A stretch of 64,000 nt of DNA, from the NCBI GenBank assembly GCA_000697475.1, contig JNEU01001003.1, positions 62,001-126,000 on the forward strand. The letters are read 5' to 3'. The notes beneath the pieces were generated by a model. The model had not been told where the DNA came from. It ran no database searches and saw only the letters and a program-made list of their open reading frames with translations. This document shows, in pieces, positions 1 through 64,000 of this stretch. Origin of the DNA: Lichtheimia corymbifera B2541. Its lineage: Eukaryota > Mucoromycota > Mucoromycetes > Mucorales > Lichtheimiaceae. Every line of letters starts with the position of its first letter. Within the stretch, counting starts at the first letter, position 1. A program made the position numbers and the translations under genes.

Positions 1-403
<403 letters not shown>

Positions 404-1428
404 TGTATGCTGTGGATCGTATATCGTGGGTTGGGCGGGTAGGAAGCAAAGATGCAGGGAAGCTGATGTACCCGATTTCAGTAGCCCGCAAGCCACCTCA
501 TACCGAGGCGGAGATCCCGTGATGTCGTTCATGCAACCATCCAAGTTTCCATACCAACTACAACTTTAAACAGCACATACAGGGTCCATTCAGCTAATGA
601 TGATACTAGTATTAAATTGTCGATACGGAGCTATCAATATAGAGGAAGGCTTATAGATCTCATTGTACTGGGACACAAGCCGTTACCTTGTTGGCGACAA
701 GTAGTAGACATCATTTTCATTACGAAGAAAATAAATAAACAGCAGTTAACAAAGAAAGTGATACAAAGAATAATGAAGGGGTGTGAGTGGATTCGATCAT
801 GGCTATCACCATAATGCATAAATTAGACAACGTCTGTGTGCGACCTTATTCCATCATGTCTGTGCACATCAAGGCACAACGTACTCAAGGTTCAATAATA
901 ATAAAATGGTTACCCTGGAGATGATGGTGCCATCGTATTGCAAATGAGGAAGTGACACAGTATAGACGGCTTATCTTTCACATGCTGCACCAGGGGTGAT
1001 GCACAAGCGGAGTGTAGTAGTATTCATCGTGCATGTTCTTTCGTATACCAGCTTGCATCCGGTCACTGATGAAATGATATGGAAGAAAAGCCAGCATGGG
1101 AACCAAAATTGGCCACAAGGTGAGCCATATGACACTGCACATGTACATTTCCTACATCACACGCTCTTTTGTTACATGGAAGCAAGCTGTCAATTTACAA
1201 TTAGATAACACACACATATTTCAAAGCACCCTATGATTGAAGCTAAGAAGAAAACGTTCATTGGGCTTGATTATGTACAAGATCAAATGGGTCAAAAGTG
1301 ACCTTGGAAAGAGATGGGTGTTGCTGCAAGATAAGAAAAACGAATCAAAAGCATAAGGAAATCAAAGGAAATGAAAAAAGAAAAACATAACAATGCTTGT
1401 ATCGTAGAGAGAAAAAGGGGGGGTATTG
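404..1428. other. intergenic, no gene seen
   Basis: This stretch carries the TRM61 promoter and the 3' flank of the next minus-strand gene. Only short open frames without codon structure or recognisable motifs occur on either strand. I found no tRNA-like folds. Confidence 0.6.
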
Positions 1429-2547
1429 TTACAGGCGGCAGTTGCGGGTAGCGATAACCACCACATTGTGGTATTCTTGAGCAAAAGTCCAGTGGGGATC
1501 GCATTCAGCCATCTGAGCACAAACCTGTTTCAAAACATCAATGATCCATGTAAGCTGGTGCCTGTTATCAGCTGCAGCAAGAACGGATTTGGGTGGTGAA
1601 AGAACACGCAATAAATGAGGCCATTGATGTTCACTCCCACGCTGCTCGTTTGATAAAGAAGGCTCAACAAGTGGATTCACCTTGTAGTTTTTGAGCGCTG
1701 CTTGCATTTCCAAAACAACAAGGCGGCCAAGACAAGCACCTCCACCACCACCAAACATGTATCGACGCACTTTTGTGCTTGAGGCAGCAAGACCTTCACG
1801 AGCAATAACAAGCAAGCCAATAAGAGCGATAAGAGAATGACCTTGTGGAGCAGCATACAGCGTATTGGTGCACAATCGAACAAGCCTTTGGAGCTCTTGG
1901 GCAACTTCAGCCTCCCTCGCAAATTGTTCTGAAGGGCGTAATCCATCCAAGCTATGTACAATGGCATAGGCTTGTTCTTGGATAGATACAAGCTCACGAT
2001 AATACGATAGTGGATTGTGGGGTTGTTGCTCATTGTCATAATGATGATGCAGCTGAGCTGATGCTGACACCAAAGGAGAAGAGCTGAGATTGCATGGCGG
2101 TTTCACTGGAAATGGTTGTTGCTTATCAGCAGCAGTTGTGGTGCCATCTTGGGTGACCGTGGTAGCAATCATTTCCATGACTTTCGGGTACTTGAGGGCA
2201 GTGGTAGTGAGTAAATGACATAATGACATTTTTGGCAAGGTGCTTAAAAGGGCTTGCACCGACCATGCATCGTACGCCATCATGGTGACGCCGGGATCCT
2301 CAATATGCTTTTCGTCGTACAACCCTGCTGTCCCTGGATTCACTATCAAGGTTGACTCAGTCATAAAGCTTGCTGAAGATGAAGAAGATGACGATGAGGA
2401 TGATTCCAGAGAACATGTAGAGCTGCTGCAGCAACTGCTGGTTGTAGTAGGACTCTTTCGAATAGTAGTAGAGCTTGCATGGGAGATCCGATCAAGACCA
2501 ATAAACGATAGGATGTATGCAAACAGGCGTCTGGAGGTTGTAGCCAT
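1429..2547 (-). CDS. hypothetical Ser-rich protein, 372 aa
   Basis: A single uninterrupted exon begins with MATTSRRLFAYILSF. I do not recognise the family. Residues 1-20 are hydrophobic/basic and could be a signal anchor or mitochondrial presequence. Residues about 25-65 are a Ser/Thr/Cys-rich low-complexity tract. From about residue 85 the protein is mostly helical, with segments around TMMAYDAWSVQALLSTL, SLIALIGLLVIAREG and a Gly-run GGGGG near residue 270. Absence of introns is unusual beside its intron-rich neighbours, but the coding frame is long and clean. It is divergent from acetate kinase, sharing a ~760-bp upstream region with it. Function unknown; being a real gene is likely. Confidence 0.6.
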   Translation of the reverse strand: MATTSRRLFAYILSFIGLDRISHASSTTIRKSPTTTSSCCSSSTCSLESSSSSSSSSSASFMTESTLIVNPGTAGLYDEKHIEDPGVTMMAYDAWSVQALLSTLPKMSLCHLLTTTALKYPKVMEMIATTVTQDGTTTAADKQQPFPVKPPCNLSSSPLVSASAQLHHHYDNEQQPHNPLSYYRELVSIQEQAYAIVHSLDGLRPSEQFAREAEVAQELQRLVRLCTNTLYAAPQGHSLIALIGLLVIAREGLAASSTKVRRYMFGGGGGACLGRLVVLEMQAALKNYKVNPLVEPSLSNEQRGSEHQWPHLLRVLSPPKSVLAAADNRHQLTWIIDVLKQVCAQMAECDPHWTFAQEYHNVVVIATRNCRL

Positions 2548-3309
2548 AAGGGGGGATGTGTGAGTGTGTGTGAACGAGCTAATTGGAGAATAGGGGGTTG
2601 GGATATATAGGTCGATAGATATAAGTGAGTAAAGCGGGGGATATCAACAACAAAAGACAAGGGGAGAATGCTTCTTTTTTTGTTGGTTATCTCGTTTTCC
2701 TTTTTTTTTCGAGGTTTTCTCTTTTTTTGATAAGTATGCTTGGGTTAACCTGTGGATAATAATGGTGGCGGGATATTGAATGGTGGTTGCGCTTCTGCGT
2801 TGCTTATGTCTTCATAGGTAGGATGAATGCGAACAAGAAACAGAGAAGGCAAACTGAGCATAATTTGATGGAGTTGGGAAGAAGAGAAAAGTGCTTGTAT
2901 CAAGCTGTGGAAATAGATTTGCTCTTCTTGCTTATCTCTCTCTTGTATAGTAAGATCGTATTAATTCGATCGAGTGGTGTTAATGCCAATCAATAAGGAC
3001 AGTGGGTAACCAAAGCAAAAAATGAGAGTCGGTGGCCGCTCTGTGAAAAGGGACGGAGACCGATTGAAAGAGAAAACGGAAAAAGGGGCGATCCGATGGA
3101 AGATGCAATGGCTGTGCTCGTTTTCTTCTCACTACTCTCTCATGCCGCATGCAATTCTATATTTGGTAGGTGTCGGCTGATTATATCATGTGCCCATTCC
3201 CCCCGATTCTTTCCATCATGGCGCTCTTTTTGAGTAGCGTTGACGTAATCGAAACAATAAGAACTTGTCTTCTCTTTTTACATTTGGCCATCGTTATCTT
3301 CCTTTTTTC
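2548..3309. promoter_or_regulatory. divergent intergenic promoter region
   Basis: The 760-bp gap lies between two divergently oriented genes. It contains a TATA-like ATATATAGG near 2605 for the leftward gene and strongly T-rich tracts at about 2675-2730 that could exclude nucleosomes. No specific binding site is claimed. Confidence 0.45.
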
Positions 3310-4588
3310 ATGTTTCTTGTCTTTAACGCCGGCTCATCTAGTCTCAAGTTCAAGCTCTTTGACAGCGACTCCCTTGAAGAAAAAGGAAAAGGAGCCTGTT
3401 CTGAGATTGGGAGTGCTCAATCTACATTTTCACTCAACCAGCAAGAGCCTAAAGAGTGTCAATTAGAGTCGCACGAGGATGCATTAAAAACAGTATTGCA
3501 AGAACTGAAAGATGCACATGTGATTGAGGATGATAAGATGATCAAAGCTATTGGTCATCGGGTCGTTCATGGCGGTGATCGTAGAGAGCCTGTCAAAGTA
3601 ACTTCAAAGACGCTCAAGCAACTTGATGAATTGACAGCACTTGCACCATTGCATAATCATCGTGCTGTCACTGTAATGGAAGCAAGCCTGAAACGAATGC
3701 CCGATTGTGATAATTATGCGTACTTTGATACTATGTTCCACGCCACCTTGCCCAAGCATATCTATACGTATCCGCTACCACGTCAACATGCCCTTGACAA
3801 CGCTGTGCGTAAATGGGGATTCCATGGATTATCACATCAATATGTCTCTGATCGCGCAGCTAAGTTTCTTGGCAAACCCCTGCAAAACAGCAAGCTCATC
3901 ACCTTGCACTTGGGTAATGGAAGCAGTGCTTGTGCCATCGCCAATGGTGAAAGCATCGATACCACGATGGGCCTAACTCCCGTATCAGGCAAGTGACACA
4001 CAGACAATTCAATATCACCATATGCATAAAAACCACATGCGCTGACAACAATGTGAACACTACTTAGGGCTACCTGGTGGAACACGGTCAGGCGACATTG
4101 ATCCATCAGCGGTTTTTCATCTGGTGAGCCATCCCGCTGACCCAAAGCCTGGAGGTGGCGTCGAATTAGCCAAGGCTGAACATGTCTTAAACAAGGAGAG
4201 TGGATTCAAGGGCTTATGTGGTCTCACTCATATGGGCGATATTGCTACCAAGGCTGAACACAATGATGAACCCGCCAAACTCACATTCGATCTTTTTGTC
4301 AACCGTATCCAAAACTTTATTGGTTCTTACTATATATTGCTTGAAGGTTGTGATGTCATTGTCTTTACGGGTGGTATTGGCGAGCACTCAGCACCCCTCA
4401 GACAACATGTTTGTGAAAAGTTGAAATGCATCGGATGCAAGATTGATATGGAAAAGAACAATCACGCAGATACCACCAAGGATAAGGTTGTTGATATCAC
4501 TGCACGCGATTCATCCATTCGTGTGCTAGTCATTGAGACGAATGAAGAACTTCAAATTGCAAGGCTTATGAAGGAGCACCATCCATAG
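3310..4588 (+). CDS. acetate kinase, 399 aa, two exons
   Basis: Acetate kinase interconverts acetate + ATP and acetyl phosphate + ADP. Exon 1 is 3310-3988 and exon 2 is 4068-4588, giving 399 aa, the usual family length. The start MFLVFNAGSSSLKFKLF is exactly the N-terminal phosphate-binding motif of the ASKHA fold. Other signatures are HRVVHGGD, HNHRAV, FDTMFHATLP, GFHGLSHQYVS, LHLGNGSSACAI, TPVSG joined across the intron to LPGGTRSGDIDPS, and GGIGEHS near the C terminus. The intron has a GC donor (GCAAGT at 3989) and an ordinary AG acceptor. In-frame non-ATG extension upstream is unnecessary. In fungi the partner is usually phosphoketolase (Xfp); no such gene is in the window. All key motifs are present, so it should be active. 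Confidence 0.95.
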
Positions 4589-4805
4589 TAGCGTACTGAT
4601 AACAACAAATGGCTGCATTATGCAACAGAGTGATACATGATGGACAAATATAAATGCAGAACCCGATCTGGGCTATATGTACCTTGCATAAAATGTGTAA
4701 CCATATATGAAGATGATGATGCCATAATCGCAAATGAATGTAAATGTATTATTGTACAGGAAGGATGGGTGTAATATGAGAGGGGCTTTTGTGTATAAAT
4801 GTCAT
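4589..4805. other. convergent 3' region
   Basis: A 217-bp gap lies between the converging acetate kinase and UTP25 stop codons. It is AT-rich and holds both 3' ends; no gene is seen. Confidence 0.5.
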
Positions 4806-7800
4806 CTATGCAAACATAAAAACGTTCTTTTGTGCGGTGCACATTTTGCGTGCTCTGTCGCTGCCAACAATACGCTCTAGCTTGAGATGGTCGTAGCGTG
4901 AAAACAACGTCGTACAAGAAAACGTAGCTTCTTCAGCAGCACTGGCTTCATCAAATTTGAGACCCAAAAAGTTGACCACTTCCGAATAGAATTGAGGATG
5001 ATCTGGCAACCCATAAAAGACAACGTGGAATGTTCCTCGAATGTTGAGCCGTCGATAAAAGTGCAAACGTTCCGTGTACAAGAGGAAGCTGACCTTGCCT
5101 TGGAAGAAATTGCCTCTGGCACGTGTCATATCCCTTGGATCAGTATATCTAAAAGTCACCATCCATGTTAGTGCATCATATGAGCAATCATGATAATGAT
5201 AACTTACTCGCAACAAGAATCGTAAGAATACATGTTGTCTTCAAAATAGTTCCGTAGCCGGACGTAGTCAAAGTAAGAAGGAACAAAGATCAGGGTATGT
5301 GTTTGCATGAGTGCTGATTTACGCAAGGTGGGCAATGTCTATACAAAAATCAATACGATTAGCTTCAAATTTCTTCCACATGATTCATCCAGTTACCTTT
5401 TCAATAAAATATTTGAAGCGAGTATCATTCATGGCGGCAAGAGAGGTTGTGTCAATGCGAGTAAAAGTCTGCTGCACTTGTGGGATGACATCCAAAATGC
5501 TACCGTCTTCATAGCGTTGCTTGATTTTGATCTTTCCAGATACGTTCTTGAAGTATTTACTGAACAAGCCATTGATTTCAGGAGTCAGGAATTCTGAAAA
5601 CACAAGCGTCTGACGCAAATAACAAGCTCTACGCGAATCATGTCATGGATTAGCTTGAGCCATCATCGATCTAGGAATGGGATTACTCACTTTCTGTCCA
5701 GGTACCAGCTCTTGATACGCGAAATATCACAGCCGTGCGTCTTCTCTGGGATCAAGTTGAGGTGTTGCATCACGTACTAATGGCGGAATTAGCATCCTGC
5801 TACATGTTACTCTCATCCTTTCTTCTCCTCATACCTCTACGTGCTCCCAGTTTTGCATCATGATGTGGTTGGCCTGATCCATAATAACAAGCTCAATCGA
5901 TGAAAGGGCATCGTGGTTTCGTTCATCACCTCTACAAGCCATTGTCAGCACTCGATATTTCCATACCCTATTATCAACTTACTCTTCACCATTGATCAAT
6001 GTACGCAAACCAAGAGGCGAGGCAATAATCATGTCAGATGCAAACAAGCCCGAATAAAATTTCATTGTCTTGCGACCGAACTTGATACCAAAACGGAAAT
6101 GGTCGTCGACATTGCCAGAGAATGTATCCACATAATCTGCTGGTTTGTCCTTATTGAGCTGGTCGTCATCGCGCAATCGAAACTCATCGTAGAATCTCTT
6201 TTTGTTCTCTTGTTGATCAGTTCCAGAAGCCTTAATGAGAGCATCCACCACCTTGACAACAGAGTTACGGAATGGAAGAATAAGGAGCACCTTGGGACGT
6301 GTGAAACCTTGATCGCGAATTTCTCTACGTGTTCAATAACACATTAGATACCATACCTTACCCTATCCTTCCTTTGATGTACATACCCAATCTCTTTGTT
6401 TTCCTTGTGTGCATTGGCGATTTTGGAATTATTCTTCACTACGCGATCGTTGGTTCTATAATGGTCGTCGTCAGTGATTACATCCATGATATGTGGAGGA
6501 AGAGCAGCTTACTTATAAATGTAGTTCAAGATATGCAATGCATAAGCGTTTCTAATCTCGGCTGCGTTCTCGACGGTGCGATTGCAATATAAGACATCAC
6601 GATGCTCATTGAAGTAACGGAAGAGACGTTCTTGAAGAGGGGTAAACAGGGCTGATTCATCTACATAAATATGTTATTCATTGTGTCCCTCGCATACTGC
6701 AATAATAATTACTTGCCTTTTTCATCCACAAACTCAGCGTTGGCTTCCTTCCATCGTCGTGCAAGTCGCTCTTTGACCTTGATTTCAACCAAATCCTTAA
6801 TCGGCTTTTGTTCCTTCACAGACTTGTCGGGATGAAGAGTAAATGCTGCCACCTCTTTCAAAGCATCATCTTGGAACATTTCTGTAGTCCACTTTTTCTG
6901 ATCAGCCAAAGCAATATCTTCATCGAATGACTTGGGTTGCTCGTCAGATAATCGGCGCTCAAAGGGATCAACTAATAAATTCATTATGAGTATTGACACT
7001 ATACCCATAGCTTGTCCCTTTTGTTACCATTTTCTTCATCGTCATCAGATAAACCTCCAATCATGATTTCCTCCTCTTCATCATCATCATTTTCTTGTTC
7101 TTCGTCATCCACAGCTGCTTCATTGTCTTGATCATCTTCTTCAGCATCCTCGCTATCTTCCTCAACAAGTTCTTCCTCATCATCCATATCTAACAATGAG
7201 GTGTTTTGAGCACATGATTTACCCAAATGCAATCAAACATGTATCTTTACCTTCGTCATCATCTTCAACATCCTCGTCACCCTCATCCTCTAATTCCTCC
7301 TCAATGTCCTCGACACCTTGCTGCTCACGTTTGATGCGCTCATAGAAATCACGGTGCTTGGATGTCTTTTGCAACGAGCCAACCAATCGAGAATAGGCTG
7401 ATGGTTTTTGCCATTCCTCTTCCTCTTCTTCTTCTTCTTCGCTTTCATCAGATTCATCCATGCCAGCTTCTTCCTCGAGTTCACGATCGAGATCTTCTTC
7501 ATAGACAACACGACGAGGACGTCTATATATGAAAAAAAGAATAAGTGATCCCCCTCGTAGTCTATATGTTGTTTCCATCCATACTTGCTAGGACCTTGCT
7601 CGTCCATATTGTCGTCGTCATCGTCGTCGTGGAAATCGTCCGGGATCAGTGTACCATATTCCTTGAGATCGTTCTTCTGTTTGCGACTAAGACTGCCAAA
7701 CTTGACATTGTCGTTCTTGCGTTTTGCACCCGACTTTGCAGTGGACAAGCCAGATACATGTTGTGTCGGTTCTTGAGATCGCTTTCGCGCCATGCTCTTG

Positions 7801-7820
7801 CTGACAGCTGATTTGGCCAT
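4806..7820 (-). CDS. UTP25: U3 snoRNP component Utp25 (DEF/Digestive-organ-expansion-factor family)
   Basis: Utp25 is a helicase-like but non-catalytic component of the SSU processome needed for 18S rRNA maturation in the nucleolus. About ten exons are spliced on the minus strand. The first runs from 7820 ([16 protein letters not shown]) to 7585 and joins 7522. The N-terminal third is very acidic, with long Asp/Glu runs encoded at about 7030-7480. The conserved body follows: [20 protein letters not shown], the [26 protein letters not shown] segment, [39 protein letters not shown], then a C-terminal helicase-like half with [18 protein letters not shown] and [17 protein letters not shown]. The DEAD-box is replaced by DQAN, as is normal for this family. 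An in-frame ATG at 7880 is possible but less likely. Exon borders in the middle were not all fixed. Confidence 0.9.
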
Positions 7821-8212
7821 GATCGAAAAGAACGGAGATCGATCGTCAAGAGAAAAAGAAGGGGGAGTTGCCAGACGCAAAATTATTTATCATGCGGGGT
7901 CTATATCCCGCTCACTCCCACATCCCAAATGCATTGTAAGCGCCATACGCTCTTGCCTGTAGAAACTACTAAATAATAATAAATAAGAAGTTTCCATTCG
8001 TCTATAATTGGGTGGTATATTGATCTATGTGTGTGTGTGCCTGGGAATACTAATTCCTCTTTGACAGCAGCATAACTGTATACAAAACGCTCTCAAGTAT
8101 TATTATATATGCTTTATGATATTCCATGATAATGAGGTCGCACTTGTAAATAATATTTCAATTGTGTTTGATATACATAAATATCAAAATACACGATTAT
8201 GTACTGAACGAG
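7821..8212. other. intergenic: UTP25 promoter and P450-1 3' flank
   Basis: This 390-bp AT-rich gap contains the UTP25 upstream region and the 3' end of the first P450 gene. A short (GT)n run is near 8030. No gene is seen. Confidence 0.45.
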
Positions 8213-10325
8213 CTATTTCGCACGGCGTACGAAACGGACCTGGTATGCAGGTGGTGGAGCTACAGCCATCTCACGCTGTCGTGGAAGGAAGCTTTCAAGG
8301 TCCAAAGGTGCAAGACAGTCGCCATGATCCACATGTGGCTCAATAGTGCAGTTTGCAAATACGTGGGCAAAAAGATTGAAAATGAGAACCTCCGCCTGCA
8401 TAATGCACAACGTTTTGTTTAGCATTTGTGGACGTAGTAGATACAATGTCATATGGCACTCACTTGATAAATCCCAGGGCATAACCGCCTATGAACATTT
8501 CCAGTTATTGATATCTCGAAGCTATAATGTTGACCTCTTAAATCATTACCTTCCCCAACCAAAGTTATATTGATCACGATCCTCAATTTTGGATTTGGCT
8601 GATGCTGTAAATGTCTCTGTTTTATCGAGAAATCGTTCAGGTCGGAAAGCACAGGGTTCGGGATACACATCAGGATTCATATGCATTGCAACCATGTTGG
8701 TCACGATTATCGCACCCTTTGGAATGATTTTGTTTTGCCATACAACTATGCCGCGCTGGTTACCAACCTGTGCGTGCCATATCAACCAAATGATTAGGAG
8801 TTTACTTACTATCCTCAGCTGCCTCGTGTGGTACACCCAAGGTTGTGGCGGGTCGAAAACGCATACACTCTTTCTGCACAGCAATCATATATGGGAAATG
8901 TTCACGATCGGTGAACATTGGCATCCTCTTGTGGGTCTCGATAAAATGATCGATCTCTTGTTGTATTTTGCGCTGAACATCTGGTTTTGCTGACAAGATG
9001 CCAACTGCCCATGTCATGGTCACAACTGTTGTCTCTGTACCACCAGCGATAATATCAGCTATTGATCAAAAGCGTTATTAGCAACATGGTCAAGGTAACC
9101 AAACACCTACTCACACAGTGACACGACGGCTGATATCTTATCGATTTCACCAGCATCTACAGCTTTCATCAATGCCGTCGCTACGCATTCTTTGCCATCT
9201 TTGTAGGCTTCCATCATCGACTCTAAAACCCATGTGTCGCGTGTTTCGGCATGCTCTGCAAAAGCTTTCTCGTGTCCCAGCAAGAAACTAATAAATGATA
9301 ACGCAGGAAGGTACTGATTGGCTATGTGCTTGATTTTGGTGGTCTCTCTGATACATTCTACCAAATGATTCGCTTGTTTGAAGAGAGGGTCGTTGATAGA
9401 TGTTGTGCGTTTACCAAAGCAGCTGAACATCATATCGTCGAGTACAAAGCGTAAAAGATGTTGGTATGGGTCAATATTATTTCCTGTTGCAAGGATATCG
9501 ACTAGCTTTTCAGCTTGATTGGACATATCCGGAAGCCTCTTGTTCACGCTGCTTGATCCGAAAACGATTGCGGCTATGTATATATGGGATATGGGGAAAA
9601 GTATCGTGGATGATGAAGATAATTAATCCGAATTCATGTTGCTATAGCCTTTCTTACCAATAGCGCGCGATTTCTTCCATGAGTTGGTATTAGTATCAGC
9701 AGCCACCATCCCTCTACGTATAGAAAAGCAGTCGGATGATGAAATGTTAATGTAAACCAAATCATGCAGAGATCCTAAGCATTTTCAGTCACCTCCCGTT
9801 TCTGCTGTATATCTTGGTTATCAACTTCATGTACGGTCTATTTGCTGTTTTGATACCTTTGGTTACCAATATCTCATGTGCAATAAAGGGATCAGCTATT
9901 ATGACCACTTTTTTGACACCTGCGTGCATAAGGGTGATCGGCCCTTAATTAACAGTACGATCATCAGCTTGCTACGTCACTCAACGCGAACACATCGCCC
10001 AGAAGCATCCATACCATATTGTTCATGCCACTGAGAATTTGTCTTCACTACATCATATCCCATGTGAAAAATATGACCTACATTGTACATATGATGACTG
10101 AGTTGAGCCACGAGCTATTTAAGTATGTTGAAAATTACCAAAATATGGAAGAGCAAATCTTGGAGAAGGAAGGTTAGTGCTGTTACTACTAGCAGTTAAG
10201 TGTGCTCGCAGACGTGAAATGGTCCAAAACACAGCTACTGCCCCAGCAATGGGACCCAGTGTTGATTTCTTCTTGATGATCCAAGCACGAAGCGGGGCAA
10301 TGACCATGTTATGAAGATCTATCAT
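8213..10325 (-). CDS. cytochrome P450, paralogue 1
   Basis: Microsomal haem-thiolate monooxygenase. Nine exons are inferred by alignment with the five paralogues in this window. Exon 1 starts at 10325 (MIDLHNMVIAPLRAW). It encodes a hydrophobic N-terminal anchor (IAGAVAVFWTISRL) and the proline-rich hinge LPSPRFALPYFG. The I-helix AGGTETTVVTM, the ExxR KECMRFRP, and FRPERFLDK before the haem loop are present. The haem loop FGWGR|RLCPG is split by an intron; the axial Cys lies on a 25-nt microexon at 8464-8488. The C terminus is AYQVRFVRRAK. All catalytic motifs are intact. The family resembles the Mucorales-expanded CYP509-type enzymes, but I cannot assign a CYP number. Substrate unknown. Confidence 0.9.
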
Positions 10326-10752
10326 CTCTTTTGGTGGTACTATGATGGCGAAAAAGATGTACAGGGAAGAGGAAAAGTCTATACATAGAACGGTGGACAA
10401 CGAGCCATTTAAGGGGTCGATAGCTTAAAGATCTGGGCAATGCATGCAGCTTGGCTCCTGAATTTAAACAACCAATTGTATGAAGACAGCAAGAAGGTGT
10501 AAGTGTTTTGTTCCAGTGGATACATGATAGAATGCTCGAGCTGCCAGTCACTTTAACCACCACCTTCATTCTCGTCTCATTCACTCGCTCTCAGTCAATT
10601 GTTGGACGCTGCAGATAGTTAAGTACCACCCTTTGGATATGGGGTCAACTTCGCTAGTAAATGAAATCCTTGGCCATGCTGCGACGCCTTATATGCATAC
10701 ATTCCAAACTTTTATATATATATGTGTGTGTGTATTGTGTAATATACACCTG
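10326..10752. other. intergenic between P450-1 and P450-2
   Basis: This holds the P450-1 promoter and P450-2 3' flank. A short alternating TA/TG tract lies at about 10710-10735; a longer one occupies the equivalent position after P450-3. No gene is seen. Confidence 0.45.
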
Positions 10753-12877
10753 TTACTGATAGATCTGCTTCGCACGGCGTACGAAACGGACCTGATATGG
10801 AGGTGGTGCAGCTACAGCCGTCACATCCTGTCGTGGAAGGAAGCTCTCAAGGTCCAAATGTGTACGGCAACCTTCATGATCCACGCGTGGCTCAATAGTG
10901 CAGTTTGCAAAAACGTGGGCAAACACATTGAACACGTGAACTTCGGCCTGCATAATACAACATTTTGATTAGCACTTGTGGATGATACAATGTCATATGA
11001 CGACACTCGCTAGATAAATTCCAGGACATAGTCGTCTATGAACAATTTCAGTTATTGATATCTCAAAGCTACGAGTCGATCTCTTATAATCATTACCTTC
11101 CCCAACCAAAGTTATACTGATCACTGTCCTCAATTTTGGATTTGACTGATGCTGTAAATGTCTCTGTTTTATCGAGAAATCGTTCAGGTCGGAAAGCACA
11201 GGGTTCGGGATACACATCAGGATTCATATGCATTGCAATCATGTTGGTCACGATTGTTGCACCCTTTGGAACGATTTTGTTTTGCCATACAACTATATGG
11301 CGCACTGGTTAAAAGCTTTCGAGTGTAAAATAACAGTAATGGCAAAGGAACAACTTACTATCTTCAGCTGCCTCATGTGGTACCCCTTTGGTTGTGATGG
11401 GTTGAAAACGCAAACACTCCTTCTGTACAGCAATCATATATGGAAATTCCTCACGATCGGTAAACACTGGCATCCGCTTGTGGGCATCAATAAAATGGTC
11501 GAGCTCTTGCTGTATCTTTCGCTGAACCTCTTGCTCCACTGACAAGATGCCAAATGCCCACGCAAGGGTCACAGCTGTTGTCTCCATCCCACCACCAATG
11601 ATATCAGCTATTGACAACAAAAGGTGGTATTAGCAACATGGCCAAGGTAACCAAACACCTACTCACACAGTGACACGACGGCTGATATCTCATCGATTTC
11701 ACCAGCATAGGCAGCTTCCATCAATACCGTCGCTATGCATTCTTTGCCATCGTTGTAGGCTTCCATCATCGACTCTGAAATCCATGTGTCGCGTGTATCC
11801 ATATGCTTTGCAAAAGCTTTCTCATGTCCCAGCAAGCAATCAACAAACGATAACACAGGGAGGTACTGACTGGCTACGTACTTGATTTTGGCAGACTCCT
11901 TAACATATTCTGCCAAAAGACTTGCTTGTTTGAAGAGAGGGTCGTTGATAGATGTTGTGCGTTTTCCAAAGCAGCAGAATGTTATATCGTCGAGTGAAAA
12001 GCGTAATAGGTGTTGGTATGGGTCAATATTATTTCCGGTTACAAGGATATTGACTAGCTTTTCAGCTTGATTGGACATATCCGGAAGCATCTTGTTTATG
12101 CTGCTTGATCCGAAAACAATTGCGGCTATGTGTATATGGGATATGGGAAAAAGTATGGTGGATGCTGAAGGTAATTAATCCGAATTCATGTTGTTATAGC
12201 CTTTCTTACCAATAGCACGCGATTTCTTCCATGATTTGGTATTAGTATCAGCAGCCCCGATCCCTCTACGTATAGAAGAGCAGTCGGGTGACGAAATGTT
12301 AGTGTAAACCAAATCACGCAGGGCATCTAAGCATCTTCACTAACCTCCCATTCCTGCTGTATATCTTGGTTATCAACTTCATGGACGGTCTATTTGTTGT
12401 ATGGATACCTTTCGTTACCAATATCTCATGTGCAATAAAGGGATCAGCTATCATGACGACTTTTTTGACACCTGCTTGAACAATGATGATCGGCCTTTAA
12501 TTAACAGTACGATCATCAGCTTGCTGCGTCACTCAACGCGACCGAATCGCCCAGAAGCATCCATACCATATTGTTCATGCCATTGGGAATGTGTCTTCAT
12601 AACACCATATCCCATGTGAAAAATATGACCTACATTGTATATATGATGACTGAGTTGAGCCACGAGCTATTCAAGTATGTTGAAAATTACCAAAATATGG
12701 AAGAGCAAACCTTGGAGAAGGAAGCTCGGTGCTGTTACTGCTAGTAGCAGCGTATGTTCGCAAGCGTGAAATGATCCAAAACACAGCTACTGCCCCAACA
12801 ATAGGACCTAGCGTTGACTTCTTCTTGATGATCCAAGCACGAAGGTTGGCAATTGCCGTGTTGCGAACATGCATCAT
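10753..12877 (-). CDS. cytochrome P450, paralogue 2
   Basis: Same nine-exon plan as its neighbours. Exon 1 begins at 12877 or 12874 (MMHVRNTAIANLRAW), followed by the membrane anchor VGAVAVFWIISRL and LPSPRFALPYFG. The I-helix is GGGMETTAVTLAWAFG. The ExxR motif is KECLRFQP; the usual RFRP has become RFQP, a change seen only in this copy. The haem microexon is 11011-11035 and reads RLCPGIYL; the intron after it has a GC donor (GCGAGT), where the sister gene P450-3 has GT. The C terminus FVRRAKQIYQ extends a few residues beyond P450-1. About 200 nt in the ExxR exon are identical to P450-3, suggesting recent duplication or gene conversion. Substrate unknown. Confidence 0.89.
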
Positions 12878-13357
12878 ATCTTTTCCTTGGTTGTGATATG
12901 ATTGATAGCGAAAAAAGGTGCACCGGTGGAGAAGAAGTTGAATGGCAAAAAATGAGCAATAGTGGTTGATCATCTAAACTCTATACGTTGCATGCAGCTA
13001 GGCTCCTGAATGGAACAGCCAAAATCAGATGGAACAGCCAAAATCAGTAAACATAGATGCGCAAGCATCGGAACGTGGTATGGATGTATAAAGCATTGTT
13101 GCCATGTGCACTTGGTAGTTTCTATTATCCGTGAATGTTTGTGTCCAAGACTCAAACCTGGATAGAATAGGCCGTCATCATCCATTTGTGCAAGCTGTCA
13201 ACTACATAAGTGTGACCAGCATCTGCATTACGTATCATCTCATTCATTCTGCTTTCAGTGAAATTTTGAACGCTGCGCATGATTAAGTACCACGCCCTTG
13301 GATATGGAATCAAAATTGCTAGTAGATGAAATCATTGACCATGCGGCAACTAATATG

Positions 13358-13395
<38 letters not shown>

Positions 13396-13420
13396 CAGTA
13401 TACACCGATTACTGATTGAG
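12878..13420. other. intergenic between P450-2 and P450-3, with (TA)n(TG)n microsatellite
   Basis: This contains the P450-2 promoter region and P450-3 3' flank. An AT-alternating then GT-alternating microsatellite runs from about 13350 to 13396. A 17-nt sequence around CAGCCAAAATCAG is tandemly duplicated at about 13017-13047. No gene is seen. Confidence 0.55.
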
Positions 13421-15537
13421 CTAGCTCGCACGCCGTACGAAGCGAACTTGATATGGGGGTGGTACGGCAATAACCCTTGCATCTTGTGGAAGGAAGCTTC
13501 CAAGGTCCAAAGGTGCAAAGTAACCTTCATGGTCTTTACGTGGCTCAATAGTGCAGTTTGCAAATACGTGGGCAAACACATGGAACATGTGAACTTCGGC
13601 CTGCATGATGCAACATTTTGATTAGCATTTGTGGATGATACAATGTCATATGGACGACACTCACTAGATAAATCCCAGGACATAACCGCCTATGATCATT
13701 TCCAATTATTGATATTTCGAAGCTATGATGTTGGCCTCTTACGATCATTACCTTCCCCAACCAAAGTTATATTGATCACGGTTTTCAATTTTGGATTTGG
13801 CTGACGCTGTAAACGTCCCTGGTTTATCGAGAAATCGTTCAGGTCGGAAAGCATATGGCTCGGGATACAGATCAGGATTCATATGCATTGCAGTCATGTT
13901 GGTCACGATTGTTGCACCCTTTGGAATGATTTTGTTTTGCCATACAACTATGCCACATTGGTTAAAGATTATGAACCCAATAGCAATAGTGGCAAGAGCT
14001 CAACTTACTATCCTCAGCTGCCTCATGTGGTAACCCTATGGTTGTGGTGGGTCGAAAACGCATACACTCCTTCTGTACAGCAATCATATATGGAAATTCC
14101 TCACGATCGGTAAACACTGGCATCCGCTTGTGGGCATCAATAAAATGGTCGAGCTCTTGCTGTATCTTTCGCTGAACCTCTTGCTCCACTGACAAGATGC
14201 CAAATGCCCACGCAAGGGTCACAGCTGTTGTCTCCATCCCACCACCAATGATATCAGCTATTGACAAAAGGTGGTGTTAGCAACATGGCCAAGGTAACCA
14301 AACATCTACTCACACAGTGACACGACGGCTGATATCTCATCGATTTCACCAGCATAGGCAGCTTCCATCAATACCGTCGCTATGCATTCTTTGCCATCGT
14401 TGTAGGCTTCCATCATCGAATTTAAAATCCATGTATCGCGTGATTCGGTATGCTTTGAAAATTCTTTCTCGTGTCCCAGCAGGCAACCAATAAACGATAA
14501 CACAGGGAGGTACTGACTGGCTACGTACTTGATTTTGGAAGACTCCTTAACATATTCTGCCAAAAGACTTGCTTGTTTGAAGAGAGGGTCGTTGATAGAT
14601 GTTGTGCGTTTACCAAAGCAGCAGAATGTTATATCGTCGAGTGAAAAGCGTAATAGGTGTTGGTATGGGTCAATATTATTTTCGGTTGCAAGGATATTGA
14701 CTAGCTTTTCAGCTTGATTGGAGATATCCGGAAGCATCTTGTTTATGCTGCTTGATCCAAAAAAGATTGAGGCTACAGTATGTGTTTTTGGAGCATGAGC
14801 AGAAGTATGGATGATGGTGAATGTAATGGATCCAGGTTACTGGTATCCATGTTGTGTATAGTACTATTTACCAATATTGCGTGTCTTCTTCCATGATTTG
14901 GTATTATTATCGGCAATAGTGATCCCTCTACATATACAAAGACAGTCGGAAGACGAAATGTCACTGTAAATTTAAATCATGCAGGGCACCTAAGCATTTT
15001 CACTCACCTCCCATTCCTGCTGTATATCTGGGTTAACATTTTGTTGTACGGCCGGTTTGCTGTTTGGCTACCTTTGGTAACCAGCACTTCGTGTGCAATA
15101 AAGGGATCAGCTATGATGACCACTGGTTTGACACCTGCTTGCATAAGGATGATCGGCCCTTAATCAACATTACTATCATCAGCTGGCTATGTCACTCAAC
15201 ACAAGCGAGTTCCCAGGAGTATCCAATACCATATTGTTCATGCCATTGGGAAATTGTCTTCATAACATCATATTCGAGATGAAAGATATGACCTACATTG
15301 TATACGTGGTTAATGAGTAAGTTTCACGAGCTATCTGCATATATAAAAATCACCAAAATATGGAAGGGCAAACCTGGGAGAAGGAAGGTTGGCGCTGTTA
15401 CTGCTAGCAGTTACGTATGTTCGCAAGCGAGAAATGATCCAAAACACAGCAACTGCCCCAGCAATGGGTCCCAGTGTTGATTTCGTCTTGATAATCCAAG
15501 CACGAAGGTTGGCAATGACTATGTCGCGAAAAACCAT
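13421..15537 (-). CDS. cytochrome P450, paralogue 3
   Basis: Third member of the minus-strand tandem array. Exon 1 starts at 15537 (MVFRDIVIANLRAWIIKTKS) and contains the anchor IAGAVAVFWIISRL and LPSPRFALPYFG. Later exons give the I-helix GGGMETTAVTLAWAFG, ExxR KECMRFRP and FRPERFLDK. The 25-nt haem microexon at 13665-13689 carries RLCPGIYL with a normal GTGAGT donor, and the C terminus is YQVRFVRRAS. All diagnostic residues are retained. It is the closest relative of P450-2. Product expected in the ER membrane with a cytosolic catalytic domain. Substrate unknown. Confidence 0.9.
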
Positions 15538-16082
15538 CGTATCTTTTTCTTGGTGGTGATATGATGAAAGCTACAGGAAAGGAAAAACGACAAGTTGAGT
15601 GGCGGAAAACGAGCAATTTAAATGGCCAATGATTATAAGATGTATGTGCATTGCTGCAGTAGCTTGACTCCTGGATTACAACAGCCAATTGTGCTCACAC
15701 AACAAAGATGTACGTATGCGCGTCGTTACCTTGGATACATGACGATTGCTTATCATTGGACGTTTGCCATTACCTGGATACGGTAGATAATCGTCATCCT
15801 ACCTCTCATCTCATTCACTCACTTCCAACCAGTGGATGCTGTTCATGATCAAATTACTACACACTTGGATGATGTTGTGAAAATCAGATCAAATAATGGA
15901 GTCCTCGACCGCACTGTATATGTATTGAAAAGATGAATGCAATGGGTAATTGTGTTTGTGTGTATATATATGTGTGAGTGAGAGGGTTGTCTAAATACGG
16001 TAGATATAAGGAGGAGTATGCAAAGTAGAAAGGTTGGTGGAGGACATGTGTCGTAGATGCATGTAATATATAAAATGGTTTT
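15538..16082. other. intergenic: P450-3 promoter and REG1-like 3' flank
   Basis: A 545-bp region with no convincing coding frame. It holds the P450-3 upstream region and the 3' end of the next gene. Confidence 0.4.
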
Positions 16083-17739
16083 TCATTGTTGACGAGATGA
16101 GGTGGAAGGTTTTGACCAAAGGTATGATGAAGCCCATTGAGTGAAATTGGTGAAAATGTTAGAGGATGATGATGATGATGATGATGCATTGTTGGTGTTG
16201 CCAGTGCTTCGTTGATCCATATTTCGATGCATGTCAACCACGGTAGAAGAATGCTGACTAGTTGAACGTGACATGGATGGCTCAGTAGCATCAATTGTAC
16301 ATGGTTCGCTCACTGGTAATGCCTTTCCAAAGCCCTGTTGACCTGGAGGAGAAAGAAAGTGATTCATGGTAGGAGGAGAAGTCGCTGTTGTAGGAGAGGA
16401 TGACATTTGGTTGTTGTCTTCTTCTTCATCGTGGGTATCCCAATCATCGTCATCATCGAATCCATAATCATCTTCTTCATCGTAGTCAATGGGTGGTTGA
16501 TGATTATATACGCAGGATTGCCCTACCCATTGAATAGCTTGTGGAGGACTTGTGCCACTGGGATGCTGTCGGGATCGAATCTCAATTTCCTCATTCTCCG
16601 AAGAAGATGATCCATCATCGTTGTCGTGGTCGTCATTCGCATGGTCTATCGTCCAACGATGGTTGTGCTCTGCTCGAAATGATGAAGATGATGAAGAAAG
16701 TGATGACACATCGTCCGTTTCTTGTTCAGATTGTGAGCTTGTTTTGAGTCGTGTGGGTGCAATCTTTTTGATAGACGATCGTGGTACTGATGATTGTGAT
16801 AAATGGTTGCTATCATCGTCATCCTCGGTATATAAATAAGAGTGATTGTCCTCATCGTCGTCGTCTCCTTCTTCATGATCATTGTCTTCGTCATCCATAT
16901 TTTCAAATCGTGCTCGGCGTCCAGACTTTTGGATAAAAGATGAAGATGAAGATGATGGTTCGCCTGTGCTCAATGCAACACATTGCTCAACATATTGATT
17001 GAATCGAAGTTTTGGTTGTCGATGAGTCGCAACAATTGAAGGTGAAAAGACCTTGAGTTTCTTGTTTGCTTCAGTGAGTGACATATTGGATGACGATGTC
17101 GTTGTTGTAGCGGATGCCGGTTCTTCTTCTTCGTCGTCGTCGTGGATCATGGTTGTTTTTGGTGCAGAAGCCTTTGCTGCTGGTGTTTCATTGACGAGAT
17201 TGGGTAATTCGATAGCTGAACGTCGTAATAAATCCGATGTTGTCACCTTTTTCAAAGCAGATTTGAGCGGTGGTTGTTCAGGCCGAGGAGATTGAGTTTG
17301 TCCTCTTGTTGTTCGGGTCATGAGGCCTAAAGTATCTTCCGTCTTTGATATCTTGGGTTGGGCATAGCGATCCTCTTCATCAATGTTCTTGATAACAGTA
17401 TGCAATGGACCATACAGCCATGTCACATCACTATCCTTCAGCCTAAAATAATGGTATGAGTGGTATAATTCCCTTATCATGATGTCACCTCACTTACCAG
17501 TTAAGTGTCTCGGGGCTCACAGTCTTGAGATTGTATTTATGCTTAGCCCACGTCCGCCATGATGCATTCTCAAGTCGTATCCCGTTAACAACCTCCTTCT
17601 TTTGCTTGGTCATAACACGCCATGAAGCTGCGAGATCCATCTCGTCAAAGCGATAGGACAAGTAATCGACACACATTTCCGGGTCTCGCACATGTCGACT
17701 CCGTGACAGGTTGTCATCCGCATGGTTCTTGGTCAGCAT
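16083..17739 (-). CDS. Reg1-like regulatory subunit of protein phosphatase 1, 533 aa
   Basis: Two exons (17739-17498, 17442-16083) with a 55-nt intron. Residues about 22-95 form the fungal Reg1/AreA-type N-terminal domain, with MCVDYLSYRFDEMDLAASW, RLENASWRTWAK, NLKTVSPETLNW and, across the splice, LKDSDVTWLYGPL. At residues 225-235 KLRFNQYVEQC matches the Reg1-type PP1 docking site (RVxF-like plus VEQC). In yeast, Reg1 brings Glc7 to Snf1/Mig1 to maintain glucose repression, so a role in carbon signalling is inferred. The rest is acidic and Ser-rich, with low-complexity Asp/Glu and Ser runs. A start at 17739 immediately follows a TTTCAG, so a 5'-UTR intron is likely. Confidence 0.85.
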
Positions 17740-18451
17740 GGCTGAAAAGTAGTAGACAAGAGTAGTGTTCAAATGATATCTGGAATAAAGAAAGAAGAGT
17801 GGGAGGATGAACAACCAAAAATATCATTTTTTTGGGCAGCGCTCACCAAACAATCATGTTTGGTATCTCTTTCAGCTATTACTACTACTACTTATACAGT
17901 GCTATCTTGGGAATGGATTGCGTTTGATCTCAATATATAAAGTACATGTGAATATGTCTTTCGGGTATCTTTCATGTCTACGCTTTATACCTGTAAAGAT
18001 GAAGCTTATCGTTCAAATGCTCGGCCACCACCATGTTAGCAATCATATTTCCCGATGTGTCATTATCCACAAAAACAATCCACTGCTATTGGTGATGGCC
18101 ACTAATCTGTTTCTGCCACCTTTCCCCGCCGACATCCCCACCCCGTTCCTTAATAAGATTACTAGACAAAGAAATACAGAATTGGGCTCATTATGCAAAT
18201 CCTTCTGGATCGTGGGAATTCAAACGCGCTGTATAAGTATGTAGAAATATGACCCTAACTCAGAAACGTTGTTGCCTTGACAACCAATCTTCTATGTAAC
18301 TTGCTCTTGCGTATTGGTAGTAAAGGAGCATCCACGCTTATCATTCATGGCTCATTTGTGTCTGACTTGTGTACTAACCAAAGATGACCAGTGCTTTTGT
18401 AATGATTATTTATTCGCACGTACAAGAAAAGAGGGGGGTGTTTATAGTCTT
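17740..18451. other. intergenic: REG1-like 5' region and U2AF1 3' flank
   Basis: The 710-bp gap contains the upstream part of the Reg1-like gene, probably including a non-coding first exon ending at a GTGAGC near 17850. A 145-codon plus-strand open frame here lacks any recognisable feature and is not called. Confidence 0.4.
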
Positions 18452-19306
18452 CTAACGATCATCATCATACTTGTAACGACGATGGTCACTATCATGCCGG
18501 CTGTATCGATCATCCTCTTCCTCCCGTCGTTTTTGTCGACTCTCTCGTTCTTTTTCACGTACAGATAGGCGTTGTGCATCTTGAAGATCTCGTTTCAGTG
18601 CTCTTGAAGGATGTCTCAAATGCATAAAGTTACAAAAGCCGCCACGATTGCACTCTGCAATTTCATGTTGTCGGCAACAAGCTTCTCTGAAATCAGTGAC
18701 CGGTGACAATTCCGCATACAATGGACGCCCTATCATACCATCATCAATATCATCTCCCTTCCAAATATACCGCCGCATCCTTACCGGCATAGAAACGATC
18801 ATTCAAACTATCCACTGCATTGCCAGCAGCCTCCTCGTATCGGTATTGACAATATACGTTGCCCACAAGATGATCACCAATATTGTCGCATACAATCATC
18901 TCCTCGACTTCTCCAAACTTTGCCAGTTCCATGAATACATCCTCGTAAAACAGATCAAAGTCTTGTTGTAGTTGGTCTGGGGGTATCGTGTACAGTTGTT
19001 CATGTGCTGGATTCTTGTACATGTTGGCTATGAGGATGGTTTGGGAGAACGTTGGCTTCACGTGCTTTCGAGAACACCGTTCGCCATGACGACACGCTCC
19101 AATCTATCCAAATCCCATACTATCCCATGAGTCGATCCATCTCCATCGCATCCGTATCCACCTATATCCCTCCTACCTTGAAATAAAAAGAGCAATTGAC
19201 CCTGTGAACACGACACGTTGATTAGCAGCAGAGAATGAGAGTTGTCACTGATAAAGACGTACTTGTCCTTTTCGGTACCGTAGATGCTTGCCAAGTATTC
19301 AGCCAT
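18452..19306 (-). CDS. U2AF1: splicing factor U2AF small subunit (U2AF35)
   Basis: U2AF35 recognises the AG at the 3' splice site with U2AF65. The start at 19306 gives MAEYLASIYGTEKDK, nearly identical to animal U2AF1. The next exon has the first CCCH zinc finger (GACRHGERCSRKH) and KPTFSQTI. The UHM/RRM follows, with FGEVEEMIVCDNIGDHLVGNVYCQ. The exon containing AELSPVTDFREACCRQHE and CNRGGFCNFMH is the second CCCH finger. The tail is an Arg/Glu/Asp-rich RS-like segment ending at 18452. About four exons. The conservation leaves little doubt, and it agrees with the intron richness of this genome. Confidence 0.94.
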
Positions 19307-20204
19307 CGTGCAGGATAAAGAGCGGAAGAGTGATATAGCACGCACCCCCATTATTTCAATCGCTGCTCGAAAGATCACACTGACACCCACGAAAAGCCAC
19401 CCATTCGCTTTCCTTATGCAACCACCACTCGAATGTAATGCGATTGCCCACCTTGATGAGTAACAATCAAAGATACTTTTAAATAACGTGATAGTCTAAT
19501 AAAGGATCATCCTTTGACTTTTATCTTTCTTCATACTTCAGGTACTCCTGCTCTTGAACATCTGGAAAATGCTACGCTAGAGGACGTGCCATATTACCTT
19601 GACTTTTGATCCACCATTACGGACGCAACACGTGATACATGACTTGAGAGATGTTGCAGTTGAATGTAGATCCAATCCTATTGTAGGTACTTGTTCCATT
19701 TTATAATCATCCATCATCAACCACAGCAAACACTTTATCGTTCCTTGTGAGCATAAGATTTCTCACACCCACTGCGCACAATAAAGAGATGTTGTCGCCA
19801 CCCATTATACTTCTACTGAATTTCTGCGCTCACAAGCAACAGACCCGACTGATAAATGGTTGCATGACATGATAAAGTGATGGTCTGCATATACCAGGAT
19901 TAAATCTGAAGAGCCTAAGTGTATTACAGTCTTCGTAGTATACATTGGCCAAACTAGGGCTATGTGATAAACATCTATCAACGATTGTACACCCACTTAT
20001 TACAAATGGGTTTGTCGTTGTCAGGCAATTCTGATCAAACGTATGCGTGTATGTCTGGCGTATTCGAGTGCTGTAATCACCAATGCTCAATCACCATCCC
20101 ATTTGTGCTACAACCTGTCAAGGGCGTGTGTGTAACCACCACGTGCCATTACACTCAGTCCTTCACCTTGATTATAGACACCATCCATTAGAATGAAGCA
20201 GGTT
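19307..20204. other. intergenic, no gene seen
   Basis: This contains the U2AF1 promoter and an anonymous AT-rich stretch leading into the left repeat block. Open frames are short and without motifs. Confidence 0.45.
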
Positions 20205-20400
20205 CATCACGCTTACATCATATGAAAACTCATATCTCAATGTTATAGATTGCTCACCTCGATCGTGAAACTTGGTTCACATGATTCCTTTAGACACGCC
20301 GAATACCTCTTTCCTCTATTAAAGGACCCCAGCACGCTTCATTGTAAAGTTTTAAGATATGACCATCTTTATGTTTTCATTATGCTGCAAGCGTGATAGC
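20205..20400. repeat. collapsed copy of the long hairpin unit
   Basis: The outer left arm (CATCACGCTTACATCATATG at 20205) is followed after about 50 bp by the inner part of the right arm (GATCGTGAAACTTG at 20261) and its distal end (CATTGTAAAGTTTTAAGATA, then ATGCTGCAAGCGTGAT). The centre and most of the left arm of the unit are missing. Similar collapsed copies lie in the right block at about 59570-59760 and 59905-60090. Confidence 0.65.
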
Positions 20401-20439
20401 CATCGTCTGATGACCGCGTCCAAAGTTCTCACAATGAAG

Positions 20440-21430
20440 CATGTGGTTGTTACTTGAATGTATTTGATCAGCGTGTCAAAGAGCACCTTCTGACCAAATT
20501 TCGCGATGGTGGTGGACAATCGCGGGGGCGTGCACTATACACCCTATTAGCGTTCCATCCGGTTCGTAAAAACATCATAATGAAACCTGTGATTTTTAAA
20601 TGAATGGAGTTGATCAGCATGTCCCAGCGAACTTGCTTACCAAGTTTCAAGTTTGGGAAGTGGAATCCCAGGATAATTCATACTATTTGACTTTTTCATG
20701 AATCCGGCGCTTTCCCAAATTCCGTCCACCATAGTCAATCCCACGTTAAATCCTCCCATTCAAAATCTTTAAATGAAGTGTGGGTTCTTTATTAAGACAA
20801 AGTTGATGAGAATGTCCAAGAGCACCTTGTGTGAAAGTTTCAAGTTTGTGGTGGGCAATCTCGAGATTATGGGCCGTTCATCCTATATATATTCCCGTCC
20901 ATTCATCGTCGGACGCTCCCGTTTTATTTCTTACAGTTAAGCCTGCGACTTTTATTTGAATGGAGCTGATCAGCATGTCGAAGCCCAGCGCACTGACCAA
21001 ATTTCACGATGGTGGTGGACAATCGCGGGGGTGTCCGCTATGCACCCTACTTGCGTTCCGTCGGTCCATCATCTCTCCTATATTTGGACCGCCCGATTCA
21101 TAAAACATCATAATGAAGCATACGGTTTTTAAATGAATGGAGTTGATCAGCATGTTCCAGAGAACCTGCTTACCAAGTTTCAAGTTCAAGGTGGGCAATC
21201 CCAAGGTAAAACATACTAAATGGCATTTCAATGAACCCGGACGGGGTACGGAATTTCGTCAGTCATAGTATACCCAATATTACACCCTCCCTTTTAGAAT
21301 CTTTAAATGAAGTGTGGGTTCTTTATTAATACAAAGTTGATCAGCGTGTCCAGAAGCATATTGTGTGGAAGTTTCAGCTTCGAGAGAGGTAGTCTCAAGG
21401 TCAAGTGTTAGTTTTATAATGTTCAAGGGT
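20440..21430 (+). repeat. six direct units with ~85-bp core (left block, array 1)
   Basis: Cores recognised by (A/G)AGTTGATCAGCATGT followed by AGAGCACCTTxTGACCAAGTTTCA occur at about 20463, 20609, 20800, 20964, 21139 and 21335. Spacing is 146-196 bp. Each is preceded by an AATGAA(G/A)...TTTTTAAATGAATGG or TTCTTTATTAATACAAAG lead and followed by GGTGGGCAATC(C/T)CAAG. Linkers diverge. The last four correspond one-to-one with the four units at 56800-57440. No protein is encoded convincingly. Confidence 0.8.
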
Positions 21431-22640
21431 GTGTCTGACAAGTCAACCTATTCTAATTTCCACCTCTTCCACACCCAGCCTCTTCCCTCTTCCCAAGCAC
21501 GACTGTTTCCCCATTCAAGCACAACTACAACCTGCGAACAATTGTCCTGCTTCAACCCGTCATGTCCATTCTGCAGTTGTCTTGTAATCCTATTGCCTTT
21601 GACTGAATGCGCATATACATGGCGTGTACACAACCTTCTTGTCACTCCACTACAACACCCGCGTTCCTTGACACTGCACGCGGTCTTGCACATTCCTCTG
21701 CTACAATCAACGTAAACCAACGTAACAGCATTCATTCCAGCAGTTGCTATTAGCAAAGTCTTCACGGCATTGTCTCAAACAGCGTTCACAGCCTTGTCAC
21801 TCTACTGCAACACACGCTCTTGCACACTTCTCTACACGACCAAACATAACAGCAGTTGTTATCCCATTGTCTCAAGTTACTTGCATCAACCTGCCTTACA
21901 GCCGTGTTTACATGGACAGCAAGTAGCCATCGTATAGAAGCAGCTTTATTTACGTGTATCAACTTGCTTTAATACATACGGATCCCTATGGATGTTGCCA
22001 TAACAGCCATCAACAACTACTACTGCGTGATACAAACATTCTTCATCTGGTTGAGCTGCGATAGAAAGTGAACAAGCAAGTGATTGACCAACTGTCAGCA
22101 GGAAAAGAAAGCATGTCAGCAAGCGACCCCATGAGCTCTTTGTATCAACATACCGGGCGTGCAATGGTTATCGATGGATGGATGGGTGCAATCCAGCTCA
22201 GTGGTGGATGATCCTGAAACGTGGGCTTGGTTACTTTGTACATCTTCAGCAGGAAGGGTGGATTATGTTGCATGGATACGGCTGAGGATGATGGTGGATT
22301 GGATGGCATGGATGAGACGGCTTGTATCTTTGACCAAAGTCAGTGTGCCTCTATGGATGATACGCACAGCAGCTAGTTTGCAACCATGGATGAAGATGTC
22401 TACGATGGTAGCAACCAATAGGATACCCACCGACTCTATTAGTTGGTTTCTGGGATGAGAGAGAGGATAGGAATTAGACAGTCGGAATGCGAGATTGGAT
22501 TACGTACATCATTATATCGAGACACTTTCTTTCTTTTTTGCCATATTACATTCGTTAATAAAGCTCTCTTGTTCACAAGTGGTAATTTTCAGCGGGTTGT
22601 ACACAGGTTTAAATAGACGCTTGTATGTTCAAAGATAATA
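21430..22640. repeat. module I, left copy (~1.2 kb)
   Basis: A segment with internal sub-repeats (ACAACACxCGCTCTTGCACxCTTCTCT, AACGTAACAGCA) follows the four direct units. From 21890 onward it is about 98% identical to 57826 onward, while its first part matches the right copy only loosely. The short plus-strand frame ILHLVELRLKVNKQVIDQ is echoed in module II as ILHFVELREKMTKQVIDQ, so a degenerate gene is possible. No known domain is recognised. Confidence 0.7.
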
Positions 22641-23080
22641 AACCTCTAGTAATGATACCCAACAATAATGCTTGTTACAAACGTTTGACCCACTGTAAGC
22701 CTCAGTGATTATGTTTAACGAGTGGACTATGATACAATATGACAAGAGTACATACATATGCAGCACATATGACGACTACTACCAGCATGCGCTATTTTGT
22801 GTGTATGACCTTATGTGGGTACAATCTTTGGAGACAAGCAATGCCATCGCCCCTACCCTTCTTTCACACAAATGCTCTCAGATGCACTAACTATTTTGAA
22901 TTGTCATCCATACCATGGTTCCATATGCTCTATCACACGCGAACCTTACTTACAGGGGCAGGAACCATTATGCAATCTCCACCAATAAGATTGAATCTAC
23001 AAGCCCCGCTCTCTCTGCTTAATTGCTCAAACGAGTCCGTTTTGCATCTTTGGTTCTAGAATAAGTGAGGCGATTGACAA
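22640..23080. repeat. segment shared with the right block, single-copy within each block
   Basis: This links module I to the hairpin array and is nearly identical to 58580-59020, with a few single-base and indel differences. Open frames on the plus strand are broken differently in the two copies by small indels (for example near 22800 versus 58760), which argues against a protein product. Confidence 0.65.
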
Positions 23081-24165
23081 TCAACAAAGATCACTTTCCA
23101 TATAGCATCACGCTTACAGCATAGTAAAAACATAAAGACAGTCATATCTCCAAACTTTTCAATGAAGCGTGAGGTCTTCAATAAAGCAAAGTTGCTTGCC
23201 GTGGCCAATAGGATCTTATGTGCAAGTTTCACGATCTAGCTCGCCAATCCTAGATTTCGCGATGTCACCACCAGCTAAAGTAGATCGAGGGTCGACCAAA
23301 AATATTTTGGCTGGTGGCGACCTTGCGGAATCTAGGATTGGCGAGCTAGATCGTGAAACTTCTACACAAGGTGCGCTACACCCCGACGAGCAATATTGTT
23401 CGATTGAAGACCCCATGTTTCATTGTAAAGTTTAGAGATACAGGCACCTTTAAGTTTTACATATGCTGAAAGAGTGATGCTATATGGTGAGTGGTATTTG
23501 TTCATTGCCAAGTATCATGCAAAGGAGCTGTGTTGCACAAAGAAGTCCCTCTGCATCTTCGGCTCTATCGGGGTCTACCTACTTGACAATGAACAAAGAC
23601 CACTTGTCATATAGCATCATGGTTACAGCATATGTAAAAACGTGAAAGTGAATTTATCTCAAAACTTTACAATGAAACGTGGGGTCTTCAATCGAGTAAA
23701 GTTGCTCGTCGGGGTAAAGCGCACCTTGGGTGCAAGTTTCACGATCAAGGTCCCCAATCTCAAATTCACCCAATGTCACCACCAGCCTCGTCGAAAAAAA
23801 ATTCGAGGTCGACCAGATCTACTTTGGCTGGTGGTGACATTGGGTGAATCTGAGATCGGCCACGACGATCGTGAAACTTCTACACAAGGTGCGCTACACC
23901 CCGACGAGCAATATTGTTCAATTGAAGACCCCATGTTTCATTGTAAAGTTTGGAGATACAGGCACCTTTATGTTTTACATATGCTAAAAGCGTAGTACTA
24001 TATGAAATGTGGTCTTTGTTAATTGTCAAGTAGGTAGACCCTGATAGAGCCGAAGATGCAGACGGACTTCTTTGTGCAACACAGCTCATTTGCATGATAC
24101 TTGACAATGAACAAATACCACATGCCATGTATCATTACGCTTTCAGCATATGTAAAAACATAAAG
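23080..24165. repeat. alternating long inverted-repeat array, left copy
   Basis: Two complete type-A hairpins are present. In the first, arms 23226-23275 and 23309-23359 match with about four mismatches in 50, around a 33-nt loop, and weaker pairing extends outward. The second has arms ending at 23786 and restarting at 23826. Between and after them are type-B loops (~65 nt) flanked by inverted copies of GATGCTATATGACAAGTGG...TTCATTG at about 23475-23625 and 23995-24140. The B loop at 23515-23580 is in opposite orientation to that at 24040-24105. The arms contain the same core as the direct units. Confidence 0.85.
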
Positions 24166-24800
24166 ATGTCTGTTTCTCCAAATCTCCATAGTGATGATAG
24201 AGGCTTTGTGAGTACGATATTGATCAGCATGACCGAGAGAACCTCCTGACCAAGTTTCGACGTCCCCACCAGCAATATCGGCGCGCACGGCCGTACACCC
24301 TATTTATGTTACCATCCTTTCGTAGTCTCTCCTATATTGAAGGTTTTCATAATGAACTCTGGGGACTTTATGAGAACGAAATTGCTCGGCGTGGTCGAAA
24401 GGATATTGTGTGAAAGTTTCAGGTTCTAGGTGGGCAATCTCGGGGAGCAGGAGCGTCTACCCTACTTTTCTCTATATTTGGGCTGGCCGGCATTCAAAAT
24501 GTTCATAATGAACCGTGCGATTTTTAAATGAATGAAGTTGATCAGCATGTGCGAGAGTACCTTCTGACCAAGTTTCAAGTGCGAAATGGGGAATCCCAAG
24601 AAACTACATACTAAATGACTTTCTCATAAATCCGGCGGTTTCCCAATTTCCATCCGTCATAGTAAACCCCACATTATGCTCTCCCTTTCGAAATTTTCAA
24701 ATGAAGTGTGGGTTCTTTGTTAATACAAAGTTGTTCAGCATCACCTAGAGCATATTGTGTGAAAGTTTGAGGTCCGAGACAGGCAATCCCAATATCATGC
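24165..24800 (+). repeat. four direct core units (left block, array 2)
   Basis: Cores are at about 24217, 24379, 24537 and 24731 (spacing 162, 158, 194 bp). They match the right-block units at 61155, 61318, 61475 and 61668 in both sequence and spacing. The second core reads TTGCTCGGCGTGGTCG, intermediate between the direct-unit and hairpin versions of the core. Confidence 0.8.
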
Positions 24801-25770
24801 ATTGATATCAGTGTATATGGATATGTCTGACTCTGCTGACAGATTTAATTTCCACCTCTTCCACTCCCACTTTATTTCGCCCTTCTTCCCATTCTCAACC
24901 GTTGATGCATTCAAGTACAACTACAACCGCGAACGATTGTGCTGCTTCGCCCCATCATGTCGATCCTGCAACTGCCTTGATCCGATTGTCTTATGACTGA
25001 ATGGCAACTCCATGGCGTGGACACTGCCTACTACAACACACGCGTCTCTTAACACTACACGCTCTCTTGCACGCTCCTTTACGACAATCAAACGTAACAG
25101 CATTCATTCCAGCAGTTGCTGTTAGCAATGTCTTTGCGCCAGTGTATCAAACAGCGTTCACAGCCTTGTCACTCTACTACAACACACGCTCTTGCACGCT
25201 TCTCTGTTTCAACCGAACGTAGCAGTTGTTGATACCATCAAACTCTCTACTCCATTGTCTCGAGTTACTTGCAGCAGCTTGCCTTGCAGCCATTCCACAT
25301 GGACAACAGATAGCCATTGTATAGACCCAGTTTTAATTACACATACCAACATGATATAATACATACGGTATCCTATGGATGATGCCATATCAGCCATCAA
25401 CCTCACTTCAAGTTACAAGCATTCTCCACTTTGTTGAACTGCGAGAGAAAATGACCAAGCAAGTGATTGACCAACAGCTGAATAAAGGAAACAATCACTG
25501 GAGTTCTTTCTATCAACATTTTGAGACTTGCAATGGTTATGGATGGACGGGTGGATGCATCAAAGACAGTGATAGGTGATTCTGAAATTCGTGTTGGTTA
25601 CTTGGTACCTCGTCAGCAGCAAGGATCGACCATGTTACGTGGATGCTGCAGAGGATGACCATGGATGAGAGGGCTTATATCTTGAAGAATGAGAGTCAAG
25701 GCAGACACAGCAATCATAAGCACTGCAATCTATGGTCCATCCGTACACGTTTCCCATCTACTCTCAGTCA
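24800..25770. repeat. module II, left copy
   Basis: Diverged homologue of module I: the same order of sub-sequences (ATTTCCACCTCTTCCAC, ACAACTACAACC(G/T)CGAACGATTG, CACATGGACAACAGATAGCC, CAAGCAAGTGATTGACCAAC) can be followed. It lies after four direct units, exactly as module I does, so the left block is itself a two-fold tandem of (four units + module). A Cys-rich plus-strand reading (LCCFAPSCRSCNCL) is shared with module I and the right copy. Confidence 0.65.
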
Positions 25771-26386
25771 TTATGGGCTAATATCAAGTTTGACCATCAA
25801 TTATAGCGAAACCTTATTTCAAATAAACTTTCCAAACCTGGTGACCATGCTAAACAAAAGAAGGCGCATCGTAGCTTTCTAGACTTTAATGAAGTTAGAC
25901 CGTTATCTATCCACAAAAGAAGCTCACATACCATAAATATAGCTAGCGTTTGCTATTGTTTCTTCACCAATTGCTTTTTATTGAGGATGCATGAATACAA
26001 GTTACGTACCATTGGAGATAAGTTGAATGCAAGTGTCGGTTATTAGGACCTACACTATTGATTGTCGCTGACAACAACCCTCTACTTCCCAATCAAGTAA
26101 ACAAGTAAACTCCCTCTTTGATCCATTCATACGCCTGATGCCATCTAATCCAATACATTGATGGTTATTGAGAGTGGTTTTCTGTGTTGTAAATTAACTG
26201 GTTCAAAAGAGAGCGAACGGGTGTTTGGCGGTCAAAGAAACTTGTACACCCAATCACATCATACGAATGGATAGCAAAAACCTCTCGCATGTCGGTGTTT
26301 CGGATAGACCCAGCGAATATAAATGGAGAATCAAGGGGTGCAGCAAATGGATAAGATCCCTCTCTCTTTCTTTCTTTGTTTTAACA
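25770..26386. promoter_or_regulatory. upstream region of the X325 protein gene, TATA box at 26317-26325
   Basis: The region from the repeat block to the start codon has no gene. AATATAAAT at about 26317, roughly 70 bp before the ATG, is a plausible TATA box, followed by a pyrimidine-rich stretch (TCTCTCTTTCTTTC) typical of fungal transcription start regions. Confidence 0.45.
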
Positions 26387-27045
26387 ATGGTCCGCCTTTC
26401 CCTTATTGCATTGAGCGCTGCCACTATTTCGGCTGTGTCAGCTCATTTCCAATTGACCTATCCCCAAACACGTGGTTTCAATGAAGACAATGAACCCCAG
26501 GCTCCTTGTGGCGGTTTCAACAATGTTGGTTCGCGTTCCGAATTTCCCTTGGAGAATGGTTTTGTCCAGATCAACTCTGGCCATACCTCTTACAAGTACA
26601 CTGTCAAGGTGATCACTAGCAGCAACCCTTCTACTTCTGATTTCACTGGAAGCAATGCTACTGTGATTGGCTCTGGTAGCCGTAACTACCCTGGTGATGC
26701 TTGTCTCACTGTCAGTACCAACAATGGCACTGATATCAAGGCTGGTACCAACGCCACCATCCAAATCACTTATGACGGTGGTGATGGCTCCTTGTATCAG
26801 GTAAGAAACAAGAAATCGTTTGATCATTCTTTTGCTAACCAACCCGTGTTTTGATATAGTGCACGGATGTCACTTTTGTTGAGAACCCCTCCAACTTTAA
26901 CTCAAGCGCTTGTGTCAATGCTGATGGCTCGTCGCCTAGCGATAGCGGTTCCTCCTCTGATGGTGAAAGTGGTGCCTCTTCTGTTACTACCGCTGTTGGT
27001 GGTATTGTCTTGGCTGCTGTTGCTGGTGCAATCTCGCTCCTCTAA
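26387..27045 (+). CDS. secreted GPI-anchored X325/BIM1-like copper-binding protein, 199 aa
   Basis: Two exons (26387-26800, 26860-27045) with a 59-nt GT...AG intron. MVRLSLIALSAATISAVSA is a signal peptide; cleavage after SAVSA would leave His as the new N terminus (HFQLTYPQTRG). That His, together with the conserved APCGG motif, is characteristic of the X325 LPMO-like family, whose founding member Bim1 helps Cryptococcus take up copper. The family is thought to bind Cu through a histidine brace but not to oxidise polysaccharides. Cys residues in PCGG, DACL, CTDV and ACVN could make two disulphides. Many NxT/S sites occur. A Ser-rich stretch and a C-terminal hydrophobic tail (VGGIVLAAVAGAISLL) indicate a GPI anchor. 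The ATG at 26387 is favoured over upstream in-frame codons because it gives the signal peptide. Confidence 0.88.
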
Positions 27046-27172
27046 ACACATTCCTTCCATATATACTATTCCACGCATATTGTATACTCAAATTGTCCTC
27101 ATTAAAAATTACCCCACTATACACACTCCTTTAATAATGCCAATCAACCCATTACATGCTCATTTTTCTAGC

Positions 27173-29304
27173 TCATGTAAAGTCCAATATGCTATGTTGT
27201 TGTTTATCAATTGACATAGGGTCATCATTATCGTGGACGCCATCAGACGGTGTTGCAAGTAGCATTTCATCATATTGCTGCATCGTGCTTGTGTGAGGAT
27301 TTACAACTTTGGAAGACTTTGTTGATGAGTGCCATCGGATTGTTGCAGGTGGCAAGCCATTAGCGGTATCAAATATACATGGCTGCTGCTGTTGGCTGCC
27401 TGACATCAATGTTGTTGGATATTGTTGCATCATGGATGGAGCTGAATATCGATAATGTGAATGCTGTTGATGACTAATGTGGGGTGATGCTTGGTCGTCA
27501 ATAGCGACTTTTTCGTTATGAAGTCTGAATAGGGTATGGATGACATCCAAAGCCTTGTTCATTTGTTTGGAGGACTTGTTGCTGTTGCTGCTCGCTGTAC
27601 CCCGTCTTTTCTTTTTCCCTTCATCACAAGACTGAACAAGTCGATGGATCGTAATGCTTGCAGCCATATAATGTATCAATTGCTGTAGTCCACGTGGTAT
27701 TCCAAAGAAAGTAACGAGTTCGTTACTTGTACACTTGATCAAGTCATCCACTAATTGACACAAGGTTGATGCAGCAACCATGCACTTTTCTCGAACATTC
27801 AAATCGCTCGTCGCATAAGGTCGATGTAACAAGATGGTAGTGAAGTGGAGTGATATTTGTAACTGGCGTGCATTGTGAGCTATATGCATTGATGCCTTTT
27901 CATAGATGTTGCTTTTTGCCGTTGTATGAACATTGTTGGTATGTCGTTGTTGTATATAATCAAGGCATTCAGTGAGGTGATTGTGTAGCTTTGATTCCTC
28001 ATCCAAAGCCATTTCTTCATCCGATTCTTTGCCGTATTTGACACGCAAAAAGCTTGCAATCTTGCCTTGAAGCTGGATAATCTGGCATTGGGTACAAAAA
28101 CTGGCGATCGCTTCGACGTCTATGGGTTGCTGATGCTCGTCCGGTAACAAAATAGGCAAGTCGATATCATGGATAGGAGGAGGGGTGCCTTCTTCAATAC
28201 TTTTAGGAGACAGTGATTAGTGCAAGTAACAAAATTCCATAATAAATGTATCTATTACCTGAACAATATTGCGTATGCATAAACAGCCCAAAAGACACGA
28301 ATACCCACTTCGGCATGCACGGGATCTTGATGCCATCGATGCGATAACTTGAGATTTTGGCATGTACGATAGGCCATGTCAATAAGCAATTGTATCCGAA
28401 ACTGATAACCTGGTGGACGAGCATGTTCCTGGAATTTCACCATCAACAGCAGTGCCTGAACTGTGGATAACCGCGGCATATCCAGTGATTCATCCAATAA
28501 AGAAAATGCTGATTCATAACAAGTATATCCCAAAGATAGATGTTGCTGAAGGTCTGTTGACTGACAGCAGAGACATGCCACAGCGTGGATGGCGTTTAAA
28601 AGTAGCTTTGGAATTTTTCTTTGTTGTAGTTGCACATGGAAAGTCGCACGATGGAGAATTGGTAATAAGGGATGGATCGAATCAAAGTATAACTTGATGA
28701 GCGTGGTGTCCCAATTTGTTGCGGTTGTAATTGGTGCATTAGGTTGGCGTGTCCAATCCGGGAAATAGAATGGTCGCCCAGCTGCATTAACTGAGATGGC
28801 GTTGTCATCACCCATCTGATACTCTGCATCATAAGTTGGTGAGCGCTCGTATTCGATATTAAAGAAGCACACTAACCATCTGATAGAAATAATGCCTTGG
28901 GGCACTGATTTCCTTTATCGACCTTGATGCTTGTCATCAACGTTGGCGGGCTAATCATGATACTTTCATCAGTGTATATGCTTACCCAATCAACATGTTA
29001 TCCACTTGCCTCAACCGTGAATTATGCTGTGTTGCTCTCTTGGAAGTGAATATTGCATCGAATACACACGTTTGCCCTGCTCGTTGGCAGCGATCGCAAG
29101 GGTTCTCTCCATTGCACTTGATCTAGTTCATTGCGCCAAAGTGAGTGTGTTATGCATGACTCCCTTTACCCAAGATTAGCTAACCTTTTTACGTCGACAT
29201 TCTTTGCAAGCTCTACTGGACTTGTTACGTTTTGCAATGGGCTCAACTTGACTCGAAGGAGTTGGCATAGAGAGCGTGTGGGCAACTTGGTGTGGATGAT
29301 CCAT
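27173..29304 (-). CDS. Zn(II)2Cys6 transcription factor with fungal-specific TF domain
   Basis: The first exon starts at 29304 (MDHPHQVAHTLSMPTP). With the next exon it yields the binuclear zinc cluster CKECRRKK|IKCNGENPCDRC with QRAGQTC following: six cysteines in the C-x2-C-x6-C-x5-C-x2-C-x6-C arrangement, the intron falling inside the cluster. A linker exon ends near KALFLSDG. The exon ending at 28255 contains the middle-homology (Fungal_trans) region with YFDSIHPLLPILHRATF and FQEHARPPGYQFRI...MAYRTCQNLKL. The last exon, to 27173, has IHDIDLP and the helical remainder, then a Gln/His-rich tail. Roughly five exons. The target genes are unknown; the adjacent copper protein gene is convergent, so regulation of it is only speculation. 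Confidence 0.86.
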
Positions 29305-29421
29305 GGTCCTTGCTTTAAAAAGCAAGGCGTAAAATGGTAACACAGGTCATCCCTTCCTCTTTTTTCAATGCGAATACTAAGAACACAACAACAAAAAAAT
29401 CCCAATCAACATGCGTGTTGT

Positions 29422-30830
29422 TTATTCTTCCTCATCCTCCTTTTCCTCGGCTATTGTTACATTATTATTACTATTCTTGGTGGTTGTTGATGATGATGAT
29501 GCTACGGTCTTGAATCCAAGATGGGCAGTGCAACATGTTACTCGGCTCTTGGTATCGTAGTCGCCAAAAAGTGGATTGTCATCACCGGCTAAGGCTGCTT
29601 CAATATCCCAACATTTGATCATACCATCGGATGATACGGTAACAAGGACACCAATGGCTTCATCGGATTCTTCTGGTTTTGATTCGATCACTGCGAGTGT
29701 CTTGACACGTAGCTTATGTCCCTTCAACTCCACCACAGATTTGCCAGTGGATGCATCCCAAATCCTTGCAATCCGATCTTCGCTACCAGTAATCAAGTAT
29801 TCTTTGCCTGCCTTGGATGTGTAGTATTCCATACACAAAAACCGTGAGCGTTGTGAAATTGACACTGCTACTTCGGCATCCTAGTAACAACACACATTAG
29901 CCGTCTTGACTTGCTCTCCTACCAATATCCCCAAACTTACTGTGACATTGTAAATATTGATCTGTCGGTCAAACATAATAGCATAATGGTCCCCACCCTT
30001 GTTCCATCGTACGCACAATCCCTCTATGAATAAACGATAAGCCATGCATTCATGCATAATATCACATGATATCAATTACCTTGTCCAAGTTTGTTTTGGC
30101 TTGCTTTACGTGCGGTCATCAGATTCCATACAATGGCTGTTCTATCGGCTGATACTGAGAGTGCAATCTTGCCAGATGGATGAATGGCCAATGAATTAAC
30201 ACGACCCCTGAAATAGCCACTTAGTATATTCCATCATGAATCACCATCATTCACCTAATGACTTACTTGTGTCCCTTCAACGTCTTGAGATATTCCCAAT
30301 CCTTTTTCCTCCAAATGCAAATAGTCTTATCGTCACTGGCCGTAAGCATATAACGTCCGAAGAATTGGATATCTGTGAGATCGCCTGAATGCTGGCCACC
30401 CAACGATCCATATTCCTTGCGTTTCTTGACGTCGTATAAGCGAATAATCTCGTCTGTGCTTCCAGATGCTAGAAATTGACCACCAACGGCTACGGTCTTG
30501 ATACATCCCGTGTGTGCAGGAACAATGAAAACAGGTTGCATTTTGATCTTTGTCTAATGCATGATCCCCATTAGATCACGTGTCCATTGGCTATGATAGT
30601 ATATCACTGCTTACCGATCCATTCTCTTTTTCCCAATAGGCGTTGATACCATAGAGAATACGTTCATAAGTGCCGGTAATGATTCGAAAGTCTTCGTTGT
30701 CTGAAGCAGGTGAATGAGCTTCGCTCGGTAATCGGATAGCGTTGAGAGCTGATTTGTTCTCGAGCAATTGCTTCTTTGTAGGTGTTGAGTCGTCAACCGT
30801 GGTATCGTCTCGAGATCGCTTCTGGGCCAT
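29422..30830 (-). CDS. MAK11: WD40 ribosome-biogenesis protein Mak11 / PAK1IP1
   Basis: A nucleolar WD40 protein acting in 60S subunit assembly. About five exons. Start at 30830 gives a basic N-terminal extension (MAQKRSRDD, TPTKKQ), then FRIITGTYERILYGINAYW. WD repeats follow: AHTGCIKTVAVGGQFLASGSTDEIIRLYD, HSGDLTDIQFFGRYMLTASDDKTICIW, RVNSLAIHPSGKIALSVSADRTAIVWN, CVRWNKGGDHYAIMFD and YLITGSEDRIARIWD. The IHPSGK(I/L)ALSV signature is typical of PAK1IP1/Mak11. The acidic Asn/Ser-rich tail ends at 29422. Some other WD40 families look alike, but the order of repeats favours Mak11. Confidence 0.85.
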
Positions 30831-31029
30831 GTTGCAGGAATATGAAAAAAGGACGAATAAAGCAGGTCAGCAGCGACGCTTTGACAACCTTGCGAAATCA
30901 AAGCCACCCAGTCGGGGAGGGAAGAGTTGAAGCTGGGGGCGAAAAGTGAGCTTGAAAGAAGCAGCAGCTATCAGCAAGAGGTGTCAACCACAGGCCACAC
31001 TTATTCCTTTACAAAACATACACGTCCCA
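30831..31029. promoter_or_regulatory. divergent promoter between MAK11 and MRPL9
   Basis: A compact ~200-bp region separates the two start codons, so the cytosolic and mitochondrial ribosome-related genes probably share a bidirectional promoter. No individual site is assigned. Confidence 0.45.
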
Positions 31030-32133
31030 ATGTCCTTGAAATTGTGGAGCCATTCTTCATTGGTGGGCCGAGCATTGGCTACTCCTGCTATGCAATGGAC
31101 CAAGACAGCTGCCATTCACACCACCAAAACCGCTCAACAAGCTGCACCTGCAGACAATGCCACCGCTACTCCTTCTTCTTCGTGGACCCCTCAATCGATT
31201 CGAACAGGTGTGATTGCTCGTAAAAAGGGCATGACTTCAATGTGGGATGACAAGGGTGTGCGTATGCCTATCACAGTTCTTCAGGCAAGTCATAATAACA
31301 ACAAAGTGCAACCGAGGTCTTTATTTATTTACACGATACACTAGTTGGAGGATGTTATTGTCACGGATGTTCGCACAGTTGAAAAGAATGGATACTCGGC
31401 TCTCCAGATTGGTAGCACCATCAAGAAGGAAAAGAACGTCTCCAAGCCCTTAATAGAGCATTTCAAAAAGTTGGGTGTCGGTTTGCGTCAAAAGCTCGCT
31501 GAATTCCGTGTCACTGAAGATGCCATGCTTCCCTTGGGTACTGAACTACGAGCATCTCATTTTGTAACTGGTCAATACGTTGATGTCACTGCTCCTTCGT
31601 AAGTGGATTTGTGCATGGAGAGGGAGGAAGAATAGTCATGTGATATTCATCATTCTTGTATCCAGGATCGGTAAAGGTTTTGCTGGTGTCATGAAGCGAT
31701 GGAACTTTGCTGGTCAACCTGCATCTCACGGTCATTCATTGTCTCACCGTTCTGCTGGTTCAACGGGTCAACGCAAGGTATATCATCTATTGTATGCATG
31801 CAGAAGATCATTTGGCTGATATGGGTGATTGGTTTTAGTGGCCAAGCAAGGTGTTCAAGGGTAAAAAGATGGCTGGTCGTATGGGTGGAAACAGCGTCAC
31901 TGTTCAAAATCTCAAAGTGAGTAATATAAAACCTGGGGATACTGAAAGGAGTAGATTTTGACTATTGTGAATAGGTTGTAAAGGTGGATCCTTCCGAAAA
32001 CTTGTTGTTCATCAAGGGTTCAGTCCCTGGATTTGATGATCAGTATATCAAGATTAAGGATGCTGTCAAGCTCAAGGCTGAAAAGCGCTATCCCCAAGAT
32101 GCATGCCCACCTCCTTTCCCTACTGCTCTCTAA
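31030..32133 (+). CDS. MRPL9: mitochondrial ribosomal protein uL3m
   Basis: Structural protein of the mitochondrial large ribosomal subunit. Five exons. The start at 31030 ([14 protein letters not shown]) gives a basic presequence, then [16 protein letters not shown]. The next exon (31345 on) starts [17 protein letters not shown]. Family signatures are [42 protein letters not shown] and VTVQNLKVV, all diagnostic of bacterial/mitochondrial L3. Intron 1 (31285-31344) starts with GCAAGT after CAG, a GC-AG intron; the reading frame across it (TVLQ|LEDV) is unbroken. The stop TAA is at 32131-32133. The promoter overlaps the short divergent gap with MAK11. Confidence 0.93.
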
Positions 32134-33599
32134 TTGCTCTATTCTTCCATCAACAACATTTGTTATATAGATCTCAATAAAAACGAATCAATGCATGCCC
32201 AATAACTTGTGTTGCATCTTGCTGCCAACAATGATACCTGCTGGTCTTCGATTGCTGATTGTGATGGGTATGGTCTTATAGAATACGTGGTGGGCGATTG
32301 GACGAGACATTGTGATAGCATGATTTCTTTGTTTGCTATTTGATATTGCAAATCGCTGCCTTATTTAGCCATGTCGATTGTTGGACTTTTTTCATGGACA
32401 ATCATCCCACCCAAAGTCTTGATGAACTGTACCGGATCCTAGTATAGGCATTCGATTCAACTTGTCGGCATCCGCTTTTTCCTCTTTCCTCTTTGTGAGC
32501 ACAGAAGGTGAAACGCCCAAGATACATGCCATCCTCTGCATATCTGTATCCAATCACTTTTAAATGTGTGCATCTTACTCTTCTTGCATCTCTGTGGATT
32601 ACAGCTTATACATGTCCTGAACTTTTTGGTGGTTCATAATGTTCATTGTTATTCTGCTTTCATTGTCGTGGTCGTCATTGTCTTATTTGAGGCTGATAAT
32701 AAGGTTTTCATACTCATGACCCTTTACAAAGATCGGATTCGGTGTTACGGTCCACCATTGGATGCATACATTGACATGGTGCAAACATGATGGCAGTCTG
32801 AGTTTGAACAAAACATGGTGCATGAAGCATGGTACACAAAGTAATGGATGTTGGCAGCATGTATGATATATTATCCTGATTCTTGAGAATTAAAAAGAAG
32901 AAACCCATGCTGCTAAAATCGACTTTCATCCTATGCTACAAACGAATGATACACCACAATTTGCGAGTACATGTCTCTGACGATCTCATTCTCGACTTCA
33001 GCAACGATGAGAACGTTGGTGTTTGAAAAAAGAAATTGATTACGACCACGCTATTCTAGCTCTAAAAGGCGTGGCCATTCATCTCGATGGATGTAATGAA
33101 GTACAAATATATGTTGCATCCATTATTGGAAGCAACTCGATTGAGGAGTGATGAAGATTGTTTTAAGAGTCCCTTTCATACAGCGCCAATATCACCTCTG
33201 GCCGATTTCATCAATTCAAAAGACAAGTATATCTTCCATGCCATACTAATAGCCATGGTTCCTTAGTATCAAGTAAAGTAGACCCAACTTGGTTTGGCAA
33301 CCATTCTTTAATTTCAATCTGCTTCAGTGAAGGAACATGAACGTCAACTAAATGATGACATTGCAAGCACTTGGATTGAGGTATTGTTTAAATAGACAGC
33401 TTGTCGATTAAATACTACTTTATTCTCTTAAGTCCCAAAACATATCAACGGTAGTAGTGGACGAGGAGGATATTGATGCATGGAAATGTATTGGTCGCAG
33501 GTGTCACAGTGGAGGAGTTGGCCGCTCAAAAAAGAGCCCGCAAATTTTTGACCTTTTTGACCTTCTTCGCTACCTACATACTCTTTACATACACACACT
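32134..33599. other. intergenic, no gene seen
   Basis: This 1.45-kb AT-rich stretch between two plus-strand genes contains only short unsupported open frames. I see no repeats from the two repeat blocks here. The EBP2 promoter occupies its right end. Confidence 0.5.
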
Positions 33600-34747
33600 A
33601 TGGGCATCAAGAAGCCATCAAAAAGCAAACTCAAGCGATTGGAGAAGCGAAAGGCTCTTCAAGAAGAACAAGAACCTGCTGAGCCAGTTGAGCAAGCTGT
33701 TGTCGAGGAAGAGGTGGAAGACGACGACGAAGAAGCACCGATCGCTGTTCCTTTAGACGACGAGGCCGAAGATTCTGAAGACGATCAGGAAGAAGAGGAC
33801 GAGGAATCTGAAGAGGAATTGGAAGAGGAATTGGTCGATCAGACACAGCGCCCTAAGCGAGAAAAACGTCAACCGATCAACAACGAGGTACTATTATCAA
33901 ACGACGCGATCTAGAGTTTGACACTAACGATCGTTATGTGTTCATAGGTTGAATTGCAACGACTGACCGAAGAGATCAAGCTTAAAAACTTGCCATGGAT
34001 CGAGACGTTGACTGTGACATCCTCAGAGCCTCTAGTGATTGAAGATATAAAAGACGATATGGCTCGTGAATTGGCATTCTATCAACAAGCTCTCGAAGCA
34101 GCTCAGATTGCCAGAGACAAGATCATTGATGCTGGTGTCCCCTTCTCACGACCCGATGATTACTTTGCAGAAATGATCAAGAGTGATGAGCATATGGCCA
34201 AGGTATGGTAAAAAGCATTGGATTTGGGATTCAGGGTAATAATGGATATGGTTGTAGATCCGTCAACGACTGGTGAATGAAGATGCTCGACTTAAAGCCG
34301 CAGAAGATGCCAAATTGCAACGCAAGCTCAAGAAATTCGGCAAGAAGGTCCAAGTTGAGAGACAATTGCAACGACAAAAAGAGAAATCCGAGACGCTGGA
34401 GAAGATCAAGTTACTCAAGCGAAGTAAGTATGAGAACCCGAGGTGTAACGATCATCCATTGACTTTATAATACAGAGCGGAAGGATGGTGGTGGTGATCT
34501 CACAACCAACGACGATTTCGATATTGCATTGGAAAGTGCTACAACTCCCAGCAAAAAGCAAAAGACTGGTGGTAAGATGGAAAAGAGCAAGAAGCGACAA
34601 AGCAAGGATGCCAAGTACGGCATGGGCGGAAGGAAAAGAAATAAGAAATCCAACACTGCTGCATCATCTGCTGAATTGGGTGGCTACAACAAGATGAAGG
34701 GCAAACCATTATATCTCGGCAAGGGCAAGAAATCCAAATCCAATTAG
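33600..34747 (+). CDS. EBP2: rRNA-processing protein Ebp2
   Basis: Ebp2 is a nucleolar 60S-assembly factor needed for 27S pre-rRNA processing. Four exons: 33600-33887, 33948-34202, 34258-about 34421, and a last exon ending at 34747. The N terminus is basic (MGIKKPSKSKLKRLEKRK) and is followed by a long Glu/Asp tract. The Ebp2 core has LKNLPWIETLTVTS, DDMARELAFYQQALEAA, and PFSRPDDYFAEMIKSDEHMAK. The C-terminal third is lysine-rich with the typical RRKR-like ending: KYGMGGRKRNKKSN, then GYNKMKGKPLYLGKGKK. The motif order and length match the family. Confidence 0.92.
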
Positions 34748-34911
34748 ATTGTATTAGTAAATCGCATCATTTTCATTAAACTTATCTGCAATGCATACGT
34801 AACTTTAAATATCAGCCACATAAAAGATAGCTCTTTTCAGCCCCTGTGCTCACTTGCTCTTCTTCTTTCTACCTTTTACATCTCTTTTTACAAACTATAA
34901 CAAAGGATACG

Positions 34912-37044
34912 ATGGATCTTAGTATCACTACGGTAATTGACCCGTTTCGCGATTGGGTTATTAAAAAGAAATCAACGTTGGGACCTATTGCTGGAGCAGT
35001 AGCGGTGCTTTGGATCGTCTCACGTTTGCGGGCACATGCAAAGGCGGGTACCAACAACAGTAAACTACCTTCTCCAAGATTTGCTCTTCCATATTTTGGT
35101 ACGCGTAGACATCTACTCAGACATGTTGGTGAACCAATACTAATCTACAATACATACACGCAGGCCATCTTTTCAGCTTGGGTACCAATCTTCCCAAGAC
35201 GTTTGCTCAATGGCATAAGCAATATGGTAAATAAGAACGTTTTTCATATAGAATATCCCCGAGTAACACAAAAGCTGATGATGAATTATATACCATTTTG
35301 TATCAAGGACCGATCATCCTTATCCAAACTGGTGTCAAGCAAATGGTGAGCATTGCCGATCCCTTTATTGCCCATGAAATACTTGGTACCAAAGGTAGTC
35401 TGGCATCCAACAGACCTTATGACAAGTTTATGACCAAGATATACAGCAAGAATGGAAGGTTTGTGAAACATCAGAGGGGCTTTGGCATGATTTTGTCATA
35501 CCAGGCCGCGATCATCTGACTGTGCTTTATACATAGGGGAGTCATCTTTGCCAATACCAATACCAAAACATGGAGGAGAGCGCGTGCCATTGGTGAGTAA
35601 AGGACACAAAGACCAATTGCGGCAAGTTTGATTCATTTGTTTATTCATGCATATTGTTATAGCTACCACCGTTCTCGGTCCGAATAATGTAAACAAGAGG
35701 CTCCCAGAGATGTGCAGTGACGCCGATGAGCTGGTGGATCGCCTTGCAACAGGGAATAACATTGACCCATCCCAAGATCTTTTGCTCTTATCACTCAACT
35801 ATATGACACTCAGCTGTTTCGGTAAACGCACAACATCGACTGAAGATCCCCTCTACAAAAAATCGGTGCATATTGTGAAAACAGGCGTACATTTCACTAA
35901 CATCAAATATACCATCAGTGGCTACCTTCCAGTGTTATCGTTTATCGATGGTTTGATTGGTGGCGAAAAGCAATACGCAAAGCATATTGAAACCGAGAAT
36001 AATGCATGGTACCGAGAATGGATCAAGGAGGCCTATGAGGAACGCAGAGAATGCATAGCAACAGCATTGATGGACTCTGTGGATTCGGGTGACATCGATG
36101 AAATCACGGCCGTTGTGACTATTTGTGAGTCTACTATCTTGCATGATGATGTGTGTTAAAATTTGGTCACTGATGTATATATGTATAGCTGATCTCGTTG
36201 GTGCTGGCATGGATACCACGGCTGTGACCCTTGCGTGGGCATTTGGCATCTTGTCAGTAAAGCCAGAGGTTCAGCGCAAGATACAACAAGAGCTCGATCA
36301 CTTTATTGAGACCCACAAGCGGATGCCAATGTTTACTGATCGGGACCAATTTCCATATATGATTGCTGTGCAGAAAGAGTGTATGCGTTTTCGACCCACC
36401 ACGCCATTAGGATTGCCACATGAGGCATCTGAGGATAGTAAGTTGGTCACCTGCCATTTGTTGTTACGGCATACAAACGGGTTCGTAACCAATGCTACAT
36501 AGTTGTATGGAAAGACAAAATCATTCCCAAAGGTGCATCGATTGTAACCAACATGGTTGCTATGCATATGAATCCTGATGTGTATCCTGAGCCACACGTT
36601 TTTCGACCCGAACGCTTCCTCGATAAAACAGAGACATTTACAGCATCAGCCAAATCCAGAATTGAGGATCGTGATCAATACAACTTTGGTTGGGGAAGGT
36701 AATTAATGATGATGGAAATCAGTGTAGCTACAAGATATGAGGCGCTAAAATCATCCATAGGCGCTTATGTCCAGGAAGCTATTTGGTAATCACATTGAGA
36801 GCATAACATAGCATTTCGTGATCCATGGGTGCTAACCTGTATCACGTGTATGATTTAGGCTGAAGTCCATCTATTCAATGTATTCTCGCGAGTGTTTGCA
36901 AAATGCAACATTGAACCTCGTTTGGACGACGAAGGTAACCCTGCACCTCTGGACCTTGTAAGCTTTCTCCCTTTGCCAGAAGTGGTAGTTATAACTGCAC
37001 CTCCTCCATATCAAGTCCGTTTCGTGCGCCGTAAAGAAGAGTAA
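34912..37044 (+). CDS. cytochrome P450, paralogue 4
   Basis: First of three plus-strand P450s. Exon 1 starts at 34912 (MDLSITTVIDPFRDW), with the anchor IAGAVAVLWIVSRL and hinge LPSPRFALPYFG. Nine exons match the other copies. Exon 5 has FGKRTTSTEDP and the I-helix exon has GAGMDTTAVTLAWAFG. ExxR is KECMRFRP, FRPERFLDK precedes the haem loop, and the 25-nt microexon at 36761-36785 encodes RLCPGSYL. The C terminus is YQVRFVRRKEE. The substitution SYL for IYL after the haem Cys is shared with paralogue 5 and differs from the minus-strand group. All catalytic motifs are intact. Substrate unknown. Confidence 0.9.
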
Positions 37045-37542
37045 GCCTAGCAACTTTTTATTTTCACATCATCAAATATATAGACCTTAGCAGTATGCTA
37101 TCATATCACTGATATTGGGATACATTCTACAATGGGCAAAATTGTCACTTTGGATTTGGAGGAGAGGTTGATACACCATGAGTCCTTTATTTGTATTCAT
37201 AGGCATGGCTGCAGCGATGTTTACCTTCAGTCATGGATATGTCCAGATGGCTTTCACAGTGTTGCGTAGTTAGCAGTGATCCACATGCTTGCTTCTATGC
37301 CTATATTGACTGCAAAAAGATATGATAGGGTACATGCATGACATGGTATACCTCTTGTGGTGACTGGCAGCCGCGCCATAACCATGAGAAGAATAACCAT
37401 ATCTTGACAGGGATCCTCATTAAGCATATGCTGCATAAACTTAAAATCCAATTCAGCCACGATATAAATATCCCTACCCCATTTCAATCTCTTTTTTCTT
37501 TGCATCTTCTATTGTCCACCTAATTCTTCACGTCAAGTCATC
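37045..37542. promoter_or_regulatory. P450-5 promoter region, TATA at 37461-37470
   Basis: GATATAAATA lies 74-82 bp before the ATG. About 35 bp further upstream, ATCCTCATTAAGCATAT (about 37413-37429) is conserved at the same position upstream of P450-6. Nothing codes here. Confidence 0.5.
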
Positions 37543-39686
37543 ATGGATCTTCGTCTTACTACGATGGCTGATCCACTGCGTGCTTGGGTTCTTAAAAAGA
37601 AATCGACTTTGGGACCCATTGCTAGAGCAGTAGCAGTGCTTTGGATCATTTCACGTTTGCAAGGATACCTAACTGCTAGCAAAAGCAGAAGCAGCAAACT
37701 TCCTTCTCCAAGGTTTGCTCTTCCATATTTCGGTATGTTTTCCGCAAATGTGGATTTCTTGATGGCCCAAGCTCAATAACGACATATACAACGTAGGTCA
37801 TCTTTTTAACTTGGGACCCAATACTATCGAGACACTTTGCCAATGGCATAAACGTTATGGTACAACAATATGCGAGTAGAGTTTGCTGGAGGTAACTTCC
37901 AGTAGCATAAAAACTGATCCTTCCACAATAAATCAAGGGCCAATCATCCTTATCCAAATGGGTGTCAAGCAAATGGTTAGCATATCTGATCCCTTTATTG
38001 CACAAGAGGTATTGGGAACCAATGGTAGTTTGGCAGCAAACAGGCCATACAACAAGTACATGACGAAGCTATTTGGTAAAAATGAGAGGTATGTGCATCC
38101 AAATGTATGGATTTGTGGATGCATTTAATGACGTATGTGGCTATTTTGATGGGTCATACGCTCGTGTTACACATATAGAGGGATTGTCTTTGCCGAAACC
38201 AAGAGCAAATCATGGAGGAAGGCACGCGGTATTGGTAAGCTAAACTATAATCAGAATGAGGTACAAAGGCAAATTTGACTCAATGTCGTCATCCAACTTC
38301 CATAACATTACATAGCCACGACTATTCTTGGACCGAACAACGTGAACAAAAAGCTACCCGAAATGGGCAACGAAACCGAGGAACTGGTTAATGCTCTCGC
38401 TACCGGAAATAACATTGATCCATCTGAGCATATTTTGCGTTTATCGCTCAACTATATGCTGCTTAACTGCTTTGGTATACGCGCAGCATCTACTGACGAC
38501 CCAATCTTCAAAAAATGCATATACCTTATAAAGTATACCATGGTGTACACGGGTCTCAAGTATATGATTTCTGAATACCTTCCGGTGTTGTCATTTCTTG
38601 ATTACTTGATTGGTGGCGAGAAAACTTTTGCAAAGCATATCGAGACGGAGCGTGACGCATGGATCCGAGAATGGATGATGAATGCCCATGATGATGGAAA
38701 AGATTGCATAGCAACTGCGTTGTTGGAATCTGTGCATTCTGGCGATATTGATGAAGCCACAGCCATTGTGACACTGGGTAAGTGTCCGGATGAATGGTTT
38801 GGTGATCCTATTGTTCATTGATATGCATATAGCCGATCTCCTTTTTGCGGGAACGGACACCGCTGCCGTGACCATTGGCTGGGCATTTGGCATCCTGTCA
38901 GTGAAGCCAGATGTTCAACGCAAGATACAACAAGAGCTCGATCATTTTATTGAGACACATAGGCGGATGCCAATCTTTACGGACCGAGACCATTTCCCAT
39001 ACATGATCGCTGTTCAAAAGGAGTGTATGCGTTTTCGACCCACCACACCGCTAGGAGTAACACATGTGGCATCTGAGGATAGTAAGTTGATATTTTCTAT
39101 ATCGGTCATGTTACTGACTGCCATTTGCGTAGTCGTATGGCGAAGCAAAATCATTCCAAAAGGTGCTATCATCGCGTCCAATATGATTGCTATGCATATG
39201 AATCCTGATGTGTATCCTGAGCCACACGTTTTTCGACCTGAACGCTTCCTCGACAAAACAGAGACATTTACAGCATCAGCCAAATCGAAAATCGAGGATC
39301 GTGATCAATACAACTTTGGTTGGGGAAGGTAATTGATGATGATAGAAATGAGAAATGAACGTAGCTACGAGCTTGAGGTACTAAAATCATCCACGTAGGC
39401 GTTTATGCCCAGGAAGCTATTTGGTAATTGCATTAGGCATATAGAAACAATAGCATTTCTTCATCCATACATGCTAACCTGCATCATATATATCATATAG
39501 GCTGAAGTTCACATGTTCAACGCATTCACTCGTGTTTTTGCACGATGCACTATTGAGCAGCGCGTGGATGATGAAGGTTGTCCTGTGCCCTTAGACCTCG
39601 AAAGGTTTCTCCCACAGCCAGAGGTGGTGATTGTTACAGCGCACCCATCATATCAAGTCCGTTTCGTACGTCGTACGGAAGAATAG
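37543..39686 (+). CDS. cytochrome P450, paralogue 5
   Basis: Same gene plan. Exon 1 starts at 37543 (MDLRLTTMADPLRAW). Two early exons give GHLFNLG...WHKRYG and GPIILIQMGVKQMVSISDPFIA. The long exon 5 begins ATTILGPNNVNKKLP. The I-helix is AGTDTAAVTIGWAFG, the classic AGxDT with an A replacing the second Thr (GTDTA, where other copies have DTT or ETT). ExxR KECMRFRP is followed by FRPERFLDK, then microexon 39399-39423 (RLCPGSYL). The last exon ends SYQVRFVRRTEE at 39686. The Thr-to-Ala change is beside, not at, the conserved acid/Thr pair. About 180 nt of exon 7 are identical to paralogue 6. Substrate unknown. Confidence 0.9.
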
Positions 39687-40199
39687 GCTTAGCAACTTTT
39701 ACTTTGCACCTACATCATGTCATCGTCAAATATAGTGACCATAGCATTAAGCTATTGAAAACCGGATAGTGGGATACATTCTTTTACTATGGGCAAAATT
39801 GCCCTTATGGGCTTAATACATATCGACACTAACACCACTGGAGCGGTGTTTGCTTTCAGCCATGTATATGCCAAGATGGAGTTGACCTTCAGCCACGCAT
39901 ATATCGATTCACACGATTGCTTCTAAGCCTACTATATTAACTGCAGGATATGGCACATTCATGAAAGGGTGTAGCTCTTGTGATTGGTAGCCGAGCCACA
40001 AACATGAGAATGACCTATACCTTGGCAAGGGAAGAGCCGAGGTTGTAAAGGTCAATTGCAATCCTCATTAAGCATATACTTCATAAACCTAAATTTCTGC
40101 CACACAATATATATCCTTAATCCATTTCAACTTGTATTTTGCTTTTTTCCTTTCCATCTTTTACTGTCTACCTAATACTTCACGTCAATAATAGTCACC
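39687..40199. promoter_or_regulatory. P450-6 promoter region, TATA-like site at 40106-40116
   Basis: AATATATATCC is about 85-95 bp before the ATG. The upstream ATCCTCATTAAGCATAT at 40061-40077 and the pyrimidine-rich leader before CACGTCAA both match the P450-5 promoter, indicating that the promoters duplicated with the genes and could be co-regulated. Confidence 0.5.
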
Positions 40200-42339
40200 A
40201 TGGATCTTCGTCTTACTACGATAGTTGACCCACTTCGTGCTTGGGTTATGAGAAAGAAATCGACGTTGGGACCCATTGCTGGTGCAGTAGCAGTGCTTTG
40301 GATCATTTCACGTTTGCAAGGATACCTAACTGCTAGCAAAAGCAGAAGCAGCAAACTCCCCTCTCCAAGTTTTGCTCTTCCATATTTCGGTATGTTTTCC
40401 GAAAAGTGGATTTCTTGATGGTCCAACCTCAATAACGACATATACAACGTAGGTCATCTTTTTAACTTGGGACCTAATGTTGTTGAGACATTTTGCGAAT
40501 GGCATAAACGCTATGGTAAATAGAGTCTATGGGTGTAACTTTGTGTTGCATAAAAGCTGATTATTCCACAATGAACCAAGGGCCAATCATTCTCATTCAA
40601 ATGGGTGTCAAGCAAATGGTTAGCATATCCGATCCCTTTATTGCCCAAGAAGTATTGGGAGCAAATGGTAGTTTGGCAGCAAATAGGCCATACAACAAGT
40701 ACATGACGAAGATACACGCTCACAATGGAAGGTTTGTGCATTCAAAATTTAGTTTTGTGAAAGATTTCTTTAATGACACAATCACTCTGTGGCTATTTTG
40801 ATGGTCATACGCTCTCGTGTTGCATATGTAGAGGGGTCGTCTTTGCCGACACTAATAGCAAATCATGGAGGAAGGCACGCGGTATTGGTAAGCTAAACTA
40901 TAGCCAGAATGAGATACAAAGGCAAATTTGACTCACGTCCTCATCCATCTTCCTTGACATTACATAGCCACGACTATTCATGGGCCAAACAGCGTGAACA
41001 AAAGGCTTCCGGATATGTGCAAGGAAACCGAAGAAATGGTCAATGTTCTGGCGACTGGAAAAAACATTGATCCACATGACCATATTTTGCATTTATCGCT
41101 CAACTATATGATGATCAACAGCTTTGGTATACGTGCAGCAACTACCGATGATCCAATCTTCAAAAAGTGTGTTCATCTTCTAAAATGGGGCTCGGAGTTC
41201 ACGGCTCTCAAGTATATGATTTCTGAGTATCTTCCTGTGCTGTCGTTTCTTGATCACTTGATTAATGGGGAGAAAGCTTATACAAAGCATATCGAGACGG
41301 AGCGTGATGCATGGATCCGAGAATGGATGATGAATGCCCATAATGATGGAAAAGATTGCATGGCAACTGCATTGCTGGAATCTGTAAATTCTGGCGATAT
41401 TGATGAAGCCACAGCCATTGTGACACTGAGTAAGTATTAGGATGAATGCTTTGATGATCTTATTGCTTATTGATATGCATATAGCCGATCTCCTTTTTGC
41501 TGGAATGGATACCACGGCCGTGACCATTGGCTGGGCATTTGGCATCCTGTCAGTGAAGCCAGATGTTCAACGCAAGATACAACAAGAGCTCGATCATTTT
41601 ATTGATACGCATAAGCGGATGCCGATGTTTAACGACCGAGATCATTTGCCATATATGATCGCTGTTCAAAAGGAGTGCATGCGTTTTCGACCCACCACAC
41701 CGCTAGGAGTAACACATGTGGCATCTGAGGATAGTAAGTTTGATTTTTTCGACATCGGTCATATTACTGACTGCCCATTGCATAGTTGTATGCCGAGATA
41801 AAATCATTCCAAAAGGTGCTATCATCGCGTCCAATATGATTGCTATGCATATGAATCCTGATGTGTATCCTGAGCCACACGTTTTTCGACCTGAACGCTT
41901 CCTCGACAAAACAGAGACATTTACAGCATCAGCCAAATCGAAAATCGAGGATCGTGATCAATACAACTTTGGTTGGGGAAGGTAAGTGATGATGATGGAG
42001 ATGGGAAATCAACGTAGCTACGAGGAGATATAGGGTACTAAAATCATACATAGGCGTTTATGTCCAGGAACCTATTTGGTAATTGAGCATATAATAGCTT
42101 ACATAATAGCATTTCTTCAACCATACATGCTAACCTGCATAATATGTATCATATAGGCTGAAGTTCACATGTTCAACGTATTCTCGCGCGTTTTTGCACG
42201 ATGCACTATTGAGCCACCTGTGGATGATGATGGTTGTCTTGTGCCTTTGAACCTCAAAACATTTCTCCCACAGAAGGTGGTGCTTGTTACCGCGCATCCG
42301 CCATATCAAGTACGTTTCGTTCGTCGTACAGTATACTGA
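40200..42339 (+). CDS. cytochrome P450, paralogue 6
   Basis: Exon 1 starts at 40200 (MDLRLTTIVDPLRAWVMRKKS). It is the closest relative of paralogue 5, sharing promoter, leader and several exons. The I-helix is AGMDTTAVTIGWAFG and ExxR is KECMRFRP. FNDRDHLPY replaces FTDRDHFPY of its relatives. The haem microexon is 42054-42078 and reads RLCPGTYL (the code gives CCT for the residue before Tyr-Leu position, i.e. RLCPGTY-like; see paralogues for the aligned loop). The C terminus reads PPYQVRFVRRTVY with stop at 42337-42339. The gene converges on the formin gene only 142 bp away. Substrate unknown. Confidence 0.88.
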
Positions 42340-42481
42340 AAAGCATGTTCTAGCATGTGGCATAAACATCACGTTTGGGATTTATATCAATCACCGAAAT
42401 TTTACTTTTACATAATGAATATCATTTTACAAGATCTTGATTATAACAAAAATGGGATTATATGAGGGTATTAGCTGGTAT
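42340..42481. other. convergent 3' gap between P450-6 and formin
   Basis: A 142-bp AT-rich gap holds both 3' untranslated ends. Confidence 0.5.
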
Positions 42482-45400
42482 CTAGGATAATGATTTTCGT
42501 ATACTACGGCGACCTGGTTTATCCACCATAGGACGACGCAAACTTCGTTTCTTTCTCACATGTAATGAATGCTTTTGTCGCAACGATGGCGCTTTGTGTA
42601 CATCCAAATGCGATTGGGTTCCTTCTTTATCACTGACAGGACTAGGTGATCCACTGATGCTGCTGATGCTAGTGCTGCTGCCGGTAGTGCTTGTTCGATC
42701 CTCTTCCTCTTCCTCAATCCAAGCATCATCTTCAGTGCTGTAGGTGTTGGTGAGTCGTTCATCATCATCATCAACATCATCGTTTCCGATCCTTCCTCCG
42801 GATCCACTCTGATCATGGCGATCAGAATTCTCGTTGTCATCCATATCATTGTCCTCGGCTTGGATCGAACGCAGTAAAGATTCAGCTTGCAGCATCACAG
42901 AGTCTGTGCCATAGATTGAGCGAGCATTGGTGTTGATATCATGGCGTGCTGATGCTCGTTTACGTCTCAATGGCTTTGCTGATAAGGGCCGATTCTTTAA
43001 TTGAGCCAACAAGTGTTCCATTTCATCACGATTGGGCCCTAACAATGATAACGATTGTGAGTAGAGCACGCCACGTGATAGATTTGACATATGTACATAC
43101 CCATCTCTACTCCGCTCCTGGTTCCTTTCTTGCGCATTTCACGCATCTTCTTTTGCTTTTCCACATGTTCTTGCTTTTGACGTTCCTCATCAATGTTTGC
43201 TTGACATTTCTAAATCATGGATAAGTGAGTGAGCGATGGAAAAAAACGAAAGAGAGAGAGCACAGATCTTACCTCCCAGCTAGTAACAAACTCTTTGAAA
43301 ATACCAAAGAAAGCATCTGGATGTAATTTGCCGGGATCTTCACCATAATACTTGACAACGGCTTCATAGGCAGACATGGATTCTTGTCGCAATAGCTCGA
43401 GTCGCTTGAATCTTTTGGTCGCTTCCTTGTAAAACTCACTGATAACGGTTCGGAAGGTATCATTGTCTTCATCATCCACTTGCTGAGCATCGTCTTCTTC
43501 GTCCTCTTCCACTTGTTTCTCGTTCAATAATGCATCTGTATCAACACCTTGCGTCTTGAGCTCTTTTTCGATCAAGCTAAAGCCTGTCTTGAGTTCCTGA
43601 AATTCGCTTTGCACCTCAGCTTTAGAGACTATGCATAGGAGCAGTGTGTGAGTTATAATAAGACTTGCATGAGAAGATGATATAATCACCTTTGCAGGCA
43701 TCTTCGCATGCCTTTAATTCTCCAAGAAAACCTGTAATGGATGGGAAAACTTTTTGTGTCGTCTCAACAAGGAAATGTAAAAGTGTCATTGTTCCTGCAA
43801 TGCCCTTGGTGTCCACCAGCTGTTGCGGTATATCTGATGAATGATTCGGTTCCATGTCACGAGATTCAAATCCCCTTACCTTATTGATGCTAGCAATACG
43901 TATACCAAATGCACCGCCTCGAAACGTATTGCCATTCAAAAAGTTGCCAATAAGCAGGATCAGCTATGTAATACATCCACGTTAGCATTCGTTCACGTTA
44001 TCGTTAGCTGGAGAGCCTTTACCTGGAGTAGCTGCTTAAAGTGCTTTGCATGTTTGACTGATTCAGAAGCATCCGATACAGCTGTCAATTGCTTTGCAAA
44101 AAAGTTAGACATCGTATAGCTACGGATCAAGGAAATGACTCACCGAATTCAGGTTTTGATACTTTTCCCAAAAGACCGACTTGAACAGCATGCACTCGAG
44201 ACGTTGTTGAAAACGAGGGATCTCCAGCGTCTAATGACAATGGCTATTAGTCACGTGTAATATGTATAGTGAAATACAATGACAAACCTGCAATGCAAAA
44301 CGATCTGGCATGGATAATGTCGAGAGCTCTGTATCTGAAGCATCAAGATATGGCTTGAGTTTGCCAATTTCTTCCATGGTGGGTGCATTCTTTAAGAGAG
44401 TTGACAAGATCTGCTCATCATCAAAGTAAGGGTCCATGTTGATAATGCGTGGTTTGATCTCGGGGAATGGTATCGCTTTCTCAATGTTCTTCAACACAAT
44501 ATCTAAAAAGTCAAATAAGTACATGTAAATAACGTCATTTCATGGGTTAACACTTACACATATTCTTGGCTTTCTTAGCGTCAATAATTTGCACAGGTCC
44601 TTTGGACTGCTGTGGTTTCTTTGCAGTGGGCGTCTTTTGTGCAAATAGTCGTTCGATATCCTTGAAAACACCCGCTTCAGCAAGTTGATATTCGATTGAT
44701 TGTTCAAATGATGATGATGATCCGTGGTCAGTCGTTGTACCAGTAGCAGCAGTAGTAGCATCATCCTTTTCCATATGACTCCACACTGTTTGGCTAATGT
44801 TGGTCAAATTCATCTTTTCCCACTCGACAAATTTCAGGCGCTGCTTAGGTTGAAAAGCACATGGTTTTCGGCTGGCCATACCAAGTGTAGTGGCTATAGT
44901 GGGTGATCCAAGACCTGGTATCTGTGGACTAGAACTTGCATCAGAATTGGGAGGTGGTGGCGGTGGTGGCGGTGATGATGGATTGGAACCAGAAGTTGCT
45001 GGTGGAGGAGGCGGAGGAGGCGGAGGTGGTGGAGTTGCAGCAGCTGTTGCTTGAACTGAAGGTAATATTGGTGGCGGTGGTGGCGGTGGAGGAGGTGGTG
45101 GTGGTGGAGATGTACCAATAGGTTCTGTTGATGATGGCATTGGAGGTGGCGGTGGAGGCGGAGGTGGCGGTGGAGCTGTTGTAACAGGTGAAATGGATGC
45201 TGGTTGATTGATAGATTGATTGCTGCTCACAGCTGATGTATTATCTTGAATAACCTCCTCTTCTTTTGCAGGCTTAGAACCATCAATGTTGCTATCATCC
45301 TTTATGCTGGATTGTTTCCTTAAGCTGCGAAGACTTGAAACTCGAGCAAGATTCCCTCGACGTTGCTTGTTATCAACCTCACTAGCTCCTCGTTTCACCA

Positions 45401-48022
45401 AAGTGTTGACACGTGTACCAAGTTTGGATCTCAATGACTTTTTAAATGACTCTGATAGCCCTTTGGATTGCCCAACTGGAATAGGCATCTCATTTGGATC
45501 GACCTGAATATTGATATAGATATCATTAGATTGCATTACACGGATGATTGCATTACACGGATGATTGCATTACACTTACGGATAGCGTTTTGTTTTCTGG
45601 GTCATACTCTGCATTAGGAACATTCCACATTTTGATGTCTCCAGCTTTCTTCGCTTTATTCTTGCTGTCAGGCGATGATCGATTATGGTCGGTCAATTTC
45701 TTGATCGTCTCATAGAGGCGTTTGATCTGTGCATCCATGGCTTCCAACGTATGCTGATGCTCAACTTCCAAATCACCGAGTCTTTGCTGAAGCACGCTGT
45801 TGGTTTGATTGGCGACTCGTAACATGCGTTCTAGTGCCTCGTTCTTCACTTTGAGTTGACCAACCAATCCATCTACATCCGGTCAAGATATCAGTCATCA
45901 TGTCTTGAAACAATATGCTGTCTTAAAACTTACCGCTCTTAGCATCGACTTGTAATTTGAGCTCTGCTTCACGTTCCAAAGCTTGCTGTGCCATAGCCTT
46001 GGATTCTTCAGCTTCTTGCAGTGCTCGGCTCAATTCATCCTCATCAGCAAATTTGGATACCAGGGCCCCGACATTGACACCATATGTGTTCTCCAAATCA
46101 TCCAGATCACATTCAGCAGACATGCTACTGACTAACGATTCTACCACTTGCCAACAGCGATTCCTATAGTCAAAGTATGAGAACCACGTTGAAAAGAACC
46201 TATGTATTATCCTTTACCTTTTGCTTGGATCTTGCTGAAGTAGTAGCAGCTGCTGCAATATGCATTGTAGCGAGCGATAGGCACGTGTTCCATTTGTTGC
46301 AGTGATGAGCTTTTCCAAAATGTCACTTGGCTCCTGATCGCCACTCACAAGTCCCCCATAAATGGTAGCCTTATCACGTTCTTCAAATTGGTGGAATTCC
46401 TTGATCTTGCGAACCAACAATTCGTTGTTCAAAGTATTCATCTTGGCAAACACACGATCGAGACCGCCTTGATAGAGCTGGCTTCTCAATGTAATCCTTT
46501 GATCAACATCTTCTGTGGTATCTGGATCCACCAATGCATTGATCAATAGCATATTGGCCACCTACGTACAAACATGAAGGATCAGGTTATGTGCTTGTTA
46601 TGGTGCCTTTGTCCTATACTTACTGCATATTCTATCATCTGGGACTCGGGATCCTCATTCATATTCAATGCCTTGTATGCTTTGCTTGCCCCAACACGCG
46701 ATCCCATCTTCCCACGGCCATCCAACATTTCAAGCAATGCATGCAGGTAACCACTAAATCGTGCTGACTTGTCTCCTTTGCTTGTGAATTCCAATCCTTT
46801 GAGTACAACTGAGTGACCTGCTGGTGGTTCGCAGTAGCACATGAACGTCAACGCCTCGCATGCCATACGCCGCACCAACATGAATGGTGACAATAATGAA
46901 GACGTCAAACTTTGGATACAGTGTGGTGCGTGGAGTGCTTCTTGGATACCATACTAAATTTACATCATGAGCTTATATGTACGTCTTCAACCCCCCACAA
47001 GTTGTATATCACCTACCGTATTGTTGAGCATGGATCTTAGGCATTTTATAATCTCAAGTTCAAGTTGGCAGTCATTTGTTTTCCTAAAGTATAAAACGTA
47101 AGACCAGTGTGATATCAACCAATGCAATAAGCATACCTTTCATGTTGTTGATTGATGCGTGTAAGTTCCTTGGAGATGACCTGCATCCCTCGTTCTTGGA
47201 TAAATTGACGGACCCAACTATAGGAGTTGGATAAAATGTCAGCAAGATCCTGCATACGCATATGCATACATCAAATTACCTTAGGGGCATTGTTCTTAAT
47301 CTCACAGCCAAGTCAGACAGGGTGCGTGCAGCTGGATGTGTTTTCTTGTGTGAGGAGAATGACTGGATATAATAACCAGGTGCTGATTTGTCTTCGGTAT
47401 GACTGTTGCTATGATGCGTAGTGGAGTGATGGTGATGGTGATGAGATGATGATTTTGTGCGATCGGCAGTTGAGGTTGAAGTAGCAGCAGCTCCTTGGTT
47501 CTCATTACAAAGGATCCACCATTTCTTATCCACTGGTAATGCACGTAGACCAGCATCTCCTAGATTCAAATTGAGGCGGCTCTAGTGTATGAGTGAGTGA
47601 GTGAGTGGTGCTGTCCTTGTCATTGATGGATATAACACTTACAGCTGCTTGTGCAAACATGCGTTCAATTTCTTGATCAGAGGGTCGATTTCTTCCACTC
47701 GATAATGAAGATCGTCCTCCACCTTCAGATTGTAGACTATGTGTGGATGATCCTAATAACAATGTTGAGTTGAGCCAGTGTGTCACACAAATAATGCCTT
47801 ACCAGGCGAGAAATCATGTTGCTGTGTATCGTCTGGACTTTCAGTCAAAGAGTGCTCATGCGTTGATGTCGAACGAGGTGTGCTAAGGATACTCAATATG
47901 CTTTGTTGGGAAAAGTTGGTCGTCAACGGTGGTGGTCGCGATGACGCTGATCGGCCATGTTGTTTGTTGGTCGTCTTTTTATGGCCATGTCGCTTCCCAC
48001 CAATGTTGGAAAAGATGTCCAT
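42482..48022 (-). CDS. Diaphanous-related formin (Bni1/SepA/For3 type)
   Basis: Formins nucleate and elongate linear actin filaments for polarised hyphal growth, cables and cytokinesis. Roughly 15 exons run from 48022 (MDIFSNIGGKRHGHKK) to 42482. The order is that of a Rho-regulated formin: a GTPase-binding region (DQEIERMFAQAA, LPVDKKWWILCNEN), an FH3 armadillo region (VRRMACEALTFMCYC, VGASKAYKALNMNEDP), coiled coil around 45600-46140, FH1 and FH2. FH1, at about 44950-45180, has four uninterrupted proline runs of about 8-13 residues that would recruit profilin-actin. FH2 includes LKFVEWEKMNLTN, the region around DPYFDDEQILSTLLK, and the core LLIGNFLNGNTFRGGAFGI (GNxxN motif). A basic C terminus (KKRSLRRPM, RRSIRKSLS) preceded by an acidic stretch could serve as the autoinhibitory DAD. 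Exon borders were not all fixed. Confidence 0.9.
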
Positions 48023-48693
48023 GGATTCGAATGCAACGGAATGAAAGAAAGCTCCAAGTTGTTACGTGTAGTAGAAAAAGAGATAAATGGGGGGAATGTC
48101 TGTAGAGAGCCAAAAGAGAGAAGAGAAAGAGATGCCCTTGGACTCGACGTCGGGTCAAAGCGGCTGTTTCATGCATCGCTGTGTGGATTTCCTAATTGGG
48201 CGATCAAAGTGAAAACAATCATGACCGAGACCTTCTTTGTTTACTAGTATCCATAACGAGCAATAAATGAACCTCTATCGCAATCATGTGCAAATGAACA
48301 CCTTTATCGTACTTGTCTATCGTTATGATCCTGGTTGTAACACGTTGTTGTCTATTTCTACATGTCGGGTGATTGTGTTTTCTTGCTGCAAGTAGTCATT
48401 GAAGAAGCTCGTCAAGTGGGGTTGAAAGTGGCGAATTATATGAACATTTTCCCCACACACACGCAGTCAAAAGATCATCATCTCAAATACGCTCTTAGGA
48501 TTCCACAACCATCATTGGTGGCCACATTGAAATTAAAATAGGTCTAGGCCGTTATATAAGCGGTAGAAAGCAATAGTACTTTTAACAAACAAGCTATACT
48601 ACTCAGGCAACAACTATATTCACTTCCATCGACAAGAAGGTTATCCCTAGAGAAACACCATCAGGTCAACAAATTGCTAATCTCTATCTGCTA
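48023..48693. other. intergenic: formin promoter and DUS3 3' flank
   Basis: A 670-bp gap with no supported gene. A purine-rich stretch at about 48070-48140 (AAAAGAGAGAAGAGAAAGAG) lies just upstream of the formin start and is probably its leader (pyrimidine-rich on the coding strand). Confidence 0.45.
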
Positions 48694-51542
48694 TTAAAAG
48701 CCTACCTCGAATGAATTGGCCTTGTGCTTTGGCATAAATACAAAGTCCTCTGGTGCTGGACCAAGAAGGCGCTCACTACATGGAAACTATCAATTACAAT
48801 TCTTTTGCACTGCACCAATAACCTTACCTTAGTTTCACCCAATCCGATGCTCGAGGGCTTGCCATCAAATCTTCCAATTCATCTCTGCCACGGAAAGGTG
48901 GTGCACGTTCATTGATACGCTGTGGCAAAACCTCCAACAAACCAGCAGGAATATAGCTAGACATTTCAATGAGATCTTTGTCGTATGTGGATTCACATAA
49001 ACATACCGGTATAAGAATGATTGCCATTCACAAAGGAAGCGTCTCGTGGTATTCACACCCTAAAGCCAAGATGTCAGCAAATCAAAATCGGTATCTGGTA
49101 AGGTCATTTACCTGGCTGTCAGTTCCCCAATGTTCTAAACCATAATCACAGAAACGTTTGAGCATCTCAAATCTTTCCTTTGATGAAATGTCCCAATGAC
49201 GTTGTTGCTTGATTTCGTCAAAGATCCATGGCTTGATGAGAGCACCACTATATATCACTCATTTGTCACTATCCAATCCCATTCACCATACCAAAAGACT
49301 ACACTTACCGGCCGATCATGATGCCATCAACACCAGTCTCCTCCTTATGCTTGTTGTAATCTTCGAAACTCAAAACGTCACCGTTACCGTAGATTGGCAT
49401 ATTCTTGGATAGTTGCTTCACATCACGGATAAAATCCCAGTTCGATAATTTGGTGTAGCGTTGTTGACGTGATCGACCATGGATCTGGTTGACATATATC
49501 AGCTTTCCCTATCCTTCCAATAACCTTGCCTCTCACGCAAACACTTACAGTTCCCAAGCTGATATCCTATGGTAGAGTATATTAGTCACAGCAACCACAA
49601 GTGGCAAAATATATATATTTACATACCAAGCTTTCAAATACAGGAATTAATTTTTGGTTGGTCAAGACGCCGTGCTTAATACCGGTTCTGAATTTGACAG
49701 TGACAGGGACGTCCAGCATCCTACGCATGCCCTTCAAAACTCGTGTCATCTTTCCCTTAGACTCGGGAAGAGCCGAACCAGCACCCTGTTAAAGTAATAA
49801 GTAAGGATACCTTCCGGTAAATACCCGCCCATACACACTTACCGTGTTGAAGACAAGATCAATGGGGCATCCCATGTTGAGATCCACAAAGTCAACATCA
49901 ATCTCATTATTAATCACCTCGCAGGCTCGTGCAACTTGATCAGGTCTGGCACCACAAATCTGTATGAATCACGTGCAATATTAATAAAAAGGGAGCGCAT
50001 GAATCACTTGGTCTGTGCTCACTTACCTGGATACCAAAAATGTCCTCTGATACGTGACGCTTGGTCAACGCCCATTCAGATTGTTGTCCTTGTAAGAGAT
50101 TCTTGCAGAGAGCCATTTCACCGCATGTAATGTCGACGCCATACTCCTTGCAAATTCTGCGGAAGGGCAAATTGCCAACCTGTCATTCATTCATACCATG
50201 GTTACTACCCAAAGAAAGTATCATCAAAGTGCTCCACTACATACCGTGGTCAAAGGCGCAAGATAAGTCTTGTTTCTAAAATCAATCAACTGTAGGATAC
50301 ATCTATTAGCTCCACCATTGTTGCATGTAATTTATCCAACAATGCGACTTGCCTTTTTGTATGGACGCTCCTCATCAATCGGACCAACTTTGGGCTCCAC
50401 ATTCATATTCACGTCAGGTAAATCTGCATCAATCTCTGGCTTGGATGAATCGGTAGCTGGTTCAGCCTTGTTTTCCTTTGACCCATCCTCAGTCTCCACA
50501 TCATCAATCTTGCGTTTCTTTTGGGCACCAGGCTGATTGCCAAGTTCGGCTTCCAGCTCTTTCAAGAAGGCAGTGGCTTTGGGAAACTCATACTGAATGG
50601 ATAACATCATGTTAATACCCGTCAGCTTTTATTCTACATCCATAGTGCTTACCTTTCCCTTCATAAGAGCCTTTTGAGTTTCAGGAGAGATGCCATTGGT
50701 AGTATAGACAGGATTCTTTTTGATAAGCTATGTATGCAATGGGATCAGCTGCCAGGTCCTGTCATCATCCTTCCTCCTTGTAATCCTCACCTCCTCATTC
50801 TTGATAAGATTGCCATCCGCATCCATGTGTGCCTTGAGGAAGCGGCATTTGTAACCATGACGACAACTAATCATTTCCATGAGAATCCACATCCACATCC
50901 TATCCAACTTTTCATTTATCACCGTACCTTCCGAAAAGATCAAATTGGATACAACGGTCACCAAGATCAGCTGGTTTTGTCTCGAGATACTTTTTCAAAT
51001 CGTGCGAGAATCGGCATCTAATAAATCCAAGATTGAATGAGTTTTATTCCTCCAGACGGTGTGTCCCTCGTTGTACTTACTCTTCCTTGAATATGCATTC
51101 TTGATCAGCAGCCAACATCTTGCAGATCTAAACCAGCAAATCAGCATCAACTTTTAACAATATCATGCATGTGCCTGATATGTACCCTGACTTCATCGAC
51201 AATACGCTTTTTGCCCCGTTGGCCCTTGTTGGCACCACGAGTATTTCTCTATTACAGCAAGGTCAATATCACGACACTGTGATATATGAAGCAATCATTC
51301 GTTGTACCCTCTTCTGGTTGTCACCACCACCGCCAAACTTTTTGCCTTCAGCGTCGTCGTCGTCGCCGAAAACAGCGTTGGAACCGTCTTCGTTGGAGTC
51401 ATCGTCGAACCATTTCTCTTTACGATATCTGTTACAAGGTACATTAAAGTAAGTTTACAGTATGATTCGGCTGTCAAAAGAGAGCGATTGCTTACTCGGG
51501 CTTGATGGGTGCCTCACCAGCCTTGCGTTCAATGGTGGCCAT
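48694..51542 (-). CDS. DUS3: tRNA-dihydrouridine(47) synthase Dus3
   Basis: A flavoenzyme that reduces U47 of tRNAs to dihydrouridine with NAD(P)H. About 15 short exons; the start at 51542 reads [16 protein letters not shown]. The N-terminal half has two CCCH zinc fingers: [14 protein letters not shown]...CRFSH and [13 protein letters not shown]. An acidic linker (50340-50600) leads into the TIM barrel: [50 protein letters not shown] (Cys of MGCP is the catalytic acid), [48 protein letters not shown] and [18 protein letters not shown]. The end, [20 protein letters not shown], is a Dus3 hallmark; stop at 48694. The family assignment is clear; splice sites were read from the frame and GT/AG positions. 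Confidence 0.92.
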
Positions 51543-52660
51543 GTTTTTTGCAGGAATCGGTCAAAGCAAAAAAAGAAAAAGCTTGTTGCTCAGTTTGAAA
51601 GTCGGAGGTCAGAAGAGTCCATCTATGGTGGCGCCGTCAACAACATGATTGATCTTGATCCACACAGTAGCAATTGCGAGTCTAGTTATGAGATATTACA
51701 AACATTTTTATATGCATCGTATCCTGTATCTTGAAGAGATGAATAATACAACGTATGCTCAATTCCAATGTGAGGGGAGATAGATCTACTATATCATAAT
51801 AATGAATGATGTCCAACAATGACATATGCGTATATTGATTGTGGTGTGTGGAGTATGAAGACAAAGAGACCGATTGTGGGGCAAAAAGTGCAGGGACCTG
51901 AATGAGGGGGATGCTGATGATATATTACAAGAACACAGCACAGCACCCTGAATGATGATAAAACAGGGTCCTGTGAAAGATGGGGTTCCCTGTGCTGCGT
52001 TTTTTTCTTCCGCGGGGCCCCATTTTCTTTGTCAAACACACACACGGTCACCTTGGATAATGAGAATAGAAACAACGACACAGCATGATTTGCTTTCATG
52101 TTCCTGGGTAACACGGTATGAGTTCTCCAGAATAGGAGTGATGGTTGCACACACATTTATATATCCACAAACGTTTCTCTTCTCTCTTCTCAGCTCATCT
52201 GTCATACCAACGACCCTGAGAACCTGAATCAACGATTACTAAGTCAGCAAGATCACGTACTTTGCCTATGTATAGGTCTATTCCCACACACAACAAGCCC
52301 GCACATACTCACTGGATCATCAAGACCACGTCAATGGAGATATTATGCGGCGTTCAATTGAACCAATAATGAGCCACATTGTTGGCAATATGAAGAGCAT
52401 AAGATTGTGCGGAGCCACACATCATTCCGTGTCCATCCGCGGCTATGATGATGATCGCATACGAGTGTACGATGTTACGAAAATGAAAGAATCAACCCTG
52501 TAAAAAATCCCTGTCATGTGATTCAGGGTCTTTGTCGCTCTTTTCTTTATATAACGAGTGGGAAAATCGAACAAGGCAGTGCATTAGGCTCTTTTCTCTT
52601 CCTCTTTTTCATTCTTCTTTTCTCCTTTTTACTTTCTCTTTCTTTCTCACATATTGGGAA
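51543..52660. promoter_or_regulatory. divergent promoter region DUS3 / ATG22-like
   Basis: A 1.1-kb gap separates two divergent genes. TTTATATAAC at 52547-52556, about 105 bp before the Atg22-like ATG, is a plausible TATA box, followed by a pyrimidine-rich leader (CTTTTTCATTCTTC). No gene is seen. Confidence 0.45.
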
Positions 52661-54748
52661 ATGTCCCTTCGTAAAAAGCTATTTGCTAATCCCTTCGTCA
52701 AGGAAGAGCCTAAACTACCTGAGGAGGTGGAGCCTCAACCTGCTGCTACGCGTTTGGAACTATGGGGATACTACTTGTATTATAATGGCGTATGTATACG
52801 TATAAATGATCTATTATGCCTATCCTATCTACTCACTATGATCGCTTATAGGACAATGGTTATGTGATGTTTAGTTATTTGCCAAACATTTTGCAATACC
52901 TTGCGTATCGATCCGGCTTTAACCCTGCGACACCGGATGTGCGTGGATGTGATTTGAATGACACGATGGCTCCTTGCAATGTTCACTGGCTGGGTGGATC
53001 CATTCCTGTATCTTCGATGGTTCTTTATCAACAAGCGATTGCATTCTCGATCCAATTTCTTTTATTCACCACATTTGGCAGTTTGGCAGATTATGGTAAA
53101 TGGAACCGGTATATCCTTCTTTTGGCAACAGTGATTGGTTGTGCCTCGCAAATCGTGCCAATAGCCTTGGTCAATGACGATGGTAGCCATTGGGGTGCCA
53201 TGATGGGTATTCAAATTGTGGCTCTCATCTCCTATGGCACATCATTGGTGTTTTACGCCGCTGCTTTTCCGACTTTGAGGTAAAAGAAAAAAGGTTGTGG
53301 GGAATGATCGGGGCGTGTTTTTGGGTTGCAACAGCGGATCACAGGTCAATAACTCCTTGTATCACCATCAAAAAGTGACAATTTGCCGGTTGTCCGAAAA
53401 GCCCGAGCTGATCCATCTTTAACGGAAGATGAAGTTCAAGCCGAGGTATCTAAATGGAGAAACTACGTATCTGCTTGGTCCACTACCTTCTCCAACATTG
53501 GCTTCTTGGTGATGACAGGTACAGTAACGACCACTATCATGCTTGTCCTTATTTGGTCAAAGGATTGCACAGCCAACAGCGAGTCATCTGATAACAACGG
53601 TGGGTTTATTTTAACATCTAGGTGTCCTATCTGGAGCATCCTTCTACCCATGGGCAGGTGGCGGTTACCTCGGTGATCAACCCATCTACAACTTTATTTC
53701 GGCTGTCGTCTGTGGTGGCTATTGGGCTATCAACGCCATTCCTTATCTCTTTTTCCAACCCAAGGGCCGTTCAGGACCACCACTTACCCGTGGTAATCAT
53801 TTCACTATTGGATGGATTTCTATTTTTGAAGCATTGAGGTATGTATTGTTATGCATCTGTGTTGTGTGAATTTTATGCATCAAAGCCTCTTGCTGACATG
53901 TACACATGTTGTTGTTTTGCAGAGAAGTACGACGATTGCGCTATCTATTCTTGTACATTTTTTCCTATTTCATGTTTTCCGATGCTGTTAATACCATCAA
54001 TTCCATGATCTCGATCGTGCAAGGTGAGATTACCAGCTTTTCTGCCCAGCAAGTGACACTGCTCAATCTTATCTCGGCGGTATGCTCCATCATTGGTTGT
54101 CTCATATTCTTGGTTGTTTCCCAAAAGTTTGGTGTAAAGACTAAAACCAACCTTCTGATCATTCTGACGCTTTCGGCTGTCGTACCTGTATGGGGATGCT
54201 TTGGCATTGGTCTTGATAACTTTGGTATCAAGGTAAGACAACAGAATCAATGATGGTGTGATAGTTATCTCACGTGCGCGTATGTAGACACGATGGGAGT
54301 TGTGGGTGTTTTACGTATGGCAAGGCTTGTTTACTGCCCCTATCTATGCATGGCAGCAAACGATGCTGGCTGAGCTTATTCCCAAGGGACGAGAAAACAT
54401 GTTTTTCGGTTTATTTGGTGTTATGAACAAAGCCTCTTCGTAAGTGTAGAGTAGTTGATCCATCAGTAGTGACATCAGCTGATCCTTTGCATGATCATGT
54501 ATAATAGGTGGATCGGGCCCATTGTTATTGGTGCCATCACTCAACATACATCCAATCTCTGGAAAGGCTGGCCATTTATTCTGGGACTTTTCATTGTCGC
54601 CATTGCCTTGGTCATCTTGATTGATGTTGACAAAGCCAAGGAGCAGGCTGAAGCCTATCGCAAAACACACGTGAGCAGTGATCCAATGCGTGTCGCTGCT
54701 GACGAGCCCATTATCACTGAAAAAACGATTGATTACAAGGAGGAGTGA
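52661..54748 (+). CDS. Atg22-like vacuolar amino-acid effluxer (MFS)
   Basis: Atg22-family transporters export amino acids from the vacuole after autophagy. The start at 52661 reads MSLRKKLFANPFVKEEP. Exon 1 ends at 52789 with ELWGYYLYYNG and exon 2 (52852-53279) continues DNGYVMFSYLPNILQYLAY, the family signature. Later landmarks are FGSLADYGKWNRYILLL, VVRKARADPSLTEDE, SNIGFLVMTG, PKGRSGPPL, LYIFSYFMFSDAVNTINSM, GQGLFTAPIYAW (54325-54360) and LFGVMNKASS. Multiple hydrophobic segments agree with about 12 transmembrane helices. The cytosolic tail ends ...IDYKEE at 54748. The frame change near 53280 is an ordinary 96-nt intron. The junction at 53600-53621 is odd and is treated in the findings. 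The gene is otherwise intact. Confidence 0.87.
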
Positions 54749-55092
54749 TCAACACATATCACACCATTATTGTGTACTTGTATTCTATGACAGGCCATGA
54801 TACGACTAACCTTTTATTATTACTCATTGTTTCTCTCTCTATATTGTTTCTCCCTTCTTTGCGTGTACTATTATACCTCCTCTCCATCTTGGATTATTAA
54901 TAAACGCCATCCTTTTTGATGTAATTGATCTCCTTTTAGCACGTGATGTGTAATCATGCTGTCAACAAACGTTTGATGATGGGACTCCCATGCTTCATTT
55001 TCACCTGGTTGTGACCTCCCGACTAATCCGGAAAAAGGACGACGAGGGGCCGACTTGATTTCCCTTTCACCTTTCCTTTGCAAATACCCAAA
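54749..55092. other. intergenic
   Basis: This contains the 3' flank of the Atg22-like gene and the promoter of the Rieske gene. No gene is seen. Confidence 0.45.
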
Positions 55093-56216
55093 ATGGGCAA
55101 ACACAAGAATGCTGGTCGCTCCCTGTTGGAGAGCTTCATGTACTCAAATGGCGACATTGGTGAAAACGGTAAGCTATAATGACTACAGGGGCAATAGGGG
55201 CTGTGTATAATATGGGGAGATCGTGCACTCAATTACGTAAATGAATATAGGTGAAGAGGAGCAAGTGCCACTTCCAGATTCCATGGTATGCGTCTTTATT
55301 CGATATATACAATGAATGCAACTCACGTCTATGTATGTCATTATCATAGAGAGCATCAACATTATTGGAGCAAATCGGCAAAGAACGATCGTGGACCGAT
55401 GATCAAATAGACCGTGACCTCAATATATTGGATGACAATCGATTATACTTTGTAAGGATCTGGATGATGGGTTCATCGTTTCTTTGGCATTGATATTGAC
55501 TCTTCAATGGATCATTTAGGTGCGTGATCTCCGTGCATTATCCAACCATAGCTGGACAGTACGTGTGGAACGATGAGGATGTTCTTGTGTTACTCGCGAT
55601 CTGAACAATATCCCGTAATAGGTGATTGAATTGCTGCCACTCGTTCGGGATCTTTTGCGAACAGCTGTCGACCCTGACTGGGAAAGACGTTATTACAGTA
55701 AGTATCAGCAGGTACCATGAAGGTGACGTATATATACTAATAATCATCATGTTAGAAATCAAGGATAAAGAAAAGAAGAAAAAGTACAAGAAGGACAAGA
55801 AGAAAAAGTACAAGAAGAATGATTTCAGCAACAACACAATGCAGCTTGGTGAACCTGTGATCGCAGACGATGACCGCCAAGAAAGTGATAGCTCTTCTTC
55901 ATCCTCCTCATCATCATCAACCAGTGATCACCAAGACGAGAAGCAACAGAAATCCTCTGGATCAGCAGCAACTGCATTCACTGGACGACCTATCAAAGCT
56001 GTGAGCTCTAGCAGAATCCATGTACGCACCACGGCGGGGAAAATCTATGAATGCGATCGTCGTTGTCCTCACAAAGGTGTTGACCTGGCAACATGGGGCC
56101 AAGTATTGGGCAACAAACTCATTTGTACGAAGCACAATTGGCAGTTTGATCTCGATGGTTCTGGTCTCGGTCCAAAAGGGCGAACTGTGCATCCATGCAG
56201 CGTCAATGATTGGTAG
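55093..56216 (+). CDS. Rieske [2Fe-2S] domain protein with novel N terminus, 262 aa
   Basis: Six exons: 55093-55168, 55251-55285, 55350-55451, 55520-55558, 55622-55697 and 55756-56216, all in phase. The C-terminal ~80 residues are a Rieske domain: CPHKG (first CxH), 17 residues, then CTKHNWQFDLDG (CxxH), the spacing of Rieske ferredoxins and Rieske-type oxygenase/hydrolase domains. The cluster would have two Cys and two His ligands. The first ~120 residues (MGKHKNAGRSLLESF, SWTDDQIDRDLNILDDNRLYF, VRDLRALSNHSWTVIELLPLVRDLL) look helical, perhaps SAM-like, and I do not recognise them. A lysine/tyrosine-rich KKKKYKKDKKKKYKK tract and a Ser-run separate the two parts. No catalytic oxygenase domain follows, so the protein ends within the Rieske fold. 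Function unknown; probably electron transfer. Confidence 0.8.
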
Positions 56217-56799
56217 AGGCGTGATTGAAAGAATAGCAACTACAAAAGCCATGGTTTTGAATAAATTGGTTACGTTTGGATGTGTACTTTGGATGCGGCA
56301 TTAGTGCAAATGGAATATCATTTTAGTGGAAAACAACGAATGCCATGCCTTGTAAATCTCTTTAAATCAATAGGCTAGCGGCCGAGGTTGCTCGTTGGAT
56401 AGCTTAATACCATCTATGGAGTAATGATCTTACAAGAAGCTTACACATTTACGCAATCACATTACAGCCTCGTCGTATTCCTATTTACAGAAACCTGCAA
56501 TCCTTTGCATTATCCATATTTACAATAAGAGACTACCTGTGCAATAAACTGTCCGACCCGATGACCAATGCTCTCGGCAGCCAACACATTAGTTTAACAT
56601 ACGTGTACCATATTTCGCATCCACAACTGCTGCCCAATCCACTGCTTGTGAATGATCCTCCTGCTTCAACCCAGATTACCCCTCCTTCCATTGTCTTGGT
56701 TCGAGATAATTTGATTGAGGAACCCAGTATTAATAAGCATATCAATTCGTAACAGGTACACTACCTTGTATCTGCCAATCTTTACACATCTCTCCCACA
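56217..56799. other. intergenic, no gene seen
   Basis: The 3' flank of the Rieske gene leads into the right repeat block. Open frames of 60-70 codons on both strands at 56530-56750 have no recognisable domain and are mirror images of each other. Confidence 0.45.
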
Positions 56800-57440
56800 T
56801 TACATCCTCCCATTCAAAATTTTCATTATGAAGCGTGGAGACTTTACGAGAACGAAGTTGATCAGCGTGTCTGAAAGCACCTTGTGTAAAAGTTTCAGGT
56901 ACGAGAGAGGGAATCTCAAGGTCCTGGGTCGTCCACCCTATATATATATTCCTGTCCGTGCATTGTCGGACGCTCCCGTTTTATTTCTCACAATGAAGCC
57001 TGCGACTTTTATTTGAATGGATTTGATCAGCATGTCGAAGAGCACCTTCTGACCAAGTTTCACGATGGAGGTAGGCAACCGCGGGGGCTATACATCCTAC
57101 TTGCATTCCGTTCATCCATCATCTCTCCTATATTTGGGCTGCCCGATTCGTAAAACATCATAATGAAACATGCAATTTTAAAATGAATGGAGTTGATCAG
57201 CATGACTCAGAGAACCTTCTTACCAAATTTCAAGTTGAAGTTGGGGAATCCCAAGATTATGCATACTAAATGGCATTTCAATGAATCCGGGCGGGGTGCG
57301 GAATTTCCGTCGATCATAGCAAACCCCACATTACACCCTCCCATTCAAAATCTTTGAATGAACCATGGGTTCTTTATTAATACAAAGTTGATCAGCATGA
57401 CCAAGAGCATATTGTGTGCAATGTTGAGGTTGGAGAGAGG
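56800..57440 (+). repeat. four direct core units (right block, array 1)
   Basis: Cores are at about 56857, 57022, 57191 and 57388, with spacing 165, 169 and 197 bp, matching the left units at 20800, 20964, 21139 and 21335. This is the left edge of the duplication on this side: similarity begins near TCCTCCCATTCAAAAT at 56805, versus 20750 on the left. Confidence 0.8.
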
Positions 57441-58580
57441 CGATCTCAATATATGGATTAATTTACAGTGTGCATGTATTTGTCTGACAGCGCCTGACCG
57501 ATTTATTTCCAGCTCTTCCACTCCCAACCTCTTGCCTCCTTCCTCCCATTCCCAACCGTTGCCCCATTCAACTACAACTACCACCTGCGAACGATTGCCT
57601 TGCTTCAATCCACCATGACCATGCTACAACTATCTTGATCTGATTGTCTTTGACTTAATGGCAACTGCATGGCGTGTGCACCCCACTACAACACCTACAT
57701 TTCCTGACACTGCACGCTCTCTCTTGCACCTCTTCCGCCACAACCAATCGTAAACAGCGTTCATTCCAGCAGTTGCTACTTACACCATTATCTCAAACAA
57801 CATTCTTTATTTGCAGCAGCATGCCTTACAGCCGTGTTTACATGGACAGCAAGTAGCCATCGTATAGAAGCAGCTTTATTTACGTGTATCAACTTGCTTT
57901 AATACATACGGATCCCTATGGATGTTGCCATAACAGCCATCAACAACTACTACTGCGTGATACAAGCATTCTTCATCTGGTTGAGCTGCGATTGAAAGTG
58001 AACAAGCAAGTGATTGACCAACTGTCAGCAGGAAAAGAAAGCATGTCAGCAAGCGACCCCATGAGCTCTTTGTATCAACATACCGGGCGTGCAATGGTTA
58101 TCGATGGATGGATGGGTGCAATCAAGCACAGTGGTGGATGATCCTGAAACGTGGACTTGGTTACTTTGTACATCTTCAGCAGGAAGGGTGGATTATGTTG
58201 CGTGGATACGGCTGAGGATGATGGTGGATTGGATGGCATGGATGAGACGGCTTGTATCTTTGACCAAAGTCAGTTTGCCGCCATGGATGATATTGGATGT
58301 TGGAGCCAAGGCACGCACAGCAGCTAGTTTGCAATGATGCATGAAGATGTTTACGATGGTAGCAACTAAGTAGGATACCCACCGATTCCATTAGTTGGCT
58401 TCTGGGATGAGAGAGAGGATAGGAATTAGACGGTCGGAATGCGAGATTGGATTACCTACATCATTGTATCGAGACACTCTCTTTCTTTTTTGCCATATTA
58501 CATTCGTTAATAAAGCTCTCTTGTTCACAAGTGGTAATTTTCAGCGGGTTGTACACAGGTTTAAATAGACGCTTGTTATG
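57440..58580. repeat. module I, right copy
   Basis: From 57826 to 58580 this is about 98% identical to 21890-22640; the part before 57826 is much more diverged and about as far from the left copy as the direct units are. A 20-bp insertion (ATTGGATGTTGGAGCCAAGG, near 58290) is present here but not on the left. Confidence 0.75.
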
Positions 58581-59020
58581 TTCAAAGATAATAAACCCCT
58601 AGTAATGGTACCCAACAATAATGCTTGTTACAAAAGTTTGACCCACTGTAGGTCTCAGTGATTATGTTTAACGAGTGGACTATGATACAATATGACACGA
58701 GTACATACATATGCAGCACGTATGACGACTACTACCAGCATGTGCTATTTTGTGTGTACATGACCTTATATGGGTACGATCTCTGGAGACAAGCAATGCC
58801 ATCGCCCCTACCCTTCTTTCACACAAATACTCTCGGATGCACTAACTATTTTGAATTGTCATCCATACCATGGTTCCATATGCTCTATCACACGCGAACC
58901 TTACTATAGGGGCAGGAACCATTATGCAATCTCCACCAATAAGACTGCATCTTCAAGCCCCGCTCTCTCTGCTTAATTGTACAAACAAGTCCTTTCTGCA
59001 TCTTTGGTTCTAGTATAAGT
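58580..59020. repeat. segment shared with left block
   Basis: Nearly identical to 22640-23080; see that entry. Small indels break the open frames differently in the two copies. Confidence 0.65.
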
Positions 59021-61105
59021 GAGGCGATTGACAGTGAACAAAGACCTCTTTTCATATAGCATTACGCTTAAGCATAGTAAAAACATAAAGGCAGTCATAT
59101 CTCCAAACTTTTCAATGAAGAGTGAGGTCTTCAATAGAGCAAAGTTGCTCGCCGTGGCCAACAGGATCTTGTGTGCAAGTTTCACGATCAAGGGAGCCAA
59201 TCCCAAATTTCGCAATGTCACCACCAGCCAACTTGGGTCGACCTCTTGCAACCAAAAATATTTTTTGGCCGGTGGCGACATTGGGTGAATCTGAGATTGG
59301 CCACGACGATCGTGAAACTTGCACCCAAGGTGCGCTTCACCCTGACAAGCAATTTTGTTCGATTGAAGACCCCACGTTTCATTGTAGAATTTTTAGTTAC
59401 GGGAATCTTTATGTTTTCACTATGCTATTAGCATGATGCTATATGAAAAGTGGTCTTTGTTCAGTGTAAAGAAGCTTGACCTTGATAGAGCGGAAGGTGG
59501 GCAGGGGCGTGTTTGTGTCACACAGCTCATTTGCATGATACTTCACAATGAACAAACACCACTTGTCATATAGCATCACGTTTTCAGCATATGTAAAAAC
59601 GTAAGAGTGTCTGTATGTAGGATCGGCGAGCTCGATCGTGAAACGTGATTCACAAGGTGCGCTCCACCATGACGAGCAATATTGTTCTATGAAAGAGTCC
59701 ACGCTTCATTGTAGAATTTAGAGTTGAATGTACTTTTACGTTTTTACATATGCTGTAAGCGTGATGCTATATGACAAGTGATGCTTGTTCATTGTGAAGT
59801 AGCTTGACCTTGATAGAGCGGAAGATGCACAGGGACATGCTTGTGCCACACAGGTCATTTGCATGATACTTCACAATGAACAAACATCACTTGTCATATA
59901 GCATTACGCTTTCAGCATATGCAAAAACGTAAAAGTGCCTGTATCTAGGATCGATGAGTTTGATCGTGAATCTTGATTCACAAGGTGCGCTCCACCACGA
60001 CGAGCAATATTGTTCTATGAAAGTTCCCATGTTTCATTGTAAAGTTTAGAGATAAATGCACTTTCACGTTTTTACATATGCTAAAATCATGATGCTATAT
60101 GACAAGTGGTGCTTATTCATTCTGAAGTATCATGCAAATGAGATGCGTTATACATGCACGCCCCTGTGCATCTTCCGCTCTATCAGGGTCTACCTACTTG
60201 ACAATGAACAAACACCACTTGTCATAGAGCATCATGCTTTTCAGCATATGCAAAAACTAGAAAGTGCATTTACCTCTAAACTTTACAATGAAACATGGGA
60301 CCTTTCATAGAACAATATTGGTCGTCGTGGTCGAGCGCACCTTGTCCATCATGTTTCATGATTAAACCTGCCAATCATAGATACAGGCACGTTTTACGGT
60401 TTTCCTATGGTTTAAGCGTGATGCTATATGACAAGTGGTCTTTGTTCATTGTCAAGTAGCTGGACCCTGATAGAGCCGAAGATGCAGACGGACTTCTTTG
60501 TGCAACACAGCTCATTTGCATGATACTTCACAATGAACAAACACCACTTGTCATATAGCATCATGCTTTTCAGCTTATGCAAAAACTAGAAAGTGCATTT
60601 ACCTCTAAACCTTACAATGAAACATGGGGTCTTCAATCGAACAATATTGCTCGTCGGGGTGTAGCGCACCTTGTGTAGAAGTTTCACGATCTAGCTCGCC
60701 AATCGTAGATTCCGCGATGTCACCACCAGCTAAAGTAGATCGAGGGTCGACCAAAAATATTTTGGCTGGTGGTGACATCGCGAAATCTAGGATTGACGAG
60801 CTAGATCGTGAAACTTCTACACAAGGTGCGCTACACCCAGCCGAGCATTATTGTTCGATTCAGGAACCCATGTTTCATTGTAAAGTTTAGAGATACAGGC
60901 ACCTTTATGTTTTACATATGCTGAAAGCGTGGTGCTATATGGAGAGTGGTGTTTGTTCATTGTCAAGTAAGTAGACCCCGATAGAGCCGAAGATGCAGAC
61001 GGACTCCTTTGTGCAACACAGCTCATTTGCATGATACTTCACAATGAACAAACACCACTTGTCATGTATCATCACGCTTACAGCATATGTAAAAACATAA
61101 AGATG
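59020..61105. repeat. alternating long inverted-repeat array, right copy (extended)
   Basis: The array holds about 2.1 kb versus about 1.1 kb on the left. Full type-A hairpins are centred near 59245 and 60748. In the latter, arms 60599-60732 and 60766-60900 pair closely around a 34-nt loop containing GGGTCGACC, and pairing continues outward to about 60520 and 60975. Type-B palindromes lie at about 59430-59570, 59759-59909, 60090-60240, 60419-60570 and 60930-61080; at 59759 the 43-nt arms differ at only two positions. The B loop near 60130-60195 is inverted relative to the other four. Between 59570 and 60420 three type-A units have lost their centre and part of one arm. Confidence 0.87.
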
Positions 61106-61740
61106 TCTGTTTCTTCAAATCTCCATAATGGTGTGTAGAGGCTTTATGAGAACGATATTGATCAGCATGCCGGAGAGCACCTCCTGACCAAGTTTCGAGG
61201 TCGCGGTGGGCAATATCGGCGCGCACGGCGCGTACACTCTATTTCTGTTACCATCGATTCGTCGTCTCTCCCACATTCAAGATTTTCATAATGAACTCTG
61301 GGGTCTTTATGGGAACGAAATTGCTCGGCGTGGTCGAAAGGGCGTTGTGTGAAAGTTTCAGGTTCGAGGTGGGCAATCTCGGGGAACAGGAGCGCCGACC
61401 CTACTTTATCCTACTTTTGGGCTGGCCGGCATCCAAAATGTACATAATGAACCATGCGGTTTTTAAATGAATGGAGTTGATCAGCATGTGCGAGAGTACC
61501 TTCTGACCAAGTTTCAAGTGCGAGATGGGGGATCCCAAGAAAATACATACTAATTGACTTTTTCATAAATCCGGCGCTTTCCCAATTTTCATCCGTTATC
61601 GTCAACCCCACATTATGCTCTCTCTTTCGAAATTTTCAAATGAAGTGCGAGTTCTTCATTAATACAAAGTTGTTCAGCATGTCCTAGAGCATATTGTGTG
61701 AAAATTCTAGGTTCGAGACAGGCAATCCCAATATCATGCA
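61105..61740 (+). repeat. four direct core units (right block, array 2)
   Basis: Cores are at about 61155, 61318, 61475 and 61668, with the same spacing as the left array 2. The sequence match to 24165-24800 is high but below that of module I. Confidence 0.8.
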
Positions 61741-62310
61741 TTGATATCAGTGTATATAGATATGTCTGACTGCCTGACAGATTTAATTTCCACCTCTTCC
61801 AATCCCACTTTATTTCCCTCTTCTTCCCATTCTCAACTGTTGATGCATTCAAGTACAACTACAATCTGCGAAAGATTGTGCTGCTACAACCCATCATGTC
61901 AATCCTGCAACTGCCTTGATCTGACTCTCTTTGACTGAATGTCAAGTTCAATGCCGTGTACACCCCACTTCAACACACGCGTCTCTTGACACTATACACG
62001 CTCCTTTACGACAATCAAACGTAACAGCATTCATTCGGGCAGTTGCTATTAGCAATGTCTCTGCGCCATTGTACCCAAACAGCGTTCACAGCCTTGTCAC
62101 TCTACTACTACAACACACGCTCTTGTACGCTTCTCTGTTTCAACCGAACGTAGCAGCTGTTGCTATCATCAAACTCTCTACTCCATTGTCTCAAGTTACT
62201 TGCAGCAGCTTGCCTTGGAGCCATTCCCACATGGACAACAGATAGCCATTGTATAGACCCAGTTTTATTTACGCATAGCAACATGATACAATACATACGG
62301 TATCCCTACG
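61740..62310. repeat. module II, right copy, truncated
   Basis: This matches 24800-25380. The match stops at ACATACGGTATCC, where a minisatellite begins; the remaining ~390 bp of left module II (25380-25770) are absent. Confidence 0.7.
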
Positions 62311-62456
62311 GATATGGATTATGGATTATGGATATGGATTATGGATTATGGATATGGATTATGGATATGGATTATGGATATGGATTATGGATATGGATTA
62401 TGGATATGGATTATGGATATGGATTATGGATATGGATATGGATATGGATATGGATA
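62309..62456 (+). repeat. GGATAT/GGATTAT minisatellite
   Basis: About 148 bp of alternating 6- and 7-bp units (GGATAT and GGATTAT), mostly as a 13-bp compound period, ending in pure 6-bp GGATAT repeats. Each unit is in frame for Trp/Met/Asp/Tyr-rich artefactual peptides only. It sits exactly at the right edge of the duplicated block. Confidence 0.9.
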
Positions 62457-63162
62457 TTGGTTTGGTACTTGGTATTGAACGATTTGGACATACAGTATGG
62501 GGGAAAGCTTATTCTGCTTATGCTACCATCCTGAACGATTGATGCATTCATGCCTCAGCCATTACTACGATCATCCTTTGTGCAACCTGTCAACCATATA
62601 CAACTATCAACTATCATCACCCAACTCTGTGTTTCGTGCATAATTCGCCACCATACATCAAGAGCCGTTTCACATGCGTCTTTGCACACTCAAAGGATAG
62701 ATTCTCTTCAAATCGAAGTATTTCTCCCCCTCCCAATATTAGAGCATTTCATTGTACCTCTCATTCTATCTCCTGTGAATGAAGTTTGGATTCAAGGGTC
62801 ATTTCTAAGATCCAATAATGTAAAGCGAGCATCTCCTTCCTGAATTAATCCTCATCTTGATGCATTGTATTACACAAAGATTTTAAAAGTATATCCGCCT
62901 GTGAATGCTGTGATAATACAGGAGAAAGAAGAAAGAGGAAATTTCTGATTGATTCATTGTGTCTCGAACAAAGACTGTATTTGATTGTATAACTCGACTC
63001 CCTACGACTAACAGTGTTGTGCACATGTTTTTTGTCATCACTGGATAGCTCTTGCAAGTTGATGTACAAGTTGATCTCTAGCGCGGATATCTGAGATTTG
63101 ATTAGCCCCCGCAAATACAAGCGTGTGAGTTCGCTTCTTGCATATTTACATAACCTGTCGAC
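62457..63162. other. intergenic, ETR1 promoter at right end
   Basis: No repeat-block sequence and no supported gene. Open frames under 100 codons on both strands lack motifs. Confidence 0.45.
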
Positions 63163-64000
63163 ATGGGCTTGTTATTCCGATCGTTGTTGCAACATACACA
63201 GCAAGTGAGCGGTCGCTCATTGGTGCGTCGTGCCTATTCAAGCGCGTCTTCTGACATTACGGTGAATGCCATGGTGTACGGATCGTATGGCAAGCCTTCC
63301 GAGGTCTTGAGGTGAGTGTTAACACATATACACACGCACGTGCGCGCATATGTTATTGACGTGTATATCATAGAATGCATTCGTACAAGCTTCCTGCCTT
63401 GACGTCTGATACGGTGCACGTGCGTTTTTTGGCATCTCCTATCAACCCTGCTGACATCAACCAAGTCCAAGGCGTGTATCCCCTCAAGCCTCCCTTTGAA
63501 CAGCTTGGTGAAGGTGAAAAGGTTGCCGTGGGTGGTAACGAAGGTGTCGCTGAAGTCATTGCTGTGGGTGATAACGTCAAGAACCTCAAAGTGGGCGACC
63601 AAGTAGTAATGGCTCGTAGTGGTTATGGTACATGGCGCACCCATGCTGCTGGTCCCGAAGCTGATTTCCAACCTTTGCCTGCTTCCACCAACACATCATT
63701 GATCCAAAAGGCTACCATCACTGTGAATCCTTGCACCGCTTATCGTATGCTTAAAGATTTTGTGCAACTCAAACCTGGTAAGTCAGCAGCGTATGATGGA
63801 TCATGGATTTGATAAAGTAACCCCTTTTTTATATATCCAAGGCGATTATGTCATTCAGAATGGAGGCAATAGTGCCGTGGGTCAAGCTGTCATCCAGATT
63901 GCCAAGGCTTGGGGTATCAATACTGTCAACGTGGTGCGCAATCGACCTGAAATTGAGCAGTTGCGACAAGAACTCAAGGAGTTGGGTGCTACCCATGTGG
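63163..64000 (+). CDS. ETR1: mitochondrial trans-2-enoyl-CoA/ACP reductase, 5' part
   Basis: Etr1/MECR catalyses the last step of mitochondrial fatty-acid synthesis (NADPH-dependent reduction of 2-enoyl-ACP), needed for lipoate supply. Exons: 63163-63311, 63374-63777, and 63842 to beyond the edge. The start gives [14 protein letters not shown]...RRAYSS, a basic mitochondrial presequence. The medium-chain reductase fold follows: [63 protein letters not shown] and the cofactor-binding [16 protein letters not shown]. The Tyr in VQGVYP is the family's catalytic residue. The 3' part lies outside the window. Confidence 0.92.

Follow-up and report, generated by a model that had tools for sequence, protein, structure and literature searches.

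A chain of palindromes in Lichtheimia is probably the expanded subterminal part of a foldback-type MULE transposon

Judged by sequence, the chain of long, alternating inverted repeats at 59028-61034 very probably arose by expansion of the subterminal region of a MULE transposon in Lichtheimia, one that is non-autonomous and of foldback type. Positions are those of the window, the whole 64,000-nt stretch of DNA that was analysed (C324:62001-126000); genome searches covered 34,979,012 bases in 432 contigs. The array is flanked by a Rieske-domain ORF (55626-56216) on one side and an ORF with an alcohol-dehydrogenase N-terminal domain (63360-63812) on the other, and the ten window ORFs scanned against Pfam contained host-type families only. 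The product of a 468-aa ORF (16083-17489) shares 95% identity with a protein from Lichtheimia ornata and 75% with one from L. hyalospora, which places the organism in Lichtheimia, near L. ornata, and bears out the Mucorales origin proposed in a preliminary description of this DNA.

The inverted-repeat chain exceeds chance by far. Inverted recurrence of 14-mers accounts for 49.7% of 59020-61105, a share that never exceeded 2.7% in 200 second-order random sequences. When the remainder of the 64 kb was scored in 57 stretches of 2,086 nt each, the top two reached 26% and 22% and the next 0.9%; both top stretches lie at a second array near 23-24 kb. This second copy of the repeat (20028-25691, with full palindromes at 23074-24031) was absent from the preliminary description. 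Between 58.5 and 61.6 kb, a repeat finder returned 38 inverted pairs. The longest, of 220 nt, is at 59867-60086/60239-60458 (84% complementary), and another, of 156 nt, is at 60582-60737/60758-60913 (88% complementary). Inverted matches in this region are thus not confined to lengths below 40 nt, the outcome that would have spoken against the preliminary description. The tandem period in the array is 328 nt (TRF).

Profile annotation supplied the module names: an outer segment O of ~80 nt, a box B of ~94 nt, a centre, and a spacer S of ~62-65 nt. The full palindrome P reads O-B-centre-B'-O', and the shorter q and q' contain a single box. From left to right, the units run P1 (59028-59471), S+, q, S+, q, S-, q', S+, P2 (60525-60968), S+, then O and four boxes. 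The array had been described as one arm of ~210-230 nt laid down in alternating orientation. This holds for the outer part everywhere, but two full arms of ~215 nt are present in only two of the five palindromes (59028-59471 and 60525-60968); the other three (59540-59800, 59868-60128 and 60196-60457) are shortened ~262-nt units with two outer segments and one box. For the palindrome at 59534-59806, the repeat finder reported a 75-nt stem enclosing 123 nt. Similarly, the ~34-nt loop A is indeed short in the two full units but not in the three one-box units, and the ~65-nt loop B is found throughout as a spacer but occurs in both orientations. The best example, 60599-60732 paired with 60766-60900 and extending to about 60520/60975, had been placed correctly, as 60524-60969 folds end to end, and the unit order agrees with the claim of a geometry unlike a single-hairpin MITE or a head-to-tail satellite. 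The extent given (59020..61105) captures the array, but diverged direct copies of the inner half of the arm continue to 61727, in a repeat that spans ~56.6-62.3 kb.

Comparison with 16 stretches of the ten-kilobase class and the second window copy placed the array within a repeat of ~5.5 kb. This repeat is modular, occupying 56.6-62.3 kb around the window array and 20.0-25.7 kb at the second copy. To the left of the array is a long unit U, made of boxes followed by a tail T1-T2-T3, and to the right is another U in the same orientation, an arrangement found in both window copies. In three other loci (L012, L022 and L036), outward-facing O-B-B-B-B-T arms (U) lie on both sides of the array. The annotated features of the two window copies are as follows.

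56609..56719, + strand: T1 fragment, the leftmost piece of the repeat (profile annotation)
56823..57445, + strand: four direct copies of box B (inner arm half) of the left long unit U (profile annotation; repeated genome-wide)
57453..59028, + strand: left U, tail T1-T2-T3, which tested as non-coding and abuts the first palindrome at its end
59028..59471, no strand: full palindrome P1 (O, B, centre, B', O'), arm-to-arm identity 0.786
59478..59538, + strand: spacer S (loop B of the preliminary description), similar to the final ~50 nt of T3
59540..59800, no strand: short palindrome q (O B' O'; repeat finder and profile annotation)
59805..59866, + strand: spacer S (profile annotation)
59868..60128, no strand: short palindrome q (O B' O'; profile annotation)
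60130..60190, - strand: spacer S, turning point of the short units (profile annotation)
60196..60457, no strand: short palindrome q' (O B O'), pairing with q over 220 nt
60463..60523, + strand: spacer S (profile annotation)
60525..60968, no strand: full palindrome P2, the best example of the preliminary description, arm-to-arm identity 0.876
60974..61034, + strand: spacer S (profile annotation)
61036..61727, + strand: right U, O then four diverged direct boxes B (profile annotation)
61736..62313, + strand: T1 of the right U, stopping at the start of a GGATAT-rich tandem repeat (profile annotation, TRF)
20028..20196, + strand: piece of terminal module X flanking the second copy on its left (E 4.5e-24)
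20248..25691, + strand: second copy, with boxes, T1-T2-T3, two full palindromes and spacers (23074-24097), O, boxes, T1 and part of T2

The GGATAT/GGATATGGATTAT tandem repeat (62310-62457) starts where T1 of the right U stops, and other U copies carry GGAT-rich sequence within T2. Modules like those of the window array occur in 36 non-overlapping stretches, which makes local mis-assembly an unlikely cause of the array.

The order of the modules follows rules. T3 abuts the O of P without a spacer and at a fixed position, and a pattern spanning this junction was found 30 times. The final ~50 nt of T3 resemble part of S, which suggests that S is a remnant of the T3 end. The 36 stretches contain 64 P, 28 q and 16 q', joined at 100 unit-S-unit junctions in which S is in the + orientation in 61 and in the - orientation in 39. 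S+ stands to the left of the short q in 25 of 25 cases and S- to the right of q' in 10 of 11. Head-to-tail steps comprise 15 P-S+-q and 10 q-S+-q, and there are ten turning points of the form q-S- -q'. This placement of S beside q and q' suggests that what multiplied in the short form was S together with q, in a fixed direction but with inversions. In some arrays (L044, L014, L021, L025, L033 and L035), a second palindrome type, S-T1...T1'-S' of about 0.5-0.6 kb, stands between the outer segments and replaces the short spacer.

Alternation and a two-way spacer could also arise if a molecule ending in hairpins were copied by a hairpin-primed, rolling-hairpin mechanism, the way in which linear genomes of this type replicate. 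The division of S between 61 + and 39 - junctions and the runs of short units with a turning point are compatible with such copying, as are whole palindromes of 4-5 kb with nearly identical arms. Two of these reach a contig end: C226:176604-180984 (L054), with arms 99.0% identical over 4,386 nt, and C148:139307-144272 (L050 and L055), with arms 97.9% identical over 4,968 nt. However, the constrained orientation of S beside q and q' fits head-to-tail duplication with occasional inversion, and we regard rolling-hairpin copying as very unlikely. In a third large palindrome, C174:3369-7346 (L052, L022 and L053), direct alignment gives 99.9% identity between the inner (L022) arms over 1,438 nt, and identity falls abruptly from ~100% to ~70% outside them, a drop that fits conversion or a template switch. 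As a group, the near-perfect large palindromes could reflect recent inverted duplication, conversion or, where they run to a contig end, an effect of assembly.

The repeat is abundant. The 31-nt core of O, with up to three mismatches allowed, has 1,552 matches in the whole genome (776 forward and 776 reverse; control 0). By arithmetic, the arms alone (O plus B, ~180 nt) would make up roughly 0.8% of the genome, an approximate figure in that the length after O differs at many sites. Searches with P, U and T3 gave 827, 1,099 and 459 first-look candidates, respectively, and the best 40 of each were scored; on C324 itself, T3 or U matches lie near 12.5, 84, 120 and 205 kb (among the matches listed). 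The arrays are short and scattered between ordinary genes. The 2014 L. corymbifera genome paper is reported to put repeats at only 4.7%, using Repbase/Censor (PMC4133162). A library-based repeat search may by its nature overlook a lineage-specific family.

The outer boundary of the family came from module X, which lies upstream of a partly retained O in five loci. Many X matches begin near one base, giving a sharp outer end at which the sequence starts GGGAATTACTACGCGCGCACCA. A pattern for this terminus, searched genome-wide with up to three mismatches, matched 66 times (35 forward and 31 reverse; control 0), and the terminal ~65 nt aligns across array-type copies, solo copies and a transposase-bearing element on C157. 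Convergent pairs of GGGAATTACTACG-type termini less than 10 kb apart number seven, and all were examined. Their lengths, with the agreement between flanks, are: C136, 536 bp, 9/9 (k = 9); C222, 538 bp, 6/8 (A-rich); C397, 2.4 kb, 7/8; C90, 2.8 kb, 2/8; C260, 4.3 kb, 7/8; C157, 4.6 kb, 5/8; and C200, 6.7 kb, 6/8. Flanks agree at six or more positions over 8 or 9 bp in five of the seven pairs, with a single perfect 9, whereas the maximum among 42 mismatched-flank controls was 5 at both k = 8 and k = 9 (none of 42 reached 6; two reached 6 at k = 10). Target-site duplication at these termini is likely. It is not evident at two of the seven pairs, C90 (2/8) and the transposase-bearing C157 (5/8).

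Two of the bounded elements connect the palindromes with the termini. C260:55324-59622 has both termini and 7/8 agreeing flanks with an array inside (read from 56723 on); its content (L017) is U', S+ P S+ P S+, a third P with its last O' cut, then X' and the terminus. C90:35553-38395 likewise has both termini, and its right end reads T3-O-B-centre-B'-half O' followed directly by the terminus. The structures of C260 and C90 indicate that P is the right-end subterminal palindrome and that the array is P multiplied. Neither window copy has a terminus within five mismatches of the 22-nt end, and only the X fragment (20028-20196) lies beside the second copy. Because its own termini were not detected, the window array is assigned to the family through the homology of its modules to those of bounded copies. 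Neither a young mobile copy nor an empty site was observed.

Two solo elements of 536 and 538 bp (C136:166299-166834 and C222:61010-61547) are MITE-like and consist of X ends only; that on C222 appears to sit within P-like sequence. Eleven reverse-strand terminus matches fall within 600 nt of a contig start (C14, C19, C23, C60, C90, C95, C97, C120, C215, C255 and C368); here a variant terminus, GGGAATTACTACGCCCGCACCA, faces outward close to where the contig begins. A forward match on C217 lies 390 nt from the contig end, the only end checked for a telomere repeat. A telomeric reading of the contig-end termini was dropped, as the last 214 nt of C217 contain no telomere-like repeat. These termini look as if the assembly had broken within a near-identical repeat, perhaps of a recently active MULE family.

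If the P-S units were instead an independent tandem-repeat family, a complex satellite, the MULE termini would lie nearby through insertion into arrays or by chance. The conservation of S between units, the head-to-tail P-S+-q and q-S+-q steps (15 and 10) and the lack of visible termini at most of the arrays read would suit such a satellite. Its expected form, long head-to-tail arrays of a single monomer, differs from what we found, namely short palindromic chains in both orientations, dispersed among ordinary genes. Moreover, the T3-O junction has a fixed position (the pattern spanning it was found 30 times), the compact C90 element has P at its right, next to the terminal repeat, and flanks match outside the termini that enclose the array on C260. 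We consider an independent satellite improbable.

Assignment of the transposon to a superfamily relies on domain positions. PF10551 (MULE) has nine matches in the genome, two of which lie no more than 5 kb inside a listed terminus, the other seven not being beside one. One (C157:3345-3497) falls between termini at 918 and 5522, and the other (C388:1057-1374) is upstream of a facing terminus at 3819-3840, 2.4 kb inside the only listed terminus of C388. The right terminus of C157 aligns with array-type termini over ~65 nt, in a comparison limited to the terminal ~65-90 nt. By arithmetic, 66 termini with 5 kb each cover ~0.9% of the genome, making two of nine matches unexpected (about 0.003). A MULE-type transposase domain is found within the family (C157 and C388), and the window copies have none. 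Beside the arrays themselves, no transposon family was seen among the 25 listed of 27 Pfam families matched (70 of 255 ORFs of at least 95 aa in 16 array-bearing stretches).

The mover could alternatively have belonged to another DNA-transposon superfamily, such as hAT, with the MULE domain of C157 a nested passenger. MULE target-site duplications are 8-11 bp, usually 9, and 8 bp is typical of hAT elements; four of the five agreeing flanks are best at 8 bp and one at 9 bp, and C157 has no clear duplication. Against this, none of nine hAT and none of 22 DDE_3 genome matches lies within 5 kb inside a listed terminus, compared with two of nine for MULE, and we think another superfamily unlikely.

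By structure, the family resembles foldback elements in that L012, L022 and L036 have long inverted repeats with internal direct subrepeats, and the seven convergent pairs have terminal inverted repeats. A MITE is short (under about 800 bp) and non-coding, with one terminal-repeat pair; at ~5.5 kb, the window copies are too long for this class, although the solo elements (536 and 538 bp) that share the family termini fall within its size range.

A place for the array within a genome-wide, Mutator-related transposon family with defined termini was not part of the preliminary description.

On the foldback-type MULE reading, the ancestral element, pieced together from related copies, would have consisted of a terminal repeat, X, half O, direct boxes B, T1-T2-T3, P (O B centre B' half-O') and a terminal repeat. 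MULE transposase would have mobilized such elements in trans. A unit of 'end of T3 + P', or its shortened form, may then have multiplied in both orientations to yield P-S-P-S chains, S presumably deriving from the T3 end in the process, with recombination or template switching at hairpins as candidate routes. Any host effects (dsRNA, siRNA or fragility) would be by-products.

Arm similarity shows no signature of the way in which the array grew. Partner arms of one P have a mean identity of 0.869 (61 P, 34 loci), barely closer than arms from other loci (0.855) and close to those of another P at the same locus (0.873), and 1,506 of 3,535 arms from other loci equal or surpass the own partner in similarity. 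Private gene conversion between partner arms of the small palindromes is not supported by these values.

We also considered what the repeat could encode. In the 11 copies examined, T has no codon periodicity, each reading frame of a copy contains 15-42 stops, and 17% of the indels have a length divisible by 3. A protein-coding repeat was rejected for module T by the stops in every frame, the aperiodicity and the indel lengths. The boxes B are open in at least two frames. Searches of the window for Rfam families (at gathering score) and for tRNAs gave no match. As RNA, P2 (60524-60969) folds with -304.5 kcal/mol (-306 on the other strand), relative to a shuffle mean of -112.25 (sd 5.5). The z values of -34.95 and -34.72 on the two strands bear out, for the best palindrome, the earlier expectation of a very long stem on either strand. 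Double-stranded RNA feeding RNAi, and cruciforms, would be possible consequences of the array.

This folding raises the prospect that the array is a hairpin-RNA source used by the host to silence the MULE family, which by analogy would be a natural counterpart of maize Mu killer. The extreme predicted fold on both strands would suit such a source. By one account, MuDR is silenced by an inverted duplication of MuDR parts, with a proposed hairpin RNA (PMC3440606), and dicer and argonaute genes are reported for L. corymbifera (PMC4133162). Yet the array contains neither the terminal ~65 nt nor transposase sequence, and a host-used silencing source seems highly improbable. A combined scenario is similarly far-fetched: the element's own end would have become a self-propagating chain of giant hairpins through hairpin-primed copying, which multiplies the palindrome in alternating orientation and flips the spacer, and read-through dsRNA would silence the parent MULE. 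If that were true, the same palindromes would drive both the amplification and its control. Most likely, the array is a by-product of transposon evolution with a predicted capacity for dsRNA or cruciforms.

Several known elements are comparable. Tm1 is a Mutator/foldback family of root-knot nematodes (PMC3169594). Like the Lichtheimia family, it is a MULE with composite terminal inverted repeats of variable length that contain internal motifs, and it has both MITE-like and transposase-encoding relatives (PMC3169594). Its target-site duplications are 9 bp, and the Lichtheimia flanks fit 8-9 bp; by description, however, Tm1 motifs are ~14 bp and confined to the ends, whereas Lichtheimia has a chain of ~450-bp palindromes with a conserved spacer (PMC3169594). 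Tetris of Drosophila virilis is also a non-autonomous foldback element whose subterminal repeats (TIR-220) have grown into internal satellite-like arrays (PMC4079207). The likeness is one of kind, since TIR-220 arrays run head to tail, whereas the Lichtheimia unit is itself a palindrome and its chains run both ways (PMC4079207). Plant multiple-long-TIR MULEs share tandem duplication of terminal regions and a mostly non-autonomous nature, but there each end carries a single additional terminal repeat, or the repeat stands solo; in Lichtheimia, the termini are single and the subterminal palindrome is multiplied (PMC3310237). Within Mucorales, the MULE-Mucorales clade has a 40-bp terminal repeat and a 10-bp target-site duplication (PMC6446971). 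Both are Mucorales MULEs and, compared by description, the Lichtheimia family differs in a terminus of ~65 nt and flanks of 8-9 bp (PMC6446971).

In the literature compared, we found no description of a chain of ~450-bp palindrome units with a conserved two-way spacer. Nor did we find a published report of the Lichtheimia repeat family among the titles listed, in a mostly non-subscription literature that leaves its absence unproven. The kind of element is known (Mutator/foldback), and the palindrome-chain architecture is unusual. The assignment identifies a repeat that is widespread in a 35-Mb genome (1,552 matches to the arm core), and indicates that arrays can grow by units that are palindromes from an element's end instead of head-to-tail monomers. 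With its many long, near-perfect palindromes in a fungal group that has RNAi genes, the family offers a test bed for palindrome stability, arm homogenization and transposon-derived dsRNA.
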